Source: Exiguobacterium artemiae 255-15
GTDB taxonomy: Bacteria; Bacillota; Bacilli; Exiguobacteriales; Exiguobacteriaceae
Assembly: GCF_000019905.1 (NCBI RefSeq)
Contig: NC_010556.1
Span: forward strand, 584,001 to 648,000
Length of the DNA stretch: 64,000 bases
Direction: 5' to 3'
Shown here: positions 1-64,000 of the stretch, one piece after another
Position numbering within the stretch: the first letter of the stretch is position 1
How the letters are laid out: every line of letters begins with the position of its first letter
Translations under genes and position numbers: made by a program
Notes under the pieces: model-generated
Databases searched by the model: none
What the model saw: the letters and a program-made list of their open reading frames with translations, nothing else
What the model was told of the DNA's origin: nothing

Positions 1-600
1 TCGATTGCCTCGCTCTTCGAGCTTTCAGTCACGACCTTGAATAGATGGAGAGCAAAATATCGTACATACGGCTCCTCGTCACTCCGTGATCGAACAGAAT
101 GGACAGGTTATCCAGAAGAACTAAAAATGGAGGCTGTACGCGCAGTTCTGACTCAAGAGGAATCGCTCACTAGCGCTACAGTACGGTTTAATATTTCGAG
201 TTTAAGCGTACTTGCAAGATGGATTCGGAAGTATACTAGTCATAATACTCAAGGGAAACCATTGAAGGAGCGATCCATTATGACTAAAGGTAGAACCACT
301 ACGTTTGAAGAGCGTGTCCAGGCAGTTATGGACTGTATACAAAATGGGAAAGACTATCAAAACATCATGAAGACCCATCGGGTCTCCTATCAACAAATCT
401 ATAGCTGGGTAAGGAAGTTCGAGAAGGACGGAATGGACGCACTGATGGATCGTCGCGGACGTCAGAAGCCGGTAGCAGAATTGACGGATACAGAGCGTTT
501 TGCGTTGGAACTGAAACGACTAGAGAAAGAAAATGAACGACTACGCATGGAGAACGATTTCCTAAAAAAGTTAGAGGAGATCGAGAGGAGGTCACGTTAA
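1..600 (+). CDS. IS3-family transposase OrfA (5' end truncated by window)
   Basis: DNA-binding subunit of the IS transposase. The frame is open from base 1, so the true start lies upstream; a TTG at 37 is only the first start-like codon inside the window. Two helix-turn-helix-like stretches are visible: one around 100-240 (KMEAVRAVL to LARWIRKY) and one around 295-430 (FEERVQAVMDCI to SYQQIYSWVRKF). The last 30 or so codons form a leucine-zipper-like coiled coil (LKRLEKENERLRMENDFLKK) typical of IS3 OrfA multimerisation. The slippery heptamer lies inside the zipper, ten codons before the TAA. Expressed alone it would act as a DNA-binding regulator; fused to OrfB it is the active transposase. 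Confidence 0.85.
   Translation, partial: SIASLFELSVTTLNRWRAKYRTYGSSSLRDRTEWTGYPEELKMEAVRAVLTQEESLTSATVRFNISSLSVLARWIRKYTSHNTQGKPLKERSIMTKGRTTTFEERVQAVMDCIQNGKDYQNIMKTHRVSYQQIYSWVRKFEKDGMDALMDRRGRQKPVAELTDTERFALELKRLEKENERLRMENDFLKKLEEIERRSR
564..570 (+). promoter_or_regulatory. Programmed -1 ribosomal frameshift heptamer
   Basis: The heptamer reads A AAA AAG in the OrfA frame, the classic bacterial -1 slippery sequence used by IS3-family elements. A -1 slip moves ribosomes from the OrfA frame into the open frame that continues through OrfB. The -1 frame has a TGA at 534-536 and is then open to 1484, so fusion is only possible in this interval. An AGGAGG at 586-591, just downstream, could instead serve separate OrfB initiation. 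Confidence 0.8.
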
Positions 601-1484
601 GTCAAATTCGTCTTCAAGATAAATATGAAGCCATTCAATCATCGGTAGAGCAATTCGGTTATCCGATCATCGCCCTATGTCATCTAGCGGATGTCTCGCG
701 TGCTGCCTACTACAAGTGGTTGCGTCGTATAGGTATACCGAAAGCACATGAGGCTGAGAACATGAAAATCATCGAAGAGATGAACCAGATCCACCTTTCG
801 GTGAAAGGAATATATGGCTATCGACGAATGAAATTGAACTTGAAACGTCGTTTCGGAAGAAACGTTAATGCGAAGCGTGTCCGGCGCCTGATGCACATCG
901 CGAGTATTCATTGTGTCATACGCCGGAAACGTCCTTCGTACATTCGTAATCGTCCTCAACAGATTGCCGAAAACATTCTGAACCGTGATTTCAACGCGGC
1001 AGGACCGAATCAAAAATGGGTGACGGATGTCACGGAATTGAAGTACGGTTCCTCTCAGAAGGCGTATTTGAGCGCCATCTTGGACCTATATGACGGCTCC
1101 ATCCGTGCCTTCGTTCTAGGGCACTCTAACAATAATCAGCTCGTGTTTGATACATTCGAACTCGCCCTGCAGGGCGCATCCGGAAGTCGTCCCTTGCTTC
1201 ATAGTGATCGAGGGTTTCAATATACTTCACATGCGTTTCGACACATGACACGCGTGGCAGGCATTACACAAAGTATGTCTTGGGTTGGTAAATGTATTGA
1301 TAACGGTCCGATGGAATCATTTTGGGACGCCTTGAAATGCGAAAGTTATTACCTACATAAGTTTGCGGAGTTCGACGAACTCCAGCTTGCGATTCAGAAG
1401 TATATTCACTTCTACAATGAAGAACGGTACCAACAACGATTAAACGGCTTGGCTCCATTAGAATACAGAGTTCAAGCCGTTTAA
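570..1484 (+). CDS. IS3-family transposase OrfB (DDE integrase), made by -1 frameshift from OrfA
   Basis: Catalytic part of the transposase. The frame runs on from the slippery site: residues encoded from 600 (SQIRLQDKYEAI, then a YYKW motif) match the normal OrfB N-terminus, so the ATG-like start at 720 is too late. The rve integrase core carries the acidic triad: Asp in WVTDVTEL (about 1018), Asp in HSDRGFQYTS (about 1206) and Glu in NGPMESFW (about 1315). The C-terminus (YNEERYQQRLNGLAPLEY) is the usual IS3 ending. No internal stop or frameshift is seen. Independent initiation near 600 from the AGGAGG at 586-591 cannot be excluded. Confidence 0.85.
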   Translation, partial: VRGDREEVTLSQIRLQDKYEAIQSSVEQFGYPIIALCHLADVSRAAYYKWLRRIGIPKAHEAENMKIIEEMNQIHLSVKGIYGYRRMKLNLKRRFGRNVNAKRVRRLMHIASIHCVIRRKRPSYIRNRPQQIAENILNRDFNAAGPNQKWVTDVTELKYGSSQKAYLSAILDLYDGSIRAFVLGHSNNNQLVFDTFELALQGASGSRPLLHSDRGFQYTSHAFRHMTRVAGITQSMSWVGKCIDNGPMESFWDALKCESYYLHKFAEFDELQLAIQKYIHFYNEERYQQRLNGLAPLEYRVQAV

Positions 1485-1504
1485 GAGATTTTTATTATTT
1501 ATCC

Positions 1505-1529
1505 TGTCTACTTGACGGGGAGCAGTTCA
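1505..1529 (+). repeat. Candidate right terminal inverted repeat of the IS
   Basis: The stretch begins TGTCTACTTGACGGGG and ends CAGTTCA, 20 bases after the OrfB stop. IS3-family ends are usually 20-40 bp and finish in CA. Its partner would lie to the left of the window, so the pairing cannot be checked here. Confidence 0.55.
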
Positions 1530-1530
1530 A

Positions 1531-1556
1531 AAAAAAATCGGATCCTTCTTTTTTGA
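1531..1556. terminator. Remnant half of a rho-independent terminator beside the IS end
   Basis: An A-run, then TCGGATCCTTC and TTTTTT, reads as the descending arm and U-tract of a plus-strand terminator, but the partner arm GAAGGATCCGA is missing on the left because the IS begins there. The neighbouring minus-strand gene (stop at 1566) therefore also lacks an intact hairpin. Inferred to be a terminator split by the IS. Confidence 0.4.
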
Positions 1557-1565
1557 TGTGTGTCA

Positions 1566-1988
1566 TTATTCGAGATGTTGAAAACGATCGACATCTGCTG
1601 CTAGTTCTTCATAAATGGCTTCGACGATTTGAGCATCATCGAACAGGCCTAAAATATTTTCATCGGGCAGGGCATCAACCGGAGACGTGAAGTACAAAAC
1701 GGCCGTCAATAAAAGTTGTTCCTGTTCTGGTTGCATTTCGAAACGTTTGTTGTACAAAGCACGTAACATCTCGAGCAACTGCTTGAGCTGGAAGTAAAGA
1801 ACAAGTTCTGCTTCGCGTTCGACATCCGAGCCGTCCTCAGAGGCAAGATCTGTCGTCAATCGGGCTAATCCGAGTTCCCCTTGAATCAATAAGTCTTCTT
1901 GCGCTTTTGCATTTCCGACCGCGTTTAACGCTTGGCGGTGAAAATAGGTGTAAGCGGATTTAAAATCGCCTGGTGTAAATTCCATCAT
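1566..1988 (-). CDS. DUF1232 (YkvA-like) protein
   Basis: About 140 residues. The C-terminal third (YFTSPVDALPDENILGLFDDAQIV) fits the DUF1232/YkvA pattern of a hydrophobic tyrosine-rich segment followed by SP-D-xxPD and G-x-xDD. The function of the family is unknown. The first ~95 residues are helical and acidic. An AAGGAG lies 5 nt before an ATG at 1988 and 8 nt before the next ATG at 1985; the GTG at 1994 overlaps the ribosome site and is unlikely. The gene is single, reads toward the IS and is divergent from the aminopeptidase gene. Confidence 0.65.
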   Translation of the reverse strand: MMEFTPGDFKSAYTYFHRQALNAVGNAKAQEDLLIQGELGLARLTTDLASEDGSDVEREAELVLYFQLKQLLEMLRALYNKRFEMQPEQEQLLLTAVLYFTSPVDALPDENILGLFDDAQIVEAIYEELAADVDRFQHLE

Positions 1989-2083
1989 CAACACTCCTTC
2001 TGTATCTCTAGTTTCACCTTATTTCTTGCAAAATTGCAACTATTTCGTGAAAATAAGAGTAATAGTTGAAAGGGGATTACATA

Positions 2084-3307
2084 ATGCCGACTCAAGAACA
2101 ATTAAAAAAATATGCCGCACTTGCGGTACGTACAGGAATTAACCTGCAAGCCGGTCAGCAACTCGAAATTCGGGCGGGGATTGAAAATGCACCGCTAGTC
2201 CGTGAAATCACACGTGTTGCCTACGAAGTGGGCGCTTCGAATGTCTACGTCCAGTGGTCAGATGATGAAATGACGAAAATCCGTTACTTCGACGCACCGG
2301 AAGATTCATTTGATGCGTTCCCGGATTGGCTGAAAGCCCGGTTTGATCAGTTGGCAGAAGAAAAAACAGCTTTCCTGTCCGTTGTCAGTGAAGATCCTGA
2401 CCTATTGAACGGCGTCGAATCCAGCCGGATTGCCCGGGCGAATAAAGCTGCAGGGGTGGCGTTGGCGAATTGGCGTAAGTTCGTCATGAGTGATAACGTC
2501 AGCTGGTGCGTCATTGCCGCGCCGTCAGATGCCTGGGCGGCAAAGGTATTCCCGGACTCGGAACACGCTGTAGAAGACCTGTGGGAAGCTATCTTGAAGG
2601 CGACACGTGTCGATCAGGACAATCCGGTCGCGGCGTGGGAGCAACATGATGCGAACCTGCGGACGAAAGCAACCTTCCTGACAGAAAAGAAATACAACAA
2701 GTTGCATTATTCAGCACCCGGAACGGAACTGACGATTGAACTGCCGGAGCGTCACGTCTGGTTAGGTGGCGGCGGACCAAACGCGGATGGTGTTGACTTC
2801 ATCGCCAATCTGCCGACGGAAGAAGTATTTACGTTACCGAAGAAAACAGGCGTCAACGGTTATGTTTCGAGCACGAAACCGCTCAGCTACAGCGGGAATC
2901 TGATTGATGAATTCACATTATGGTTTGAAGACGGAAAAATCGTCAAAGCCGAGGCAAAACAGGGGCAGGCAGCGCTTGATGAACTCATCTCATTGGATGA
3001 AGGCGCCCGTTATCTCGGAGAAGTGGCCCTCGTACCTCACCACTCACCGATTTCAGATTCGGGTATCTTGTTCTACAATACGTTATTTGACGAAAATGCT
3101 TCGTGTCACTTGGCAATCGGTCGTGCGTATTCAACATGTCTCGAAAACGGTCCGAGTTTATCAAATGAAGAATTGGCGGCACAAGGCGCAAACGATTCAA
3201 TGACACACGTCGATTTCATGATCGGTTCAGGTCAGATGTCGATTGACGGTGAGTTGTCTGACGGGACACGCGAACCATTGATGCGTGACGGAAACTGGGC
3301 AATCTAA
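2084..3307 (+). CDS. M29-family metal-dependent aminopeptidase (AmpS/PepS type)
   Basis: Cytosolic aminopeptidase that removes N-terminal residues from peptides using a two-metal centre. The 407-residue length fits the family (about 410). Features seen include the N-terminal LKKYAALAVRTGINLQAGQQL block, the GGGGPNADGVDFIANLPTEEVFT segment (family metal ligand Glu), GEVALVPHHSPI, FDENASCHLAIG and the C-terminal HVDFMIG with the His/Asp ligands expected for M29. ATG at 2084 follows AAGGGG by 9 nt; an in-frame TTG at 2066 has no ribosome site. It is monocistronic and ends at a hairpin shared with murB. Confidence 0.9.
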   Translation: MPTQEQLKKYAALAVRTGINLQAGQQLEIRAGIENAPLVREITRVAYEVGASNVYVQWSDDEMTKIRYFDAPEDSFDAFPDWLKARFDQLAEEKTAFLSVVSEDPDLLNGVESSRIARANKAAGVALANWRKFVMSDNVSWCVIAAPSDAWAAKVFPDSEHAVEDLWEAILKATRVDQDNPVAAWEQHDANLRTKATFLTEKKYNKLHYSAPGTELTIELPERHVWLGGGGPNADGVDFIANLPTEEVFTLPKKTGVNGYVSSTKPLSYSGNLIDEFTLWFEDGKIVKAEAKQGQAALDELISLDEGARYLGEVALVPHHSPISDSGILFYNTLFDENASCHLAIGRAYSTCLENGPSLSNEELAAQGANDSMTHVDFMIGSGQMSIDGELSDGTREPLMRDGNWAI

Positions 3308-3330
3308 TGCAGGAATTTTGACGGAAAGAA

Positions 3331-3386
3331 AAACAAGGGAGCACCCGGGCAGAATTAACATGCCGCGGTGCTCCCTTGTTTAGTTC
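3331..3386. terminator. Bidirectional terminator between ampS and murB
   Basis: Arms AAACAAGGGAGCACC (3331-3345) and GGTGCTCCCTTGTTT (3367-3381) pair perfectly. On the minus strand the stem is followed by TTTTTCTTTCC, so it serves murB best; on the plus strand the T-run is short. Confidence 0.85.
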
Positions 3387-3403
3387 GATGGGATGAACAG
3401 GAA

Positions 3404-4318
3404 TCAAGCTTCTTCGCCGATGATTTTTACTTCCGGCTCCAGTAAGATACCGAACTTTTCCTGGACGGTTTCCTGAACGTGGCGGATGAGCGAGATGTAG
3501 TCGGTCGCTGTGGCATCCTTGATATTGACAATGAAACCAGCGTGTTTTTGTGACACTTCCGCGCCACCGATTCGTGCACCTTGCAAGCCGCTGTCTTGAA
3601 TCAGTTTACCGGCAAAATATCCTTCCGGACGTTTGAAGACACTCCCGCATGAAGGATACTCGAGAGGTTGTTTCGTCTCACGTTTATGCGTCAGATCGTC
3701 CATCATTTCCTTGATTAAAGCAGGGTCGCCTTCTGTTAATGAAAAACGTCCTTCGAGAATGATGTACTCTTTTTTCGAAAAACAGCTTGTCCGGTACCCG
3801 AGCTCAAGTTCTTCGTGTGAGATGTTTAACAGCTCACCTTTACGTGTCAAGACCGTTGCACTGTGGAGGCAGTCTTTTACTTCTCCGCCATAGGCACCGG
3901 CATTCATGATGAGTGCGCCGCCAATCGTTCCCGGGATACCGCAGGCAAACTCAAGACCGCTTAAGGCGTGGTCGTAGGCGATACGTGAAGCCTGGATGAT
4001 GGCCGCACCGCTCTGCGCGATCAGTTCATGTCCTTCAACCGAAATATCCGTTAATTTTTCAAAGGATAAAACGATGCCGCGGATACCGCCGTCGCGGACA
4101 ACGAGATTCGAACCGTTTCCAAGCATCGTCAACGGGAGGTCATGTTCATAGGCATACCGGACAGCGAATGCAGTTTCTTCGTATGTCGACGGGATGAGGA
4201 ATAAATCTGCCAGTCCACCCATCTTGGTGTACGTATGGTTTTTTAAGGGTTCATTAATTAAAACAGCTTCTTTTGCAATACCTTCATATAATCCAGCTAA
4301 TAATTGCTCAGTCATCAT
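3404..4318 (-). CDS. murB: UDP-N-acetylenolpyruvoylglucosamine reductase MurB
   Basis: Reduces UDP-GlcNAc-enolpyruvate to UDP-MurNAc with NADPH and FAD, the second committed step of peptidoglycan precursor synthesis in the cytosol. 304 residues, the size of the Gram-positive type II enzymes. Seen are the FAD-binding region NHTYTKMGGLADLFLIP, the LGNGSNLVVRDGGIRGIVL loop, GIPGTIGGALIMNAGAYGGE, the catalytic Ser in CGSVFKRP (proton donor) and the C-terminal LEPEVKIIGE carrying the active-site Glu. Either ATG at 4318 or 4315 follows AAAGGAC. It stands alone here rather than in a division or cell wall cluster. Confidence 0.96.
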   Translation of the reverse strand: MMTEQLLAGLYEGIAKEAVLINEPLKNHTYTKMGGLADLFLIPSTYEETAFAVRYAYEHDLPLTMLGNGSNLVVRDGGIRGIVLSFEKLTDISVEGHELIAQSGAAIIQASRIAYDHALSGLEFACGIPGTIGGALIMNAGAYGGEVKDCLHSATVLTRKGELLNISHEELELGYRTSCFSKKEYIILEGRFSLTEGDPALIKEMMDDLTHKRETKQPLEYPSCGSVFKRPEGYFAGKLIQDSGLQGARIGGAEVSQKHAGFIVNIKDATATDYISLIRHVQETVQEKFGILLEPEVKIIGEEA

Positions 4319-4578
4319 GTCTCAGTCCTTTTTCATAAATTCCATTCAGCCAAAAAACGCTCAAAATATATTTTACACTAATTCCGTGATTGATGTTTAG
4401 CATACTGTTCCCAAAATACAGAGTTGACAGATAAAAAGCAAGCTGTTCGTGAAGAATGTAATCGAATCAACATGTAGATGTTGTTTTCTTTTTATAAAAA
4501 ATGAGCGGATTGTGAATGAATAAAAGTAAAAAAGGGAAAATTAAAGAAACGACTGTCATCCGGAAAGAGGGGATTTAA

Positions 4579-5094
4579 ATGGAAAGTGAACGACTGGAAA
4601 TGCGACCGTTCGTAGAAGAGGATTTTACGTTTTATAAAACCCTTGTTCAAAATGAGCAGGTCATGCGTTACATCAACGGCGGTGTCGTCTTAGACGAGGA
4701 TAAGGCGCGGAGTTGGTTTGAGCGTCAACTGGATCGCTACAAGGATGAGCGGCAAACCGGATTTTTATTGTTAATCAAAAAAGAGACGAATGAACCGATT
4801 GGATTTGCCGGACTGCTTTTACAAACAGTCGATGGAATCGAGGAACTCGAAGTCGGCTACTGGTTGACGCCGATTCATTGGAAAGTGGGATATGGCCGGG
4901 AAGCAGCCAAACGACTGATGCGCGAAGCATTCGAGCGGGGACATGACCGTCTCATTTCCATCATTCATCCGGAAAATCATTCTTCGCAAAATGTTGCGCG
5001 GGCGAATGGGTTACAATGGGAAAAAGACACGTTGTTCAACGGAATTCCGGTCGTTATCTATTCCTGCCGGTTGTCCCGATTGTTCAGAGGTTGA
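4579..5094 (+). CDS. GNAT N-acetyltransferase, RimJ/RimL-like
   Basis: 171 residues. The opening SERLEMRPFVEEDF is the usual start of Acetyltransf_3 proteins that acetylate N-termini or small amines with acetyl-CoA. The beta4-beta5 region EELEVGYWLTPIHWKVGYGREAAKRLM provides the pyrophosphate-binding Gly-Tyr-Gly loop, and NVARANGLQWEK is the usual C-terminal N-x-A-x-x-x-G segment. The ATG at 4579 follows AGAGGGG. A second GNAT starts 29 nt after the stop, so the two may be co-transcribed. The substrate cannot be told. Confidence 0.85.
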   Translation: MESERLEMRPFVEEDFTFYKTLVQNEQVMRYINGGVVLDEDKARSWFERQLDRYKDERQTGFLLLIKKETNEPIGFAGLLLQTVDGIEELEVGYWLTPIHWKVGYGREAAKRLMREAFERGHDRLISIIHPENHSSQNVARANGLQWEKDTLFNGIPVVIYSCRLSRLFRG

Positions 5095-5123
5095 ATTTAG
5101 AAGCCAAGAGGAGCGAATCAGGT

Positions 5124-5591
5124 ATGTATCAGACAAAGTGGATGGGGTTCAATGAGTTGGATAATACAAGCTTGTATCAATTATTGAAATTAAGAACAGA
5201 TATATTTGTCGTGGAGCAGAATTGTCCGTACCCGGAACTCGATAACCGTGATCAAGATGCCCTGCATGGTCTCGCATATGACGGCGAACGTTTGATTGGT
5301 TGCCTGCGCATTTTGCCGAGGAAGTCGTCAGGCGCCGTTGCAATCGGTCGGGTAGCGGTCCAAACGGATTACCGGTCAAACGGCGTAGCAAGAAAACTGT
5401 TGAACGAAGCGATTACTCACATCGAGAAGCAAGGGGAATCATTGATTGATCTCCAGGCTCAGGCACATTTGAAACGGTTTTACGGTTCCTTTGGTTTTAA
5501 AGAAACGTCCGATGTCTATTTAGAGGACGGAATTCCTCATCTAGACATGCAAATGAACTTGAGGGAAGATTCAAAAAGACTTCAGGAATAG
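5124..5591 (+). CDS. ElaA-like GNAT N-acetyltransferase
   Basis: 155 residues starting at ATG 5124, preceded by AGAGGAG at 10 nt; the upstream frame back to 5016 overlaps the previous gene and has no ribosome site. The features LYQLLKLRTDIFVVEQNCPYPELDNRDQDALH are the hallmark of the ElaA family. The acetyl-CoA loop is QTDYRSNGVARKLLNEAI, and the C-terminal RFYGSFGFKE is the expected Tyr-containing GNAT end. Role in the family is poorly defined. It follows another GNAT by 29 nt. Confidence 0.88.
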   Translation: MYQTKWMGFNELDNTSLYQLLKLRTDIFVVEQNCPYPELDNRDQDALHGLAYDGERLIGCLRILPRKSSGAVAIGRVAVQTDYRSNGVARKLLNEAITHIEKQGESLIDLQAQAHLKRFYGSFGFKETSDVYLEDGIPHLDMQMNLREDSKRLQE

Positions 5592-5647
5592 GACGGACGA
5601 ACCGATGAAGAAAGCAGGAAGAACTTTGTCTGGAGGTGAGTCAGTCA

Positions 5648-6007
5648 TTGAAAAAAGTACTGGTCATTCTCGCGTTAAGTTTGATTGGCGTATTGTCGTT
5701 TGCTGTCGGAATTTCCTACGCTGAACTTCAAAGTAGTCAACGCAGTGCAGAAGAACAGTTGACGAAGATGTTGCAGACACAGCACAACATCGATAAAACG
5801 TCACTACTGGAAGTGAAGGCTTCTTTTTCCATTCAACATCGTCAAGTGATTAAAGTACGTTTGCGCGGTGAACCGGCAATTACTTATGAATTCATTCAGC
5901 CTAAACAACAGATTGAATACAGCGGCTCGGTTGGAACCAGTGTTGAAAAAACCGGAAAACAGGATGAAGCATTCCGGAATTCACATCTCCAGTTAAGTAA
6001 AAAATAA
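5648..6007 (+). CDS. Small membrane-anchored protein, possibly DUF3139-like
   Basis: About 119 residues: two lysines, a single hydrophobic segment (VLVILALSLIGVLSFAVGISYA, roughly residues 4-25), then a soluble domain of about 90 residues presumed outside. The pattern of a short anchor plus a VKASFSIQHRQVIKVRLRGEP strand region recalls DUF3139 proteins, but this is a weak resemblance. TTG at 5648 is chosen, 11 nt after GGAGG; the GTG at 5636 overlaps that site. Function unknown. It ends right before a strong terminator. Confidence 0.6.
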   Translation: MKKVLVILALSLIGVLSFAVGISYAELQSSQRSAEEQLTKMLQTQHNIDKTSLLEVKASFSIQHRQVIKVRLRGEPAITYEFIQPKQQIEYSGSVGTSVEKTGKQDEAFRNSHLQLSKK

Positions 6008-6055
6008 AAATCTTGGTGCTTCTTTCTCCATAAAGAAGCTGCCAAGATTTTTTTT
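6008..6055 (+). terminator. Rho-independent terminator
   Basis: AAAATCTTGG and GCTTCTTT pair with AAAGAAGC and CCAAGATTTT around a small loop, followed by a run of eight T. It begins at the stop of the membrane protein gene. Confidence 0.85.
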
Positions 6056-6124
6056 GAGCCTTTCAAGACGATTCAATATTGCGTACACTACGAAGAGAGA
6101 CATCATGCAGGGGGACAATAATTT

Positions 6125-7057
6125 ATGAAAAGATTTGTTAAAAACGAAGCCATCGCTCCGGCGCTGAATGCTTTTCTTACACTTGAGAACGAAGCCTTTC
6201 AAACATATAATCAATTGCTGACAGCACAGGAGCGGCAAGCTTTGAATTTTGTCGGACGGGCGGTCGCGCTTCAATCGGACAAACATCTCGCGTTAGCTCT
6301 TGAGACGAAACAGCCGTTGATTGAGATGGACCGTTTACTGATGAAATTGACGGAAATCGAGCAGGGCGCGCTGCTGTTTCGACAGTTGCTTGCATCCGGT
6401 CTCGATCTGAATCAACTTATCACAGTCGAAGGTCACCGGTCGCTTGTCAGACAGCCGTTATCTTTTCCTGTAGGCTTGTATACAGTCTATGACCACGTCT
6501 TGTTTCAACTTGCCGTCGATTCGGGGTTGGACCTAAACTACACAACGACATTGCAACGGAGTGACCGTTTTCTTGAAACGGATGAAATCAATACCCTGGA
6601 CATCGTGTTGTTGTTGACGCATGAGCAGGCACCGGATGAACAGAGTCTTCCGTTGTTTCAACATCCGGCGACAGTCGGTCTGGCAGAACGGCTCCAACGA
6701 GCGAAGTTTGAAAGCCTGCAATCCATCATTGAGAACACCCGGTATGTTACAACATTTCGATATGCCAAACATTTTCCGCTTTTTTATGCGATCGTCGGTC
6801 GTCAGACGGAACAATTCCCGAAGATGCTAGACGCTGTTTTGATGGAACAAAATCAGGAAGAAATTCTAAAGGATGCCTTATTGGCATTTCATAATCATCA
6901 ACCGGGTCTTGCAACAAGTATGGGAACGGATTATTACGAAAGTTTATTTGTCATCGGCGACCATTTAAAGCGACAGGCGGGTATCGATTTCAATACGTTG
7001 GATGATCAATATATACTCAGCGAATACTCGGAAATCGTTCAACGGTTACGTAGTTAA
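6125..7057 (+). CDS. Hypothetical protein, weakly ankyrin-like
   Basis: 310 residues, not recognised. No signal peptide or membrane segment is seen. Several stretches have the rhythm of helix pairs ending in SGLDLN turns (LLASGLDLNQLIT near residue 97 and LAVDSGLDLNYTT near residue 137), which recalls degenerate ankyrin repeats, but no full consensus repeat is present. The start follows AGGGGG by about 10 nt. The 3' end overlaps the convergent GNAT gene by 12 nt, so the two messages would be antisense to each other. Confidence 0.65.
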   Translation: MKRFVKNEAIAPALNAFLTLENEAFQTYNQLLTAQERQALNFVGRAVALQSDKHLALALETKQPLIEMDRLLMKLTEIEQGALLFRQLLASGLDLNQLITVEGHRSLVRQPLSFPVGLYTVYDHVLFQLAVDSGLDLNYTTTLQRSDRFLETDEINTLDIVLLLTHEQAPDEQSLPLFQHPATVGLAERLQRAKFESLQSIIENTRYVTTFRYAKHFPLFYAIVGRQTEQFPKMLDAVLMEQNQEEILKDALLAFHNHQPGLATSMGTDYYESLFVIGDHLKRQAGIDFNTLDDQYILSEYSEIVQRLRS

Positions 7058-7888
7058 CGAAACCGGTTCACAGGAATAACGGTGCCAATTCGAAAAAATT
7101 TGAATATCACAAAAAGTTGTCGGTTGATACAGGCGAAGAGCTTCTTGATGGGTCGAAAAACAATACACTTCAAAAGATAAGATATTTTTCTTATGTAATT
7201 TCATTTGGAACGTATCGAGAATCCGGCGCCCGTATCCCTGGTTTTTTAATTGGGGTAAACACGTGATTTCCAAAAGGCGGACGACCTGCTTATGCTGTTC
7301 AATCAGAAGGGTTCCAACAACAGTGTTCTTGTCGTAGACGAGGTAGGGCAGGACACCTTGATCGACTAAATAATCGAGATGGATAGCATCATAAGGGAAA
7401 AGAAAGTCGGAATAACGGATTGCGTCATTGCGAATCGTCAAGAACAATTGACGGTTGCGCAAGGAAAGTGGTTTAAATTGAACGGAGACGGGTCGGCCAC
7501 GCGTCAGACCAATCAGCCGAAATTGTTCACAGGACAAAGAGTACCCTAAAGCGTTCCAGGTCGTGATGAATCCAAAGTCGTTCGGCGGTATGATTTGGAC
7601 ATCGATATGACGGGGAGAAAACGAGAGTGCCTGCAAATGGACATGGTGAGCGAGAATTTGAAACGCCTGTAGATCGGTATAGGAAGCATTTAAAAGTTGA
7701 ACGGTATGTTCGAAAACATGAAATCCGAGAGTTGCCTGGACATGATCTTCATGCCAAATCGTCCATTGCTGGTGTTCGATCGGTGGGTAGGAAAATGATG
7801 ACGGGGAAGACGGAGTGGTACGGAGTAAGCGATGGACCAAACGCCGTTGTGGATGAGATAATTGGTCGTACGATAAAATGTTCAACAC
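7046..7888 (-). CDS. GNAT-fold acetyltransferase, possibly double-domain
   Basis: 280 residues. The C-terminal half has the acetyl-CoA-binding signature (LLEITCLPQLKNQGYGRRILDTFQ, a Q-x-x-G-x-G loop) and a typical late strand (ILSFEVYCFSTHQEALRLYQ). The N-terminal half (about residues 1-150) may be a degenerate GNAT-like domain; this is an inference from size. GTG at 7888 is chosen, 7 nt after AAAGGAC; a GTG at 7894 is too close to it. It is convergent and overlaps the 6125 gene by 12 nt. Substrate unknown. Confidence 0.7.
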   Translation of the reverse strand: MLNILSYDQLSHPQRRLVHRLLRTTPSSPSSFSYPPIEHQQWTIWHEDHVQATLGFHVFEHTVQLLNASYTDLQAFQILAHHVHLQALSFSPRHIDVQIIPPNDFGFITTWNALGYSLSCEQFRLIGLTRGRPVSVQFKPLSLRNRQLFLTIRNDAIRYSDFLFPYDAIHLDYLVDQGVLPYLVYDKNTVVGTLLIEQHKQVVRLLEITCLPQLKNQGYGRRILDTFQMKLHKKNILSFEVYCFSTHQEALRLYQPTTFCDIQIFSNWHRYSCEPVSLTT

Positions 7889-7998
7889 GTGCACGTCCTT
7901 TCAGAAAAAATGAAAGCCAGTGCATTTAGTATAACAAAAAATATGGTATTTTAATGTATTAAATTGAAATTAAAGGTAAATAATCAGGTGGTGATGAG

Positions 7999-8262
7999 AT
8001 GACGAGACTACTGATGGCGACAGGTCTTTTTTTGATCCTGATCGGTATGAATCCTGTTCACGCACAGGAAATTGAAAAAAAAGAAACGACAGTCCGGCAA
8101 TCTACCACATACGGCAGTTACGGGACGATGGATGAGATTATCACGGATCAAAAGGAACCGACATATGACGGATTCGACTCTCCAAACGATATGGCTTTTT
8201 TATTCGCCTGCATTGCTTTGCTTGCGACAGTTGGATTAGGAATCGTAAATGCGACAGATTAA
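7999..8262 (+). CDS. Small exported or membrane protein, unknown
   Basis: 87 residues. There is an N-terminal signal-like segment (LLMATGLFLILIGMNPVHA, with AxA-type cleavage after HAQ possible), a polar 40-residue middle rich in Thr, Tyr and Asp, and a C-terminal hydrophobic segment (MAFLFACIALLATVGLGIV, about residues 65-83). The layout suggests an exposed loop held by one or two membrane segments. The ATG follows GGTGGTGATGAG. No family recognised. It is followed directly by a terminator. Confidence 0.6.
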   Translation: MTRLLMATGLFLILIGMNPVHAQEIEKKETTVRQSTTYGSYGTMDEIITDQKEPTYDGFDSPNDMAFLFACIALLATVGLGIVNATD

Positions 8263-8264
8263 AG

Positions 8265-8315
8265 AAAAAGACGATTAGTTCTCGGGACTTGCCGAAGAAC
8301 GTTTCGTCTTTTTTT
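8265..8315. terminator. Rho-independent terminator, probably bidirectional
   Basis: AAAAAGACGA pairs with TCGTCTTTTT across a 24-nt interior that itself can fold (TTCTCGGGACTTGCCGAAGAA), and is followed by seven T. It lies between convergent genes ending at 8262 and 8330. Confidence 0.75.
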
Positions 8316-8329
8316 GCAGGGATTTCAGC

Positions 8330-9241
8330 TTAAAAGTGAATATGTTTACGTCGTCCGACCCGTTCAATCCGATCATGTTCATCCTTTAATCCGGCTTGTT
8401 CAAGCAAACTAAGATAATACCGGAAGGGCGTCGAACGATGTGAGAAATAAGGAATATACTCCGTAAACAACATCGTTTCAGCACGTTCGAGTTCACGTAA
8501 AGCGATCAGCGCATGCAGTTCGGCAAAACGGATTTCTTGATACAAGACCAGCATGTCCGCATCGACACGAACTTTCGCCCGGAGTTTTTTGGCATGCGTG
8601 TTTAATAAGGCAACATAAGCCTCCCGTTCACTGACGTCCGTACAATGTGTGAGGACGGCGAGGAAGAGGTCGCTTCGTTCCGTGTCGACATCGATCGGTA
8701 CCTTGACGGCAGTATAGATGGCGCGTTGCATCCAAGTCTGATCCGATGCGTCCAGTTTGTAATAACCGACCAGTTCTTCGAACAGTTCGACTTGTGTGAC
8801 CTTAATCAATCGGAAGGGATCGTTACTTAAAAAAAGCGGTTCTTCTCCGGCGGCTGAAGAAAGTAAAAAAAAGAATTCTTCAAAAGCAACCCGTGTTCCG
8901 TTTTTTCGACCGATATAATGGCGTAAATGTTTCAGCAGGCGTTTCGCCGCCACGTACCAATTTTTTTGTTCGCGGACGGAGACCAGCTCATTCGGCTCCA
9001 AGTACTGTAAATCATATGCGAGTTGAATGAATTGTTCTGTTTGCTCGATCGCCTGTTCGACAGTCGGTTGATCTTGTTCTTTCTGTAATCCTTTATACTT
9101 CGCAAACTGGGATAACATCAAATCAAGATCTTTTTCTTCGATGACTTGTTTCGGAAGTTGACGATAGATTTCTACGATGATGTCGCGAAGGGTCGTATCG
9201 CCATATTGTTCAAGTAAAAGACGCAGTTTACGAATTCTCAT
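8330..9241 (-). CDS. Hypothetical protein
   Basis: 303 residues, not recognised. The ATG at 9241 follows AAGGAGGG by 6 nt. The frame remains open upstream to 9481, but that stretch covers the nfsA promoter region and has no ribosome site, so it is excluded. The protein is predominantly helical and charged, with many Leu/Glu/Gln-rich stretches (for example LMLSQFAKYKGLQKEQDQ) and no clear motif, signal peptide or membrane segment. It is divergent from nfsA across 187 bp. A soluble helical-repeat scaffold is possible, but this is a guess. Confidence 0.65.
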   Translation of the reverse strand: MRIRKLRLLLEQYGDTTLRDIIVEIYRQLPKQVIEEKDLDLMLSQFAKYKGLQKEQDQPTVEQAIEQTEQFIQLAYDLQYLEPNELVSVREQKNWYVAAKRLLKHLRHYIGRKNGTRVAFEEFFFLLSSAAGEEPLFLSNDPFRLIKVTQVELFEELVGYYKLDASDQTWMQRAIYTAVKVPIDVDTERSDLFLAVLTHCTDVSEREAYVALLNTHAKKLRAKVRVDADMLVLYQEIRFAELHALIALRELERAETMLFTEYIPYFSHRSTPFRYYLSLLEQAGLKDEHDRIERVGRRKHIHF

Positions 9242-9428
9242 GATCGCCCTCCTTCGACAAAAAAGACACAATAGTAGTTCTATCCTTTTCCCGATTTTTT
9301 TAAGAAGTAATCGGCAGTGCATGGAATTCAAAAATGATTGTTTCGGAACACGGGTAGCTAACATTTGCACTTCCAGAAAGGTTTGCCTATCGTTAAGAGA
9401 ATCATTAACAAAAAGGGAGCGATTATTC

Positions 9429-10175
9429 ATGAATGAAACAATCGAACATTTACTTAACCACCGGTCTATCCGTAAATTCAAGCCTCATCAATTAGATCAA
9501 GAGACAGTCGAAACGCTCGTCCGTTCGGCCCAGTCTGCCTCTACGTCTTCTTATCAGCAGGCCTATGCCATCATCGGCGTGGAGGACGAAGCACTGAAAC
9601 GACAATTGGTCGATGTAGCGAGCGGTCAATCTTACGTCGCTGAGAACAGTTACTTTTTCGTTTTTTGTATCGATTATCATAAACACATCCTGGCAGCGAA
9701 AATCGCATCCGGTTCCGTGGACCGGACGGTCGAAACGACGGAAGCCTTGATTGTCGGTGCGGTCGATGCCGGTTTAGCCGCCCAAAATCTAGTCATTGCA
9801 GCGGAATCGTTAGGATACGGCACCGTCTATATCGGTTCATTACGAAATGACGCTGCCAAAGTGAGTGAACTGTTGGGCTTGCCGGATCATGTCGTTCCGT
9901 TATTTGGAGTCGCAGTCGGTATTCCCGACCAACAGCCGGGGAAAAAACCCCGCCTTCCGATGGATGCGGTCTTCCACCGGAATACGTATACTAATGACGA
10001 CACGATGCGTGAATTGTTGTCGCAATATGAAGAAGAAACGTCTACGTATTATGGAGAACGAACAGATGGACGCCGGACGGAAGGATGGGTCTATCAGATG
10101 GCTGCTTCGATGAGGGAGCCGAAACGGACATATATGCATGACTTTTTACAGGAAAAACACTTAGCCCGAGATTGA
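9429..10175 (+). CDS. NfsA-like oxygen-insensitive NADPH nitroreductase / flavin reductase
   Basis: FMN-dependent reductase of the nitroreductase fold, 248 residues (family about 240-250), using NADPH to reduce nitroaromatics, quinones or flavins. N-terminal LLNHRSIRKFKPHQLDQETVE is the FMN-phosphate-binding start of the family. AESLGYGTVYIGSLRN and the G-x-x-PDQQPGKKPRLP segment are typical of the NfsA branch. ATG at 9429 follows AAGGGAG by 9 nt; the longer upstream frame has no ribosome site. The LCP gene starts 14 nt after the stop, so an operon is likely. Confidence 0.88.
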   Translation: MNETIEHLLNHRSIRKFKPHQLDQETVETLVRSAQSASTSSYQQAYAIIGVEDEALKRQLVDVASGQSYVAENSYFFVFCIDYHKHILAAKIASGSVDRTVETTEALIVGAVDAGLAAQNLVIAAESLGYGTVYIGSLRNDAAKVSELLGLPDHVVPLFGVAVGIPDQQPGKKPRLPMDAVFHRNTYTNDDTMRELLSQYEEETSTYYGERTDGRRTEGWVYQMAASMREPKRTYMHDFLQEKHLARD

Positions 10176-10189
10176 TACGGAGGTAACCT

Positions 10190-11407
10190 ATGGAAGAATT
10201 TCATTCAGGACGTTCCCGTTTAGAGCGCAGACGTCAGGAAGAATTGCGTGAATCAGAGAAGATGGAGCAGGGGAAAGCATCCCGCGAATCCATGGATCAA
10301 AATCATGAAAGAGAACAATCTGCCAGTCAACGGTATTTAGATGAGCCGTCGGAAAGAACGCCTGCCCGGAAAGAGGTATCAAGACCATCTGCAAAGCGCT
10401 TGCAGGCCGGAGCCGGAATCATCGTGCGTTCAGGAACAAGACTGGCGAGTATGACCTTGAATCGTTTCAGCCAACGTCGTGCTTCAAGGAGCAACAGAAC
10501 GAAAGAGCCGGTGCGTGAAGCAGAAGCTGAACAGCGGTTGAAAAAACAGCCTGTTCCGAAAAAGAAACGTCGCTTCAAGTCAAAGCTGTTCGGTTTATTA
10601 TTACTCGTCCTGATTGCAGCCGTTCTTTTTAGTTCACAACCGTTTACGTTTCTTCTGATCGGAAGTGACGCCCGGCCGGGAGAATCATTACGCGGTTCGA
10701 GATCAGATTCACTGTCCGTCATGCAATTCGTACCGCTCTCACGGACGATTCAATTGACGTCGATTCCTCGTGATACGTATACGCCGATTGCCTGTGAAAA
10801 CGGCAAAAAGGATAAGATCACCCATGCCTTTGCATACGGCGGCGAAGATTGTACGAGCAGTGCAGTCAGCGGACTTCTCGATCAAGACATTGACAGTAAA
10901 ATCGTCATTTCATTTGACAGCTTCATCGGATTGATTGATGAAATCGGAGGAGTCGATTTAGTGTCGACAGGAACGTTCTCGGAACAAGATGCGAGTGGAA
11001 AAGCCAATCAGTATTCGTTCCAAAAAGGAAAAGAATATCACATGGATGGGGCAATGGCGTTAGCCTATTCCCGTCACCGTAAAACGGATACAGACGTGGC
11101 ACGGGCAAACCGACAGTCGGAAGTCATCCAAGCCGTGGCGACACATTTGATGAAACCGACGGGATGGTCGAGTATTCCCGGCGCACACCGGTATATGAAG
11201 GAAGAAATGAATCTCGATGTCAGCGTCCGTCAGATGATGACGGCGGGGCTATCGCTCGCGTTGTTCTCGAAACGGGAACACCTTGAAGTCGAAGGTGTCA
11301 GTGAGCGGATGAATGGTATTTTCTATGACTTCCCTAAGGAAAAAGAATTGAAGGACTTGCGTGCGAAACTCGACACGACGTTTTATGGGACATTAAAAAA
11401 CGATTAA
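10190..11407 (+). CDS. LytR-CpsA-Psr (LCP) family glycopolymer ligase
   Basis: Membrane protein that transfers lipid-linked anionic glycopolymers such as wall teichoic acid to peptidoglycan. 405 residues: a long basic cytosolic N-terminus (about 1-125), one membrane segment (LFGLLLLVLIAAVLF, about 131-145), and the extracellular LCP domain. Catalytic-region motifs seen are LIGSDARPGESLRGSRSDS, the conserved Arg in SIPRDTYTPI, and AYSRHRKTDTDVARANRQSEVI near residue 290. ATG follows GGAGGTAACCT. The unusually long charged cytosolic tail may be a regulatory region. Fits functionally with the tag-like cluster at 43.6-46.4 kb. Confidence 0.92.
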   Translation: MEEFHSGRSRLERRRQEELRESEKMEQGKASRESMDQNHEREQSASQRYLDEPSERTPARKEVSRPSAKRLQAGAGIIVRSGTRLASMTLNRFSQRRASRSNRTKEPVREAEAEQRLKKQPVPKKKRRFKSKLFGLLLLVLIAAVLFSSQPFTFLLIGSDARPGESLRGSRSDSLSVMQFVPLSRTIQLTSIPRDTYTPIACENGKKDKITHAFAYGGEDCTSSAVSGLLDQDIDSKIVISFDSFIGLIDEIGGVDLVSTGTFSEQDASGKANQYSFQKGKEYHMDGAMALAYSRHRKTDTDVARANRQSEVIQAVATHLMKPTGWSSIPGAHRYMKEEMNLDVSVRQMMTAGLSLALFSKREHLEVEGVSERMNGIFYDFPKEKELKDLRAKLDTTFYGTLKND

Positions 11408-11486
11408 TTTTTCAAAACGGGTTTGTTCTTTCTCGAACAGTGGAAATTAGTAAAGGTGACTAAACTATCGAGGAGGGACCTATCAT

Positions 11487-12197
11487 ATGAAAGTATTAGT
11501 TGTAGGTGCATCAGGTACAATCGGAGCTCGTGTCGTCAAGTCGCTCGCTAAAGGTCATCAAGTCACGGTTATCGTCCGCCATCAGCATTTAGTGGAACGA
11601 TTTGAAAAACTTGGTGTTAAAGCGCACTATGTCGATATCGAAACAGAACTCGAAAAAGTCATCGAACAGGGTGTTTCCGGTCAAGACGCTGTCATTTGTG
11701 CAGCGACAGCCGGTGTTGACGGGGAACCGACTGAAATCGAGTTACTGGACCGGACGGTTGCTTTAAAAACGATTGATGCTGCGAAAAAGGCGCGTGTTCG
11801 TCATTTCGTCCTCCTCAGTGCCTATGGTGCTGATCGTCCGAACCAATTTAAAAAAGAGATGTATCCGTTCTACGCTGCCAAAAATGCAGCCGAAGAACAG
11901 ATTGAACATAGTGGACTCACATATACGATCATTTGTCCGGTTAACATCGTTGACGGAGAAGGACGCGGATTGATTGAGGCCGATGAAGACTTGAAGGATG
12001 TCAAGGAAGCCACGATTTCCGAAACAGATGTTGCCTCTATCCTCGTCGCTGCCGTCGACAATCGGGCGCTCTTTAATCGCCGACTGGAAGTCAAAGAAGG
12101 TAAAACGACATTAAACGAAGCACTTGGCGGAGATGAGGCGGTTGGCAGCGTTAAAGATAACCGTCAGGTCAAAAAACAATTGCCGCGTTATAATTAA
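11487..12197 (+). CDS. NAD(P)-binding Rossmann protein, NmrA-like / atypical SDR
   Basis: 236 residues. The first strand-turn-helix MKVLVVGASGTIGARVVKSL is the dinucleotide-binding G-x-x-G-x-x-G of the atypical SDR/NmrA group. VRHFVLLSAYGADRP and the following YPFYAAKNAAEEQIEHSGLTYTIICP match the family's degenerate active-site region, where the S..Y..K triad is often incomplete. Expected to be a soluble NAD(P)H-dependent reductase or redox sensor; substrate unknown. ATG follows GAGGAGGGACC. It is monocistronic with its own terminator. Confidence 0.85.
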   Translation: MKVLVVGASGTIGARVVKSLAKGHQVTVIVRHQHLVERFEKLGVKAHYVDIETELEKVIEQGVSGQDAVICAATAGVDGEPTEIELLDRTVALKTIDAAKKARVRHFVLLSAYGADRPNQFKKEMYPFYAAKNAAEEQIEHSGLTYTIICPVNIVDGEGRGLIEADEDLKDVKEATISETDVASILVAAVDNRALFNRRLEVKEGKTTLNEALGGDEAVGSVKDNRQVKKQLPRYN

Positions 12198-12222
12198 TAA
12201 ACGAAACGATGTGAAAATCGTT

Positions 12223-12258
12223 GACAGGAGTTGGAGAACATCCGACTCCTGTTTTTTT
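12223..12258 (+). terminator. Rho-independent terminator
   Basis: ACAGGAGTTGGA pairs with TCCGACTCCTGT (one G-T pair) around GAACA, followed by seven T. Confidence 0.9.
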
Positions 12259-12374
12259 GTACGTCAAATATATTTCATCCGAGCGGAAAAAAAGTCAGCA
12301 CCAGTCTGCCTTTTTTGTCACAAATCAAGCGGGCGATTCTGCTACACTACATACATAGAGGAGTGACGAGATCA

Positions 12375-12920
12375 GTGAAAAAATATGTAGTGTATCTGAT
12401 GGCAGCAATCATCATTTCGGGAATTGCCTATACAAGTTACAGCGCCTATCAGACGAAACAGGACCAACAACAAATGAAAGCAAAACAACAAGCAGAGGGT
12501 GGACTTGAAACAGGAATGAAAGCGCCTGACCTCGAAATAGAACAAGACGGTCGAATGATTCATTTGTCTGATTTAACGGATCAGCTCATCGTCATTAATT
12601 TTTGGGCAACCTGGTGCCCCCCTTGTCAGCAGGAAATACCGGAATTAAATGCCTTTGCCAAATCGACATCAATCCCGGTGTACGGTATCAACGTGACGAC
12701 TGCGGAAAGACGGTTGAGTGATGTAAAACAGTTTTTGAAAAAAACACCGATTACGTACTCGGTACTTTATGATACGAAAGGACAATCGGAAAAAACGTAT
12801 CAGTTAGTGGCGATGCCGGCGACTTACATTATTGATCAAACAGGGACGATTGTCGGAAAACATGTCGGACCCGTTACGCAAGAGATGTTGAAAGAGATGG
12901 TGCGGAAGATCGGAGGATAA
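12375..12920 (+). CDS. Membrane-anchored TlpA/ResA-like thiol-disulfide oxidoreductase
   Basis: 181 residues. An N-terminal membrane anchor (YVVYLMAAIIISGIAYTSY, about 4-22) is followed by an extracytoplasmic thioredoxin fold with the active site TWCPPCQQEIP and the cis-Pro loop MPATYIID. Such proteins reduce disulfides outside the cell, often for cytochrome c or other exported proteins. GTG at 12375 is chosen: AGAGGAG lies 11 nt before it, and the following KKYVVYLM is a natural anchor start; the upstream open frame to 12231 overlaps the terminator. The zinc-ribbon gene follows after 4 nt. Confidence 0.88.
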   Translation: MKKYVVYLMAAIIISGIAYTSYSAYQTKQDQQQMKAKQQAEGGLETGMKAPDLEIEQDGRMIHLSDLTDQLIVINFWATWCPPCQQEIPELNAFAKSTSIPVYGINVTTAERRLSDVKQFLKKTPITYSVLYDTKGQSEKTYQLVAMPATYIIDQTGTIVGKHVGPVTQEMLKEMVRKIGG

Positions 12921-12924
12921 CCGG

Positions 12925-13374
12925 ATGGAATTATATTGTGCGGTATGTACGTATCGTCAAATCATTGAAATCGGTCAGCAGGAAGAGTGGAAAGGATTTC
13001 CGTCGGTGTTGACGTATGGGATGGAAAGTTACGCATCAGCATTGCCTTTTTTATTTGTTCCACCGTATCAAGAGCCGCTCGTCAGTCGCCAAAAAATTGA
13101 TGACCGGATACGGGCCGAGTTGATTCGGACGTACCATGCCCATATTGAGGAGATTGAAGACGGATGGGTACCGCATCAATATGATGTCTTTCAGTGTCCG
13201 ACCTGTCAGCAAATCTCCACCCGGTTTTGGTGCGCCTTGTTTTTGAAAGGGGCAATCATTGAACCGGTCCATCGCTGTGAACAAGATAATTCTGTTTTGG
13301 TTCGACTTTCTTTGGATGAGCTCACCCAAACGCCCTGTCCAAGCTGCGCTGAACAGACGCTCCAGATTCGTTAA
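12925..13374 (+). CDS. Hypothetical protein with zinc-ribbon cysteines
   Basis: 149 residues, not matched to a named family. It has cysteine pairs typical of metal-binding knuckles: CAVC at residues 5-8, CPTC near 92, a lone Cys in RFWC, Cys in VHRC, and CPSC near 138. Two zinc ribbons are plausible. No membrane segment is seen. It starts 4 nt after the thioredoxin gene with GGAGG upstream, so the two are translationally linked, and a thiol/metal theme is shared. Confidence 0.7.
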   Translation: MELYCAVCTYRQIIEIGQQEEWKGFPSVLTYGMESYASALPFLFVPPYQEPLVSRQKIDDRIRAELIRTYHAHIEEIEDGWVPHQYDVFQCPTCQQISTRFWCALFLKGAIIEPVHRCEQDNSVLVRLSLDELTQTPCPSCAEQTLQIR

Positions 13375-13379
13375 CAGAC

Positions 13380-13456
13380 AAAAGCCATCTGTCGCAAGAA
13401 ACGACTATTCGAGACAACGTGTCTGCTAGTCATTTTAAGCGGTCAGATGGCTTTTT
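13380..13456. terminator. Terminator with long interior, likely bidirectional
   Basis: AAAAGCCATCTG pairs with CAGATGGCTTTT; the 50-nt interior can form further pairs (AGACA/TGTCT). T-runs lie on both sides, suiting the convergent genes at 13374 and 13462. Confidence 0.75.
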
Positions 13457-13461
13457 AAGTG

Positions 13462-13671
13462 TCAACCCATTTGCCGAAACGAAAACGTTTGAAAGGAAGA
13501 CTGGGTAGAGTTAGTTGCATCAATTGAATAATTAGATCCGTCGAATAATATTGTATCACCAAGCCTTGCTTCAGTAGGCAAATAGCGGCGTGGGATGAAA
13601 CTTGAACCATTCTCCCAGAGAAGAACAGCATATTTGCCATCAAGCCGTTCCAGTGTGCCACGTTTGATCAT
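13462..13671 (-). CDS. DUF3006-type small protein
   Basis: 69 residues. The pattern RGTLERLDGKYAVLLWENG, then FIPRRYLP, then LGDTILFDG follows the DUF3006 layout (a small beta-rich domain, function unknown). ATG at 13671 follows GGAGGAG by 7 nt, which supports this frame over an overlapping open frame at 13455-13661. Its C-terminal tail of about 20 residues is Ser/Thr/Gln rich. Confidence 0.75.
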   Translation of the reverse strand: MIKRGTLERLDGKYAVLLWENGSSFIPRRYLPTEARLGDTILFDGSNYSIDATNSTQSSFQTFSFRQMG

Positions 13672-13881
13672 AATCGAACTCCTCCTACAAAATTACATCG
13701 AACGCATCCTTAGGATCAGGTGCAAGTTTCTCTTTTTATAATTCGCTGTAATTTTTTAATCTTATGTTTGGTATATTCCCATTTCCTTTTGAATTTACAC
13801 ATGTTTATTTGTAATTGCTGAATTCTGTACAATATTTGTTAAACAAAGTGAAAAGAAATATATTTTCAAGTAATCTTCAAG

Positions 13882-13911
13882 AAAAAAACAGAACTGATTG
13901 TTCAGTTCTGC
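13882..13911 (-). terminator. Rho-independent terminator of nhaC
   Basis: On the minus strand CAGAACTGA pairs with TCAGTTCTG around a 4-nt loop and is followed by seven T. Confidence 0.9.
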
Positions 13912-13928
13912 TTCAGGAAATCCGTCGA

Positions 13929-15302
13929 TTAAGCTGCCAAATCTTTTGCAGCTTGTTTTGTAGGGCGGGTAAAGGCAAAAACGAAAGTGAAGAAAGGCGA
14001 CAGTAACAAGAAAAAGGCGAATGGAACATACGCAGTAACTGGGACACCGAGTGTCGAGGCGAAGAACGCACCGGATACACCCCAAGGAATCAACGGATTC
14101 ACAAGAGTTCCACCGTCTTCGAGAGCCCGTGAGAGAAAACGCGGATCAATCGAACGGTCTTTAAAGATCTGTTTAAACGCTTGACCGGGTAACAGGATAG
14201 ACAAGTATTGTTCACCGGCCATGAAGTTGACGCCGATTGAAGCGAGTGCAGCCGATGAGATGATGCTGCCGTCCCGTTTTAATTTTGAAACCGTGTTTTC
14301 GATAATGACATCGATGACGCCAATTCCACGAAGGACACCACCGAAAGCTAGGGCAAGCATGACAAGTGAAACGGACCACATCATCGACTGGAGACCACCT
14401 TTGCTGACGATACTTGCAACCGTGTCATTGGCTGTTTCAATCTTTAATCCGTTTTGGATGACGCTCATCCATTGTCCGATGTTCCAGTTGCCTTGTGTTA
14501 ATCCAGTCAACAGGAGACCGCTCAGGACGCCGACAATCAGAGTCGGAACGACGGGTGTTTTACGTAATGCAAGAATCATTACGAGTAACGGTGACAGCAG
14601 TGTCCATGGTGAGAGATTAAACAGACGCGTCAATTCCTGTTGGGTGGAGCCGATAGTTTGTGAATCAATCGAACCGTCTCCCCGTCCGAAGATAAAGAAC
14701 AGAATGAACGTGATTGTAATGGCAGGAATTGTTGTGCCCATCATAAAACGAATATGATCAAAGACCGAGACATTGATGATTCCAGGTGCAAAATTTGTTG
14801 TATCGGATAAAGGGGACATCTTATCTCCGAAACAGGCACCGCTGATGATGGCACCGGCGGCAAGGGCCGGATTAACACCAAGTGCGACTGCGATTCCCAT
14901 CAAAGCAACACCGACCGTTCCGATTGTTGTAAAGGAACTCCCGGTAAACGTCGAAACAATCATCGTAATGATTAAAGCACTTGGTGCGAACCATGTTGCA
15001 GAAAGTGTTTCCAGTCCGTAGTGTAGGAGTGTCGGAACAGCTCCGCTCATCATCCAGACGGCAATCGTCATACCGACAAGCAACATGATTAAGATCGGTT
15101 TGATGGCTTCACGAATTCCGTTAATCATATGTTGTTCCAGTTGTTCATAACGGAAGCCGCGGACAGCGGCATAGGCGACGACAAAAATCAAACTGGATAA
15201 GATAGCGAGATGCGGTTCGGCTTTAGCACCGAATATAACGGATAATAAGATAATGATACTAATTCCTAGGACAGCTGCGGATTCACGAAAAGACATACGC
15301 AT
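13929..15302 (-). CDS. NhaC-family Na+/H+ antiporter (MleN-like possible)
   Basis: 457-residue polytopic membrane protein with about 11-12 hydrophobic segments. Family marks seen: MIVSTFTGSSFTTIGTVGVALMGI, AGAIISGACFGDKMSPLSDTTNFAPGI (the most conserved NhaC stretch) and FMAGEQYLSILLPGQAF. It exchanges protons for Na+, or malate for lactate plus protons in the related MleN; the two cannot be told apart here. ATG at 15302 follows AAGGAGG by 7 nt. It has its own terminator and no operon partner. Confidence 0.9.
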   Translation of the reverse strand: MRMSFRESAAVLGISIIILLSVIFGAKAEPHLAILSSLIFVVAYAAVRGFRYEQLEQHMINGIREAIKPILIMLLVGMTIAVWMMSGAVPTLLHYGLETLSATWFAPSALIITMIVSTFTGSSFTTIGTVGVALMGIAVALGVNPALAAGAIISGACFGDKMSPLSDTTNFAPGIINVSVFDHIRFMMGTTIPAITITFILFFIFGRGDGSIDSQTIGSTQQELTRLFNLSPWTLLSPLLVMILALRKTPVVPTLIVGVLSGLLLTGLTQGNWNIGQWMSVIQNGLKIETANDTVASIVSKGGLQSMMWSVSLVMLALAFGGVLRGIGVIDVIIENTVSKLKRDGSIISSAALASIGVNFMAGEQYLSILLPGQAFKQIFKDRSIDPRFLSRALEDGGTLVNPLIPWGVSGAFFASTLGVPVTAYVPFAFFLLLSPFFTFVFAFTRPTKQAAKDLAA

Positions 15303-15466
15303 GCTTCCACCTCCTTAAATTCTATGTTGCGTTTATGCTTGTTTGCTTTTACGTACGAAAGTAAAATGAAGAACAGTTGTTATGTTAAAGGATATGAATT
15401 CATTCGTCAACTATCTGGATTCCGTTCTAAATGACAGGATAAATAGAAAATGTGACGAAAATTTGT

Positions 15467-15480
15467 CGTAAACGCTTTCT
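15467..15480 (+). promoter_or_regulatory. cre-like site (CcpA)
   Basis: CGTAAACGCTTTCT matches the 14-bp consensus TGWAARCGYTWNCW at 13 of 14 positions. It lies 67 bp before the 31-codon membrane peptide gene and about 165 bp before the nhaC start on the other strand. A computed cre score is not available. Confidence 0.45.
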
Positions 15481-15547
15481 TTTTCGGCAGAAATCTTGCA
15501 CAATAGGAAATAAGAGATGGCGATTTTGTGAACAGGAGGAGATACAT

Positions 15548-15643
15548 ATGTTTACTGCAATTTTTGTCGTGGTCATTGCATTAATGGGAGCCAGCGTTTA
15601 CGGGATTGATCACATGGTTGCTCAACGGGCGGAAAAAAGATAA
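15548..15643 (+). CDS. 31-residue single-span membrane peptide
   Basis: Very small ORF with an excellent ribosome site (AGGAGGAG, 6 nt spacing to ATG 15548) and a terminator 18 bp after the stop, so it has the parts of a free-standing gene. The peptide is one hydrophobic helix (FTAIFVVVIALMGASVYGI) and a short charged tail (QRAEKR). The frame is open upstream to 15452, but those residues have no ribosome site. No family recognised. It could be a regulator or accessory subunit of a membrane complex. Confidence 0.65.
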   Translation: MFTAIFVVVIALMGASVYGIDHMVAQRAEKR

Positions 15644-15660
15644 TTTCATTTCGGATAAAA

Positions 15661-15713
15661 AAAGGCTTTAATCAGTCACATCTATTGAGATGTCATTGAT
15701 CAAAGCCTTTTTT
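15661..15713 (+). terminator. Rho-independent terminator
   Basis: AAAGGCTTTAATCA pairs with TGATCAAAGCCTTT (one mismatch) and is followed by TTT. The interior ACATCT/AGATGT extends the fold. Confidence 0.85.
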
Positions 15714-15723
15714 CTATGTTTAA

Positions 15724-15770
15724 AATAAATAAAAATTCATTTGACAGTATAAAAATACATATGTTTAAAT
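15724..15770 (+). promoter_or_regulatory. argC promoter with tandem ARG boxes (ArgR/AhrC operator)
   Basis: The 18-mer at 15724-15741 matches the Bacillus ARG box CATGAATAAAAATKCAAK at 15 positions. A weaker second box lies at 15744-15761 around TATAAAAATACATA. A TTGACA -35 at 15741-15746 sits between them, with a weak TTTAAA-type -10 at 15764-15770 preceded by TG. Box positions overlapping the promoter fit arginine-dependent repression. Confidence 0.7.
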
Positions 15771-15804
15771 CGAGTTATCATTTAAGGGCAAAGGGGTTTC
15801 GACG

Positions 15805-16836
15805 ATGAAATGTACGATTGTAGGTGCGACCGGATATGCTGCGATTGAGCTGATACGCCTGATTGAATTACATCCTCATTTGGAAATCGTCTCATTGATC
15901 AGCGATTCGCAAACCAATCAGGAAATGAATGATTTATACAGTTTCATGAATAATAAACAATTTCCTGTACTGACAGCATTTTCACTGGAACAAATTGAAG
16001 CGGTGGAAACAGATCTTTTATTTTTAGCGACGCCGAGCGGAATTTCCACGAAATATCTGAAACAGCTGGATGACTGGAAAGGAACGGTCATCGATTTGAG
16101 CGGAGACTTGCGTCTTGAAAAATCATTGTATGAAAAATGGTATCCCCATGAAAGCGTCGATACGGTTCTCCAAAAAAAAGCAACCTACGGACTGACGGAA
16201 TGGAAGCGGGAGCAAATCAAGGACAGTCGTTTAATTGCCAATCCGGGTTGTTATGCTACGGCTGTCTTACTCGGGTTATTACCGTTATTAGAAGAGCGGG
16301 TGATTGATCCGTCGCAAATCATCATTCATGCGAGCTCCGGCTTGTCGGGAGCAGGAAAAACATTGACGGAACAAACACACCACGTTCGATCAAGCGAAAA
16401 TGTCCGATTGTACAAAATGAACCAACATCAACATATTCCGGAAATCGAATCGATTGCTGAAGACATCACCGGACAACAGATCACCGTGTCACTTGCGACG
16501 TATCTCGTGCCACTCAACCGTGGCATCATGGCGACGATGACGTTGCAGCCCCTCGTTGAAAAAACGGAAGCCGAGTGGCGGACATGGTTCATTGAAAAAT
16601 ATAAGCAGGAATCCTTTATCCGTGTCGGACAAACGGATCCAGAAATCAAATCGGCAGCCGGAAGCAACTATTGTGACATTTCGGTCTATCTGGATACACG
16701 TACGGGAAGACTGACGGTCGTATCCGTGCTGGATAACATGCAAAAAGGCGCAGCAGGACAAGCGATTCAAAATGCCAATGTCATTGGCGGATATCCAGAA
16801 ACACTAGGTCTGACACAACAGCCATTCTTTATATAG
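15805..16836 (+). CDS. argC: N-acetyl-gamma-glutamyl-phosphate reductase ArgC
   Basis: NADPH-dependent reduction of N-acetylglutamyl-5-phosphate to the semialdehyde, step 3 of arginine synthesis. 343 residues, family-typical. The NADP-binding start is CTIVGATGYAAIELIRL; the catalytic Cys is in ANPGCYATAVLLGLLPL near residue 149; the conserved HASSGLSGAGKTLTEQTHHV and the HQHIPEI stretch with the catalytic-region His are present. First gene of the operon, 35 bp after the ARG-box promoter region. ATG follows AAAGGGG. Confidence 0.97.
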   Translation: MKCTIVGATGYAAIELIRLIELHPHLEIVSLISDSQTNQEMNDLYSFMNNKQFPVLTAFSLEQIEAVETDLLFLATPSGISTKYLKQLDDWKGTVIDLSGDLRLEKSLYEKWYPHESVDTVLQKKATYGLTEWKREQIKDSRLIANPGCYATAVLLGLLPLLEERVIDPSQIIIHASSGLSGAGKTLTEQTHHVRSSENVRLYKMNQHQHIPEIESIAEDITGQQITVSLATYLVPLNRGIMATMTLQPLVEKTEAEWRTWFIEKYKQESFIRVGQTDPEIKSAAGSNYCDISVYLDTRTGRLTVVSVLDNMQKGAAGQAIQNANVIGGYPETLGLTQQPFFI

Positions 16837-16850
16837 AGGGGACCATGAAT

Positions 16851-18068
16851 ATGTTAAATATACAACTGACATCACCATTGACCGTGACGACACCAAAAGG
16901 ATTCAAGGCGACGGGAGTTCATGTCGGGCTCAGACGCAAACGGAAAGATTTAGCTCTTTTATTATGTGAAGCGGGTGCCGATGCGGCAGCTGTCTACACG
17001 ACCAATCAGGTCCAGGCTGCACCGATTACTGTAACGAAAGAGGCGATATCGAAATCGGGTGGAAAAGTCCATGCCGTTTTAGTCAACAGCGGGAATGCCA
17101 ATGCCTGTACAGGTCAGCTCGGACTCGAACATGCCTATGCTTCCCAACAAGCCATTGCCGATCAGTTTCAATTGGCACAGGAACATGTCGTCATCGCTTC
17201 GACCGGCATCATTGGACAGCCGCTCGCAATCGATACGTTACTTCAAGGAATTGAACAGCTACAGCCGGATGAAGGTGAAGAACAAGCCGATGATTTTGCC
17301 CTGGCTATTTTAACGACCGATACCGGTACGAAGACGGCCGGACGTCAAATCTGGTTAGACGGCGAGTTGGTTTCGGTCTGCGGAGTGGCCAAAGGTTCGG
17401 GTATGATTCATCCGAATATGGCGACGATGCTTGGTTTTTTAACGACGGATGCCTCAATTCCTTCACCGTTACTACAGGACATCTTGAAGTCTGCGGTCAA
17501 CCGGACGTTTAACTGTATCACCGTCGACGGTGACAGTTCGACGAATGACATGGTGATGATTCTTGCAAGTGGAGCCGCACAAACACAGCCGCTTCAACCG
17601 GAGACGGACGAAATCGAGCAGTTCCAACAAGCGGTCGAGGAAGTATGTCAAGATTTAGCGAAACAAATTGCACGTGACGGAGAAGGGGCGACGAAGCTGA
17701 TTGAAGTCAACGTCCATGGTACGGCGAACGAATGGACTGCCCGGAAAATTGCCAAACAGATTGTAGGGTCTTCCCTCGTGAAAACAGCGATTTTCGGTGA
17801 AGATGCGAACTGGGGCCGGATCATCGCAGCGGTCGGCAGTATCGATGAACCGATTGATGTCGGACAAATTGATATCCGGATCGGTTCCCAGTGGGTTCTG
17901 CGTCACAGCATGCCGATTTTATTCGACGAATCGTTGGCTTCCCGTGAACTGGCGCAAGATGTTGTGGAAATCGAAGTGAATTTAAATCAAGGACCTGCCA
18001 GCGGTCATGCTTTCGGTTGTGACTTGACGTATGACTATATCAAAATCAATGCGAGTTACCGGACATGA
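16851..18068 (+). CDS. argJ: Bifunctional ornithine acetyltransferase / N-acetylglutamate synthase ArgJ
   Basis: Transfers the acetyl group from N-acetylornithine to glutamate, recycling it, and in the bifunctional form also acetylates glutamate from acetyl-CoA. About 405 residues. The self-cleavage site is in HPNMATMLGFLTTDA (Thr nucleophile near residue 193), splitting alpha and beta chains. FNCITVDGDSSTNDM and the late FGEDANWGRII are further ArgJ marks. ATG at 16851 is 9 nt after GAGGGG; an ATG at 16845 is only 3 nt from it. The stop overlaps the argB start by 4 nt. No separate argA is seen in the window. Confidence 0.96.
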   Translation: MLNIQLTSPLTVTTPKGFKATGVHVGLRRKRKDLALLLCEAGADAAAVYTTNQVQAAPITVTKEAISKSGGKVHAVLVNSGNANACTGQLGLEHAYASQQAIADQFQLAQEHVVIASTGIIGQPLAIDTLLQGIEQLQPDEGEEQADDFALAILTTDTGTKTAGRQIWLDGELVSVCGVAKGSGMIHPNMATMLGFLTTDASIPSPLLQDILKSAVNRTFNCITVDGDSSTNDMVMILASGAAQTQPLQPETDEIEQFQQAVEEVCQDLAKQIARDGEGATKLIEVNVHGTANEWTARKIAKQIVGSSLVKTAIFGEDANWGRIIAAVGSIDEPIDVGQIDIRIGSQWVLRHSMPILFDESLASRELAQDVVEIEVNLNQGPASGHAFGCDLTYDYIKINASYRT

Positions 18069-18838
18069 CGAAACGTAAATTGATCAAACTGGGCGGAAGT
18101 GTCTTCGAACAGCTGGACCCGCGTTATTACGAAGAATGGGGTCAGTGGCTTGCCGAGAAAAATGAATTGATCATCCTCCACGGTGGTGGACCGGCTTTAT
18201 CGGCTTATTGCCGGGACATGAATATTAAAGCGGAATTCAACAATGGGATCCGGGTGACGACAGAGCAGGTTCTGCTGGGAGCGGAACGGGTGCTTGGAGG
18301 AGAAGTGCAATCAAAAATCGTCTATGAACTGAATGAAAACGGGCTGCCGGCAATCGGCTTGACGGGAATTGACGGAGCCAGTATTCGGGGGGAGCAGCAA
18401 CCGGCGTTCGGAGCAGTCGGAGAAGTGACACAGATTAATCCGAAGTTATTTACGACATTGATGGCATCGGGATTCCTTCCTGTCGTCACCTCCCTGATTA
18501 CAGGGACGGAAGGGACGTTGAATTGTAATGGGGACACCTGTGCGATTGCTGTAGCGAAAGGACTCGCTGTCGATGAATTCGAACTACTGACGGATGTATC
18601 TGGTGTCCGGCTGAATGGCACCTTCCAGTCAGAGGTGACGGTCGCGGAACTGGAGGAGGGAATCGAATCAACGGAAATCAACGGAGGAATGATTCCGAAA
18701 GTCGAAGCCGTCATCGAAGCGGTCCGACAAGGGATACATCAGGTCAAGATTCGTTCCGGACACGACGTGACGAGCCAAGGGACACGGATCAAGGAGGAAA
18801 CCAATGAGCGCTTTACTACCGACGTATTTACGTCATGA
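18065..18838 (+). CDS. argB: Acetylglutamate kinase ArgB
   Basis: Phosphorylates N-acetylglutamate with ATP, step 2 of arginine synthesis. 257 residues. Amino-acid kinase fold: KLGGSVFEQ (nucleotide), IILHGGGPALSAY (glycine loop), VEAVIEAVRQGIHQVKI and NGGMIPKVEAV (the conserved Lys near the active site). Short N-terminus, so it lacks the extra helix linked to arginine inhibition in some hexameric enzymes. Start overlaps argJ by ATGA; the end overlaps argD by 35 nt, showing tight coupling. Confidence 0.96.
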   Translation: MTKRKLIKLGGSVFEQLDPRYYEEWGQWLAEKNELIILHGGGPALSAYCRDMNIKAEFNNGIRVTTEQVLLGAERVLGGEVQSKIVYELNENGLPAIGLTGIDGASIRGEQQPAFGAVGEVTQINPKLFTTLMASGFLPVVTSLITGTEGTLNCNGDTCAIAVAKGLAVDEFELLTDVSGVRLNGTFQSEVTVAELEEGIESTEINGGMIPKVEAVIEAVRQGIHQVKIRSGHDVTSQGTRIKEETNERFTTDVFTS

Positions 18839-19946
18839 CATTGAATTGGTCGCAGGGAACGGATCGTTCGTACAAGACAAAGCAGGCAAAAACTATCTGG
18901 ATTTCGTGATGGGAATTGCCGTCTGCAACACCGGTCATCGACACCCGCATGTGGAACAGGCGTTACAAGAACAACTTCAAAAATTATGGCATACGTCTAA
19001 TTTATTCATGAGCAGTAAACAGGAACGTGTTGCCGCGATGTTGACGGAAAACAGTCATTTGAGCCATGTGTTTTTTTGTAACAGCGGGACGGAAGCGAAT
19101 GAAGGGGCATTTAAGCTGATTCGGAAATGGACACAGAAAAAAGAAATCCTGACGTTCAGTCAGTCGTTTCATGGAAGAACCTTTGCCATGATGGGAGCAA
19201 CGGGTCAAGACAAGATTAAAGCCGGTTTTGGAGAAATGGTTCCGGATTTCAAGCATCTGACCTTTAACGATTTTGACAGTCTTGAAATGATTACGAATCA
19301 GACGGCTGCCGTTTGGCTTGAAGTGATTCAGGGAGAAGGCGGTGTCATCGTAGCGGAAAATGCCTGGTTGGAAGCGTTGATGGAGAAAGCTCGACAGTAT
19401 GATGTGAAGGTAGTCATCGATGAAGTCCAGACAGGAATCGGAAGAACCGGATCCCGTTTCGCTTTTGAACAGACGCCGCTAAAGCCGGATATCATTACCG
19501 TGGCAAAAGGTCTCGGAAGCGGATTCCCGGTCGGAGCCATCATCACAACACCGGAAGCAACGGCTGTTTTCACACCGGGTACCCACGGATCGACGTTCGG
19601 AGGGAATCCGTTGGCAATGGCAGCGGCAGAAGCGACACTGGACGTCTTGCTAAACGAGCAACAAATGAAACAAGTTCAACAAAAAGGACTTTATTTGATG
19701 CAACAACTGAAGCAATTACCGGAGACGATGGTCGTTGATGTGCGGGGACGCGGACTAATGATCGGAATTGAATTTCATGAACCGGTTTCATCCCTGATTA
19801 CAGCGTTGCAACAAGCCGGAATGCTCGTCGTCAGCGCGGGACCGAATGTCATTCGGTTGTTACCTTCATTGTGCGTCACGGAACAGGAGCTTGATCTCGC
19901 GGTCGGAAAAATCAAAACAGTATGTCAACAGGAGGTCATGATGTGA
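18804..19946 (+). CDS. argD: Acetylornithine aminotransferase ArgD
   Basis: PLP enzyme converting N-acetylglutamate semialdehyde to N-acetylornithine with glutamate as amino donor. 380 residues. Seen are the CNSGTEANEGAFKLIRKW phosphate-binding region, FHGRTFAMMGATGQ, VVIDEVQTGIGRTG with the Asp contacting the PLP nitrogen, and the Schiff-base Lys in ITVAKGLGSGFPVGA. ATG at 18804 follows AAGGAGG by 7 nt, inside the 3' end of argB. The stop overlaps the carA GTG by 4 nt. Confidence 0.96.
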   Translation: MSALLPTYLRHDIELVAGNGSFVQDKAGKNYLDFVMGIAVCNTGHRHPHVEQALQEQLQKLWHTSNLFMSSKQERVAAMLTENSHLSHVFFCNSGTEANEGAFKLIRKWTQKKEILTFSQSFHGRTFAMMGATGQDKIKAGFGEMVPDFKHLTFNDFDSLEMITNQTAAVWLEVIQGEGGVIVAENAWLEALMEKARQYDVKVVIDEVQTGIGRTGSRFAFEQTPLKPDIITVAKGLGSGFPVGAIITTPEATAVFTPGTHGSTFGGNPLAMAAAEATLDVLLNEQQMKQVQQKGLYLMQQLKQLPETMVVDVRGRGLMIGIEFHEPVSSLITALQQAGMLVVSAGPNVIRLLPSLCVTEQELDLAVGKIKTVCQQEVMM

Positions 19947-20998
19947 AAGGAACAGGGGCATTAACATTAGCGGATGGACATGTATATCCAGGTGAATTGA
20001 TTGGTTCCTCGTCCGTTCAAGGAGAAGTTGTATTTTTCACGGGAATGACCGGTTATCAAGAAGTATTGACCGATCCTTCCTACCGGGGACAAATCATCGT
20101 TTTTACCTACCCGCTCATTGGACAATACGGAATTTCAGAACAGGATTCAGAAAGCCGTCAGATTCAAGTATCCGGTGTAGTCGTTCAGACCTTAGCGAAC
20201 AACGGATTACGGTCAGACTTGGCGGATTGGTTGGCAGCATCGGATATCCCAGTTTTAACACAAGTCGATACACGGGCATTGGTCCATCATTTACGCAATC
20301 AGGGGGATCAGATCGGTATCCTCACATGCGGGACATCATCTGTTCAGGAACAGTCGAACTTGATTGCCACCGTCTCGATCAAACAGCCGGAGGTTTATCC
20401 AACCGATTACGAGGCCGGACATATCGTGTGTCTCGATTACGGGGTGAAAAAATCGATGATTGAAGCCTTGCAGGAGCGTCAGATGAAAGTGACGGTCGTG
20501 CCGTTCGATACACCGAAAACAGTCATCGATGAATTAAAGCCTGACGGGTTACTTTTTTCGAATGGACCCGGAGATCCGAGCCAACTCGATCACTTGATTC
20601 CAGAAATCAATAAACTGGCACTTGCCTATCCGACGCTTGGCATCTGCATGGGGCATCAACTGATTGCCAAGGCCTTCGGATGTCGAATCGAAAAGCAACA
20701 CCATGGTCACCGTGGGGCAAATCATCCGGTCCGTCAGTTGAAAACCGGACGTGTCTTCATGACATCACAAAATCATGGTTATGTCGTTCAAGCGGACAGC
20801 GTGCAAAATTCTGAACTGAACGTCGCTTATGAACATATCAATGACGGCTCGATTGAAGGACTGCTTCATCCGACGCATCCTATTTTGACGGTTCAGTTTC
20901 ACCCGGAAGCTCATCCCGGTCCACTGGAAGCGATGGTGATATTTGATCAATTCGTAGCGGGCATCTTAAAGCAGGAGGTAGCATATGCAGGAAGTTAA
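19943..20998 (+). CDS. carA: Carbamoyl-phosphate synthase small subunit, arginine-type
   Basis: Glutaminase subunit that frees ammonia from glutamine for carbamoyl phosphate. 351 residues. The N-terminal domain starts GALTLADGHVYPGELIG; the class-I amidotransferase domain has the nucleophile Cys in LGICMGHQLIAKAFG and the His/Glu pair in VQFHPEAHPGP. GTG at 19943 is chosen: AGGAGG lies 7 nt before it, and it overlaps the argD stop as GTGA; the ATG at 19922 lies before that site. Placement in the arg operon indicates the arginine-specific enzyme rather than the pyrimidine one. Confidence 0.95.
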   Translation: MKGTGALTLADGHVYPGELIGSSSVQGEVVFFTGMTGYQEVLTDPSYRGQIIVFTYPLIGQYGISEQDSESRQIQVSGVVVQTLANNGLRSDLADWLAASDIPVLTQVDTRALVHHLRNQGDQIGILTCGTSSVQEQSNLIATVSIKQPEVYPTDYEAGHIVCLDYGVKKSMIEALQERQMKVTVVPFDTPKTVIDELKPDGLLFSNGPGDPSQLDHLIPEINKLALAYPTLGICMGHQLIAKAFGCRIEKQHHGHRGANHPVRQLKTGRVFMTSQNHGYVVQADSVQNSELNVAYEHINDGSIEGLLHPTHPILTVQFHPEAHPGPLEAMVIFDQFVAGILKQEVAYAGS

Positions 20999-23900
20999 AA
21001 AAGTCCTGGTCATCGGATCAGGCCCAATCGTGATTGGTCAAGCAGCGGAATTTGATTACTCGGGTACACAGGCATGTCAGACACTTCGGGAAGCGGGATG
21101 CGAGGTCATGTTGATGAATTCGAATCCGGCTACGATCATGACGGATCCCTCAACAGCGGACCATATCTATATCGAAGCAATGACGCTTGAAAAAGCGACG
21201 GCCATTATCAAACGTGAACGCCCGACCCATTTACTGGCAACAGTCGGCGGCCAAACCGCCTTGAACCTGGCACTATCGCTCGAAGAAGCAGGAGTACTGG
21301 ATCAGTATCAAGTCAAACTGCTCGGGACATCCCTTGAAACGATCCGAGACGGGGAAGACCGTGAACGATTTAAACAGCGGATGCTGGAACTGGATCAACC
21401 GCTCCCGATCAGTCAGACGATCGAGACGTTGGAGGAACTGGAAGGGTTCATGGAAAAAGCGGGCGTCCCGCTTGTTGTCCGTCCGGCGTTTACGCTCGGT
21501 GGAACCGGTGGCGGGATTGCTCAAACAAAAGAAGAAGCCCGTAAACTTGCGGCGAATGGACTTCAGGCCAGTCCGATTTCACAATGTCTCGTCGAAGCCA
21601 GCATTGCTGGTTATAAGGAAGTCGAGTACGAGGTGATGCGGGATGCCTTTGATACGACAATCATCGTCTGCAATATGGAAAATATCGACCCGGTCGGCGT
21701 GCACACGGGAGATTCGGTCGTCTTTGCACCGATCCAGTCGATCTCTGATAAAATGAATCAAATCTTACGGACGGCATCGCGGGAAATCGTTTCTGCGCTC
21801 GGTGTCGTCGGTGGCTGTAATATCCAATTTGCAATCCATCCGACAGAACAGACCTACTATGTCATTGAGGTCAATCCCCGCGTCAGTCGGTCTTCTGCTT
21901 TAGCCTCCAAGGCGACGGGATATCCGATTGCAAAATTAGCGACCCGTCTTGCGCTCGGTGAGCGTCTTGATGACTGCATCAATCCGGTGACAAAGGAAAC
22001 GATGGCCAGTTTCGAACCTGTCCTGGATTATGTCACGGCTAAAGTGCCCTGTTTCCCGTTTGATCTTTTCCCGGGAAGTGACCGGTCGCTCGGTACACAG
22101 ATGAAGGCGACCGGAGAGAGCATGGCAATGGGCAAGACACTCGAGGAAGCCTTGCAAAAAGCATGGCGGGGTGCCGGAATCGAACAAGCGCCGTTATATC
22201 CGAATTGGATGAAGCAGGCCGATACGGAGGTCTTGTGGCAGGAAGTCAATCAAATCACGGATCGCCGGTTATTGGCCATGCTGGCATTGCTCGATCGAAA
22301 AGCGGCGACGCACGAAGAATTGGCTGAAAAAACGCAGATCCAGTCTCTGTTCCTCACGACGCTCGAGACATTGATTTTGATGCAGGAATCATTGGATTTG
22401 GAATCCAAAGAATCGCTTCAACAGGCAAAAGGTTTCGGATTTACAGACCAGCAGATTGCACAGATTACCGACGTTCCACTTGAAGTCGTGCAACAGCAAC
22501 GGAATACTTTTTTAATTCAACCAAGTTTTCAAATGATTGATACGTGTGGGGCGGAATTTTCAAGTCTGACACCGTACTTTTACGGCAGTTGGTCCGGCCG
22601 AACGGAAGTGACTCCGTCCAGTCGGAAAAAGGTTGCCGTTCTCGGCGCCGGACCGATCCGGATCGGACAGGGAATTGAATTCGATTATTGTTCGGTTCAT
22701 GCTGTTCGTGCTTTACAGAAAGCCGGTTATGAAACCATCATGATCAACAACAATCCAGAAACCGTCTCGACCGACTTTGAAGTGGCGGACCGTCTTTACG
22801 TTGAACCGCTGACGATTGAAGATGTTGTTCATGTACTGGAAGCAGAACAATGCCGGCAGGTGCTTGTCCAGTTTGGTGGACAGACAGCCATTACGCTTGC
22901 TGCAGAACTCGAAGAGTTAGGATACCAGCTCTTAGGAACGACAGCCGACACGATTGACGAAATGGAAGACCGTGATCGTTTTTATCAATTCTTGGATCGA
23001 CTTCAGATTGACCGTATACTGGGTCAGGAAGTGTCGAACGAGGAAGAATTGACGGCAATCGTCAAGGAACTGGGGTATCCGCTGATGATCCGTCCATCGT
23101 ACGTCATTGGTGGAAAAGGAATGCACCGGTTAACGACAGCAACCGATTTAGAAAAACTATTGCCGGAAATGGTGTTTCCGATTTTGGTGGATGCCTATAT
23201 CGAAGGACACGAGTTCGAAGTCGATTGTATTTCAGACAAGACGACGACCTACGTACCGGTCATCATGGAACAAATCGAAGCCGCCGGTGTTCACTCCGGC
23301 GACTCCACGATGATTTTGCCGCCTGTCTCAGCTCTGGCAAGCTTACAGGATGAAATCGAACAGATTGCGCAAACAATCGGTCAACATCTGGATTACCAAG
23401 GTGCCTTCAACATCCAGTTCGTCGTAAAAGATCAAACCGTCTATGTTCTCGAAATTAATCCACGGGCTTCGCGTACCTTGCCGATTGTCTCAAAGGTGAC
23501 GGGACAACCGTTGCTCGAGTGGGCGGTTCAAGCCGCCATCGGGATGAAGGTTGAAGCCTTGCCGGCAAACCGGTTGACGTTACCGTTCCATGCGGTCAAG
23601 ACACCGGTATTCTCAACGCTGAAGCTGCGTGGTGTCGATCCGATGACAGGTCCTGTCATGCGTTCGACCGGGGAAACATTGCAGTGGACGGAAGCGGGAC
23701 TTGCCAAAGAACGGTTCGTCTTCGACCAGACGACGAAAACAGCGATGGCCAAGCGAACGCTTCGAATCTGTGGAGCGGGAACAGACGCGTGGTCAGAAGG
23801 AGCGGCAGTTCAGCCGGATACCGAGTTTGATACGTGTCTTGTGTTCTTCTCGAAATCAGAATCAGAACGGGAACAACGGGAAAAAGCGCTGGCCCAAGGA

Positions 23901-24017
23901 GCGATTGTCATTACTGAAGAACATCTTGCCCAATACTTCGAATCCGTCCAAACGATACCGATGTGTACCGTTAAGCCATTATCCGAATGGACGACACAAA
24001 AGGAGCGAATCCAATGA
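20985..24017 (+). CDS. carB: Carbamoyl-phosphate synthase large subunit, arginine-type
   Basis: Makes carbamoyl phosphate from bicarbonate, ammonia and two ATP. 1010 residues, shorter than the pyrimidine enzyme (about 1070) and near the arginine-specific B. subtilis form. Two homologous ATP-grasp halves are visible: VLVIGSGPIVIGQAAEFDYSG opening the first and VAVLGAGPIRIGQGIEFDYCS opening the second at about residue 550, each with a VNPRVSRSS / INPRASRT loop. The C-terminal allosteric domain is reduced. ATG follows GGAGGTAGCAT; it overlaps carA by 14 nt and argF by 4 nt. Confidence 0.95.
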   Translation: MQEVKKVLVIGSGPIVIGQAAEFDYSGTQACQTLREAGCEVMLMNSNPATIMTDPSTADHIYIEAMTLEKATAIIKRERPTHLLATVGGQTALNLALSLEEAGVLDQYQVKLLGTSLETIRDGEDRERFKQRMLELDQPLPISQTIETLEELEGFMEKAGVPLVVRPAFTLGGTGGGIAQTKEEARKLAANGLQASPISQCLVEASIAGYKEVEYEVMRDAFDTTIIVCNMENIDPVGVHTGDSVVFAPIQSISDKMNQILRTASREIVSALGVVGGCNIQFAIHPTEQTYYVIEVNPRVSRSSALASKATGYPIAKLATRLALGERLDDCINPVTKETMASFEPVLDYVTAKVPCFPFDLFPGSDRSLGTQMKATGESMAMGKTLEEALQKAWRGAGIEQAPLYPNWMKQADTEVLWQEVNQITDRRLLAMLALLDRKAATHEELAEKTQIQSLFLTTLETLILMQESLDLESKESLQQAKGFGFTDQQIAQITDVPLEVVQQQRNTFLIQPSFQMIDTCGAEFSSLTPYFYGSWSGRTEVTPSSRKKVAVLGAGPIRIGQGIEFDYCSVHAVRALQKAGYETIMINNNPETVSTDFEVADRLYVEPLTIEDVVHVLEAEQCRQVLVQFGGQTAITLAAELEELGYQLLGTTADTIDEMEDRDRFYQFLDRLQIDRILGQEVSNEEELTAIVKELGYPLMIRPSYVIGGKGMHRLTTATDLEKLLPEMVFPILVDAYIEGHEFEVDCISDKTTTYVPVIMEQIEAAGVHSGDSTMILPPVSALASLQDEIEQIAQTIGQHLDYQGAFNIQFVVKDQTVYVLEINPRASRTLPIVSKVTGQPLLEWAVQAAIGMKVEALPANRLTLPFHAVKTPVFSTLKLRGVDPMTGPVMRSTGETLQWTEAGLAKERFVFDQTTKTAMAKRTLRICGAGTDAWSEGAAVQPDTEFDTCLVFFSKSESEREQREKALAQGAIVITEEHLAQYFESVQTIPMCTVKPLSEWTTQKERIQ

Positions 24018-24952
24018 CGACTACACAACGATTAAAGCATTTGCTGACACTGGAAGAACTGACAGCAGAAGGACTGACCGATCTATTGGAACTGGCGAAA
24101 GATGTTAAAGCTTCTCCAGCGACATATGCCCAAACACTTGCCGGAAAAAAAGTCGCGTTGCTGTTTGAAAAAGCATCGACGCGGACACGGATTTCTTTTG
24201 AGGTCGGTGTCGTCGAATTGGGAGGATATCCGGTCGTCTTAAACGGATCGGATATGCAGATTGGTCGCGGAGAGTCCCTCAGCGATACGATTCAAGTCAT
24301 GAGCCGTTATGTCGACGCCTTGATGATCCGGACGTTTGCACATGAAACGGTCGAGACGTTGGCAGCGCACGGAACGATTCCGATCATTAACGGATTGACG
24401 GACCTCCATCATCCGTGTCAGGTCTTGGCAGATTTATTGACGATCGAGGAGCATTTTGGTCAACGTAAAGGAAAGATATTGGCTTATATCGGGGACGGAA
24501 ACAACATGACGCACTCGTTGCTTTTAGGCGGCGCGTTAAGTGGAATGACCGTTCGAATTTGTAGTCCGGCTGCTTATGCACCGGATCAAACGATTATTGA
24601 CCAGGCGAAGATGCTGGCACAACAATCCGGAGGACAGATTGAACAATATACGGATCCTGTTCAAGCGGTTGCCGGTGCTGATGTCATTTACAGTGATGTA
24701 TTCGCCAGTATGGGTCAGGAAGAGGAGTCGGAAGCACGTCTCAAGGCATTCGAAGGCTATCAAGTGAATCAAACGTTGTTGTCGTCAGCAGCAACGGATG
24801 TGATTTTCCTGCATTGTCTTCCGGCGCACCGCGGGGAAGAAGTGACAGCGGAAGTCATTGACGGCAGTCACTCCCTTGTATTTGATCAGGCGGAAAACCG
24901 CCTTCATGCGCAAAAAGCTTTAATGATTGAACTGATTGGAGTAATGGATTAA
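24014..24952 (+). CDS. argF: Ornithine carbamoyltransferase ArgF
   Basis: Joins ornithine and carbamoyl phosphate to citrulline. 312 residues. Carbamoyl-phosphate loop EKASTRTRISFEVGV, the MSRYVDALMIRTFAHE stretch, HPCQVLADLLTIEEHFG and the ornithine-loop FLHCLPAHRGEEV are all present. ATG at 24014 follows AAGGAGCG and overlaps the carB stop by ATGA. Last gene of the operon; a terminator follows. argG and argH are not in the window, so citrulline to arginine must be encoded elsewhere. Confidence 0.96.
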   Translation: MTTTQRLKHLLTLEELTAEGLTDLLELAKDVKASPATYAQTLAGKKVALLFEKASTRTRISFEVGVVELGGYPVVLNGSDMQIGRGESLSDTIQVMSRYVDALMIRTFAHETVETLAAHGTIPIINGLTDLHHPCQVLADLLTIEEHFGQRKGKILAYIGDGNNMTHSLLLGGALSGMTVRICSPAAYAPDQTIIDQAKMLAQQSGGQIEQYTDPVQAVAGADVIYSDVFASMGQEEESEARLKAFEGYQVNQTLLSSAATDVIFLHCLPAHRGEEVTAEVIDGSHSLVFDQAENRLHAQKALMIELIGVMD

Positions 24953-24956
24953 CAGA

Positions 24957-25003
24957 AAAGACAGGCTCTGTTCCTTTGTGGAAACAACAGCCTGTCTTTT
25001 TGT
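24957..25003. terminator. Terminator between argF and the MBL hydrolase
   Basis: AAAAGACAGGCT pairs with AGCCTGTCTTTT; the interior GTTCC/GGAAAC extends it. T-runs on both strands fit the convergent gene pair. Confidence 0.88.
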
Positions 25004-25004
25004 T

Positions 25005-25814
25005 TTAATCGTATTGCCGCCGGGCGAGTTGCTCGGTCTGTTCTTTCGTAATCTGGCGTTTATTTTTTTCGTGCAGACGTCCCATGAAGGACGTGCGTTG
25101 CCACGACGGCGACCAGTCCGACTCTTTGTGTGCACGTAAGGCCAAGATGTAGTCGTAACTCAAATGAAGCCGCTCAATCATTTCCGTGCGAACGTCACAA
25201 ATATGACCATGTCCCGGAATAAGTAACTTTACCTCATATTCATAAATAAAGGATTCGAGTAATTCAAGGGTCGTTAAGTATTCACTCGAATCATGTTCAA
25301 TCAACGGAATTTCGACGTCGGAGGCATAGTCACCACAGACAAGGAGATGAAGCGGCATGACGACAAAAGACAAATGGGTTGATTCATGACCGGGAGTCAG
25401 GAAAAAAATCAGTTTGGTTTTACCGATCGTCAACGTCGTTTCGGATTCTTCGATGACATGTGTGATATCCGGAAACAGAACGGGAGACTCGATGTAGTAC
25501 TCGTCATTAAAGTTCTGCACTTCTTCAAGCGCTGCTGTCCGGTCGACATCCACGAAACGACGGGAAGCAATCGCAATTGCATCTTTAAAAGCGTAAGCTC
25601 CTAGAATATGATCAAAATGAGCATGCGTATACACGATATAGAGAGGCCGATCGTGCCGGATGATTTCCACATCACGGCGGATCGTTGCGATCTCGTCCGG
25701 TAACCAACCCGGATCAACGACGATCAGACAATCGGGAGTCTCAATCAAAGTCGAGGTCGTTTTCATTAATGTACTTTGGTACACCATGACGCCGGGCATC
25801 TTCATTTGAATCAT
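25005..25814 (-). CDS. Metallo-beta-lactamase-fold hydrolase
   Basis: 269 residues. The metal-binding motif THAHFDHILGAY (HxHxDH) sits near residue 63, followed by the later ligands His in TPGHESTHLS, Asp in VCGDYASDVEI and His in IPGHGHICD, so a two-metal hydrolase site is complete. The family includes glyoxalase II, lactonases and thioesterases; which one cannot be told. ATG at 25814 follows AGAGGAGG. It is monocistronic. Confidence 0.85.
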   Translation of the reverse strand: MIQMKMPGVMVYQSTLMKTTSTLIETPDCLIVVDPGWLPDEIATIRRDVEIIRHDRPLYIVYTHAHFDHILGAYAFKDAIAIASRRFVDVDRTAALEEVQNFNDEYYIESPVLFPDITHVIEESETTLTIGKTKLIFFLTPGHESTHLSFVVMPLHLLVCGDYASDVEIPLIEHDSSEYLTTLELLESFIYEYEVKLLIPGHGHICDVRTEMIERLHLSYDYILALRAHKESDWSPSWQRTSFMGRLHEKNKRQITKEQTEQLARRQYD

Positions 25815-25893
25815 GAGAGTCCTCCTCTTTTAGGATGTAACGTTTTATATCGAACTATACCCGAAAGCAGGGGAAATCTATCCTGGAGACAAC

Positions 25894-25925
25894 AAAAAAG
25901 ACGACTTGCAAGTTGCAAGCCGTCT
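25894..25925 (-). terminator. Rho-independent terminator after tRNA-Gly
   Basis: On the minus strand AGACGGCTTG pairs with CAAGTCGTCT (one G-U pair) around a 7-nt loop and is followed by six T, about 60 bp after the tRNA 3' end. Confidence 0.8.
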
Positions 25926-25984
25926 GCCCTCGAAGGCATAAAAGTCATTGACCTATGTGTCGTGACCTATGTTATGTCATAAAT

Positions 25985-26058
25985 TGGAGCGGGTGAAGAG
26001 AATCGAACTCTCATCATCAGCTTGGAAGGCTGAGGTTTTACCACTAAACTACACCCGC
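25985..26058 (-). tRNA. tRNA-Gly (anticodon TCC)
   Basis: The minus strand folds as a full cloverleaf: acceptor GCGGGTG pairs with CACCCGC, anticodon arm CAGCC-TTCCAAG-CTG type with TCC read for GGA codons, T arm GAGAGTTCGATTCTC, and an encoded 3' CCA after a T discriminator. 74 nt. Confidence 0.96.
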
Positions 26059-26230
26059 AAGAGTTGCTACATGAAATATAGTAGCATAGCAAAGCGTTTA
26101 TTTCCATAACTTTTATGAAAAAAGGTAATTCTTTTGATTTTATGTGTACAATAATAAGAGCTAAATCGTTTACATAAGCTTCCTGTAACGAGAGTGAGTG
26201 GCTGAAGATGGAAAGAGGAGCGAATGACTG

Positions 26231-26776
26231 GTGAACAAAGTTCGAGTTTGGAGCGAACAGCTGATGGGAAAAGGATGGATGGCGACATGTCACCATCAAA
26301 TCGATCGTTATCGCTTCACGACAGGAGAGTGGTTTCTGAACGCAAGCTTACTTGCCTTTTCAATCGAACAGGATGCAGATATGCTACCGGACGTGCTTCC
26401 GAACGAATTGAAGATCCCATTAGTATCTGAACGGATGAAACAGATATTGGAGCGGCTGACACCGTTTTCCGTCCAATGTCTCCGTGTCCAGCTGAAGACA
26501 CGAACGGGACTCATCAATTACTATCTCATCAATATTCTAGCGGTAAGACGGGTGGAACATCTACATAAGACGGAGATTTTCCGCACGCTTCGGAAAAAAC
26601 AAGTCTACTTCATGACGGAGCGAATCGTCAGTACATCGCTTGGTCCCCACCACATCTTGCGGGATGAACGTACGGAACGTATTTTCCTCTCGGATACGCT
26701 AGCACGGTGTTTCCAGCAACTAGCCGTGACAGGCATACATTTTGACGAGATAAATCGAATGGAGGAAATTATATGA
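26231..26776 (+). CDS. Imm11/DUF1629-like protein (possible immunity protein)
   Basis: 181 residues. The layout resembles the Imm11 (DUF1629) immunity-protein family: a variable N-terminal half, then LVSERMKQILERLTP, a beta stretch (VQCLRVQLKTRTGLINYYLINIL), and the closing IFLSDTLARCFQQLAVTGIHFDEI, which mirrors the family's VSEELKxxLEKAGITGIRFEP ending. This is by pattern memory, not a search. GTG at 26231 follows AGAGGAG by 10 nt. It overlaps the next gene by ATGA. No toxin gene with a recognisable toxin domain lies nearby. Confidence 0.55.
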   Translation: MNKVRVWSEQLMGKGWMATCHHQIDRYRFTTGEWFLNASLLAFSIEQDADMLPDVLPNELKIPLVSERMKQILERLTPFSVQCLRVQLKTRTGLINYYLINILAVRRVEHLHKTEIFRTLRKKQVYFMTERIVSTSLGPHHILRDERTERIFLSDTLARCFQQLAVTGIHFDEINRMEEII

Positions 26777-27192
26777 AACAGTACACGGTCGATAATTGGA
26801 TTACACTGCAATATCCAAAAACGTTTGAATATCAAGAAGAAGAAACATTTGTTAGTTTTTATTCGACGGAAGAAAATGCGATGGGGACGTTACAGTTATC
26901 CATCTACGAGTCGGATACAGAAGAACTGACACCTTTTGAAGCGGCAGAACAGGAAATCAACTTATTGGTGGAAGAGTTTGGTATTGAACTGACTGGACCA
27001 CTTGAAGCACGTCGGAATTCTTCCAAAGAAGCACTTCTTGCTGTAGACGGGAAAGAAGAAGAGGTCTTCATCCGGATTTATGCATATTCAGACGGGGAAC
27101 GACTTGTTCTATTAACGTATTCTGCAGATCGCGAGTCACTGGAATTGGAAGAAATTGAAGCGATGATCTTATCATTGAACTGGATTCACTAA
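26773..27192 (+). CDS. DcrB/PsbP-fold-like small protein
   Basis: 139 residues with no signal peptide. The pattern WITLQYPKTFEYQEEETFVSFYS, a helix in the middle (PFEAAEQEINLLVEEFG) and the C-terminal LVLLTYSADRESLELEEIEAMILSLNW is that of DcrB/PsbP-fold domains, often DUF3805-like, where a final amphipathic helix closes the sheet. It is very acidic. Translationally coupled (ATGA) to the Imm11-like gene, so the two probably act together. Function unknown. Confidence 0.6.
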   Translation: MKQYTVDNWITLQYPKTFEYQEEETFVSFYSTEENAMGTLQLSIYESDTEELTPFEAAEQEINLLVEEFGIELTGPLEARRNSSKEALLAVDGKEEEVFIRIYAYSDGERLVLLTYSADRESLELEEIEAMILSLNWIH

Positions 27193-27236
27193 TACAAAAG
27201 CGAGGTGCCCTCAATTGAGCGCACCTCGCTTTTGTT
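27193..27236. terminator. Bidirectional terminator
   Basis: CAAAAGCGAGGTG pairs with CACCTCGCTTTTG around TCAATTGA, which also pairs internally. It lies between convergent genes ending at 27192 and 27239. Confidence 0.88.
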
Positions 27237-27238
27237 CA

Positions 27239-28210
27239 TTATTGATGTCCTTGTTTCCGCAGTGAAGAAAGCGGATGTGAGCCGATCTGCTTGTTCAGCC
27301 AACCTGCGATATCCGCAAAAACACGGATTCGCTCAAACTCGTGGAATAATTCATGCCGCAATCCACGGTAGACCGTGAGTTGCACCCCTTCGACACGAAC
27401 CCGGTTATAGGCATCAAACAGGGCGTGGATTCCTTTGCCGTCGAAAGCGACCGGGTCATCTTCGCCGGCTATCAGCAGCAACGGTAAATGACGCGGATGT
27501 TGATACAGATAAGCCAATGAGTTGACGGATTTGGTTGCCGACAGTAATTCGTTAAAAAAGCCGAGTGTGACGGTTTGCCCCGATAACGGATCTTCATCAT
27601 AACGTAAGACCGATTGAGGATCGGAGGATAACCAGGCATTCGAAGAGAGTGCCGGGAAGAAACGTAAGTTATACCGTCCGAAAATCAGCTTACTGATTCC
27701 TTCAGCAGGATGCTGAGAAGAAGTTTGTTCGATGAGACGTCCGACAATTTTTTGACTGACGGTTCCAAGTAAACCGCTGTCCGTCGGAGGACCGCTTGCA
27801 ATGATACCTGCCAGCTCATGACCAAGTGTCTGACCGAGGCGTCTTGAAATAAGCGACCCGAAACTGTGACCGAATACGAAAATCGGCAAATCCGGATAAC
27901 GGTCCTTGATATCGTAAACCAGTTCTTCAGCATCCTGTATCAGTTGCGCAAAACCATGATTCGGCTCCAAATGCCCCAGTGACTCCAGTTGCTGCGCACG
28001 TGCACCGAAACAACGTAAATCCGGGATGATCGTGTGATAATGGTGGGCATAAAGAAATTCAGCAAACTCTTGATAGCGCGCGCCATGTTCCATCATGCCG
28101 TGGAAAACAATGACGACCCCTTTCGGAGCAGTAGCTTCTAACAGATGCATCGTCGTCGTATAGCCGTCTGATGCAACCCAGTGTGTATGGTCGATTGTCA
28201 CATCTATCAT
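27239..28210 (-). CDS. Alpha/beta hydrolase, lysophospholipase-like
   Basis: About 320 residues. The oxyanion region GVVIVFHGMMEHGARYQEFAEFL and the nucleophile elbow FVFGHSFGSLISRRLG (G-x-S-x-G) are those of PldB-type serine hydrolases; the acid Asp in AGEDDPVAFDGKG and the His in RGLRHELFHE complete the triad. Acts on lysophospholipids or monoglycerides in the family. The ATG at 28210 abuts GGGAAGG, so GTG at 28201 (9 nt spacing) may be the true start. It begins 10 nt after the fhs stop and is probably co-transcribed with it. Confidence 0.85.
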   Translation of the reverse strand: MIDVTIDHTHWVASDGYTTTMHLLEATAPKGVVIVFHGMMEHGARYQEFAEFLYAHHYHTIIPDLRCFGARAQQLESLGHLEPNHGFAQLIQDAEELVYDIKDRYPDLPIFVFGHSFGSLISRRLGQTLGHELAGIIASGPPTDSGLLGTVSQKIVGRLIEQTSSQHPAEGISKLIFGRYNLRFFPALSSNAWLSSDPQSVLRYDEDPLSGQTVTLGFFNELLSATKSVNSLAYLYQHPRHLPLLLIAGEDDPVAFDGKGIHALFDAYNRVRVEGVQLTVYRGLRHELFHEFERIRVFADIAGWLNKQIGSHPLSSLRKQGHQ

Positions 28211-28220
28211 CCTTCCCTGA

Positions 28221-29900
28221 TTAAGAAAGTCCGTATATCGTTCCGTCTTCAGAAATTCCCATCTTATTGGCAGCCGGTATTTTCGGTAAACCCGGCATGG
28301 TTAATACATTCCCGGTCAAGGCGACGATGAATCCCGCACCGATGGATGGTTTGATTTCACGGACAGTAATCGTAAATCCTTCGACACGTCCGTACTTGCT
28401 TGGATCATCCGTCAACGAGAAGGGAGTCTTTGCCATGCAGATCGGCAGATGGCCGAGTCCCTGTTCGGTGCAACGCTCAAGCTCACGTAATGCCTTTTCT
28501 TCGAAATGCACATCTGCTGCACCATACACTCGTTTGGCAATCCGTTCGATTTTTTGTGTCAGCGGCAGTTCGGCCGGATAAAGCGGAGTAAACTGACTCT
28601 CTTCCTCCAAAGCCTCAAAGACCTGTTCAGCCAAAGCTTCTCCGCCGGCTCCCCCTTGGCTGAAGACTTCGCTTTCCGCTACACGGATGTTCCGTTCACG
28701 GCACCATTCAAGCACTGTCTCGCGTTCCGTATCGGTATCGGTTGCGAAACGATTCAAGGCGACGACGGCCGGGACACCGAACAGATCCATTGTCTCGACG
28801 TGTTTCTCGAGCAATGCCAGCCCTTCGACTAAAGCAGCTAAATTTTCTTCCGCCAATTGATCTTTTGCCACCCCGCCATGCATTTTCAATGCACGGACGG
28901 TCGCGACGACAACAACGGCGTCCGGATGTAAATGACCAATCCTTGATTTGATGTTAAAGAACTTTTCCGCACCGAGGTCGGCGCCAAAGCCGGCTTCCGT
29001 AACGACATAATCACTCAGCTTCAAGGCAGTACGTGTCGCAATCAGCGAGTTACAGCCGTGGGCAATATTTGCGAACGGACCACCATGGATTAGAGCCGGT
29101 GTGCCTTCGACCGTCTGGACAAGATTAGGACGGAAGGCTTCTTTTAAGAGTAATGTCGCAGCACCGGAAGCTTTGATATCCTTGACTGTCACCGGCTGTT
29201 GGTCGTACGAATAGGCAACGACAATTCGGCTGATGCGTTTCTCTAAATCCGTGATGGAATCCGCTAAGCAGAGAACAGCCATGATTTCCGAAGCGACCGT
29301 GATATCAAACCCGTCCTGACGCGGAACGCCGTGGGCCGGTCCGCCGAGTCCAATCGTGATTTGTCGCAAGGCGCGGTCATTCAGATCAAGGACACGTTTC
29401 CACGTGATGCGACGCGGATCAATCCGTAAGTCGTTGCCTTGATGAAGATGATTATCGAGCAGGGCACTGATTGTGTTGTGGGCTGAAGTGATGGCGTGCA
29501 TATCACCTGTAAAATGAAGGTTGATTTCTTCCATCGGCAAGACCTGGCTGTATCCGCCGCCGCATGCTCCGCCTTTTAATCCCATCGTTGGTCCGAGTGA
29601 CGGTTCGCGCAAGCAAATCATCGTCTTATGATTGAGTCGGTGTAACGCTTGACCCAGTCCGACCGTGACTGTCGATTTTCCTTCTCCGGCAGCCGTCGGA
29701 TTGATTGCCGTGACAAGAATCAGTTTTCCATCTGCTTTCGTCGCCAATCGTTTCACCAGTCCGTCTGTCAACTTTGCTTTGTATTTTCCGTACGTGTCAT
29801 AATCCGCGTCATTTAATCCGATATGTTCGGCGATTTCGGAGATGGGGCGTAGGATGGTTTGCTGGGCAATTTCTAAATCAGAACGAATCGTTTTTTCCAT
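28221..29900 (-). CDS. fhs: Formate--tetrahydrofolate ligase Fhs
   Basis: ATP-dependent ligation of formate to tetrahydrofolate giving 10-formyl-THF for purine and formyl-Met synthesis. 559 residues, the usual size. The P-loop TAAGEGKSTVTVGLGQAL, FTGDMHAITSAHN, the FANIAHGCNSLIATR active-site block and the C-terminal GNVLTMPGLPKIPAA are diagnostic. Formate could come from the pyruvate formate-lyase encoded at 57.5-59.8 kb. ATG follows AGAGGAAG. Confidence 0.97.
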   Translation of the reverse strand: MEKTIRSDLEIAQQTILRPISEIAEHIGLNDADYDTYGKYKAKLTDGLVKRLATKADGKLILVTAINPTAAGEGKSTVTVGLGQALHRLNHKTMICLREPSLGPTMGLKGGACGGGYSQVLPMEEINLHFTGDMHAITSAHNTISALLDNHLHQGNDLRIDPRRITWKRVLDLNDRALRQITIGLGGPAHGVPRQDGFDITVASEIMAVLCLADSITDLEKRISRIVVAYSYDQQPVTVKDIKASGAATLLLKEAFRPNLVQTVEGTPALIHGGPFANIAHGCNSLIATRTALKLSDYVVTEAGFGADLGAEKFFNIKSRIGHLHPDAVVVVATVRALKMHGGVAKDQLAEENLAALVEGLALLEKHVETMDLFGVPAVVALNRFATDTDTERETVLEWCRERNIRVAESEVFSQGGAGGEALAEQVFEALEEESQFTPLYPAELPLTQKIERIAKRVYGAADVHFEEKALRELERCTEQGLGHLPICMAKTPFSLTDDPSKYGRVEGFTITVREIKPSIGAGFIVALTGNVLTMPGLPKIPAANKMGISEDGTIYGLS

Positions 29901-29979
29901 GGCGTAATCTTCCTCTCAAGATGAGTTTCTCTATATTTCCTTAATAGTAGCTTATCTGAAACGGACACGCCAAATAATC

Positions 29980-30031
29980 GTTCAATATATTCCACCCAAT
30001 GGGTCAAATGGTTGCGTTTTCATTTTATGGA
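29980..30031 (+). promoter_or_regulatory. Sugar permease operon control region: 17-bp motif and cre-like site
   Basis: GTTCAATATATTCCACC at 29980-29996 recurs at 35878 before the solute-binding protein gene (16 of 17 identical). ATGGTTGCGTTTTCAT at 30008-30023 matches the 16-bp cre consensus at 14 positions, and GCGTTTTCATTT is identical in both promoters. A weak -10 may lie at 30026-30031 (TATGGA). The first motif is a candidate operator for the AraC-type regulator at 40585. Confidence 0.5.
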
Positions 30032-30067
30032 AAGTTGCGTAGTCTAGGGATAGAGGAGGGATGAGCA

Positions 30068-30958
30068 ATGGCAGTAAGCAATAAGAAAAAAGTAAAGCGC
30101 GGACTTGAATTTTGGATGTTTGTCGGACCCGTCTTTTTGGTGTTCGCAGTAATCGTTCTCGTACCTTTTTTTAATGGTGTCATGTATTCATTCACGGATT
30201 GGAACGGAATTACCGGTGAGTTAAATTGGATTGGGTTTGACAACTATGTCCGGCTGTTCACGGTGGACGAACAGTTCCAACAGTCCTTCTGGCTGACGAC
30301 GAAATACACCGTCGTAGCCGTGGTTTTAACGAATCTGGTTGGATTTATCTTAGCGTTTTTACTCACGCAAAATATTCGGACTCGAAATTTCTTACGGACG
30401 ATTTTCTTCATGCCGAACTTAATCGGCGGATTGATTCTCGGATTCGTCTGGCAGTTCATTTACGTTAAAGGATTTGCTTCGATTGGAGAACTGACAGGTT
30501 GGAGTTTATTCGAACTTCCTTGGCTTGGTGACGCTCGAACCGGTTTCTGGGGTATTGTCATCGTTTCGATTTGGCAAGGTGGGGGATATATCATGGTCAT
30601 CTATATTGCGGCCTTGCAAAATGTCCCGCAGGAACTGATCGAAGCAGCCAAAATTGACGGAGCCAACCGCCTGTCGACGTTACGGAACATTACGATTCCG
30701 CTGATCATGCCGTCGGTCACGATCTGTCTGTTCCTGACGATTTCCTGGTCCTTCAAACTATTTGATACGAACTTATCGCTCACGAACGGCGGTCCGTTTA
30801 AATCAACGGAAATGCTGGCGCTGAACATCTATAAAGAGTCATTCACAAACAATAATCTGGGTCTCGGTTCCGCCAAAGCCATCATTTTCTTTGTGGTCGT
30901 TGCCGCGATTACCGTCACCCAAGTGTACTTGACGAAAAAACGGGAGGTGGAAGCATGA
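30068..30958 (+). CDS. Carbohydrate ABC transporter permease, MalF/UgpA type
   Basis: 296 residues with six membrane segments (first at about 15-37, VGPVFLVFAVIVLVPFFNGVM). The cytosolic coupling loop EAAKIDGANRLSTLRNITIPLIMP is the EAA motif that contacts the ATPase. Pairs with the next gene (ATGA overlap) to form the membrane channel of a CUT1-family sugar importer. No ATPase gene is present in the window, so a shared MsmX-type ATPase is expected. Its binding protein is probably the one at 35990. Confidence 0.93.
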   Translation: MAVSNKKKVKRGLEFWMFVGPVFLVFAVIVLVPFFNGVMYSFTDWNGITGELNWIGFDNYVRLFTVDEQFQQSFWLTTKYTVVAVVLTNLVGFILAFLLTQNIRTRNFLRTIFFMPNLIGGLILGFVWQFIYVKGFASIGELTGWSLFELPWLGDARTGFWGIVIVSIWQGGGYIMVIYIAALQNVPQELIEAAKIDGANRLSTLRNITIPLIMPSVTICLFLTISWSFKLFDTNLSLTNGGPFKSTEMLALNIYKESFTNNNLGLGSAKAIIFFVVVAAITVTQVYLTKKREVEA

Positions 30959-31842
30959 GTACCGCACAACCTTTACCGAAACCGGAGCTCAAGCCGGAGC
31001 AACCGGCACCGAAAAAGCGCGGCCGTTATTCCGTACGACTCGGAACCGTGGAGATTGCCGCTTTGTTGATGGGTTTGTTGTATATGATTCCGTTTTATTA
31101 TGTCATTTCGAACTCGTTTAAGACGCAAGGGGATATCTTTACGAATACATCGGGTCTTCCGAAAGAATGGATTACGGAAAACTATACGAATGCCTGGGAA
31201 GCGATGAATTTCGGGAAAGTGTTCCTGAACTCCGTCATCATCACGGTCGGTGCCAACGCCGTCATCGTGATTTTCTGTTCGATGGCCGCCTGGAAACTCG
31301 TTCGGACCAAAAGCCGTCTGTCGACGATTATCTTTTTCCTGTTTGTCGCCGCGATGATCATTCCATTCCAGTCGATTATGATTCCATTGTCCAAACTGTC
31401 AGGGGATCTCGGACTGCAAAACAGTTATTGGGGTCTGATTTTAATGTATCTCGGCTTTGGTTCCGGTCTATCGATTTTCTTGTATCATGGATTCATGAAA
31501 TCGATTCCGGAAGAGATTGAAGAGGCAGCCATTATCGACGGTTGTTCGCAGTGGGGTGTCTTTTGGCGGATCGTCTTCCCGTTGCTTAAACCGATCACGG
31601 TAACGATTGTCATCCTGAACACACTATGGATTTGGAATGATTTCTTGTTACCATCGCTGATGTTACGTGATGTCGAACTGCGGACGATTCCGCTTGCGAC
31701 ATTCTATTTCTTCGGCCAATATACAAAGCAATGGGATTTGGCGTTAGCCGGACTGATTCTTGGGATCATTCCGTTGTTACTGTTCTTCTTCGCCATGCAA
31801 AAGCAAATTATTCAAGGAATTACGAGTGGTTCCATCAAGTGA
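30955..31842 (+). CDS. Carbohydrate ABC transporter permease, MalG/UgpE type
   Basis: 295 residues, six membrane segments after a Pro-rich cytosolic tail of about 25 residues (PKPELKPEQPAPKKRGRYSV). EAA loop EEIEEAAIIDGCSQWGVFWRIVFPLL lies near residue 190, and MIIPFQSIMIPL is a MalG-type mark. ATG overlaps the upstream permease stop by 4 nt. A terminator follows 10 bp after the stop, so the operon contains only the two permeases. Confidence 0.93.
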   Translation: MSTAQPLPKPELKPEQPAPKKRGRYSVRLGTVEIAALLMGLLYMIPFYYVISNSFKTQGDIFTNTSGLPKEWITENYTNAWEAMNFGKVFLNSVIITVGANAVIVIFCSMAAWKLVRTKSRLSTIIFFLFVAAMIIPFQSIMIPLSKLSGDLGLQNSYWGLILMYLGFGSGLSIFLYHGFMKSIPEEIEEAAIIDGCSQWGVFWRIVFPLLKPITVTIVILNTLWIWNDFLLPSLMLRDVELRTIPLATFYFFGQYTKQWDLALAGLILGIIPLLLFFFAMQKQIIQGITSGSIK

Positions 31843-31852
31843 TATGTAAGCG

Positions 31853-31880
31853 CGTTCTCGCTTCTGCGGGAACGTTTTTG
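31853..31880 (+). terminator. Rho-independent terminator
   Basis: CGTTCTCGC pairs with GCGGGAACG (one G-U) around TTCT, followed by TTTTTG. Confidence 0.85.
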
Positions 31881-31973
31881 TTTTGATTGGTTAATCTGAT
31901 TAGTCAGATTATTTTATTTTTTTTTTGAAAAAAAGGCTTTTCAAATACTTGCCGGATGGTGTACGATGTTCTC

Positions 31974-32277
31974 AATTCAATTGTAACAACGACGTTGAAG
32001 GGAAGAGTAACATCTTGTAAAACCGGATTAGCGAGCTGGGGGCGGTGAGAGCCCAGTCGGAAACAAGTTGCGAAGAACATCCCGGAGTCGCTACCCGAAC
32101 ACTGAAGTCAGTAGGCGTAGCCGGAGTTGCCTGTCCGTTATCATATGGCCGAAGATTGAGATGATAATTGATCATCAGTCTTTTGAGTGAGCAGCTGAGC
32201 TGTTAACATGGGTGGTACCGCGGAACCGAGTCTTTCGTCCCATATTCTTGGGAGAGAAGGGCTCTTTTTTATGGCTT
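31974..32277 (+). ncRNA. T-box leader controlling asnA
   Basis: Contains the T-box signature GGGTGGTACCGCGG at 32210-32223, which pairs with the uncharged tRNA acceptor end. Upstream lies a Stem I region (about 32023-32137) with AGCGAGCTGGGG, GGTGAGAGCCCAG and CCCGGAGT elements. The terminator GAGTCTTTCGTCCCA / TGGGAGAGAAGGGCTC with a T-run spans 32227-32277. An AAC (Asn) triplet at 32098-32100 in the CCCGAACAC stretch is the likely specifier, fitting asnA. Likely promoter: TTTTCA 31938-31943 and TACGAT 31962-31967, 18 nt apart. The element covers most of this 470-bp gene-free stretch. Confidence 0.92.
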
Positions 32278-32312
32278 CTTTTTCAAACACACAATTGAGG
32301 AGGAAGATTACC

Positions 32313-33287
32313 ATGACAACACTCGTATCGATGAAACAGACACAGGAAGCTATCACACTTGTAAAAAAACGCTTTGAGGAGCAATTCTCAGCCCAACTCG
32401 GATTGACACGCGTCGAAGCACCGTTATTCGTCGAAAGCACACTCGGAGTCAACGATCACCTGAACGGAACTGAACGCGTCATCCGCTTTGATGCGATTGA
32501 TCATCAGGCAGAACTCGAAATCGTTCAATCGCTTGCGAAGTGGAAACGCCAGGCACTCCACACATACGGATTCGCAAAAGGCGAAGGCTTGTACACATTG
32601 ATGCATGCCATCCGCCGCGACGAAGTATTGGATGAAACGCATTCGATCCATGTCGATCAGTGGGACTGGGAACGTGTGATTTCAAAAGAAGAGCGGACAA
32701 TCGACTACTTGCAGAAAACGGTGCAAGCGATTTACGCATCGATTCGTCAAGTGGAACGTGAAGTCGAAGAACAGCTCGCGATTGAAGCGATCTTACCGGA
32801 AACGATCCATTTCATGACGACACAGGAACTGGAAGATGCGTACCCGACGCTTTCGACGAAAGAGCGTGAGACGGAAGTGACTAAAGAATACGGGGCTGTC
32901 TTCTTGATGCAAATCGGTGGAGCCTTAGCGTCCGGAGAAAAACATGACGGCCGAGCGGCTGACTACGATGACTGGACACTCAACGGCGATATTCTAGTCC
33001 ATCATCCGGAAATCGGTGCATTTGAACTTTCATCGATGGGCATTCGTGTCGACCGTGAAACGTTACTCGCACAAATCGAGACGACAGGCGAGCATGCGAA
33101 ACTCGATTTCCCGTTCCATCAAGGGGTACTGGCAGAAACACTTCCACTGACAATCGGCGGCGGAATCGGACAATCCCGGATGGCGATGTTCCTCTTGAAG
33201 AAACGTCACATCGGTGAAGTTCAGGCGTCGGTCTGGTCGGAAGAAACACGCGCGTCGTACCGTGAGCAAGGTGTGCACCTGCTGTAA
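32313..33287 (+). CDS. asnA: Aspartate--ammonia ligase AsnA
   Basis: ATP-dependent asparagine synthesis from aspartate and ammonia, class-II tRNA-synthetase-like fold. 324 residues (E. coli AsnA is 330). Seen are KRFEEQFSAQLGLTRVEAPLF, the LNGTERVIRFD stretch, HSIHVDQWDWERVI and the C-terminal TIGGGIGQSRMAMFLLKKRHIGEVQ. ATG at 32313 follows GAGGAGG by 9 nt; the frame runs upstream through the T-box terminator and is not coding there. Controlled by the upstream T-box in response to uncharged tRNA-Asn. Confidence 0.96.
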   Translation: MTTLVSMKQTQEAITLVKKRFEEQFSAQLGLTRVEAPLFVESTLGVNDHLNGTERVIRFDAIDHQAELEIVQSLAKWKRQALHTYGFAKGEGLYTLMHAIRRDEVLDETHSIHVDQWDWERVISKEERTIDYLQKTVQAIYASIRQVEREVEEQLAIEAILPETIHFMTTQELEDAYPTLSTKERETEVTKEYGAVFLMQIGGALASGEKHDGRAADYDDWTLNGDILVHHPEIGAFELSSMGIRVDRETLLAQIETTGEHAKLDFPFHQGVLAETLPLTIGGGIGQSRMAMFLLKKRHIGEVQASVWSEETRASYREQGVHLL

Positions 33288-33318
33288 GAACGAGTGATGT
33301 ACTGATAGATATAATGAC

Positions 33319-33365
33319 AAACCGTACTGCTGACCATGACTTTATGGATGGCAGTACGGTTTTTC
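33319..33365 (+). terminator. Rho-independent terminator
   Basis: AAACCGTACTGC pairs with GCAGTACGGTTT and is followed by TTT, 31 bp after the asnA stop. The interior CCAT/ATGG extends the stem. Confidence 0.88.
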
Positions 33366-33462
33366 TATGTGTCAAAATAAGTTCATCCGACCTCAGACTG
33401 AGGAAAGACGTGTGAAAACACGTTATAATGGGCATATGAACTAATAAGAGAGAGGTGAAGAC

Positions 33463-33684
33463 ATGTCAGCGATACTCATTACAGGATTAGTGTTTGCCTT
33501 GCTGTTCGTCGCGTTCCTTTGGTTTAACATCAAAGGATTGCGGACGATGTGGCGTGATTACAAGCGTACAGGATCAATGATGGCACTGGGCTTCTTTATC
33601 GTCGGAATCATCGGGATTTTTACAGGAGTCTGGACGACGCTCGTCGTCATCATTTATTATCTTCTTCGTCCTGCACGAGGCTGA
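33463..33684 (+). CDS. Small two-span membrane protein
   Basis: 73 residues, two hydrophobic helices (about 3-22 and 42-66) joined by a basic loop (GLRTMWRDYKRTG), with a basic C-terminal tail. No family recognised. ATG follows AGAGAGG by 8 nt. The DedA-like gene starts 17 nt after its stop, so they form a two-gene unit and may work together in the membrane. Confidence 0.7.
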   Translation: MSAILITGLVFALLFVAFLWFNIKGLRTMWRDYKRTGSMMALGFFIVGIIGIFTGVWTTLVVIIYYLLRPARG

Positions 33685-33701
33685 TTTAGAGGAGTGGTTG
33701 G

Positions 33702-34295
33702 ATGCTGGAATGGTTATTCTCAGCCGGAGAGTCGAATCTCTGGCTGTTTTTAGGAATTATGATTCTTGGACTCGGGACGGAATTAATTCCGGCTGAAGTC
33801 GGTTTGCCGTTACTCGGTCTGTATGTTTCAAACGGAACGATCAGTTGGACGGCAGCTGTCCTAATCGGTTTCATCGGCAGTCTGATGGGCGCGACGCTAT
33901 TTTACTTTCTCGGTCGTTACGCCGGACGTCCGATTTTGGTTCGCTACGGAAAATGGTTGATGATCAAGGAACGGGAAATCATTCAGGGAGAACGAATCGT
34001 ATCGAAATACGGTTCATGGTCTGCCTTGTTCGGTCGTTTCTTCCCGGTCGTCCGTTCGGTCGTCTCGATTCCGTGTGGTCTGTTTAACTTGTCGTTCAAA
34101 CGATACGTCCTCGCCTCGAGCATTGGTTTGTTCCCGGTTTCGTTTTTTTATGTTTGGCTGGGAGAGAAGTTTGGGGTGGAACGGGCAGAGTCCATGCTGA
34201 AGGGGCTTGAACAGGAATTATGGTGGATTCTCGGCATCATTGTCGTTGGAATCATCGGCTACATCATGTATCGCCGCTTGAAATCGAAGCGTTAA
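33702..34295 (+). CDS. DedA (SNARE-associated, VTT-domain) family membrane protein
   Basis: 197 residues. Family marks: ELIPAEVGLPLLGLYVSNG near the N-terminus, the LGRYAGRPILVRYGKW loop, and the central FGRFFPVVRSVVSIPCGLFNLSFKRY stretch with the conserved Gly and Arg. Members move undecaprenyl phosphate or phosphatidylethanolamine across the membrane in characterised cases. About five membrane segments. ATG follows GAGGAGTGGTTGG. Downstream of a small membrane protein gene in the same unit. Confidence 0.92.
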   Translation: MLEWLFSAGESNLWLFLGIMILGLGTELIPAEVGLPLLGLYVSNGTISWTAAVLIGFIGSLMGATLFYFLGRYAGRPILVRYGKWLMIKEREIIQGERIVSKYGSWSALFGRFFPVVRSVVSIPCGLFNLSFKRYVLASSIGLFPVSFFYVWLGEKFGVERAESMLKGLEQELWWILGIIVVGIIGYIMYRRLKSKR

Positions 34296-34301
34296 GAATA
34301 C

Positions 34302-34336
34302 AAAAAGGGACTGACTATTTAAGTCAGCCCTTTTTT
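34302..34336. terminator. Bidirectional terminator
   Basis: AAAGGGACTGAC pairs with GTCAGCCCTTT around TATTTAA (one bulge), with T-runs on both strands. It lies between convergent genes and touches the stop at 34336. Confidence 0.85.
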
Positions 34337-35799
34337 CATGGAGTTTTAGGGAATAAAAATCGTTTGAGCGTTTTAATCCGGTGTTTCGGAGTTAATAGAA
34401 GCAACTGATCCCGACCTTCAAAAAGCGTGTCTCCACGAGGTGTCACGATTTGGTCGTCCCGGATGATTGCCGTGATTAAAAATTCCTGCGGAAGATCAAT
34501 ATCCATGATGGCTTTCCCGACGAATGGATGGGAATTCGGAATCGTCAATTCGATGATTTCCGCATTCGGTTTCCCAATCGACATGAACTCGATAACCGTT
34601 TGAATGGCGGAAGAACCCGTGTCGTTCAAATGAAGGCGATCGGCGAGGAACGTCAGCATGCTCCCTTGAATTAACGTCGATAACAGAACGGTGAAAAAGA
34701 CGATATTAAAAATCATTCCGGCGTTGTCGATGCCGGCGACAAGCGGATACGTCGCAAGAATGATCGGAACTGCTCCTTTTAAACCGGCGAAGGAAACAAA
34801 CACTTTTTCCTGCCAAGAATATTTAAAGGGAAGCAGACTGAGCCAGACCGACACCGGGCGGGCGATGAAGATTAAAATCAATGCAAGGGCAATCGAGGAT
34901 AGAATCACCTGCGGATCAAGCAACTGCTTCGGGAAGACGAGTAATCCGAGCACGATAAACATCCCGATTTGGGCCAAGTGCGCCATACTCATCGTAAAAC
35001 GGACAAGCGTCTGACGGTAAACCAATTCATGATTGCTGATGTAGATGGCGGTCACATAGACGGCTAAGAAACCACTGGCATGAATCGTATCGGCAATACC
35101 GAACGAAAGAAAGGCGAACGACATTAAAAGAATCGGATAAAAGCTCGAGGAACTGAGATCAATCCGGTTAAGTAGTGTCGAAGCAATCCAGCCGATGAAC
35201 AGACCGAGCAGTAGACCGATCACCATTTCCCAGACTAACGAAGTTAAGCCGGAAACGAGTGAAGCCTCTTTTGGATTCGTCACGAATTCCAGGAAGAAGA
35301 CTGTCAAAAAAACAGCCATCGGATCATTGGTCCCGGATTCGAGTTCTAACGTTGAACCGACTTTTCGCCGGACGGATTGCCCGCTGAGTACTGAAAAAAT
35401 CGCGGCAGCATCCGTTGATCCGACAATGGCACCAAGGAGAAAAGCATTAGCCCAGCTGAAGCCGAGAATGTAGTGGGACGCCACGGCAACGATTGTCGTC
35501 GCAATGAAGACACCAAACGTGGCAAGTGACAGAGAGGGTGAGAGTTCGGTCTTAACTTCTTTCCAAGCCGTTTGAAGACCTCCCTCGAATAAGATGATGA
35601 TCAGCGCCACCGTACCGAGTAACTGTGCCAGCTCGGCATCATCAAACCGGATGAATCCGGTAATGTCACTGCCGGCAATCATGCCAAGGGCAATGAAAAT
35701 CAGGAGAGCCGGAATATTGAGACGACTCGACAATTTCGTCGTCCAGACTGCTGTAAACAACAATAAGCCAATTAATAAAATCGTGAACTGTAGGGACAT
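34336..35799 (-). CDS. CPA1-family K+/H+ antiporter with C-terminal RCK domain (NhaP2/CvrA-like)
   Basis: 487 residues. Twelve or so membrane segments with GAIVGSTDAAAIFSVLSGQSV and LELESGTNDPMAVFLTVFF, the Asp-containing ion pathway of CPA1 exchangers, then a cytosolic TrkA-C/RCK_C-like domain (about 400-487: AEIIELTIPNSHPFVGKAIMD to LLLLTPKHRIKTL) that binds regulatory ligand. ATG at 35799 follows AAGGAG by 9 nt; the upstream ATG at 35817 overlaps that site. Role: potassium or sodium efflux in exchange for protons. Confidence 0.9.
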   Translation of the reverse strand: MSLQFTILLIGLLLFTAVWTTKLSSRLNIPALLIFIALGMIAGSDITGFIRFDDAELAQLLGTVALIIILFEGGLQTAWKEVKTELSPSLSLATFGVFIATTIVAVASHYILGFSWANAFLLGAIVGSTDAAAIFSVLSGQSVRRKVGSTLELESGTNDPMAVFLTVFFLEFVTNPKEASLVSGLTSLVWEMVIGLLLGLFIGWIASTLLNRIDLSSSSFYPILLMSFAFLSFGIADTIHASGFLAVYVTAIYISNHELVYRQTLVRFTMSMAHLAQIGMFIVLGLLVFPKQLLDPQVILSSIALALILIFIARPVSVWLSLLPFKYSWQEKVFVSFAGLKGAVPIILATYPLVAGIDNAGMIFNIVFFTVLLSTLIQGSMLTFLADRLHLNDTGSSAIQTVIEFMSIGKPNAEIIELTIPNSHPFVGKAIMDIDLPQEFLITAIIRDDQIVTPRGDTLFEGRDQLLLLTPKHRIKTLKRFLFPKTP

Positions 35800-35877
35800 T
35801 GCATCAGACTCCTTCATGGAATATCATAACTACTTTCATCATACACTAATCCCGAGTTTTTTTGTCGGATAACGATT

Positions 35878-35943
35878 GTTCAATATTTTCCACCGCACCG
35901 GACAAAATTATCCGTTTTTATTGCAAGCGTTTTCATTTATTGT
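35878..35943 (+). promoter_or_regulatory. Solute-binding protein promoter region: 17-bp motif and perfect cre
   Basis: GTTCAATATTTTCCACC at 35878-35894 repeats the motif before the permease operon. TTGCAAGCGTTTTCAT at 35921-35936 matches the cre consensus WTGNAARCGNWWWCAW at all 16 positions, so CcpA repression in rich sugar is expected. A weak -10 (TATTGT, 35938-35943) follows the cre at once, the same arrangement as at 30008-30031. Confidence 0.7.
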
Positions 35944-35989
35944 AAAAGCGTAGCACGAGTATCAACTCGAAAATCAGGGAGGTATCCGA

Positions 35990-37276
35990 ATGCGTAAACG
36001 TAAATGGGCAGCACTACCAGTTATGACGACCGCAATGGTCGTAGCACTTGCAGCATGTGGTGGCGGTGGAACACTCAATAGTGATGACTCAAAGGACAGT
36101 GGCTCTTCTAAGGACGGGAAGACCCTCAACGTATTCCAATTTAAAGCTGAAATCGCAAAAGACATGGAAAAGATGGCAAAGGCGTATGAAAAAGAAACGG
36201 GCGTAAAAGTCGTCGTTCAAACAGTCGGCGGCGGATCGGATTATGGCGCCGCCTTGAAATCTCAGTTTGCTTCGGGTAACGAACCGGATGTTTTCAACAA
36301 CGGTGGATTTACAGAAGCGAAAACATGGCAAGATAAGCTGGAAGATCTTTCGGATGAAAAGTGGGTCAGTGATTTAACAGACCTATCAAAAGAACCGATG
36401 ACAATTGACGGGAAACTGTATGGTATGCCGATGAACTTGGAAGGTTACGGTTTCATTTACAACAAAGAAATCTTCAAGAAAGCCGGTATTACAGAGTTGC
36501 CGAAAACGTTAACAGAATTAACAGAAGCGTCCAAGAAGCTGAAAGCGGACGGCGTGACACCATTCTCGATCGGATACGGCGAGTGGTGGATTCTTGGAAA
36601 TCACTTGATGAATATCCCGATGGCCCAACAGGATGATCCGGATCAGTTCATCGCCGATCTGAATTCCGGCAAAGGGAAGTTCGAAGACAATAAACAATTT
36701 AAAGAGTTCATGAATCTGTTTGATTTAACGATCGAGTACGGAAACAAAAATCCGTTGACGACAGATTACAATACACAAGTTTCACAGTTTGCTGAAGGAA
36801 AAACAGCAATGATCCAACAAGGAAACTGGGCGCAACAATTGATTACGGATGTCAATCCGGATATCGAGATGGGCTTCATTCCGATGCCGATCAATGATGA
36901 CAAAGAAAAAATGGATCGACTTCCGGTCGGCGTACCGAATAACTGGGTCGTCAACAAAAACTCGAAAAATAAAGAAGAAGGTAAAAAGTTCCTCGAGTGG
37001 ATGGCGACATCTGATACAGGAAAAGATTATATGGTCAACAAATTCAAGTTTATCCCGGCGTTCAAATCAATCGAAGCAGCCGATCTTGGACCACTTGCTG
37101 ACGATATCATCAAGTACTCTAAAGAAGATAAAACCATCTCATGGAACTGGTTTAAATATCCGGACGGTGCTGTCAACGAATTTGGTGCCATCATGCAGGC
37201 ATACGTAGGAAAACAAAAAACATCAGAAGAGATGTTACAAGACTTTACGAAGACTTGGCAAAAAATGAAGAAATAA
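35990..37276 (+). CDS. Extracellular carbohydrate-binding lipoprotein (ABC transporter)
   Basis: 428-residue family-1 solute-binding protein. N-terminal lipoprotein signal: MRKRKWAALP, hydrophobic core and lipobox LAAC at about residue 23, then a Gly/Ser/Asp-rich linker. Domain body has TLNVFQFKAEIAKDMEKM, SDYGAALKSQFASGNEPDVF and FAEGKTAMIQQGNWAQQLI typical of sugar-binding proteins. Monocistronic behind a perfect cre. Its permeases are probably those at 30068-31842, since no permease adjoins it and both promoters share a motif. Substrate unknown. Confidence 0.93.
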   Translation: MRKRKWAALPVMTTAMVVALAACGGGGTLNSDDSKDSGSSKDGKTLNVFQFKAEIAKDMEKMAKAYEKETGVKVVVQTVGGGSDYGAALKSQFASGNEPDVFNNGGFTEAKTWQDKLEDLSDEKWVSDLTDLSKEPMTIDGKLYGMPMNLEGYGFIYNKEIFKKAGITELPKTLTELTEASKKLKADGVTPFSIGYGEWWILGNHLMNIPMAQQDDPDQFIADLNSGKGKFEDNKQFKEFMNLFDLTIEYGNKNPLTTDYNTQVSQFAEGKTAMIQQGNWAQQLITDVNPDIEMGFIPMPINDDKEKMDRLPVGVPNNWVVNKNSKNKEEGKKFLEWMATSDTGKDYMVNKFKFIPAFKSIEAADLGPLADDIIKYSKEDKTISWNWFKYPDGAVNEFGAIMQAYVGKQKTSEEMLQDFTKTWQKMKK

Positions 37277-37279
37277 TAA

Positions 37280-37322
37280 AAAACGTGTTGTTTCCAATAA
37301 ATGGAATCAACACGTTTTTTTA
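37280..37322. terminator. Bidirectional terminator
   Basis: AAAAAACGTGTTG pairs with CAACACGTTTTTT, with TTTCCA/TGGAA inside and loop ATAAA. It serves the convergent genes ending at 37276 and 37327. Confidence 0.92.
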
Positions 37323-37326
37323 TTAT

Positions 37327-38619
37327 TTAATGTAAGAAAAACAATTGAATGAAGAAGAGAACAGCGAACAGATAAATCAAAAAGTGAACGCGTTGCTTTT
37401 GGACAGCTTTCATAATCGGATAGATGATGAATCCGAAGGCGATCCCTGTTGCGATACTGCCGGACAGCGGCATGATGATGATGATCATGAACGCTGTAAA
37501 GGCTTCGCTGAAATCTTCCCACTGGATTTGTTTAATATTTTGAAGCATCAAGGCACCGACCAGGAGTAATGCAGGTGCTGTAATAGCAGGAACACTTGAA
37601 ATCGATTGAACGATTGGACCGAACACTGCCGAGAGCGCAAATAAGATGCCGACCGTGACGGATGTCAATCCGGTTCGTCCACCGGCTGCGACACCGGAAG
37701 CAGATTCGACGTAAGCCGTCGTTGGACTGGTTCCAAACATCGATCCGACAATCATTGCCGTTGAATCAGACAACAGAGCACGTTCGCTGTTCTTAAGAGA
37801 ACCGTCTTCTTCGATCAGTCCGGCCTGTTCGCCGACTGCGACCATTGTTCCGGTCGTATCAAACATCGTGACGAGGACAAACGAAAGGACACCACTGAAT
37901 AGACCATATTGAATGACGTCTTGAACCGCAGAGAGCGGATTCGCGACAAGAATTCCTTCCGGTAAAGTCGGCAAAGCAATCAAGGTTTTTGAGAACGTCA
38001 ATTCACCTGTTAAGAAAGCGAGTACTCCGGACAGGACCATCGCATACAATAGACCACCCGGAACACGTTTCACCGTCAGAATGGCGGCTACGAGTAATCC
38101 GACCAGCGTAATCAGGGCTTCCGGTGACGTCAAAGAGCCGATTGTAATCAAGGTAGCCGGATCGGCCACAAGAATACCGGACATCTTTAAACCGAGGGAA
38201 GCAATGAATAAACCGATTCCTCCGGTGATAGCTAACTTAATCGTAGTTGGAATGACTTCGATTAATTTCGTCCGTAAAGGAGACAAGGATAACAAAAGGA
38301 AGATGATTCCGGCGACAAAAACGACGGATAAAGCTGTTTGGTAAGGAATTTTTTCGCCGATGACGAGCGTATAAGTGAAATAAGCGTTTAAGCCCATTCC
38401 CGGTGCCACCGCAATCGGCAGGTTGGCATAAAAGCCCATCAACAATGTCCCGATCAAAGTAGCGACGATCGTTGCCGAGAAAGCTTGATCCTGCGGAATG
38501 CCTGCTTCCGATAAAATAGTCGGGTTGACGAAAAGAATATAGGCCATCGTGATGAACGTAATAAAACCAGCTTGAATTTCACGTTTGACCGTTGTATCGT
38601 GTGCTGAAAGTTTAAACAT
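37327..38619 (-). CDS. pbuG: Hypoxanthine/guanine permease, AzgA/PbuG type (NCS2)
   Basis: 430 residues, about 12-14 membrane segments. Marks of the AzgA-like branch: EIQAGFITFITMAYILFVNPTIL, APGMGLNAYFTYTL, FVLVTMFDTTGTMVAVGEQAGL and the MFGTSPTTAYVESASGVAAGGRTG segment. Takes up purine bases with protons. ATG at 38619 follows AAGGTGG by 10 nt. A PurBox-like pair upstream suggests PurR control. A DeoD gene lies 2.7 kb away on the other strand, giving a purine-salvage theme. PbuO is an alternative name. Confidence 0.9.
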   Translation of the reverse strand: MFKLSAHDTTVKREIQAGFITFITMAYILFVNPTILSEAGIPQDQAFSATIVATLIGTLLMGFYANLPIAVAPGMGLNAYFTYTLVIGEKIPYQTALSVVFVAGIIFLLLSLSPLRTKLIEVIPTTIKLAITGGIGLFIASLGLKMSGILVADPATLITIGSLTSPEALITLVGLLVAAILTVKRVPGGLLYAMVLSGVLAFLTGELTFSKTLIALPTLPEGILVANPLSAVQDVIQYGLFSGVLSFVLVTMFDTTGTMVAVGEQAGLIEEDGSLKNSERALLSDSTAMIVGSMFGTSPTTAYVESASGVAAGGRTGLTSVTVGILFALSAVFGPIVQSISSVPAITAPALLLVGALMLQNIKQIQWEDFSEAFTAFMIIIIMPLSGSIATGIAFGFIIYPIMKAVQKQRVHFLIYLFAVLFFIQLFFLH

Positions 38620-38653
38620 GAGTCAAAGACCACCTTAATCTCAAAAGTTTGTT

Positions 38654-38702
38654 AAAAACGAACATTAACGATGTTATATCAATATTCATTCGGAATCAAG
38701 TA
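38654..38702 (-). promoter_or_regulatory. PurBox-like pair and promoter of the purine permease
   Basis: AAAAACGAACATT (38654-38666) matches the PurBox AWWWCCGAACWWT at 12 of 13. A weaker inverted box with the CCGAA core reads on the minus strand at 38685-38697 (9 of 13), 18 bp away; B. subtilis PurR sites are inverted PurBox pairs about 16-17 bp apart. A minus-strand TTGATT at about 38697-38702 and TAACAT 17 nt later overlap the pair, fitting repression. Confidence 0.55.
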
Positions 38703-38765
38703 TTGTTTTTCGGTTAATCTAAATTGGAGTAAATGACAACGGGTATAAACAAATAAAAGACATAC

Positions 38766-38793
38766 ATGTAAGCGGATACAGCTATGCTATACT
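38766..38793 (+). promoter_or_regulatory. Promoter of the two-component operon with overlapping cre
   Basis: ATGTAAGCGGATACAG at 38766-38781 matches the cre consensus at 15 of 16. It is followed by an extended -10, TGCTATACT (hexamer TATACT 38788-38793), and covers the -35 and spacer, so CcpA would block polymerase. Confidence 0.6.
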
Positions 38794-38827
38794 ACTTATT
38801 AGAAGAAAAAGGATGGAGGAGACGGCG

Positions 38828-40585
38828 ATGAAGAGCATCCGAACACGTTTGATCCGACTTGTCGTCTTAGCAATTCTGATTCCGACGACGCTTGCTACAT
38901 CAGCTTCTTATCTCTATGTGCGCCACCAGAACATCGAGCAGGCGGAACGTTCGAGCTTGAGCGGTTTGAAAAGAGGAAGCAACCAAATCAGTCATTATAT
39001 GGAAGATGTAAGACGGTTGCCGACAAGTTTGTATGCCAATCGCTCCTTACTCAATATTATGAACGTCGGCGCAGATGCCGAGCTCAGTGAATCGGAAGGT
39101 GTGATTTCACGGGCGTTGCTCGGACTTTTTTTATCAAGACAAGACATTGAGCAGCTTCATTTTGTCATCTTAAAAGGAAATTCGGAGTACTCGGTCTATA
39201 ACATGAAAACATCAAGCCGGGGAAAGTTTGATTGGCTGCAGGAGACCGATTATTTTCGTTTGATGAAACAAAAAAACGGATGGCTGATTGATCCGGCACA
39301 TCAGATTGCCGCCTATAATACACATACGATGATTTTGGATGAGAAAGAAATCGTCAGCTTCCGTTACCGGATCAATCGGGTGGAAACGGATGAACCGCTC
39401 GGTTTTCTTTCAGTCGACATTCCGACGAGTGTCTTTGAACAACAATTGAAGCTGTTCGAAAATTTTCCCGGTGAATCGCTTTGGTTGTTGAATGGAAACC
39501 AACTGATTGCGAAAACAGGCAAAGAACTTCCGGTCACGAATGACCGATTGACGGGCAAGAGTGGGAGCATGCGCGTCGGAGACTCCTTTATCGTGTATGC
39601 CAAAACGACAACACAAGGAGTTCCCATTACACTGATCAAGACGACCCCATATGCATCGGTCGTCAAAGGTGCCAATGAAACAGCGCTGATTTTAATTTTG
39701 ATCGGAATCGGCTCGTTAGTCTTGATGATTATCGCGGCCAGTCTTGCAGCCCTTAAAATCACGAAGCCGATCAAACAGCTGACAGCAAACGTTTGGCGTG
39801 TCGAACAGGGTGATTTATCGGCACAATTCGTTGCGACGACCAACGATGAGATTGGGTTGCTGAATCGGCAATTCCAGCGGATGATTCAACGAATCGACCG
39901 GCTGATCAAACGGGAATACCGTCTGGCACTTGAAAACCGGACAAACGAATTGCGGGCTTTACAATCTCAATTAAATCCTCATTTCTTGTTTAATGCCTTG
40001 CAATCGATCGGAACGACTACATTACAGGGTGACCGGAAAATCGCATATCGTTCGATTACAGGATTGTCGCAGATGATGCGTTATTCCATGAATAATGAAC
40101 AGACGATTGTCACGCTGAAGCAGGAAGTCGATCATCTTCAATCCTACATGCGTCTTCAGCAGCAACGTTTTCCGGATCGGTTCCGTTATATCGTCGATGT
40201 GCCGTGGCACATGAATTCGATTGAGATCCCGAAAATGATTTTACAACCCTTTGCTGAAAATTATTTTAAGCATGCGTTTAATCAACAGGCAGATGCGACG
40301 GAAAATTACCTCGCCTATAAAGTCAGAAGCGATGGTGACCAACTCATCATTCAAGTCGAAAACAGCGGTTCAGTCATGGAAGCAGCAAAACTAGAAAGTA
40401 TTGATCAAACGATGCGGATGCACCGCCGACCGGAAGACCGTCAAACGTCCGGGATCGGTCTTCACAACATCTACGAACGTCTATTAATCTTTTATGGAGA
40501 AGAAGCCAGCATGATCCTGCAGTCTCCGGCTGAAGGTGGTTTTAGAATCGTCATTCGAATTCCCGTTGAACAGGAGGAACTATGA
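38828..40585 (+). CDS. Sensor histidine kinase, YesM-like
   Basis: 585 residues. First membrane helix at about 8-28, an extracytoplasmic sensor domain of about 250 residues (dCache-like by size and by the LGFLSVDIP stretch), second helix at about 289-312 (ALILILIGIGSLVLMIIAASLAAL), a HAMP (ITKPIKQLTANVWRVEQGD), then the YesM-type kinase core: LQSQLNPHFLFNALQSI with the phospho-His, ENYFKHAFN (N box) and GIGLHNIYERLLIFYG. Such kinases sense sugars or binding proteins. ATG at 38828 follows GGAGGAG by 6 nt. Ends TGATG, overlapping the regulator start. Confidence 0.93.
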   Translation: MKSIRTRLIRLVVLAILIPTTLATSASYLYVRHQNIEQAERSSLSGLKRGSNQISHYMEDVRRLPTSLYANRSLLNIMNVGADAELSESEGVISRALLGLFLSRQDIEQLHFVILKGNSEYSVYNMKTSSRGKFDWLQETDYFRLMKQKNGWLIDPAHQIAAYNTHTMILDEKEIVSFRYRINRVETDEPLGFLSVDIPTSVFEQQLKLFENFPGESLWLLNGNQLIAKTGKELPVTNDRLTGKSGSMRVGDSFIVYAKTTTQGVPITLIKTTPYASVVKGANETALILILIGIGSLVLMIIAASLAALKITKPIKQLTANVWRVEQGDLSAQFVATTNDEIGLLNRQFQRMIQRIDRLIKREYRLALENRTNELRALQSQLNPHFLFNALQSIGTTTLQGDRKIAYRSITGLSQMMRYSMNNEQTIVTLKQEVDHLQSYMRLQQQRFPDRFRYIVDVPWHMNSIEIPKMILQPFAENYFKHAFNQQADATENYLAYKVRSDGDQLIIQVENSGSVMEAAKLESIDQTMRMHRRPEDRQTSGIGLHNIYERLLIFYGEEASMILQSPAEGGFRIVIRIPVEQEEL

Positions 40586-41289
40586 TGAATGTATTGATCG
40601 TAGACGACGAAAAACATGTGCGCGACGCGGTGAAATTGCTTGGAGAATGGGATACCTGGCAGATTGGTAATATCTTTGAAGCGGATGACGGGGTCACTGC
40701 CAAACGTTTCTTGGAACAGGAAAAAATCGATTTGATGTTGACGGATGTCGAAATGCCCGGACTCGACGGACTAAGTTTACTCGAATGGACAAAAAATCAT
40801 CATCCAAAGGTCGTCACGATTGTATTGACAGGGTATGATGATTATACGTATATGCGTCGGGCGATTTTGCACCAATCGTTTGATTACTTACTTAAGCCGA
40901 TTGATCCTGATATTTTGAATGATGCTCTCGGGCGCGCGATGGAATTGATCGGTCCTGTTCAAGAACAAGGCGAAGCGATTGATCAAATTGCAAAATACAT
41001 TTCGACACATTATGCGGAAGAACTAACGCTTCAACTCATGAGTGAACGCTTTTATCTAAGTCGAGAATACATTTCAAGACGATTCAAACAGCGTTTTTCC
41101 GTTAATCTATCGGATTATATTCAAACCATCCGTTTAAATCGGGCAAAAGAATTGCTGGGTGAGACGGATGCCCGGATTTACGAGATTGCGCTTGAAGTCG
41201 GATACCATGATGATAAATATTTTCGGAAAGTCTTTAAAAAGCAATTCGGAATGACTCCGAATGAGTTCCGAGAGTTGTTGTCGGTTTAG
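40585..41289 (+). CDS. AraC-type response regulator, compact YesN-like
   Basis: 234 residues. Receiver domain (1-120) with [11 protein letters not shown], the phospho-Asp in MLTDVEMPG and the Lys in LLKPIDP; then two helix-turn-helices of an AraC domain (about 135-232: [16 protein letters not shown]-like and [30 protein letters not shown]). It lacks the 100-150-residue linker of full YesN proteins (about 370 aa). ATG at 40585 is 7 nt after GGAGG; an ATG at 40582 is closer. Likely activates the sugar transporter genes at 30068 and 35990. Confidence 0.93.
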
Positions 41290-41314
41290 TCACTATTTAG
41301 AGGAGGAATCGTAC

Positions 41315-42022
41315 ATGAGCGTACACATTAACGCAGCAGAAGGTCAGATTGCAGAAACCGTATTACTTCCAGGAGATCCACTTCGTGCAAAATATATTGC
41401 CGATACATTTTTAGAGGATGTCGTTCTTTATAACGAAGTCCGCGGAATGTATGGATTTACAGGAACGTATAAAGGTAAAAAAGTTTCGGTCCAAGGAACT
41501 GGTATGGGCGTTCCTTCGATGTCGATTTACGCCAATGAACTCGTTCAATCATACGGCGCAAAAAACCTGATTCGTGTCGGTACTGCCGGCGGAATTACAC
41601 CGGACGTCAAAGTTCGCGACGTCGTCATCGCCATGAGTGCATCACACGATATGGCACAAAACCGCGTCCGCTTCAACGGACTCGATTACGCGCCGACAGC
41701 ATCGTTTGACTTATTGCACAAAGCGTATATGACAGCGAAAGAGCACGGAATCGACGCAAAAGTGGGTCAAATCTTTACGACAGATCAATTTTATCAAGAT
41801 GATTTCCACCATTTCAAAAAATGGGCGGACTTCGGTTGCCTCGCAATCGAGATGGAAGCGGCAGGCCTCTACACACTTGCGGCCAAACATAAAGTCAACG
41901 CCTTGACGATCTTGACGATTTCCGATCACTTGTTGACGGGTGAAGAGACAACAGCAGAAGAACGTCAAACGACGTTTAACGACATGATGAAAGTCGCACT
42001 TGAAACAGCAATCCAACTGTAA
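41315..42022 (+). CDS. deoD: Purine nucleoside phosphorylase DeoD
   Basis: Phosphorolysis of purine (deoxy)nucleosides to base and (deoxy)ribose-1-phosphate. 235 residues as in B. subtilis DeoD. Hexameric PNP marks: [63 protein letters not shown] and the catalytic Asp in [13 protein letters not shown] at 41315 follows AGGAGGAATCGTAC. It starts 25 bp after the response regulator stop and might be read through from it, although function links it to the purine permease. Confidence 0.96.
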
Positions 42023-42025
42023 ACG

Positions 42026-42058
42026 AAAGGCGGAGAAAAGACTCTCCGCTTTTTTTTA
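42026..42058 (+). terminator. Rho-independent terminator
   Basis: AGGCGGAGA pairs with TCTCCGCTT (one G-U) around a short loop, followed by a T-run. Confidence 0.85.
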
Positions 42059-42124
42059 TTTGCCCTGACAGCTATGGTAGAATGAGAAGGTAGAAATGAA
42101 TGAGCTCACAAGGGGGATTTAAGG

Positions 42125-43507
42125 ATGGGATTGACGACAACGGGATTGGATGTAGCACGCCAGATTGAAGTACAACGGGGTTTCTTTAAGACAGGCGCGA
42201 CACGAAGCATTGCTTTTCGTTTAAGTATGTTGACGTTCTTGAAACAAGCAATTGAAACACATGAAGAAGCCATTTACGATGCCTTGAAAGTCGACTTGAA
42301 TAAAGGACGTCAAGACGCGTTTACGACAGAAATCGGTTTTGTCTACGGCGAAATCAATCGGATGGAAAAACAATTGCGCCGTCTTGCAAAACCACGGCGA
42401 GTCAAAACGCCGTTGTTGCATTTCGGATCAAAAAGCGAAATCCGTTTTGAGCCTTACGGAAACGTGCTCGTCATCGCACCTTGGAATTACCCTTTCCAAC
42501 TGGCCCTTGCCCCTGTCGTAGGTGCGATTGCAGCTGGGAATACCGTTGTTCTAAAACCTTCGGAATTGACACCAAACGTCTCGCGTGTGTTGCGGGAAGT
42601 GTTTGAGACGGCGTTTCATGAGCGTTTTGGTGTCGTGATCGAAGGCGACGCGGAAGTAAGTACAGCTGTGTTGGAAGAGAAGTTTGATTATATCTTCTTT
42701 ACCGGCTCGACTCGTGTCGGTAAAATCGTTCATCAAGCAGCTGCCAAACATTTGACGCCGGTCACGCTTGAACTGGGCGGCAAGTCTCCGACGATTATCC
42801 ACAAGGATGCAGATTTAAGACTCGCGGCCAAACGGATTGCCTGGGGAAAATGGTTAAATGCCGGGCAAACATGTATCGCTCCGGACTATGTTTTTGTTCA
42901 TCGGGACGTCCAGGAAACATTTCTTCGTTTGATTGAAGAAGAGGCGTTCTCCCAGTATGGCAATGGAGTCGGCGTGGGGTCCTATGTCAAAATCGTTTCG
43001 GACGGTCACTTGGAACGATTGACAGGATATCTCGAGCAAGGAAACATCGAATTCGGCGGACAAGTCGATCCGGAAACAAGAAAAATGGCTCCGACCGTTA
43101 TGACGAACGTTCCTCTTGATTCGAAATTGATGCAGGAAGAAATCTTTGGTCCGATTTTACCGGTGCTCGTATATGACGAAATCGAAGATGTCATCACCTT
43201 TGTCACGGATCGTGACAAACCGTTGGCCCTTTATCTGTTTACAGAAAATGAATTCGTGAAGGAACGTGTCTTGAACCGGATTTCCTTTGGCGGCGGATGC
43301 GTGAACGATACACTCATGCATGTCGCACAGCATAATTTACCGTTTGGCGGTGTCGGTGCCAGTGGAATCGGCGGATATCACGGCAAATACAGTTTCGAAA
43401 CGTTCAGCCATCGAAAAGGGCTGGTGCACAATACGACGAAGTTTGATTTACCATTCCGTTATATGCGTTCAAATACTGATTCCAAATGGATGCGCTTTTT
43501 GTTATGA
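42125..43507 (+). CDS. Aldehyde dehydrogenase, ALDH3-like
   Basis: 460 residues, the shorter class-3 type (B. subtilis YwdH-like). NAD(P)-dependent oxidation of aldehydes to acids. Seen are NVLVIAPWNYPFQLAL, the FFTGSTRVGKIVHQAAAKHLTPVTLELGGKSP block with the general-base Glu, and the nucleophile Cys in NAGQTCIAPDYV near residue 243. EIFGPILPVL and the family-3 end FRYMRSNT-like tail are present. ATG follows AAGGGGG by 11 nt. Monocistronic by spacing. Confidence 0.93.
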   Translation: MGLTTTGLDVARQIEVQRGFFKTGATRSIAFRLSMLTFLKQAIETHEEAIYDALKVDLNKGRQDAFTTEIGFVYGEINRMEKQLRRLAKPRRVKTPLLHFGSKSEIRFEPYGNVLVIAPWNYPFQLALAPVVGAIAAGNTVVLKPSELTPNVSRVLREVFETAFHERFGVVIEGDAEVSTAVLEEKFDYIFFTGSTRVGKIVHQAAAKHLTPVTLELGGKSPTIIHKDADLRLAAKRIAWGKWLNAGQTCIAPDYVFVHRDVQETFLRLIEEEAFSQYGNGVGVGSYVKIVSDGHLERLTGYLEQGNIEFGGQVDPETRKMAPTVMTNVPLDSKLMQEEIFGPILPVLVYDEIEDVITFVTDRDKPLALYLFTENEFVKERVLNRISFGGGCVNDTLMHVAQHNLPFGGVGASGIGGYHGKYSFETFSHRKGLVHNTTKFDLPFRYMRSNTDSKWMRFLL

Positions 43508-43575
43508 TGGTTGAGGTTTGATTTATATGAAATTCTATAAAAGTAAATTTTTTGTTAAATTAAGGGGTATAAGTT

Positions 43576-44796
43576 TTGAAACGTCAATTACGTCAGTGGA
43601 TGATTAAGAGAACGAAGCTGGTCGAAACGGGATTGCATCTCGTGATGCGGGTATTTGCGTGTTTACCGGTTCATCCAAATCGTTTCCTGTTTGAAAGCTT
43701 TTTAGGGAAACAATACAGTGACAATCCACGTTCGATCTACGAAGCGCTGAAAAAAGACCATCCGGAATATGAATTGATCTTCAGTAAAGATCGACACCGT
43801 GTCTTCGATGATCCAAGTGTTCGGACCGTTAATCGGATGACGATTCGTTGGATTTATCTGCTCGCCACGTCGCGGGTCTGGGTTTCGAACAGCAGGCTTC
43901 CTTCCTGGTTGTTCAAACGTAAAGGGACCATCTACTTACAAACGTGGCACGGGACGCCGCTTAAAAAACTGGCGCTCGACATGGATGATGTACAGATGGC
44001 CGATACGACGACCGAACGCTACAAGCGGGACTTTGCACGTGAAGCATCCAAATGGGATCTGTTGATTTCACCGAATGCTTATTCGAGTCGGATTTTTCGA
44101 CGGGCATTTGATTTTTCCGGTGAATTGCTCGAAATCGGTTATCCGCGGAATGATTTGTTTTACGAGACGAAACGGCATCCGGAAATACGCGAACGGGTCT
44201 ATTCCCGTTACAACATCGACCGGACGAAGAAAATCATTTTGTATGCGCCGACATGGCGAGACAATGAGTACGTGGCGAAAGGGTCTTATTCCTTTAAGCT
44301 GCCGTTTTCGCTGGAGCAGTTTGAGAAACAATTTGGTACTGAATATACGTTATTGATCCGGATGCATTATTTGGTAGCGGATCAAGTCGATACGGCGGGT
44401 TATCCTTCTGTCCGTAATGCTTCGGATTATCCGGATATTTCAGAACTGTACATTGCGGCAGATGCCATGGTCACGGATTATTCATCCGTCATGTTTGACT
44501 ATGCCCATCTGAAACGACCAATGATTTTTTACACGTATGACTTAGAACACTACCGGGATCAACTGCGCGGATTTTATTTTGACTTTGAGCAGGAAGCCCC
44601 GGGTCCGCTTGTTTTACAGCAATCACGGCTATTTGAAGAGATTGACCGGTTGCACGAATGGAGCGATCGATACGGTCCGGCATTTGACGCATTTGAAAAG
44701 AAATTTTGCCAGTGGGATGACGGAACCGCGTCTGTACAAGCCTATCAACGTCTGTTACAACCTGTCAGCAATCAGCATAAAGGAGAATCATCATGA
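43576..44796 (+). CDS. CDP-glycerol glycerophosphotransferase family protein, TagF-like short form
   Basis: 406 residues of the Glyphos_transf fold, which polymerises or adds glycerol-phosphate from CDP-glycerol on a teichoic-acid chain at the inner membrane face. Seen are LFESFLGKQYSDNPRSIYEAL, TYLQTWHGTPLKKLA, ILYAPTWRDN and the nucleotide-binding VTDYSSVMFDYAHLKRPMIFYTYD. It lacks the long N-terminal region of full TagF. TTG at 43576 follows AAGGGG by about 10 nt. Overlaps tagD by ATGA. Confidence 0.9.
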   Translation: MKRQLRQWMIKRTKLVETGLHLVMRVFACLPVHPNRFLFESFLGKQYSDNPRSIYEALKKDHPEYELIFSKDRHRVFDDPSVRTVNRMTIRWIYLLATSRVWVSNSRLPSWLFKRKGTIYLQTWHGTPLKKLALDMDDVQMADTTTERYKRDFAREASKWDLLISPNAYSSRIFRRAFDFSGELLEIGYPRNDLFYETKRHPEIRERVYSRYNIDRTKKIILYAPTWRDNEYVAKGSYSFKLPFSLEQFEKQFGTEYTLLIRMHYLVADQVDTAGYPSVRNASDYPDISELYIAADAMVTDYSSVMFDYAHLKRPMIFYTYDLEHYRDQLRGFYFDFEQEAPGPLVLQQSRLFEEIDRLHEWSDRYGPAFDAFEKKFCQWDDGTASVQAYQRLLQPVSNQHKGESS

Positions 44797-45182
44797 AAAA
44801 AGTCATCACGTACGGCACATTTGATTTACTGCACTGGGGACATATCAACATCCTCAAACGGGCAAAGGAAATGGGCGATTATTTAGTAGTTGCGATTTCT
44901 ACGGACGAGTTCAATCGCTTAAAACACAAAGAGTCATATCACAGTTTCGAAAACCGCAAATTGATTTTGGAATCGATTCGCTACGTGGACGAAGTCATTG
45001 CCGAAAATAACTGGGATCAAAAAATCACGGATGTACAAGAGCACCAAATCGATACATTCGTCATGGGTGACGACTGGGCCGGCGAATTCGACTTCTTGAA
45101 AGAATATTGTGAAGTCGTTTACCTTAGCCGGACGGAAGGCATTTCGACAAGCCAGATTAAAACGGAGTTAGGAAAAGGTTGA
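44793..45182 (+). CDS. tagD: Glycerol-3-phosphate cytidylyltransferase TagD
   Basis: Makes CDP-glycerol from CTP and glycerol-3-phosphate. 129 residues, identical in size to the B. subtilis enzyme. ITYGTFDLLHWGHINILKRA carries the HxGH nucleotidyltransferase motif, and the RTEGISTSQIKTEL end is diagnostic. ATG follows GGAGAATCATC and overlaps the TagF-like stop. It supplies the substrate of both flanking transferases. Confidence 0.96.
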   Translation: MKKVITYGTFDLLHWGHINILKRAKEMGDYLVVAISTDEFNRLKHKESYHSFENRKLILESIRYVDEVIAENNWDQKITDVQEHQIDTFVMGDDWAGEFDFLKEYCEVVYLSRTEGISTSQIKTELGKG

Positions 45183-45184
45183 TG

Positions 45185-45218
45185 AAAAAAGACCACACCT
45201 CGCGTGCGGTCTTTCTTC
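45185..45218 (+). terminator. Hairpin between tagD and the TagB-like gene
   Basis: AAAGACC-CAC pairs with GTG-GGTCTTT around TCGC (one mismatch on each side), followed by CTT, so the U-tract is poor. It may reduce rather than stop transcription into the next gene 20 bp later. Confidence 0.6.
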
Positions 45219-45237
45219 ATGGAAAGGGGGGAGTAAC

Positions 45238-46380
45238 GTGAGGGAGAGTATCGTGCAAATCTATTTGCTGCTTTTTCGGATTTTCTATCGAATCTTCTGC
45301 TTGTTACCTCTGAGACCGGTAACGCTCTTTTGGGTCACTTACGGTGATAACGTGAAACCGATTAATGATGCGCTCCTCACGGAATTCCCGAAAGAGAAAA
45401 GGTATCTGGTGTATGATAAAAAATTTGTGAAAAATCCGGAAGCCTGGTCGGCAGAATATGCTTTGCCTTACCGCAGACTGCGTTTTATTCGACTGGCTTA
45501 TCTTCTCGCGACATCGAAACACCTATTCATCGATAACTATATCGGTGAATACAGTGTCGCTCCGATCCGTCAGGGGACAAAACGGATTCAGTTATGGCAT
45601 GCTGCAGGAACGCTAAAAAAATTCGGACTGACGTCATCGAGGAGTTTGATGGTGCCGAAACATGTCCTGCGACGTTTCAAACGGGTGTATCAACGTTATG
45701 GGGATTTCATCGTACCTGGAGAAGCATGTGCGAAACAATTCATGGCACCGCACGATCTTCACCGGACAGTTTTTAAAACATTGGGTGTTCCCCGGACGGA
45801 TTATTGGTTTAACGAGCAACATCAGACCGTAAAAAAACAACTTTCCGACATCTATGTCAAACCGAAGCGGCGTATTCTATTATATGCACCGACTTACCGG
45901 GAATATAATGGGATGGAAGGACAGACGGTTCGTCAACTCGAACAATTGACTGATCAAGGATGGACGATTCTCGTCAAATTACATCCGACGGTCCGTTCCA
46001 TGTTCACGCATCAAAAAGCGCATGTCCATTTCGTGACAGATGAATATTCAATCAATGATTACTTACTAATTACCGACGTATTGGTAACCGATTATTCCTC
46101 GATTCCTTTTGAAAGTTGTCTGCTCGGTGTTCCGACCGTTCTGTATACACCGGACATCGACACGTATCGGCAAATTCCCGGTATCATCGATTCCTATCCG
46201 GATCCGTTACCGGTCACTTGCACCGATCAGTTTGAGATCATGTTGAACTGGATTAATTCGGATGTATCATTGCAGGAAAGTCGAATGGCGATGGAACAAT
46301 TCAAAACGATCTGGTATACGGAACAACCTGGTCAAGCAACGCGCCGGATTGTCGATCATTATTATCGAAAAGTACGCTGA
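45238..46380 (+). CDS. CDP-glycerol glycerophosphotransferase family protein, TagB-like
   Basis: 380 residues. N-terminal membrane-associated helix (IVQIYLLLFRIFYRIFCLL), then RIQLWHAAGTLKKFGL, ILLYAPTYREYNG, ILVKLHPTVRS and VLVTDYSSIPFESCLLGVPTVLYTPD, the Glyphos_transf pattern. Primase-type TagB enzymes of about 380 residues add the first glycerol-phosphate, but the assignment to TagB rather than another family member is inferred from size. GTG follows GGGGGGAG by 4 nt. It is the last gene of the cluster. Confidence 0.88.
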   Translation: MRESIVQIYLLLFRIFYRIFCLLPLRPVTLFWVTYGDNVKPINDALLTEFPKEKRYLVYDKKFVKNPEAWSAEYALPYRRLRFIRLAYLLATSKHLFIDNYIGEYSVAPIRQGTKRIQLWHAAGTLKKFGLTSSRSLMVPKHVLRRFKRVYQRYGDFIVPGEACAKQFMAPHDLHRTVFKTLGVPRTDYWFNEQHQTVKKQLSDIYVKPKRRILLYAPTYREYNGMEGQTVRQLEQLTDQGWTILVKLHPTVRSMFTHQKAHVHFVTDEYSINDYLLITDVLVTDYSSIPFESCLLGVPTVLYTPDIDTYRQIPGIIDSYPDPLPVTCTDQFEIMLNWINSDVSLQESRMAMEQFKTIWYTEQPGQATRRIVDHYYRKVR

Positions 46381-46384
46381 AGCT

Positions 46385-46428
46385 AAAAATGACCTCCGTT
46401 TTTAAACAAACAGAGGTCATTTTTTTAT
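46385..46428 (+). terminator. Rho-independent terminator
   Basis: AAAAATGACCTC pairs with GAGGTCATTTTT around a loop that also pairs (GTTTTTAAAC), followed by a T-run. Confidence 0.9.
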
Positions 46429-46542
46429 CTATCTTTTTTTGTGAAAAAGTGAACAATGTTTGACAATCTTTTGAAAAAACGTTTTTTTGAACTGTGATGT
46501 TTTATACTAAGGACAGAAGGAATCAGGAAAGGAGAATGCGAA

Positions 46543-47250
46543 ATGCTTGCTTGCGGAACGACTGAAGCCAATACGTTTGTCTTATCGGCAGAAACACGAA
46601 TGATACTGGAAGACTTCATGACAGAGGTGACGTTTAAAAAGGATTCCATCGTTTGTTGGGAAGGTGAGTTAAACGATAAGTTGTTTTACGTGAAGCAGGG
46701 TGGTGTCAAACTATCGAAACTGACGAAAAAAGGCAGTCCTTTAATGATGTTTTTATACTTTAAAGGAGATTTGTTCGGTGAGTTTGATGTCGGTGAAGCA
46801 TTTCCCAGTTCTTATAGCATTGAAACGATGGAAGACAGTATACTGGGTGTCATTTCGAAAAGTAAGCTTGAGGAATTGATGAAGCAGGATGGTGTGTTTG
46901 CCTTGGAAATCATGCGCTGGCAAGCCTTGATGCGGAAGCAGTCCGAAACGAAATTGCGTGACTTGTTATTGTTTGGGAAACAAGGGGCACTGGCTTCGAC
47001 CTTACTTCGTTTGATTGCCATGCATGGGAAACAAGTCGGGGAAGATTACGTCATATCCAAACGACCGTCCGACAGCGAACTCGGTCAGTTGATCGGGGCA
47101 CCACGTGAAACGGTCAATCGTATGTTTTCCCAGTGGAAAAAAGACAAGGTCATTTCATCGACGACAACCAAAATCATCGTCCATGATGCGAACTATTTAA
47201 GAGATTTGTGTCATTGTGAAGGATGCCCGGTAGGGGTGTGTCGGATTTAA
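46543..47250 (+). CDS. fnr: Crp/Fnr-family oxygen regulator Fnr
   Basis: 235 residues (B. subtilis Fnr 238). cAMP-binding-like beta domain (about 25-125), dimer helix, and a C-terminal helix-turn-helix with GQLIGAPRETVNRMFSQWKK. The C-terminal CHCEGCPVGVC supplies the cysteines that bind the [4Fe-4S] cluster in Bacillus Fnr, which is at the C-terminus unlike E. coli. It senses oxygen loss and activates anaerobic genes. Neighbouring ba3 oxidase and pflBA carry candidate FNR boxes. ATG follows AAAGGAG. Confidence 0.93.
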   Translation: MLACGTTEANTFVLSAETRMILEDFMTEVTFKKDSIVCWEGELNDKLFYVKQGGVKLSKLTKKGSPLMMFLYFKGDLFGEFDVGEAFPSSYSIETMEDSILGVISKSKLEELMKQDGVFALEIMRWQALMRKQSETKLRDLLLFGKQGALASTLLRLIAMHGKQVGEDYVISKRPSDSELGQLIGAPRETVNRMFSQWKKDKVISSTTTKIIVHDANYLRDLCHCEGCPVGVCRI

Positions 47251-47285
47251 TAAATGAACAGAGGGACTGAGTCAGTCTCTCCGAC

Positions 47286-47323
47286 AAAAAGGGTGGCAGA
47301 TGACAATTCTGCCGCCTTTTTTC
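47286..47323 (+). terminator. Rho-independent terminator of fnr
   Basis: AAAGGGTGGCAGA pairs with TCTGCCGCCTTTT (G-U pairs allowed) around TGACAAT, with a T-run after it. A smaller hairpin, AGAGGGACTGA / GTCAGTCTCT, lies just before it at about 47260-47281. Confidence 0.85.
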
Positions 47324-47480
47324 GTTTACACAGGAATCACTCTTTTGACGCGACTCTTACAGGATAGAGCGGAAAAGAACGGGTGATTCCTGTTTGAGTC
47401 GATTCCTTTTTCGTTTCTGCACTAATATGTGAACTTTATGTGTGTTTTTAGAAGAGAAAGCGCGAAATCGTCACAAATGG

Positions 47481-47524
47481 TGTGACATTTATCACGTTCT
47501 AGATGGATCTGTCTTTTCTAGAAT
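47481..47524 (+). promoter_or_regulatory. ba3 oxidase promoter with FNR box
   Basis: TGTGACATTTATCACG (47481-47496) is TGTGA-N6-TCAC, the FNR/CRP-type palindrome. A TAGAAT -10 at 47519-47524 lies 30.5 nt from the box centre, close to the 29.5 nt expected for activation from -41.5. No good -35 hexamer is seen, consistent with an activator-dependent promoter. The rest of the 317-bp gap after fnr holds only the terminator hairpins. Confidence 0.6.
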
Positions 47525-47567
47525 AAAGACAAGACATCAAGTTGAAATGAGAAGGGAGCCGGACATT

Positions 47568-47681
47568 ATGAGCAGTAAACCAGAGCCGAATTTATCAGGA
47601 ACGATCGTCGCCGTCTTTATTGTTGCTTCAGTCATCATCGGGATGTGGGGATCGATTTTTCTATTATTTAGTTCGAGATAA
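47568..47681 (+). CDS. Cytochrome c oxidase ba3-type subunit IIa
   Basis: 37 residues: a short polar start (SSKPEPNLSG) and one membrane helix (TIVAVFIVASVIIGMWGSIFLLF). Its length, single span and Pro/Lys N-terminus match the CoxIIa family of ba3 oxidases (Thermus subunit IIa is 34 residues). ATG 47568 follows GAAGGGAG by 9 nt; the longer upstream frame from 47442 includes the promoter region and is rejected. The subunit II gene starts 12 nt after the stop, supporting the assignment. Confidence 0.85.
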   Translation: MSSKPEPNLSGTIVAVFIVASVIIGMWGSIFLLFSSR

Positions 47682-47693
47682 GGAGGAAAGACA

Positions 47694-48164
47694 ATGCACA
47701 TTCATCGTTTGGAGAAAATTTGGTTGGTGTTTGGCTGTGTGATGTTAGCCGTTTTTTTAGTCATCATCGGTATTTCTGCTTTCGCCTCCGGCAATCAACC
47801 ACCGTCCGATGCTACGTTGATTGATCCGACTCAAGTGGATCAGACCAAACCATTTGATAAACCGGGCTTAAAAAAAATTGACGACAACCGCTATGAAGCG
47901 GTCATGGTATCACAAGCATTTCAGTTTACTCCGCAGGACATGGTCATCAAAAAAGGAGCGACAGTGGATTTTCTCGTGACATCAAAAGATGTCGTTCACG
48001 GCTTTGAAATCGTCAAGACGAACGTCAATATGATGGTCGTACCCGGTCATATCAATTCGATTGAATACACCTTTAAAAAAGCCGGAGACTATTTGATTGT
48101 CTGTAATGAATATTGCGGAAGCGGTCATCATATGATGTCAACAAAAATTAAGGTGGTGGAGTAA
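47694..48164 (+). CDS. Cytochrome c oxidase ba3-type subunit II
   Basis: 156 residues. One N-terminal membrane helix (VFGCVMLAVFLVIIGISAFA, about 11-30), then an extracytoplasmic cupredoxin domain with the CuA site: His in DVVHGFEI, and CNEYCGSGHHMM providing two Cys, His and Met. Accepts electrons from cytochrome c. Subunit I starts at the next base after the stop. The small size is typical of ba3-type subunit II. Confidence 0.94.
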   Translation: MHIHRLEKIWLVFGCVMLAVFLVIIGISAFASGNQPPSDATLIDPTQVDQTKPFDKPGLKKIDDNRYEAVMVSQAFQFTPQDMVIKKGATVDFLVTSKDVVHGFEIVKTNVNMMVVPGHINSIEYTFKKAGDYLIVCNEYCGSGHHMMSTKIKVVE

Positions 48165-49856
48165 ATGAATGCCATTTCCAAGAAGTTAAAGGAGTTTGAG
48201 ATGGAGCGTGGTCTTCCCGCTACAGCCATTGGATTGAAGGAAGCTAAACTGGCCTTTGCCCATGTCAGCTTTTCGCTGGTGGCGTTGCTGATCGGTGGAT
48301 TGTGCGGGTTGTTGCAAACCCTCGTCCGGACAGGTGTCATCCCGGAAATTGCAGGCATCGGTTATTACGAATTGTTGACTGCTCACGGATTAATGCTGGC
48401 GATTGTGTTTACGACCTTATTTATTTTCGGATTATTATTTTCCTTTTTAGGACAATCGTTTGGTCGTTTTGAGGAATTCCCAAGACGTCTCGGTTGGGTC
48501 GGCTTTTGGTTCATGATGCTGGGTGTTGTCCTTGTCACATGGATGGTCCTTGCAGGAGAAGCTTCGGTTTTATATACCTTTTATGCACCGTTAAAAGCAC
48601 ACCCGGTGTTCTATATCGGACTCGTCATCTTCGTTGTCGGGACGTGGATCTCTTCAGGTGCGATGTTCCGGATGTACGCGGATTATAAACGGGAGCATAA
48701 AGGTGTCCATCCGCCGCTGCAGGCCTACATGAGTATCATGACAGTGTTATTGTGGGTGGTTGCGACACTCGGTGTCGCTGCAACGATTCTATTTCAGCTG
48801 TTACCGTTGTCACTCGGTTGGACAGACAAAGTCGGAATTGAGTTGTCCCGGACACTCTTTTGGTACTTCGGGCATCCGCTAGTGTATTTTTGGCTGCTGC
48901 CAGCGTATATCGTCTGGTATACCGTCATTCCGAAAATCGTCGGCGGAAAGGTTTTTTCTGATGCCTTGGCCCGGATGTCCTTTTTACTATTCTTATTGTT
49001 TTCTTTCCCGGTAGGATTTCATCATCAATTGCTGGAGCCGGGTATCTCGGCCTTTTGGAAATACATTCAGGTTGTTCTCACATTTTTGGTCATCATTCCG
49101 TCACTCATGACAGCATTCTCGATGTTTGCGACGTTTGAACTGGCGGGGCGCCGACAGGGTGCAAGCGGATTATTCGGGTGGATCAAGAAAATGCCGTATC
49201 GGGACGTTCGCTTTTTAGCGCCGTTCATCGGGATGTTATTTTTCATTCCGGCCGGAGCCGGCGGGGTCATCAATGCGTCCCATCAATTAAACATCGTCGT
49301 CCATAACACACTGTGGGTGACAGGACATTTTCATATCACAGTCGGAGCGGCCGTTGCACTGACGTTTTTTGGAACGGCCTACTGGCTGGTGCCGTTGCTC
49401 AGAGGACGGACGTTGACGAAACAAATCAATCGGATCGGACTGGTTCAAACGATGTTATGGACGATTGGTATGCTGTTTATGTCGACAGCGATGCACATCT
49501 CAGGACTACTCGGTAACCCGAGACGGACCGGTCCTGCGGCTTACTTTAAGGATTCTCTTGTCGCCGACTGGATTCCTTATCATGTGGCGATGGCGATCGG
49601 CGGAACGATTTTATTCCTGTCGATTCTGCTGTTCTTATTTGCGATGTTCCAGCTCGCTTTCCGGGCACCGAAAGGGACAGAAGAGTTTCCTGTCGCTGAA
49701 ACAGAAGAAGCGGCAATGCAGACGCCGCTGTTCTTCGAGAATTGGAAACTTTGGATTTTCGTGACGTTTGCGTTAATTGCGTTTGCCTATACGGTTCCGA
49801 TTTGGCATATGATTGAAAATGCGCCGCCGGGTGCGCCGGGCTGGAAACTCTGGTGA
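48165..49856 (+). CDS. Cytochrome c oxidase ba3-type subunit I
   Basis: 563-residue haem-copper oxidase core with about 13 membrane helices. Haem and CuB ligands are in TAHGLMLAI (low-spin haem His), FGHPLVYFWLLPAYIVWY (CuB His and cross-linked Tyr), GFHHQLLEPGI (CuB His pair) and VTGHFHITVGAAV (haem His pair). The absence of D-channel motifs fits the B-type family. Abuts subunit II, ATG at 48165. Reduces oxygen to water and pumps protons; B-type oxidases usually have high oxygen affinity. Confidence 0.95.
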   Translation: MNAISKKLKEFEMERGLPATAIGLKEAKLAFAHVSFSLVALLIGGLCGLLQTLVRTGVIPEIAGIGYYELLTAHGLMLAIVFTTLFIFGLLFSFLGQSFGRFEEFPRRLGWVGFWFMMLGVVLVTWMVLAGEASVLYTFYAPLKAHPVFYIGLVIFVVGTWISSGAMFRMYADYKREHKGVHPPLQAYMSIMTVLLWVVATLGVAATILFQLLPLSLGWTDKVGIELSRTLFWYFGHPLVYFWLLPAYIVWYTVIPKIVGGKVFSDALARMSFLLFLLFSFPVGFHHQLLEPGISAFWKYIQVVLTFLVIIPSLMTAFSMFATFELAGRRQGASGLFGWIKKMPYRDVRFLAPFIGMLFFIPAGAGGVINASHQLNIVVHNTLWVTGHFHITVGAAVALTFFGTAYWLVPLLRGRTLTKQINRIGLVQTMLWTIGMLFMSTAMHISGLLGNPRRTGPAAYFKDSLVADWIPYHVAMAIGGTILFLSILLFLFAMFQLAFRAPKGTEEFPVAETEEAAMQTPLFFENWKLWIFVTFALIAFAYTVPIWHMIENAPPGAPGWKLW

Positions 49857-49872
49857 CCCAACTAAAAACAAC

Positions 49873-49921
49873 AAATGACCGGGTTCCTCTTGTGATACAG
49901 GAGGAACCCGGTCATTTTTAT
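49873..49921. terminator. Strong bidirectional terminator
   Basis: AAATGACCGGGTTCCTC pairs perfectly with GAGGAACCCGGTCATTT around an 11-nt loop, with T-runs on both sides. It separates the convergent ba3 and lia operons. Confidence 0.93.
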
Positions 49922-49961
49922 CGAGTATAAGAGCACTGTTAAGTATAAAAAATATTAAAGA

Positions 49962-50591
49962 TCACTTGACGATATTGTGTTTAAAGGCATAAACGACAGC
50001 TTGCGTCCGGTCGACGACGTCGAGCTTCGACAGGATGTTCGACACGTGGGTTTTGACGGTCTTCAAAGAGATGAACAGCTCATCGGCAATTTCCTGGTTC
50101 GCCATGCCGCGTGCCATCAGTTGCAAGACTTCCTGTTCGCGTTCCGTCAAATCATCATGCAGATGACTGGTCGGTTTCCGTAATCGTTCCATCATCTTGC
50201 CGGTGACCTGAGCCGCCATGACGGATTGACCGTCTGCTGTTTTACGGATCGCTTCCGCAATTTCAAAGGCACTTGCTGTTTTTAAGACGTAACTCATGGC
50301 ACCGGCTTCGATGACCGGATAGACTTTTTCATCATCCAAGAAGCTTGTGACGACTAAGATCTTGGCTTCCGGCCATTCTTTTCGAATCAACCGTGTTCCT
50401 TCGACCCCGTCCACCGGTTCCATAACTAAATCCATTAAAACGACATCCGGACGATGTTTCAGCGCAAGCTCGGCACCTGCTTGTCCATCCGATGCTTCTG
50501 CGACGACCTCGATATCCGGTTGAGTGGACAAAAAGGCAGAAACACCCGCACGGACCATTTCGTGATCATCGACTAATAACACTCGTATCAT
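49962..50591 (-). CDS. liaR: Response regulator LiaR (NarL/LuxR type)
   Basis: 209 residues. Receiver with LLVDDHEMVRAG, the phospho-Asp in VLMDLVMEPVDG and the Lys in YVLKTASAFE; then a LuxR/GerE helix-turn-helix (LTEREQEVLQLMARGMANQEIADELFISLKTVKTHVSNILSKL). Partner of the sensor encoded just upstream (ATGA overlap). Gene order with liaF, liaH and liaI shows it is the LiaR-type cell-envelope stress regulator. Confidence 0.93.
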   Translation of the reverse strand: MIRVLLVDDHEMVRAGVSAFLSTQPDIEVVAEASDGQAGAELALKHRPDVVLMDLVMEPVDGVEGTRLIRKEWPEAKILVVTSFLDDEKVYPVIEAGAMSYVLKTASAFEIAEAIRKTADGQSVMAAQVTGKMMERLRKPTSHLHDDLTEREQEVLQLMARGMANQEIADELFISLKTVKTHVSNILSKLDVVDRTQAVVYAFKHNIVK

Positions 50592-51613
50592 ACTTGCACC
50601 ATCCGATCTTTTCTTAATTTTACTTCAATTTGTGTTCCTTGTCCCGGAACACTGACAAGGCGGATTGTTCCGCCCATCTCAGCCGTTCGTTCCCGCATTG
50701 AGTTGATGCCGTAAGAAGCCAGTTTTTTCTCGTCGACGACGAAGCCGACACCGTCATCATTCATGCTTAAGATGACCGTATCATTAAATTGACGCAACTC
50801 GATGTCCATATGTGACGCTTTTGCATGGCGCAACGCGTTGGTCAAACCTTCTTGAACAATCCGGAACAATTCGTTTTCAATCGGGCGGGGCAGTTCAATG
50901 ACTTCAAGCTTCCAGCTGAGTTCGGTTGACTGCTTTCTCGATAATTCTTCCAGCAATTGAGTCAGACCTTGCTGAAGGGTCATCCCTTCCAGTTCTACCG
51001 GGCGCAGCTGCAACAATAAAGAACGCATTTCTGACTGTGCCGTCTGGGCCATCGTTTCGACCAAATCGATTTGTTTGGCTGCTGTTTCCGGTTGCGTCAG
51101 AATCGTCTGTTTGGCTGCAGTCGTCATCATCGAGATGGCATACAGTTGCTGGGAGACGGAATCGTGTAAATCACGGGCAAGGCGCTTGCGTTCTTCTGTA
51201 ATGGCCTGAACACGGACTTGTTCGATATGTTGCGGACGGGTACTGATTTTTTGAACGGTTTCAACCTGTTCATCAATTCGTTTCCCGATGCGTGACAGAC
51301 GTGTCAGCGTATGGAAATAGGGACCGTTGACAATCGTCACTTCTTTTCCCTGCTCCAGTTCAATAATGGCCGTAGTGACTCTCTTGAAATCACGCCGTAA
51401 AAAGAAATAATGGATACTGCCAACTGCCAGGGGCAGCAGAAGCGATAAGCCGATGACCAGCAGGAAAACAGGAAAGTCTTGTTGACGGACGAAAAGTACA
51501 TGCCAATTGACTTGGCGTGTACTTAAAAATAATAACGTCGTCATCACGGCCGTCAAAAAACCGGTCATCACCTGAAGTGCGATGACACCAAGCGGAAATT
51601 GATCGCGTTTCAT
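50588..51613 (-). CDS. liaS: Sensor histidine kinase LiaS
   Basis: 341 residues. Two membrane helices (about 8-28 and 48-68) with a very short extracytoplasmic loop, as in intramembrane-sensing kinases, then a HAMP-like stretch and a HisKA_3 core: RKRLARDLHDSVSQQLYAI with the phospho-His and the ATPase domain QEGLTNALRHAKAS / DDGVGF / GINSMRERTAEMGG. Phosphorylates LiaR under lipid-II stress; LiaF holds it off. Overlaps liaF and liaR by 4 nt each. Confidence 0.93.
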   Translation of the reverse strand: MKRDQFPLGVIALQVMTGFLTAVMTTLLFLSTRQVNWHVLFVRQQDFPVFLLVIGLSLLLPLAVGSIHYFFLRRDFKRVTTAIIELEQGKEVTIVNGPYFHTLTRLSRIGKRIDEQVETVQKISTRPQHIEQVRVQAITEERKRLARDLHDSVSQQLYAISMMTTAAKQTILTQPETAAKQIDLVETMAQTAQSEMRSLLLQLRPVELEGMTLQQGLTQLLEELSRKQSTELSWKLEVIELPRPIENELFRIVQEGLTNALRHAKASHMDIELRQFNDTVILSMNDDGVGFVVDEKKLASYGINSMRERTAEMGGTIRLVSVPGQGTQIEVKLRKDRMVQV

Positions 51614-52329
51614 ATCGAGGTCACCTCCACATTCCCGATGCCGAGCATGACATGAATCCGGACTTTCCGGACAGCCTCGTCATATTCGGGGGCCCGGTAT
51701 TGGATCCGGCGGTTGAAGAAAGTAGGAATACGACGGACATCGGTTTTGACACTCCCGAAACCGATCGATGTGTCGAGCGTGTAGTCATAACCGGAAGGCA
51801 ATAAAATCCGGACATCGCCGACGACACCGCTGACGACGATCAGCGTCTCACCTTCCGGAACATACGCATGCGTCAAGTCGATTTCAAGATCACGGACGAT
51901 GAACTGTTCGCTTAAATCCTTTAAGACATACGGAAGTTCTTGTTGGGTCGCAAACGAATAGGCCGGCTGGATCTTGATCCCTTCCTCTTCATAAAGACTC
52001 GGGGAAATTTTTGAGAAAAAGAATTCCCGGACAGAATGGCGTGTCACGAGAATGATTCCGAGATACAGCAGGATGCCGGCGATGACGAAGCCGATTGCTG
52101 CTGAACTAAGAACGACACCGGCTAAGATGATTGTACCGACGATATAAAACAGGATGGCCAGTTTTTCATGATTTCTTTTTCGGAAATGAATACCGACATA
52201 GTACAGGAGGAAGGGGAAGAGAACCCCGAATAATACATTCCCCGCGCCTGTCATCAAATCATAGAATAGTCCGAGAGCAAACAGGATCGACACGTAGCCG
52301 ACTAGTTGTTTTGTACTTAATCGTCGCAC
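51610..52329 (-). CDS. liaF: LiaF, inhibitor of LiaRS
   Basis: 239 residues. About four membrane helices in the first 110 residues, then a cytosolic beta-rich LiaF C-terminal domain (DIRLPSGYDYTLDTSIGFGSVKT-like: VVGDVRILLPSGYDYTLDTS and ending LGIGNVEVTSI). Binds LiaS and keeps the system off without stress. GTG at 52329 is chosen, 7 nt after GGAAGGAG; the frame is open back to 52365 but that ATG precedes the ribosome site. Overlaps liaS by ATGA. Confidence 0.88.
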   Translation of the reverse strand: MRRLSTKQLVGYVSILFALGLFYDLMTGAGNVLFGVLFPFLLYYVGIHFRKRNHEKLAILFYIVGTIILAGVVLSSAAIGFVIAGILLYLGIILVTRHSVREFFFSKISPSLYEEEGIKIQPAYSFATQQELPYVLKDLSEQFIVRDLEIDLTHAYVPEGETLIVVSGVVGDVRILLPSGYDYTLDTSIGFGSVKTDVRRIPTFFNRRIQYRAPEYDEAVRKVRIHVMLGIGNVEVTSI

Positions 52330-52388
52330 GGGCAATCTCCTTCCTGACATGACAAAGGGAGGCAAGAATGCCTCCTTCGTCCAAATAC

Positions 52389-53012
52389 TTATTTTTGGAA
52401 TCGACGTTCGAGATCGGCGATCCGCGCATCGATATCATCTTCTGCGATCGGAGCTTCCTCTTCATTCGATTCAGGTTCTTCTGTTGTGAATGGATGTTGT
52501 TCTTGTTTAATAGTAGCATTTGGTTCGCGTTCTAGCACCTGGTTCATCTTTGATTTTAAATTTGATACGTTTTCCCGCATCATCCATTCATACCGTTTGT
52601 TTTGCAAGTCTTCAAGCTTCAGTTTCAATTCCAGTGCTTCCCGTTCGAGCTGATTCAATTCACGTTTCGTTTCAACGATCAGTTCTTCAAAGAAACGGAA
52701 TTGTTCCCCGTAATGTTTCGACTCGATGGCAGCCCGTTCTGCCAGTTCCTGTTCGCCTGCTTCTTTGGCGATTTCGACCTGTGCAAAACGTTTGTCCGCA
52801 AGTTCCTTCGCTTCATCCTGCTTTTGTGTTAATTCGGCGAGTAATGTCCGTTGACGTTCGAGTAAACGGTCGATTTCTTTTAAATCTGATTCGGTTGTCC
52901 GGATGTGACGGACGAGCTTTTTAGCGGGTGCTTCCCCTTGATCCGCTGCTTTCTTGACTTCTGTCATCATCTGATTCGCAAATTCGTTTAATTGATCAAA
53001 TACATTTTTCAT
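52389..53012 (-). CDS. liaH: LiaH, PspA/IM30-family protein
   Basis: 207 residues, almost entirely coiled coil (from KKLVRHIRTTESDLKEIDRLLE to LELKLKLEDLQNKRYEWM, about residues 30-165), followed by an acidic tail. PspA/LiaH proteins form large rings that support the membrane when the envelope is damaged. ATG at 53012 follows AAGGAGG by 8 nt; the TTG at 53015 is less likely. Lies 58 bp after liaI and 59 bp before liaF with no terminator seen. Confidence 0.85.
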   Translation of the reverse strand: MKNVFDQLNEFANQMMTEVKKAADQGEAPAKKLVRHIRTTESDLKEIDRLLERQRTLLAELTQKQDEAKELADKRFAQVEIAKEAGEQELAERAAIESKHYGEQFRFFEELIVETKRELNQLEREALELKLKLEDLQNKRYEWMMRENVSNLKSKMNQVLEREPNATIKQEQHPFTTEEPESNEEEAPIAEDDIDARIADLERRFQK

Positions 53013-53070
53013 CAAAAATTCCTCCTTGGATGTTGAATCTACGTAATATGTTTAAATAACACGGAATGAC

Positions 53071-53451
53071 TCAGTAACGGTTTTTATCGAGATCTTTCCA
53101 GTCAGCTTCAAAGTGTGCCGATGAGGTCTTGCGACGACGGGCGAACAGTTGGTTTAAATCGACCCGTTGCATTTTCATACGCATGTATCCGATGTAAAGT
53201 GCCAGTGCGGCGGCGATTCCTAAAACGGCCCAAATGTTCGATAAGGCAAAACCGATGCCGATTGCTGCGAGCAGTCCAAATCCGATTTTCGCAAAAACAT
53301 TTGAGGTTTGGATAAACTTACTGATGGCATAAAAAGCGAGCAGTGCACCGAGCCCGAGTCCGATCATATGCGGTAATGTACCGATGACGACAGCGAGAAG
53401 GGCGAGACCGGCAAGTGCCATCAAGACCTGTTTCCCTTTTGATTGCTTCAT
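53071..53451 (-). CDS. LiaI-like membrane protein
   Basis: 126 residues. Four hydrophobic helices in the first 95 residues (from VLMALAGLALLAVVIGTLPHMIGLGLGAL to VLGIAAALALYIGYM), then a basic cytosolic tail (QLFARRRKTSSAHFEADW). It occupies the position of liaI, first gene of the operon before liaH, and probably tethers LiaH to the membrane. Its C-terminal tail makes it longer than many LiaI proteins. ATG 53451 follows AAGGAGG by 7 nt. The identification rests mainly on position and membrane layout. Confidence 0.75.
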   Translation of the reverse strand: MKQSKGKQVLMALAGLALLAVVIGTLPHMIGLGLGALLAFYAISKFIQTSNVFAKIGFGLLAAIGIGFALSNIWAVLGIAAALALYIGYMRMKMQRVDLNQLFARRRKTSSAHFEADWKDLDKNRY

Positions 53452-53534
53452 GATGAAGCCTCCTTTTTCTTGATATTCTTATCTTAAGGGAAGAAGAGAA
53501 GAGGCACGACGCCCTTCGGACCGGAATCGTCTCC

Positions 53535-53558
53535 GACTTGAGGCGGAGTAGGGAAGTC
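53535..53558 (-). promoter_or_regulatory. Candidate LiaR operator before liaI
   Basis: GACTT at 53535-53539 and AAGTC at 53554-53558 form an inverted pair across 14 bp, inside a region with further repeats (CTCCG / CGGAG at 53531-53547). It lies 84-107 bp before liaI, a usual distance for a response-regulator site. Assigned by position only. Confidence 0.35.
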
Positions 53559-53638
53559 TGACCTTAACGATTCTGCTAGGTCGGTAAAATGAGATATGGT
53601 AAAATACGGCGATAAGAAACGAGAGGAGTGGTGTTTTT

Positions 53639-53704
53639 ATGTATGCAATCAGCCACATGAAAGAAAACCATATCGGAACACAGGGAGGGGTTTCCCTCCC
53701 TTAA
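53639..53704 (+). CDS. Possible leader peptide upstream of rsgA (21 codons)
   Basis: ATG at 53639 follows AGAGGAG by 10 nt and opens 21 codons ending at TAA 53702-53704. It lies 18 bp before the rsgA start. The peptide begins MYAISHMKENH and ends VSLP. Its last codons overlap a GC hairpin at 53683-53700 (GGGAGGG / CCCTCCC). A TGGTAAAAT extended -10 at about 53598-53606 is a plausible promoter. Not related to a known leader peptide; coding is uncertain. Confidence 0.4.
   Translation: MYAISHMKENHIGTQGGVSLP
53683..53700 (+). promoter_or_regulatory. GC hairpin before the rsgA ribosome site
   Basis: GGGAGGG-GTTT-CCCTCCC has seven pairs, six of them G-C, with a 4-nt loop. There is no T-run after it, so it is not a terminator. 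It ends 7 nt before the AGAGGAGG of rsgA and could affect initiation or mRNA stability. Confidence 0.55.
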
Positions 53705-53722
53705 ATCAGAGGAGGAAACCAT

Positions 53723-54772
53723 TTGAACGAATGGGGTAAAGTACCGGCGTATGAGACCGGAACAAATGAACAGTTAGGCCGTGTAACGGCAGTCTTTCAA
53801 AAACAGTACCGTGTGATGACGACTGACGGGGAAACGCTAAGTGAATTATCCGGAAAGCTGCGGTTTGAAGCGTTAACGAAAGCTGAACTGCCGGCCGTCG
53901 GGGACTGGGTGATTCAGAGCGGACGAGAAGCCGGTAAGGGACGAATCGAACGTGTTTTGCCGCGGAGTACGCAATTTTCCAGAAAAGCAGCCGGAACGGA
54001 AACCGAGGAACAGGTGATTTGCGCGAATGTCGATATTGCATTACTCGTCATGGCATTCGGGCACGATTTTAACGTTCGTCGCCTGGAACGCTATTTGACG
54101 GTCGCATGGGAAGCAGGCGCCACACCCGTGATCGTCTTAACGAAAAAGAGTCTGACAGCGTCCGCTGACGAATTCCTGTCCGAGGTGGAGGCAGTTGCCT
54201 TTGGGACACCGTATTTTGCTGTCGACTCGCTGACCGGAGAAGGATTAGATGATTTACGTGAAGCATTGCGACCAAACGAGACGATTGTTCTCGTCGGATC
54301 ATCCGGTGTCGGGAAGTCAACGCTCGTCAATGCGTTGGCGGAAGAACAGTTGATGGAAACGGGCGGTGTCCGCGAAGATGATGAACGGGGCCGGCATACG
54401 ACGACACACCGGGAGCTGAAACGGTTGTCGAGCGGATTGTTACTCGTTGATACACCGGGGATGCGGGAACTTGGACTATGGGACGGAACGGACGGATTGA
54501 CGTCCACCTTCTCGGATATCGAGGAGCTGGCGGAATCCTGCCGTTTCCGGGATTGTCAGCATGGCGAAGAACCGGGCTGTGCCGTCCAAGCGGCGCTGAC
54601 AGAAGGCACGCTGTCACATGAACGGTGGGGCAGCTTCCTGAAACTGAAGCACGAAGTTGCCTATGCAGAACGAAAGCAAAACGCAGTTCTTCAGGCGGAG
54701 GAAAAAGAAAAGTGGAAGAAGATTCACAAACAGGCACAGGCACGGACGAAATTAAAATATCAAAAGCGATGA
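53723..54772 (+). CDS. rsgA: Ribosome small-subunit biogenesis GTPase RsgA
   Basis: 349 residues. Late-stage 30S maturation GTPase. N-terminal OB domain (about 1-95), then a circularly permuted GTPase domain: TKKSLTA (G4) before the P-loop GSSGVGKSTLVNAL (G1), then RGRHTTTHRELKR (switch) and DTPGMRELGLWD (G3). The C-terminal zinc site is CRFRDCQHGEEPGC. TTG at 53723 follows AGAGGAGG by about 7 nt. Charged C-terminal tail. It is the larger RsgA-2-like type rather than the one found next to prkC. Confidence 0.92.
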   Translation: MNEWGKVPAYETGTNEQLGRVTAVFQKQYRVMTTDGETLSELSGKLRFEALTKAELPAVGDWVIQSGREAGKGRIERVLPRSTQFSRKAAGTETEEQVICANVDIALLVMAFGHDFNVRRLERYLTVAWEAGATPVIVLTKKSLTASADEFLSEVEAVAFGTPYFAVDSLTGEGLDDLREALRPNETIVLVGSSGVGKSTLVNALAEEQLMETGGVREDDERGRHTTTHRELKRLSSGLLLVDTPGMRELGLWDGTDGLTSTFSDIEELAESCRFRDCQHGEEPGCAVQAALTEGTLSHERWGSFLKLKHEVAYAERKQNAVLQAEEKEKWKKIHKQAQARTKLKYQKR

Positions 54773-54783
54773 TGGAATGTAGT

Positions 54784-54838
54784 AATGAAACGAACGACGC
54801 CTTTCTGATAAATCAGAGAGGCGTCGTTCGTTTCATTG
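54784..54838. terminator. Long bidirectional terminator
   Basis: AATGAAACGAACGACGCCT pairs with AGGCGTCGTTCGTTTCATT over 19 positions around a loop containing CTGAT/ATCAG. It lies between convergent rsgA and the ABC-F gene. No long T-run, but the stem is very stable. Confidence 0.75.
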
Positions 54839-54847
54839 AATCAGCTG

Positions 54848-56518
54848 TTAATCAAAATAAATTGTTCCCGTCAAATCATCAAGACGCTTTAAATCGTGTT
54901 GAATGGCTTGAATGTCACTGGGCTGCTGTTCCCGCAATGGTTTCGTACCGATCGGATGAACGCTCGCATCCCCATCTAAAGTAATAGTCCGGTTCGAAAG
55001 ACGATTATTAAAATAACGATCATGCGAAACAAATAACAGTTCACCCGGAAAGACGTCAAGGGCGGCTTCAATTTGTTCACGGGTCGTCAAATCAAGATAG
55101 TTGGTCGGTTCATCCAAAATCAACAAACGGGCACCGGAAAAGTAAAGTCGTAAGAAAGCAATCCGGCATCGCTCTCCCATGCTGGCTTCAGCAATCGGTT
55201 TATACACCTGATCCCGGCGAAACAGAAAACACGCAAGCAGCGTCCGGGCATCGGTTTCGGAAATCGTCGTCTCCTGTAGTAACGCATCGAGCAGGGAACC
55301 GGAAACCGGTAAATTGGAAAGAGCCTGTGAAAAGTAGCCGACTGTCAGCGCGGGATGGCGCGTGATTGTTCCTTCCATCGGATCGAGCTCCCCTTGAATC
55401 AGCCGGAGCAGGGTCGTCTTGCCGGATCCGTTCCGGCCGATGACAGCAATCCGGTCGCCTTGTTGCATGGAAAAGGTCAGTTTTTTAAATAGCGTCCGAC
55501 CGTCATACGAAAAAGCGACTTTGTCTAATGTAAACAGTTGTTTGGCGGCAAAGGATGCTGCTTCGAATGCCACATGAACGGAGGCTGGATGTTCCGGTTT
55601 GGCGACCCGGTGATCGATTGTCTGTTCGAGTTGTTTTTCTTTTGCCTTAAATTTCTTGGCTTGTTTCGCTGCTTTTTTCTTGGCGTAAGGATCCCGTTCG
55701 CTGGCGTGAGCAACAGCCTGTTGATGCCAGTTTTGATACTGGGTGATCATCCGTTTGAGTTCCTTCCGTGTTTTTTCCTGCTTTTCATACTCGCGTTCCT
55801 GGGTCAGGCGTTCCTGTTCTTTTTGCTGACGATATGCTTGATAATTACCTTTGTAGCGTGTCGCTTGATGCGGTGTCAGTTCGATGACAGCATCGGCTGT
55901 TGCATCGATGAAAGCCCGCTCATGCGAGACATACAAAATAGTGATCGCTGTCTGATTGATCCAGTTGATCAACCAATCAAGCGTCTCCGAATCCAAATGA
56001 TTGGTCGGTTCATCGAGCAGAATGAAATCGGGTTGCTTGACCAACAGACAGGCCAGCTGAATCCGGGTCTGTTCACCGCCGCTGAGTGTGTCAAACGAAT
56101 GAAGCCAGACATGTTCAGGTAACTGGACTTCTTTTAAAGCCCGTGCCGCATCCGCCTCAAGAGAAAACGCATCGAGATCGAGTGCCGTTTGGTAGATTTC
56201 AAGTGAAGAGGCATGCAGCGCCGCTTCCCGCGCCTGATACCGGAGTCGGTCGGCTTGTTCGACGAGCCGGATGGCAGGTGCACTTGAGGTGAGATGCTGG
56301 GCGACGTGACCGATCGTCGTGTAGCCGCGGAAGATGTTTCCCTCCGTCGGTTGAAGCTGTTTTAAAATCAGCTGGAAGAGTGTCGTTTTACCGACACCAT
56401 TGGCACCGACTAAAGCAACATGTTCACCGGGACGGATCGAAAATGAAATGTGTTGAAACAGCGTCTGCTCTGGAAGATCAAAGCGGACATCATGAATGGA
56501 TAAGATTTCAGCAGGCAT
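54848..56518 (-). CDS. ABC-F family ribosome-protection ATPase (ARE ABC-F, Vga/Msr/VmlR-like)
   Basis: 556 residues, two ATPase domains without membrane segments. First: Walker A GANGVGKTTLFQL, signature LSGGEQTRIQLA, Walker B FILLDEPTNHLD. Between them is a long basic linker (YEKQEKTRKELKRMITQYQ to FKAKEKQLEQTIDHR) that in the family reaches the ribosomal peptidyl centre. Second: GRNGSGKTTLLRL, signature ASMGERCRI, LLILDEPTNYLD. Such proteins displace ribosome-bound antibiotics. ATG at 56518 follows AAAGGAG by 8 nt; the frame continues open through the leader to 56677. Leader control suggests resistance rather than a housekeeping Uup/EttA role. Confidence 0.85.
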   Translation of the reverse strand: MPAEILSIHDVRFDLPEQTLFQHISFSIRPGEHVALVGANGVGKTTLFQLILKQLQPTEGNIFRGYTTIGHVAQHLTSSAPAIRLVEQADRLRYQAREAALHASSLEIYQTALDLDAFSLEADAARALKEVQLPEHVWLHSFDTLSGGEQTRIQLACLLVKQPDFILLDEPTNHLDSETLDWLINWINQTAITILYVSHERAFIDATADAVIELTPHQATRYKGNYQAYRQQKEQERLTQEREYEKQEKTRKELKRMITQYQNWHQQAVAHASERDPYAKKKAAKQAKKFKAKEKQLEQTIDHRVAKPEHPASVHVAFEAASFAAKQLFTLDKVAFSYDGRTLFKKLTFSMQQGDRIAVIGRNGSGKTTLLRLIQGELDPMEGTITRHPALTVGYFSQALSNLPVSGSLLDALLQETTISETDARTLLACFLFRRDQVYKPIAEASMGERCRIAFLRLYFSGARLLILDEPTNYLDLTTREQIEAALDVFPGELLFVSHDRYFNNRLSNRTITLDGDASVHPIGTKPLREQQPSDIQAIQHDLKRLDDLTGTIYFD

Positions 56519-56565
56519 AGGTTCAGCTCCTTTGGGGTTCATTTCAAATTGTGATGAAATGAAAA

Positions 56566-56595
56566 CACACCATCCGAAAGCGAGCGGATGGTGTG
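56566..56595 (-). terminator. Attenuator-like hairpin in the ABC-F leader
   Basis: On the minus strand CACACCATCCG pairs perfectly with CGGATGGTGTG around CTCGCTTT and is followed by TTTTCATTTC. It lies 48 nt before the ABC-F start and inside an open frame that is continuous with the gene, as expected of a translation-sensitive attenuator. Confidence 0.7.
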
Positions 56596-56667
56596 CAGGA
56601 GTGCAAATCAAAGAAGGTATATCCCGCATGACGGAAATACCGAAAATGAGCAGACTCGTAGCGTCAG

Positions 56668-56709
56668 TCATCCGCAACTCATTGCGAAAGTGATGAATTC
56701 TTTCATCAT
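56668..56709 (-). CDS. Leader ORF 2 of the ABC-F gene (13 codons)
   Basis: Starts at the TAATG that overlaps the leader ORF 1 stop, encodes MMKEFITFAMSCG and ends TGA, where GGATGA overlaps an ATG at 56671. That ATG opens a frame continuous with the ABC-F gene. No ribosome site of its own, so it depends on ribosomes from leader ORF 1. Contains an internal hairpin CGCAA/TTGCG. Confidence 0.45.
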   Translation of the reverse strand: MMKEFITFAMSCG

Positions 56710-56735
56710 TAGACAGTAGCGAGTAAATGCTTCAT
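56709..56735 (-). CDS. Leader ORF 1 of the ABC-F gene (8 codons)
   Basis: AGGAGG lies 12 nt upstream of the ATG at 56735; the peptide is MKHLLATV, then TAA. Short hydrophobic leader peptides of this size precede many antibiotic-induced ribosome-protection and methylase genes. It overlaps leader ORF 2 by one base (TAATG). Confidence 0.5.
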   Translation of the reverse strand: MKHLLATV

Positions 56736-56772
56736 TTCGGTATTGTACCTCCTGTTCATAGACTATGTGTTC

Positions 56773-56801
56773 AATGTAGCAACTTGTCGTCAGCAAGACA
56801 A
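56773..56801 (-). promoter_or_regulatory. Promoter of the ABC-F gene
   Basis: Minus strand TTGTCT (56801-56796), 17-nt spacer, TACATT (56778-56773). The -35 lies inside the last codons of pflA. Transcription would start about 30 bp before leader ORF 1. Confidence 0.5.
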
Positions 56802-57518
56802 GTAAGAATCGAGCAATTCTTGAGCCGCAGCGGCTTCTTCCGGATTCGGTGGCAGAACATCCGCCAATGGATAGTCGAGACCGAGTGCTTCCCATTTGTA
56901 AACGCCAAGCTGGTGATAAGGGAGTACTTCGATCCGTTCGACATTACCGAGTGTCCGGATGAATTCGCCGGTCTGGCGCAGGAACGTCTCCGTCATCGTC
57001 AAACCGGGCACGAGAACGTGACGGATCCAGACGGGAATGTTCCGTTCTGCCAAGCGTTTGGCAAAGGCAAGTGTATTGGCATTACTGCGCCCCGTCAGAA
57101 TCCGGCAGGTCGCATCATCGATATGCTTAATGTCGAGTAACACGAGATCCGTGTAATCAAGAATCCGGTCGATATTTTTAGGAACGACCGAACCGGCTGT
57201 ATCGATGACGGTATGCATGCCTTTTTGTTTTGCTTCCCGAAGTGCCGCTTCCAAAAATTCCGGTTGGGCAAGGGGTTCTCCACCGGAAAATGTGATACCA
57301 CCGCCTGTTGCTTCGAAAAATGATCGGTAACTTTCCGCTTCTTCAATGATTTCCGTTGCCGAGACGGAACGACCACACCCGAATTCCCACGTATCCGCAT
57401 TGTGGCAGTATTGGCAACGTAAAGGACAGCCTTGTGTGAAGACGATGAAGCGAATACCCGGTCCGTCGACCGTGCCGCAGGATTCAACAGAATGAATCGT
57501 TCCGTGTGTCATAGCCAT
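56790..57518 (-). CDS. pflA: Pyruvate formate-lyase activating enzyme PflA
   Basis: Radical-SAM enzyme that installs the glycyl radical on PflB. 242 residues. Cluster motif CPLRCQYCHN (CxxxCxxC) near residues 31-38; FSGGEPLAQPEF is the SAM-binding GGE motif. DIKHIDDATCRILTGRSN and VLVPGLTM are typical of PflA. ATG at 57518 follows AAAGGAC; an ATG at 57512 is also possible. It lies 18 bp after pflB with no terminator between them, so both are co-transcribed. Confidence 0.95.
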   Translation of the reverse strand: MAMTHGTIHSVESCGTVDGPGIRFIVFTQGCPLRCQYCHNADTWEFGCGRSVSATEIIEEAESYRSFFEATGGGITFSGGEPLAQPEFLEAALREAKQKGMHTVIDTAGSVVPKNIDRILDYTDLVLLDIKHIDDATCRILTGRSNANTLAFAKRLAERNIPVWIRHVLVPGLTMTETFLRQTGEFIRTLGNVERIEVLPYHQLGVYKWEALGLDYPLADVLPPNPEEAAAAQELLDSYLSC

Positions 57519-57536
57519 TTCAGTCCTTTCTTTCAG

Positions 57537-59789
57537 TTAAAGTGCACCGTGGAATGTCCGGTTGATGACGTCGATTTGTTGTTCGCGGGTCAATTTGATG
57601 AAGTTGACGGCGTAACCGGAAACCCGGATGGTCAACTGGGGATAAAGTTCCGGATGTTCCATCGCGTCAAGCAACGTTTCCCGGTCAAAGACGTTGACGT
57701 TTAAGTGATGTCCTTTTGAAGTAGTTCCGCCCATATAGCCGTCGAGCAGTCCGACAGTGTTGCGGATTCGTGTCGGTTCGTCTTTCCCGAGGGCTTTCGG
57801 GACAATCGAGAACGTATAAGAGATGCCGTCGAGTGCATGTTCATATGGTAATTTGCCGACGGATGTCAACGCGGCGACAGCCCCTTTCGTATCGCGCCCG
57901 TGCATCGGATTAGCGCCTGGTGCGAACGGTTCACCGGCCCGTCGTCCGTCCGGTGTGTTACCGGTTTTTTTGCCGTAGACGACGTTCGAAGTAATCGTCA
58001 GGACAGATTGAGTCGGTAAAGCATCACGATACGTCGGATGTTTCCGGATTTTTTCCATGAACAGTTTGACGAGATCAACGGCCATCTGATCGACTCGTTC
58101 ATCGTTATTGCCGAATTTCGGGAAGTCGCCCTCGATTTTAAAATCAACCGCAATTCCGTCCGCATCGCGGATCGGGGAGACGGTAGCGTAACGGATCGCG
58201 GACAGGCTGTCAGCGACGACAGACAGACCGGCAATACCGCAAGCCATCGTCCGTAAGATTTCCGGATCGTGTAATGCCATTTCGAGACGTTCGTAACTGT
58301 ATTTATCATGCATGAAGTGAATAACATTCAGTGTATTGACATAAAGTTCCGCCAACCAGTCGAGCTGGCGGTCGTAAGCAGCCATGACCGTCTCATAATC
58401 CAGGACGTCATCGAGAATCAAGTCGGTCTTTGGAGCGACCTGTATTTTGAGTTTTTCATCCATACCGCCGTTTAACGTGTAGAGTAATGCTTTTGCGAGG
58501 TTCGCCCGTGCGCCGAAAAATTGCATCTGTTTCCCGATTTTCATGGCGGAAACACAACACGCGATGCCGTAATCATCGCCATAAACCGGCAGCATCAAAT
58601 CATCGTTCTCGTACTGAATCGAACTGGAGAGAATCGACATCTTGGCACAGAATTCTTTAAATCCGCGCGGCAGTTTTGTCGACCAAAGCACCGTCAGATT
58701 CGGTTCGGGAGCCGGACCGAGATTGACGAGTGTCTGCAGGAAGCGGAACGAACTTTTGGTGACGTTGGAGCGGCCGTCTTCACTCATTCCGCCGATCGAT
58801 TCCGTGACCCAGGTCGGATCGCCGGAGAATAGATCATTATAATCCGGGGTCCGGAGGAATTTGACGATGCGCAGTTTCATGACAAAATGATCGACGAGTT
58901 CCTGTGCCGTTTGTTCCGTCAAACGACCGGTCTGTAAATCCCGTTCAATGTAGATGTCAAGGAATGTCGAGACGCGACCGAGTGACATTGCGGCGCCGTT
59001 TTGCTCTTTAATGGCAGCGAGATAAGCCAGATACACCCACTGGAACGCTTCCTGTGCGGTTTCGGCCGGACGGGATAAATCACAGTCATACCGTTGTCCG
59101 AGTTCGGTCAGTTCCTGCAGCGCCCGGATTTGTTCGTTCATCTCTTCGCGGTCGCGAATCATCGATTCCGATAAGAAGCCGCCACGGTCCTGTAAATCCT
59201 GTTTTCGCTGTGCAATCAGGAAGGAGGTACCGTACAGGGCAACCCGTCGGTAGTCACCGATGATCCGCCCGCGTCCATATGCATCCGGAAGACCGGTGAT
59301 GATCCCGGCTTTACGGGCGGCACGCATTTCAGGAGTATAGGCATCAAATACACCTTGATTATGTGTTTTCCGGTATTCACTGAACGTTTTGGTGACGAGC
59401 GGGTCCGCTTGAAAACCATAAGCTTCTAAGGCATCATTGACCATCCGGATGCCGCCGTTCGGGTGAATCGACCGTTTGAACGGTTCGTCGGTTTGCAGAC
59501 CGACGATTTGTTCGAGCTCGCGGTTGAGATACCCCGGACCGTGTGACAGAATCGTTGAAGGTGTCGAGGCATCGACGGCATAGACCCCGCCGCGTAAACG
59601 TTCTTCACTTGTTAAATTCATGATTTGTTGCCACAGTGTTTCCGTAGCAACGGTAGGACCGGCGAGAAACTGATCGTCTCCCCGGTACTCTGTCCGGTTG
59701 CGGCGAATGAAATCAGCCACGTCAATCTGATTGTTCCACGCGCCTGTTTCGAATTGTTGCCATGCTGGCGTTTTTTCAAGTAACATCAT
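57537..59789 (-). CDS. pflB: Formate C-acetyltransferase (pyruvate formate-lyase) PflB
   Basis: Splits pyruvate to acetyl-CoA and formate under anaerobic conditions. About 750 residues. The catalytic Cys pair is in [13 protein letters not shown] (near residue 411), and the radical Gly is in [11 protein letters not shown] (about residue 725, 25 residues from the end), both intact. ATG at 59789 or 59786 follows AAAGGAG. Paired with pflA and preceded by FNR-like boxes. Formate can feed the formate-THF ligase at 28.2-29.9 kb. Confidence 0.96.
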
Positions 59790-59836
59790 GAACACTCCTT
59801 TGGTTGTAAGGTGAACAGTGCAAGATACATCCCTTA

Positions 59837-59852
59837 TGTGAATAGTGTAACA
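59837..59852 (-). promoter_or_regulatory. FNR-like box before pflB
   Basis: On the minus strand TGTTACACTATTCACA is TGTKA-N6-TCACA with one mismatch to the TGTGA-N6-TCACA palindrome. It is centred about 55 bp before the pflB start. The 344-bp stretch from 59790 to 60133 holds only this box, a second one at 60045 and the promoters of the divergent genes. Confidence 0.5.
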
Positions 59853-60044
59853 AACATAAAGCGGGAAGAGTTTTACATCCCGGTGAAAGCGTAAGAGACT
59901 TCAAAAACGTTGGTATAGAAGGAATTATTCAAATGTGTACCAGTAGTCGGAAGAGGGTCGAAAAACAGGAAAACGTCGAAATTCAGCCGTTTTTTCAAAT
60001 CTGTATCACTATTTTCATCCTGTTCTGAACAAGACAGTTTGAAT

Positions 60045-60060
60045 CGTGATAAAAGTCACA
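60045..60060 (+). promoter_or_regulatory. Second FNR-like box in the pflB-60134 interval
   Basis: CGTGATAAAAGTCACA is the FNR/CRP palindrome with one mismatch in the first position. It is 74 bp before the gene at 60134 and about 256 bp before pflB, so it more likely serves the 60134 gene or acts in concert with the pflB box. Confidence 0.5.
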
Positions 60061-60133
60061 CCGGGTTATCTTGTATTTTTATGACGTATCGTTGACAATG
60101 AAAAAGGGAATATAGACCGTGGAGGTGCATAAA

Positions 60134-60565
60134 ATGGATTTTTCAATGTTGGAAGACCGTGCCGATTATAGAGCAGGTGATTGGGTGACGTTAAAGGTAT
60201 CAACTGAGGGAACGCCGCGAACGGGTATGATTACGGAGTTTGAGGAAGACGGCTTTTGGATTCGTTTTGAAGATGACTTTGATTTTGAAGACTTCATCGG
60301 ATACAACGAAAAATACTTGGCGAAGCTGATCCGTCGTCCGAGTGATGTCCGGTCCGATTACCCGGTACTCAGTCAGTTTCCGAAACTGGCGGATGAACTT
60401 CAAGACCGGGTCATTCAAGGGTTCGATATTTTGACGGAAGAAATAAAGAGTGACCAGGAAGTGGTCTATCACATCCGGCTGATCGACGCCGGAAACGAAT
60501 ATACGCAAACGTTGCGCGGGACGCGTGACGAAACGAACGATCAATTTGAATATGTCACAGACTGA
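60134..60565 (+). CDS. Hypothetical acidic protein
   Basis: 143 residues, not recognised. ATG at 60134 follows GGAGG by 8 nt. The first half (YRAGDWVTLKVSTEGTPRTGMITEFEEDGFWIRFEDDFDFEDF) has the alternation of a small beta-barrel (SH3/KOW-like by eye), the second half is mixed. No Cys, signal or membrane segment. The DEAD-box helicase gene starts 29 bp after the stop, and the whole set 60134-62407 is probably one operon. Confidence 0.65.
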   Translation: MDFSMLEDRADYRAGDWVTLKVSTEGTPRTGMITEFEEDGFWIRFEDDFDFEDFIGYNEKYLAKLIRRPSDVRSDYPVLSQFPKLADELQDRVIQGFDILTEEIKSDQEVVYHIRLIDAGNEYTQTLRGTRDETNDQFEYVTD

Positions 60566-60593
60566 TGCAGAAGAGAGTAGGAGAATACACGTT

Positions 60594-61769
60594 ATGGACT
60601 TTATGAAACCTTTTATTACAGAAGCATGGGAACGCGCCCGCTTCGAAAAAATGATGCCGGTTCAAGAACAGGCCATTCCATTATTACGCGAACGAAAAGA
60701 TGTGTTGGTCGAAGCACCGACCGGAACCGGGAAAACATTGGCTTATGTCATCCCGGCGCTGGAATTGATTGATGAAAATGAGCCGCACATCCAAGTCGTG
60801 ATTACCGCACCGACACGTGAACTGGTCATGCAGATTCATCAAGTCATTCAACTGTTTTCACAAGGAAGCGGTATTAAATCCGGAGCCTTCATCGGTGGTG
60901 TCGAACTCAAACGCCAGCACGAACGATTGAAGAAAAAACCGCAAATCATCGTCGGAACACCGGGCCGCCTCGTTGAACTGATTGATTCTAAAAAAATGAA
61001 GATGCATAAAGTGAAACTGATTGTTTTGGATGAAGCCGATCAAATCTATGAGAGCGGAATGAGCGCTTCGGCAACACGGATTGCCAATAGTGCATTACGT
61101 GATCGTCAGCTGGCGTTCATCTCGGCGACGTTGCCGGAACGAACAGCTGAATGGGGCAAAACGTTATTTGCGAACGAGCCGGAACGGATTAAAGTAGAGC
61201 GTGTCATGAGTACGCAAGTGAAGTTCGGTTATATCGAGATGTCACGCCGCCTCAAACCGGAATACTTGCGCCGCCTGGCCAACATGCAGGGAGCGAAAGT
61301 GTTGACGTTCATCAACAACCGTTCATTCCTCGGACCGTTAAACGGTGAACTGAGTAAATTTTCCTTAAAGTACCGCATTCTTGACGCCGAAAAAGGAAAA
61401 CGTGAACGGATGGAGACGCTTCGTTCGTACAAACGTGGAGAGTTCCCGTTACTTGTCACGACGGGGCTTGCAGCCCGTGGACTCGACATCGAAGCGGTCA
61501 CGCATGTCGTTCATTATGATTTACCCGAATCCTTCGATGATTTCGTTCACCGTTCAGGACGGACAGGACGCGGGAACGCATCCGGTATGGTCCTTGCTCT
61601 TGTGACGGATCACGATTTGAAACACCTGAAGACATTGACTAAACAAATGGGTGTGGAACTAGAAGAAATGGAGATTTACCGTGGGGAAGTGATTCCGAAA
61701 CGGGAAGAAACTGAACCAAAAACCATTAAACGCCCGGCGAACCCACACCGGAAAGGACCGACACGATGA
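60594..61769 (+). CDS. DEAD-box RNA helicase, YfmL-like
   Basis: 391 residues. Motifs in order: Q motif region FEKMMPVQEQAIPLL, I APTGTGKTLAYVIP, Ia PTRELVMQI, II DEADQIYE, III SATLP, V LAARGLDIEAVTH, VI HRSGRTGRG. The lack of an RNA-binding tail and the overall match to B. subtilis YfmL (376 residues) suggest the ribosome-assembly/cold-associated helicase type. ATG at 60594 follows AGGAG by 10 nt; the frame upstream to 60525 overlaps the previous gene. It overlaps the next gene by ATGA. Confidence 0.9.
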   Translation: MDFMKPFITEAWERARFEKMMPVQEQAIPLLRERKDVLVEAPTGTGKTLAYVIPALELIDENEPHIQVVITAPTRELVMQIHQVIQLFSQGSGIKSGAFIGGVELKRQHERLKKKPQIIVGTPGRLVELIDSKKMKMHKVKLIVLDEADQIYESGMSASATRIANSALRDRQLAFISATLPERTAEWGKTLFANEPERIKVERVMSTQVKFGYIEMSRRLKPEYLRRLANMQGAKVLTFINNRSFLGPLNGELSKFSLKYRILDAEKGKRERMETLRSYKRGEFPLLVTTGLAARGLDIEAVTHVVHYDLPESFDDFVHRSGRTGRGNASGMVLALVTDHDLKHLKTLTKQMGVELEEMEIYRGEVIPKREETEPKTIKRPANPHRKGPTR

Positions 61770-62407
61770 AAAGCGAGCGAAAGATCATTCCTTTTCCAAC
61801 GACCGTATCGGAAGCGGAGATGAATACGGCATTAAAAAAGATGTACCAGGAAGCCGCAACGGCCAGAAGTACGGATTGGGTCGCATTCATCGAAGAGATT
61901 GCAACGGAAGGACGATGGTATTTAAAGGACGCTGAACTATTCCGTGATCTATTCGTCGATTGGGCCATTTTCTATGAAACGGACGAACAAGGCAAAACAC
62001 CGCACGGCCGTTTTTTAGAACAGGTCAAGGAAGACATGTCACCGAGTTTATACCGTGCTTTAAGAGGGTTGGCGGATCCGGTGCCTTCTCTGTTTCTTGT
62101 TGAGGAAGACCGGGTCGTCGACATCATGTCAAAGCAGACCTATCAGACGGATTTAGGAGAAATTGAAGTCGAACCGGGGGATTTACTGGTCGGTAAACTT
62201 CTTTATATCTCGGGGAAATGGCGTTTTGCGATTGCTTACATGAAAGTCGCCAAAGCATTAGTGCCGGAAGTCCGGATTCTTTTGGCAGATTTCGTGGATG
62301 AGGTAGGAGAAGATGCCTTGTTACGCCAATATCCTGAATTCTGTGCCGAGTTAATTGATTTATTGCTCGATATTGAAGAAGGAAACATCGCCCCACGCCC
62401 GGAATAA
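61766..62407 (+). CDS. Hypothetical protein coupled to the helicase
   Basis: 213 residues, not recognised. Largely helical N-terminal half (SEAEMNTALKKMYQEAATARSTDWVAFIEE), then a beta-rich stretch (VVDIMSKQTYQTDLGEIEVEPGDLLVGKLLYISGKWRFAIAYMKV), ending with an acidic tail. Cytosolic by composition. Start overlaps the helicase stop by 4 nt, so the two are translationally coupled. A functional link to RNA helicase action is inferred from coupling only. Confidence 0.7.
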   Translation: MKSERKIIPFPTTVSEAEMNTALKKMYQEAATARSTDWVAFIEEIATEGRWYLKDAELFRDLFVDWAIFYETDEQGKTPHGRFLEQVKEDMSPSLYRALRGLADPVPSLFLVEEDRVVDIMSKQTYQTDLGEIEVEPGDLLVGKLLYISGKWRFAIAYMKVAKALVPEVRILLADFVDEVGEDALLRQYPEFCAELIDLLLDIEEGNIAPRPE

Positions 62408-62408
62408 C

Positions 62409-62454
62409 AAAAAAATCGGCTTTTCCGTACTCATTCGGAAGGGCCGGTTTTTTT
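62409..62454. terminator. Bidirectional terminator
   Basis: AAAAATCGGC-TTTTCCG pairs with CGGAA-GGGCCGGTTTTT; T-runs occur on both strands. It separates the convergent genes ending at 62407 and 62467. Confidence 0.8.
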
Positions 62455-62466
62455 GAGTGGAAATCA

Positions 62467-64000
62467 TTATTCCATTTCGGAACGATACACACCAATCCCG
62501 TTTTTGTCTTGATGCTTCACACGATACATGGCTAAATCCGCCTGTTTGAGCCATTGTTCTAAATCGGATTCCAAATCGTGGCGTGCGACACCGACACTGG
62601 CAGAAACACGTAACCGTTGTCCGTGATACTGGTACGGTTTCGACAACTGATTCAAGAAAATCTTACAGCGTCTTCTTAAGGAAACTTCATCTTTCGCCGA
62701 GGTCAGCAGAGCAAATTCGTCTCCACCGAGCCGGTAAACCGATTCGTCAGCGGATAATTCTCCGGCAAGACGTCGTGCGACTTCTATCAGAATAAAGTCC
62801 CCGGCTTCATGACCGTACGTGTCATTAATTTGTTTGAAGCCGTCTAGATCAATCAGGGCGAGATAATTCAAGGTAACTGTTTTTTCATGAAACGTTTTTT
62901 CCAACGATCGGCGATTGCCGATGTGGGTTAAACCGTCATGATAGGCATGGTATTCGATTTGCTGTTGACGTGCCATCCGCTCTGTTACGTCATGGAGGAT
63001 CAAGAAATGACCAAAGGCAGTATCGCCAATCTGAATCGGGATCGGAATTAATTCGAATTGTTGATTCGCTTCATTTTGATAATGATTCGTCCCTATCTTC
63101 AAGGCAGTTTGAACATGGTGCAGTTCGTCCGTCACATAATCAATCGTCATGTCTGAAAGGCCAAAAATCCGTTGAGCAGCCTGATTCGCATAAGTCGGTT
63201 CCTGATTCTGATTAAAGCGAACGATTGGATCAGGATGTCCCATGAACAGCGGAATGACTTGTTGTTCACTGGCTTTGATTTGTTCAGTTCGTCGATCCAC
63301 CCGTATCGCCAATTGTTCATTTCGGGTATCGAGTTGACGAACGATCGATGTATGTTGGCGCGTGATAAGAATCTGGCGAACAATCAATAAAAATAAGATG
63401 ATAAAGACATCCTGTTTTTGTCCGTCCTCATCCAGGAAATAGTGAAGGAATAATGGTAAAGATAACAGCGGGAGCCAAGCACGTTGGACGATCGGCGACT
63501 TATTAACCCCTTCAGCGATATGGTCAATATGCCAAAGGATCGCTGCGCTCTGAGCCAAACGGATAAGGATGGGCGAGAAAACCAGATACTGCATCGTAAA
63601 TGCCGGAAAATAAACGGACGATATTTCATACAGACCTCGAATGAAAATCGATAAGAACAGTAAAAATAGTGTCGTCCGGGATACCCAGTGGGTGTCCTGG
63701 ATAAAGAAAAAGTAAAAGAACACGAACAGACCGAGTGATGTATTGATGATGACGACAAGCGAATAAGGGAACGGATTGACAGCGGGATCGACCAGTTCAT
63801 TCAGAATATGAAACGCAACTAAAGCAAGAAAGATGACTAAAATAATGGCATCCATAAAAGCCAAAAAATGCTGACCGAAACTCTTTTTAGAAGCAATCCG
63901 GTAAAAAATAGCATACAAAAATAAATAATGAGACAAGGAAAATAAAGCGAGGCTGTAGAGTCCGGAAAAACTTTCGGGCGGACTGAACAAATGAATCGTT
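62467..64000 (-). CDS. Membrane GGDEF diguanylate cyclase with PAS-like domain (5' end beyond window)
   Basis: At least 507 residues; the frame is open to the edge, and the TTG at 63990 has no visible context, so the true start is probably outside. About seven membrane helices in the first 190 residues, a coiled coil, a PAS-like stretch (PIVRFNQNQEPTYANQAAQRIFGLSDM), and a C-terminal GGDEF domain with RLGGDEFALL as the active-site loop and DGLTHIGNRRSLEK at its start. Expected to make cyclic di-GMP. No EAL domain is present. It ends at the terminator shared with 61766-62407. Confidence 0.88.
   Translation of the reverse strand, partial: TIHLFSPPESFSGLYSLALFSLSHYLFLYAIFYRIASKKSFGQHFLAFMDAIILVIFLALVAFHILNELVDPAVNPFPYSLVVIINTSLGLFVFFYFFFIQDTHWVSRTTLFLLFLSIFIRGLYEISSVYFPAFTMQYLVFSPILIRLAQSAAILWHIDHIAEGVNKSPIVQRAWLPLLSLPLFLHYFLDEDGQKQDVFIILFLLIVRQILITRQHTSIVRQLDTRNEQLAIRVDRRTEQIKASEQQVIPLFMGHPDPIVRFNQNQEPTYANQAAQRIFGLSDMTIDYVTDELHHVQTALKIGTNHYQNEANQQFELIPIPIQIGDTAFGHFLILHDVTERMARQQQIEYHAYHDGLTHIGNRRSLEKTFHEKTVTLNYLALIDLDGFKQINDTYGHEAGDFILIEVARRLAGELSADESVYRLGGDEFALLTSAKDEVSLRRRCKIFLNQLSKPYQYHGQRLRVSASVGVARHDLESDLEQWLKQADLAMYRVKHQDKNGIGVYRSEME

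Follow-up and report, generated by a model that had tools for sequence, protein, structure and literature searches.

The leader of the ABC-F gene studied here is, on the modelled folds, likely a ribosome-sensing transcription attenuator of the vmlR type standing before a core gene of the Exiguobacterium family, with translation attenuation probably added to transcription attenuation. An attenuator of this kind, worked by leader ORFs, had been proposed in a sequence-only reading of the window (the whole 64,000-nucleotide stretch of DNA analysed), and it is supported by a comparison of 38 family leaders, 19 from the genus of the window and 19 from its sister genus. Two leader ORFs (ORF1 and ORF2), the terminator and two competing folds are kept in all 38 and, in the computations, the choice between the folds depends on the position of a ribosome on the leader.

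The locus and its leader

A direct read of the minus strand confirmed the elements first described there, namely the SD, ORF1, the TAATG overlap, ORF2, the in-frame ATG at 56671 and the 11-bp hairpin (Table 1). The SD of ORF1, invariant in 19/19 genus leaders, lies 12 nt from the ATG, above the usual distance, and is part of the 5' side of helix P1, in which 97.0% of cells are paired across those leaders. ORF2 has no SD of its own in the window leader, and its end (GGATGA) overlaps the ATG at 56671, where ORF3 starts, a frame of 51 codons that runs in frame up to the ABC-F ATG at 56518; the 609-aa frame in the ORF list begins at a TTG two codons upstream of the 56671 ATG. The terminator arms are perfectly complementary (99.0% of the helix cells are paired across the 19 genus leaders), the T run after them is short, and in a consensus scan of 56450-56950 this hairpin was the sole terminator-like site (1 versus a shuffle mean of 0.4). 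The window leader folds far better than its shuffles (z -5.29; 0/200 as good), and Rfam gave no match at the curated score in it or in L001, L019, L044 and L051.

A probable promoter, whose region overlaps the end of pflA, was the best or joint best promoter-like pair at the same place in 19/19 genus leaders (TTGTCT, TTGTCA, TTGTGT or TTGACG, 17 nt, then TACATT, TACACT, TAGACT or TACAAT); a stricter scan of 56450-56950 returned no promoter. The hairpin does sit between pflB-pflA and the ABC-F gene, as would be expected of an ordinary structured intergenic region in which it would serve as the end of the pfl operon, with no drug-sensing leader before the ABC-F gene, but the promoter-like pair ahead of ORF1 and the joint conservation of ORF1 and the alternative folds in both genera make that reading most improbable.

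The ABC-F gene, found in 38/38 family genomes examined, is by its sequence a likely antibiotic-protection gene. Its protein passes the ribosomal-protection model NF000355 (492.9 bits, cut-off 380), has 7p48 as its best solved structural relative and falls below every named resistance-subfamily cut-off tested (score/cut-off: Sal 471.6/725, Vga 328/725, Lsa 257.3/750, Msr 274.9/680, CplR 236/780). Given that this model was also passed in 8/14 control genomes, resistance is not established by the model match.

Table 1. Features of the ABC-F locus, in positions of the window
Feature	Positions	Strand	Details	Basis
Probable promoter	56773..56801	-	TTGTCT (56801-56796), 17 nt, TACATT (56778-56773)	promoter-like pair search
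ORF1 SD	56748..56753	-	AGGAGG; also part of P1 5' strand (P1: 56753-56746 with 56619-56612)	direct minus-strand read
Leader ORF1	56709..56735	-	ATGAAGCATTTACTCGCTACTGTCTAA, MKHLLATV*; predicted sensor	present in 38/38
Leader ORF2	56668..56709	-	MMKEFITFAMSCG*; begins on the last nt of the ORF1 stop (TAATG, 1-nt overlap); stop within the antiterminator strand	
Anti-antiterminator	56637..56743	-	P2, ATACCGAAATGA (56743-56732) with TCATTTTCGGTAT (56649-56637); P3, ACTCG (56724-56720) with CGAGT (56658-56654), plus GTC/GAC pairing; enclosed hairpins H1 (56708-56702/56697-56691) and H2 (56688-56682/56677-56671)	RNAalifold consensus, 19 genus leaders
Antiterminator	56584..56675	-	core GCGGATG (56675-56669, ORF2 end) with CATCCGC (56590-56584, terminator 5' arm), plus 4 pairs; second element GAGT (56657-56654) with ACTC (56602-56599)	consensus ON fold, ribosome on ORF1 start
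Hairpin P4, then TTCTTT	56610..56636	-	P4 about 56636-56621; TTCTTT 56615-56610	covarying
ABC-F SD and likely anti-SD	56527..56602	-	AGGAG (56531-56527); ACTCCT (56602-56597)	OFF helix 10
Terminator hairpin	56566..56595	-	11 bp (56595-56585/56576-56566), loop of 8, then TTTTC	consensus scan; alignment
ABC-F gene	54848..56518	-	556 aa, ribosomal protection-like	profile NF000355

Competing folds and the position of the ribosome

In the OFF fold, the share of paired-column cells that are indeed paired is 97.8% for the genus (19 leaders) and 98.6% for the sister genus (19 leaders); with the partners slid, it reaches no more than 44.2% and 48.2%. Cells changed on both sides number 26 and 23, respectively, with 0/500 shuffles as high, and one P2 pair is CG in nine of the 19 genus leaders and UA in another nine. 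Two further covariation measures exceed the shuffles poorly or not at all: pairs changed on both sides (22/500 genus and 161/500 sister-genus shuffles as high) and further pair types (470/500 and 311/500). In the genus, the SD, start and body of ORF1 are all paired in this fold; in the sister-genus consensus, its body pairs with the ORF2 end. Hairpin P4, in which both sides changed in two of four pairs among genus leaders, and the TTCTTT after it resemble the pause hairpin and the NusG TTNTTT motif of vmlR; 33/38 leaders have TTNTTT in the 60 nt preceding the terminator, and it is missing there in L019, L049, L051, L055 and L058. The helix that pairs the ABC-F SD with its likely anti-SD has 97.4% of cells paired in the 19 genus leaders, and the predicted SD-hiding helix comprises 4 pairs in the genus and 13 in the sister genus.

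The ON fold (96.3% of cells paired in the genus, 98.9% in the sister genus) joins the ORF2 end to the terminator 5' arm and, in the window genus, gives ACTC of the anti-SD an alternative partner. Its strand at the ORF2 end reads GCGGATG in the window genus, and the sister genus has GGGTGAAG there. Across the window-genus leaders (19), the 11-pair helix has 99.0% of cells paired and zero pairs changed on both sides; since the antiterminator helices are nearly invariant, covariation is unable to test them.

The effect of the ribosome was computed by masking its footprint (15/17, 20/15, 20/12 or 12/14; 19 leaders per genus) in single leaders with the terminator 3' arm still absent, and counting the terminator 5'-arm bases held by the antiterminator. 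At 20/15, a mean of 0.4 bases is held without a ribosome in either genus; with one at ORF1 codons 1-3, the means are 10.3, 10.3 and 9.9 in the genus and 7.2, 7.2 and 7.1 in the sister genus, and from ORF2 codon 8 onward 0.4 and 0.1-0.5, the antiterminator being lost with the ribosome beyond about ORF2 codon 7. With the ribosome on the ORF1 ATG, the antiterminator is predicted in 38/38 leaders under footprints 15/17, 20/15 and 20/12, for which the lowest leader at codon 1 holds 8.1, 9.2 and 7.5 bases in the genus and 6.8, 6.8 and 6.5 in the sister genus. In some genus leaders the switch is lost under 12/14 (minimum 0.1 at ORF1 codon 1), and under 15/17 at ORF1 codons 2-4 (minimum 0.0). Of 60 shuffles per leader, none matched the observed switch in any of six genus leaders, and 3, 2 and 1 did so in three sister-genus leaders; L051 holds 4.9 bases without a ribosome, and its switch is no better than shuffles (12/60). 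The sister-genus consensus without a ribosome is already the antiterminator before the 3' arm is made, which conflicts with the single-leader folds. With the 3' arm present, every state tested favours the terminator (in 12 leaders with an ORF1-bound ribosome, the best fold lacking it is less stable by 4.4-16.2 kcal/mol), and thus the antiterminator must win kinetically. A stall on ORF2 as the trigger, which a model of the window alone had placed at ORF2 codon 4 only among the positions tried, was dropped after scans of 16 and then 38 leaders.

From these folds we infer the following mechanism. Without drug, ORF1 would be translated and vacated fast, its strand would pair with the sequence at or after the ORF2 end as the anti-antiterminator, and the terminator would then fold, ending transcription ahead of the ABC-F gene; the rare readthrough transcripts would keep the ABC-F SD hidden. 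A drug that holds the ribosome on the ORF1 start would block the anti-antiterminator, so that the strand at the ORF2 end could pair with the terminator 5' arm and RNA polymerase could continue. In the window genus, the antiterminator would also take up the anti-SD. ORF2, begun by ribosomes finishing ORF1, may act as a reset, in which an unstalled ribosome would be moved off ORF1 and onto the antiterminator strand.

The second ORF

The comparison of relatives bears out the chain of ORFs read from the window: ORF1, of 8-9 codons in the family leaders, is tied to ORF2 by a stop-start overlap of 1 or 4 nt in 37/38 (1-nt overlap in 28, 4-nt overlap in 9, 3-nt gap in 1; the ORFs of L053 were read directly off its sequence). 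ORF1 starts with Met-Lys in 37/38 leaders and with Met-Tyr in L019. Coding conservation of the two peptides was looked for in the family leaders and none was seen; the varying codon columns of ORF1 and ORF2 comprise 24 nonsynonymous versus 2 synonymous only (counted without L019 for both ORFs and without L006 and L007 for ORF2), which makes peptide-specific arrest unlikely, and a conserved arrest peptide was set aside on this ground. A second ABC-F leader in the same genomes does carry a conserved peptide, of 26 codons, and is a useful contrast to ORF1 and ORF2. In the sister genus, a GTG-led two-codon ORF lies upstream of ORF1 in 18/19 leaders; it was rejected as an initiation site, the GTG lying in a small predicted stem and being still paired in the exception, so that structure explains it at least as well.

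Stop/start overlaps by themselves are not unusual: the window contains 652 ATG ORFs of 5-15 codons, and in 135 of them the stop overlaps an ATG by 1 or 4 nt. Outside the family, 20 of 24 ABC-F leaders are without an ATG overlapping the uORF stop, and no leader of the present kind was seen in the bases inspected at L063, whose ABC-F gene is 27% identical to that of the window. The counts of 135/652 and 20/24 agree with a reading in which ORF1 alone matters and ORF2 is hardly translated, its start and stop being by-products of H1 (pairing of GATGA and TCATC) and of the antiterminator strand. This is quite possible, if short of an even chance, given that the folding requires ORF1 occupancy alone and that ORF2 lacks both an SD and a conserved peptide, has its start and stop in structure that is maybe kept for itself, is shifted in frame in L006 and L007 and extends further in eleven leaders. 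It has more difficulty with an overlap kept in 37/38 leaders via two geometries, with an H1 whose ATG side is constant in 38 leaders while the opposite side varies in L005, L045 and L056, and with an ORF2 stop that falls within the antiterminator strand in 26/38; moreover, ATGA and TGATG overlaps are tied to translational coupling (PMC6728339).

A function for ORF2 as a second sensor, such that stalling on either ORF1 or the early ORF2 codons would induce and one leader would serve different drugs, seems unlikely. The sister genus keeps the antiterminator at ORF2 codons 1-4 (means 5.2-6.2, 20/15), L019 keeps it to ORF2 codon 6, and the minimum-energy fold of the window leader gives it at one ORF2 position, codon 4; however, the window-genus mean drops to 1.4-2.2 at ORF2 codons 1-5 (20/15), and peptide conservation is absent.

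The sequence-only reading had the relay between the ORFs let ribosomes open the attenuator, and here the masked folding points the opposite way: since a ribosome on ORF1 gives the antiterminator and one well inside ORF2 gives the terminator-permitting fold, a relayed ribosome should switch the gene OFF. We advance, as a tentative but possible proposal, a two-ORF relay whose signal is ribosome position: held on ORF1, a ribosome would turn the ABC-F gene on, and its escape and restart on ORF2 would turn the gene off, as the ribosome would free the anti-antiterminator strand and terminate on that of the antiterminator. Were the relay true, the efficiency of reinitiation would determine both the basal level and how fast the switch resets, and a reset by ORF2 would show how leaky expression is avoided when the uORF exceeds three codons and offer a test system for translational coupling as a regulatory off-step. 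A literature search did not find this role for termination-reinitiation.

That ribosomes relayed from ORF1 through ORF2 to ORF3 instead hold the hairpin open, with a product that may gain 51 residues, is very unlikely. A frame from ORF2 or ORF3 is open through the terminator in 18/18 genus leaders tested (of 19, L019 was left out), with indels that differ among clades, and the open frames mostly stop about 20 nt before the ABC-F gene. Yet the chance of an open frame is 0.21-0.51 per leader in shuffles, the leaders are closely related, the frame is open in only 6/19 sister-genus leaders, and a drug stall on ORF1 or ORF2 would reduce, not increase, entry into ORF3. Given that shuffle chance, a conserved function for translation across the terminator is unsupported, although the 18/18 open frames still count for it. 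ORF3, whose peptide is not conserved, forms no separate ORF in 11 of the 19 genus genomes and lacks conservation in the sister genus. As for the 51-residue extension, it is possible in the window genome but not in other genus members, as the fusion of ORF3 to the ABC-F gene needs one extra base, at alignment column 229 (about 56552), that none of the other 18 genus members has (the frame was read in 17 of these 18 genomes; L006 was inferred from the alignment, and L019 is without an ATG there). An N-terminally extended ABC-F protein as a general feature was thus rejected.

Comparison with known systems

In vmlR of Bacillus subtilis, a single 3-codon uORF (MIN) induces by a stall at its first codons (PMC9226507), and a stall at the start of the uORF is also the predicted trigger here. 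As far as the excerpted description goes, the two leaders share a uORF with its own SD in an anti-antiterminator, a pause hairpin with TTNTTT at the antiterminator apex, a terminator and an SD-hiding helix undone by the antiterminator; they differ in that ORF1 here has 8-9 codons and is chained to a second ORF, vmlR being known here by description and not by sequence (PMC9226507). The logic of the masked folding is the published vmlR logic, so the core is already known (PMC9226507), and the two-ORF chain is the variant part. From the vmlR type we find the own-SD uORF in the anti-antiterminator, the antiterminator that excludes both it and the terminator, the terminator itself, TTNTTT and a predicted hidden SD, and not the single uORF of 3-4 codons; since neither uORF length nor number is regarded as necessary for the type, we call the leader a variant of it. 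The comparison would extend the vmlR logic to an ABC-F gene present in 38/38 genomes of one family, with a predicted trigger position common to two genera whose antiterminator sequences differ.

The leaders of cplR, vmlR2 and lsaA likewise place a short uORF before an ABC-F gene, in those cases a single one of 3-4 codons (MR[I/M], MK[L/Q] and MAGN, respectively), and the MK[L/Q] of vmlR2 resembles the MK start of ORF1 (PMC10201436, sections cited). A literature search for ABC-F leaders with two chained ORFs found none. The msrDL leader also has a uORF, a terminator and TTNTTT ahead of an ABC-F gene, but there, in the excerpted account, MYLIFM arrests at the stop codon and the stalled ribosome itself blocks the terminator (PMC10314930), whereas the present leader has no peptide conservation and a predicted antiterminator instead. 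Two leader peptides are found in ermB, where ermBL and ermBL2 share sequence and are both required for induction; according to the parts cited, however, the gene encodes a methyltransferase, the control is by translational attenuation and the second frame begins at a GTG located within the first frame instead of at the stop of that frame (PMC8274638).

Anatomy and conservation of the ABC-F leader

The ABC-F gene is separated from pflA (matching TIGR02493 and preceded by pflB, TIGR01255) by a minus-strand leader of about 250 nt. The coordinates proposed in the sequence-only reading for the leader ORFs, their overlaps and the hairpin were confirmed on reading the minus strand. The leader RNA folds at -85.6 kcal/mol versus -60.6 in shuffles (z -5.29). 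Elsewhere in the window, a T-box leader lies at 31986-32245 (+; 115.4 bits).

Features of the ABC-F leader in the window genome
Feature	Position	Strand	Basis or remark
AGGAGG	56753-56748	minus	sequence reading
ORF1 MKHLLATV*	56735-56709	minus	sequence reading
ORF2 MMKEFITFAMSCG*	56709-56668	minus	ATG overlapping ORF1 stop, TAATG
Third ATG	56671	minus	overlaps ORF2 stop (GGATGA); in frame with ABC-F ATG 56518
Perfect 11-bp hairpin, then TTTTC	56595-56585 / 56576-56566	minus	sequence reading

The 556-aa protein passes the NCBIfam ribosomal protection-like ABC-F model (492.9 bits, cut-off 380), has Sal as the next nearest model (471.6 bits versus a cut-off of 725) and falls below all named-subfamily cut-offs tested (Sal, Vga, Msr, Lsa and CplR). 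Since the general model is also exceeded in 8 of 14 control genomes, antibiotic resistance is only a presumed function of the gene. Four named relatives, 83-89% identical, are Exiguobacterium. Among proteins of solved structure, the best relatives are 7p48, 6ha8 and 8buu, of which we take the first to be a Sal protein and the second to be VmlR. The third is VmlR2 (PMC10201436).

The gene was found in all 38 genomes of a family whose name we infer, 19 from the window's genus and 19 from its sister genus. The leader stretch was recovered by DNA search in 19/19 genomes of the former, and the sister leaders were taken from their ABC-F loci. In these leaders, read by script except for L053 (sister genus, by eye), ORF1 has 8 or 9 codons and starts with MK in 37 of 38 (MY in L019), and the ORF2 start overlaps the ORF1 stop by 1 nt in 28 and by 4 nt in nine, lying 3 nt past it in one. 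Shortly after the SD, 18/19 sister leaders carry GTG, one codon and TGA, overlapping the ORF1 ATG by 4 nt; this element is probably a small stem, and possibly a two-codon ORF.

Alternative folds and ribosome position

In the consensus OFF fold (anti-antiterminator plus terminator) of the window's genus, the SD, start and body of ORF1 pair with sequence downstream of ORF2, enclosing two small hairpins, followed by the terminator and a paired ABC-F SD. In that of the sister genus, the ORF1 body pairs with the ORF2 end, followed by the terminator and a 13-pair helix covering the ABC-F SD; the ORF1 SD and start are also paired in the single leaders L044 and L053. Standard pairs fill 97.8% of cells in the window's genus (35.5-44.2% with partners slid) and 98.6% in the sister genus (36.5-48.2%), with 26 and 23 cells, respectively, changed on both sides. 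For the 26, none of 500 shuffles was as high, and they include one P2 pair that is CG in nine leaders and UA in nine. Neither the count of doubly changed pairs (four and five; equalled or exceeded in 22 and 161 of 500 shuffles) nor that of additional pair types (470 and 311 of the 500) was outstanding.

When a ribosome occupies the start of ORF1, the consensus is the ON fold (antiterminator), in which the ORF2 end pairs with the terminator's 5' side in both genera (GCGGATG/CATCCGC in the window's genus, where the anti-SD of the ABC-F gene is also taken up; GGGTGAAG/CTTCACACC in the sister genus). Because these helices are near-invariant in both genera, they are supported by conservation and by complementarity rather than by covariation. 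A point against the model is that, before the 3' terminator arm has emerged, the sister consensus is the same antiterminator even with no ribosome.

Each leader was then folded up to the last base ahead of the 3' terminator arm, the bases under a ribosome footprint being barred from pairing (ORF1 codons 1-8, ORF2 codons 1-13, four footprints). The bases of the terminator's 5' arm that the antiterminator holds were counted and averaged over 19 leaders per genus. At footprint 20/15, 0.4 bases were held in either genus without a ribosome; on ORF1 codons 1-3 the values were 10.3, 10.3 and 9.9 (window's genus) and 7.2, 7.2 and 7.1 (sister genus), and from ORF2 codon 8 on, 0.4 and 0.1-0.5. The switch fails at codon 1 in some leaders of the window's genus at footprint 12/14, which does not cover the SD, and at codons 2-4 in some leaders at 15/17. 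When the leader middle was dinucleotide-shuffled (ten leaders, 60 each), the observed switch was matched by 0/60 in each of six leaders of the window's genus, by 3, 2 and 1 of 60 in three sister leaders and by 12/60 in a fourth, L051. After the 3' arm has emerged, the terminator is the more stable fold, by 4.4-16.2 kcal/mol even with a ribosome on ORF1 and by 9.8-19.6 without (12 leaders); the antiterminator would need to prevail by timing rather than energy. TTNTTT, which 33 of 38 leaders have no more than 60 nt upstream of the terminator (after a covarying hairpin in the window's genus), could give RNA polymerase a pause at this point.

The frame through the hairpin

It had been proposed that ribosomes relayed from ORF1 through ORF2 to the third ATG can enter the attenuator. 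Downstream of ORF2, the reading frame continues through the hairpin without a stop in all 18 leaders tested from the window's genus, all related, with a chance of 0.21-0.51 per leader in shuffles, and in 6/19 sister leaders. The accompanying in-frame fusion to the ABC-F gene does exist in the window genome, where it depends on one extra base. Induction by this route is therefore unlikely.

Comparison with other leaders and the vmlR scheme

Among 24 leaders that precede related ABC-F genes in other families (among L071-L096), the uORF has 2-8 codons (MNN, MK, MDIR, MRFDR, MKNDR and others), a pattern search placed a GGGATACGTGTGTC-like motif downstream of it in 19, and 20 have no ATG overlapping its stop. 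The plan of SD, often at least 10 nt from the ATG, short uORF and mostly this motif is widely shared, and those of these leaders that were searched against Rfam gave no match. Since the sister-genus leader has a similar stretch, CGGGTGAAGTGTGTCC, the two groups may have a common origin. A TAATG chain occurs in L081 and in L091-L093, leaders from a single family (uORF MIIR* or MIIQ*; L090 and L093 denote one place) in three genomes of about 2.3-2.5 Mb, where the overlap leads to a second ORF; chained leader ORFs may thus extend beyond the Exiguobacterium family.

The second ABC-F gene of the window genome (G000:C1:984729-986264, minus, outside the window) has its own leader (L097, L100-L118) with a single 26-codon ORF, M[GD]FAACKHWLMEQLYLLRAIFHGMAF*, found as such or nearly so by script in 18/19 genomes of the genus and reading alike for L118 in the alignment. 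Directly after the stop of this ORF comes a GGGACTAGTCTGTCC-like motif, upstream of a terminator-like stretch. Codon columns vary synonymously in five cases and nonsynonymously in six, and the product looks like an undescribed leader peptide.

Rfam searches of 20 loci gave nothing besides tRNAs and three matches below curated scores, and our literature search found neither an ABC-F leader with two chained ORFs nor any publication on how ABC-F genes are regulated in Exiguobacterium. For ermB, two leader peptides sharing sequence are described (PMC8274638).

The best-supported mechanism, on the folding model, is the scheme described for vmlR (PMC9226507): a drug-held ribosome on ORF1 would prevent the anti-antiterminator, so that the antiterminator could form and readthrough would follow, the ABC-F SD being unmasked along with it. 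Retapamulin and lincomycin stall initiating ribosomes (PMC9226507), which fits the predicted start-codon trigger. A ribosome finishing ORF1 and restarting on ORF2, an OFF position in the model, would free the ORF1 strand to rebuild the anti-antiterminator, and would terminate on the antiterminator strand itself in 26/38 genomes, where ORF2 ends at its GGATGA or GGGTGA (7/19 in the window's genus, 19/19 in the sister genus). ORF2 ends 4 nt beyond that stop in L006 and extends to 12-20 nt before the ABC-F gene in 11 genomes of the window's genus. The varying codon columns of ORF1 and ORF2 are nonsynonymous in 24 cases and synonymous only in two (leaving out L019, and for ORF2 also L006 and L007); the hairpin formed at the start of ORF2 has an ATG- and TGA-bearing side that is invariant in all 38 leaders and an opposite side that is altered in L005, L045 and L056. 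For ORF2, the point of departure from the vmlR scheme, the proposed role as a reset is possible but rather doubtful, its being a by-product of RNA structure being about as likely.
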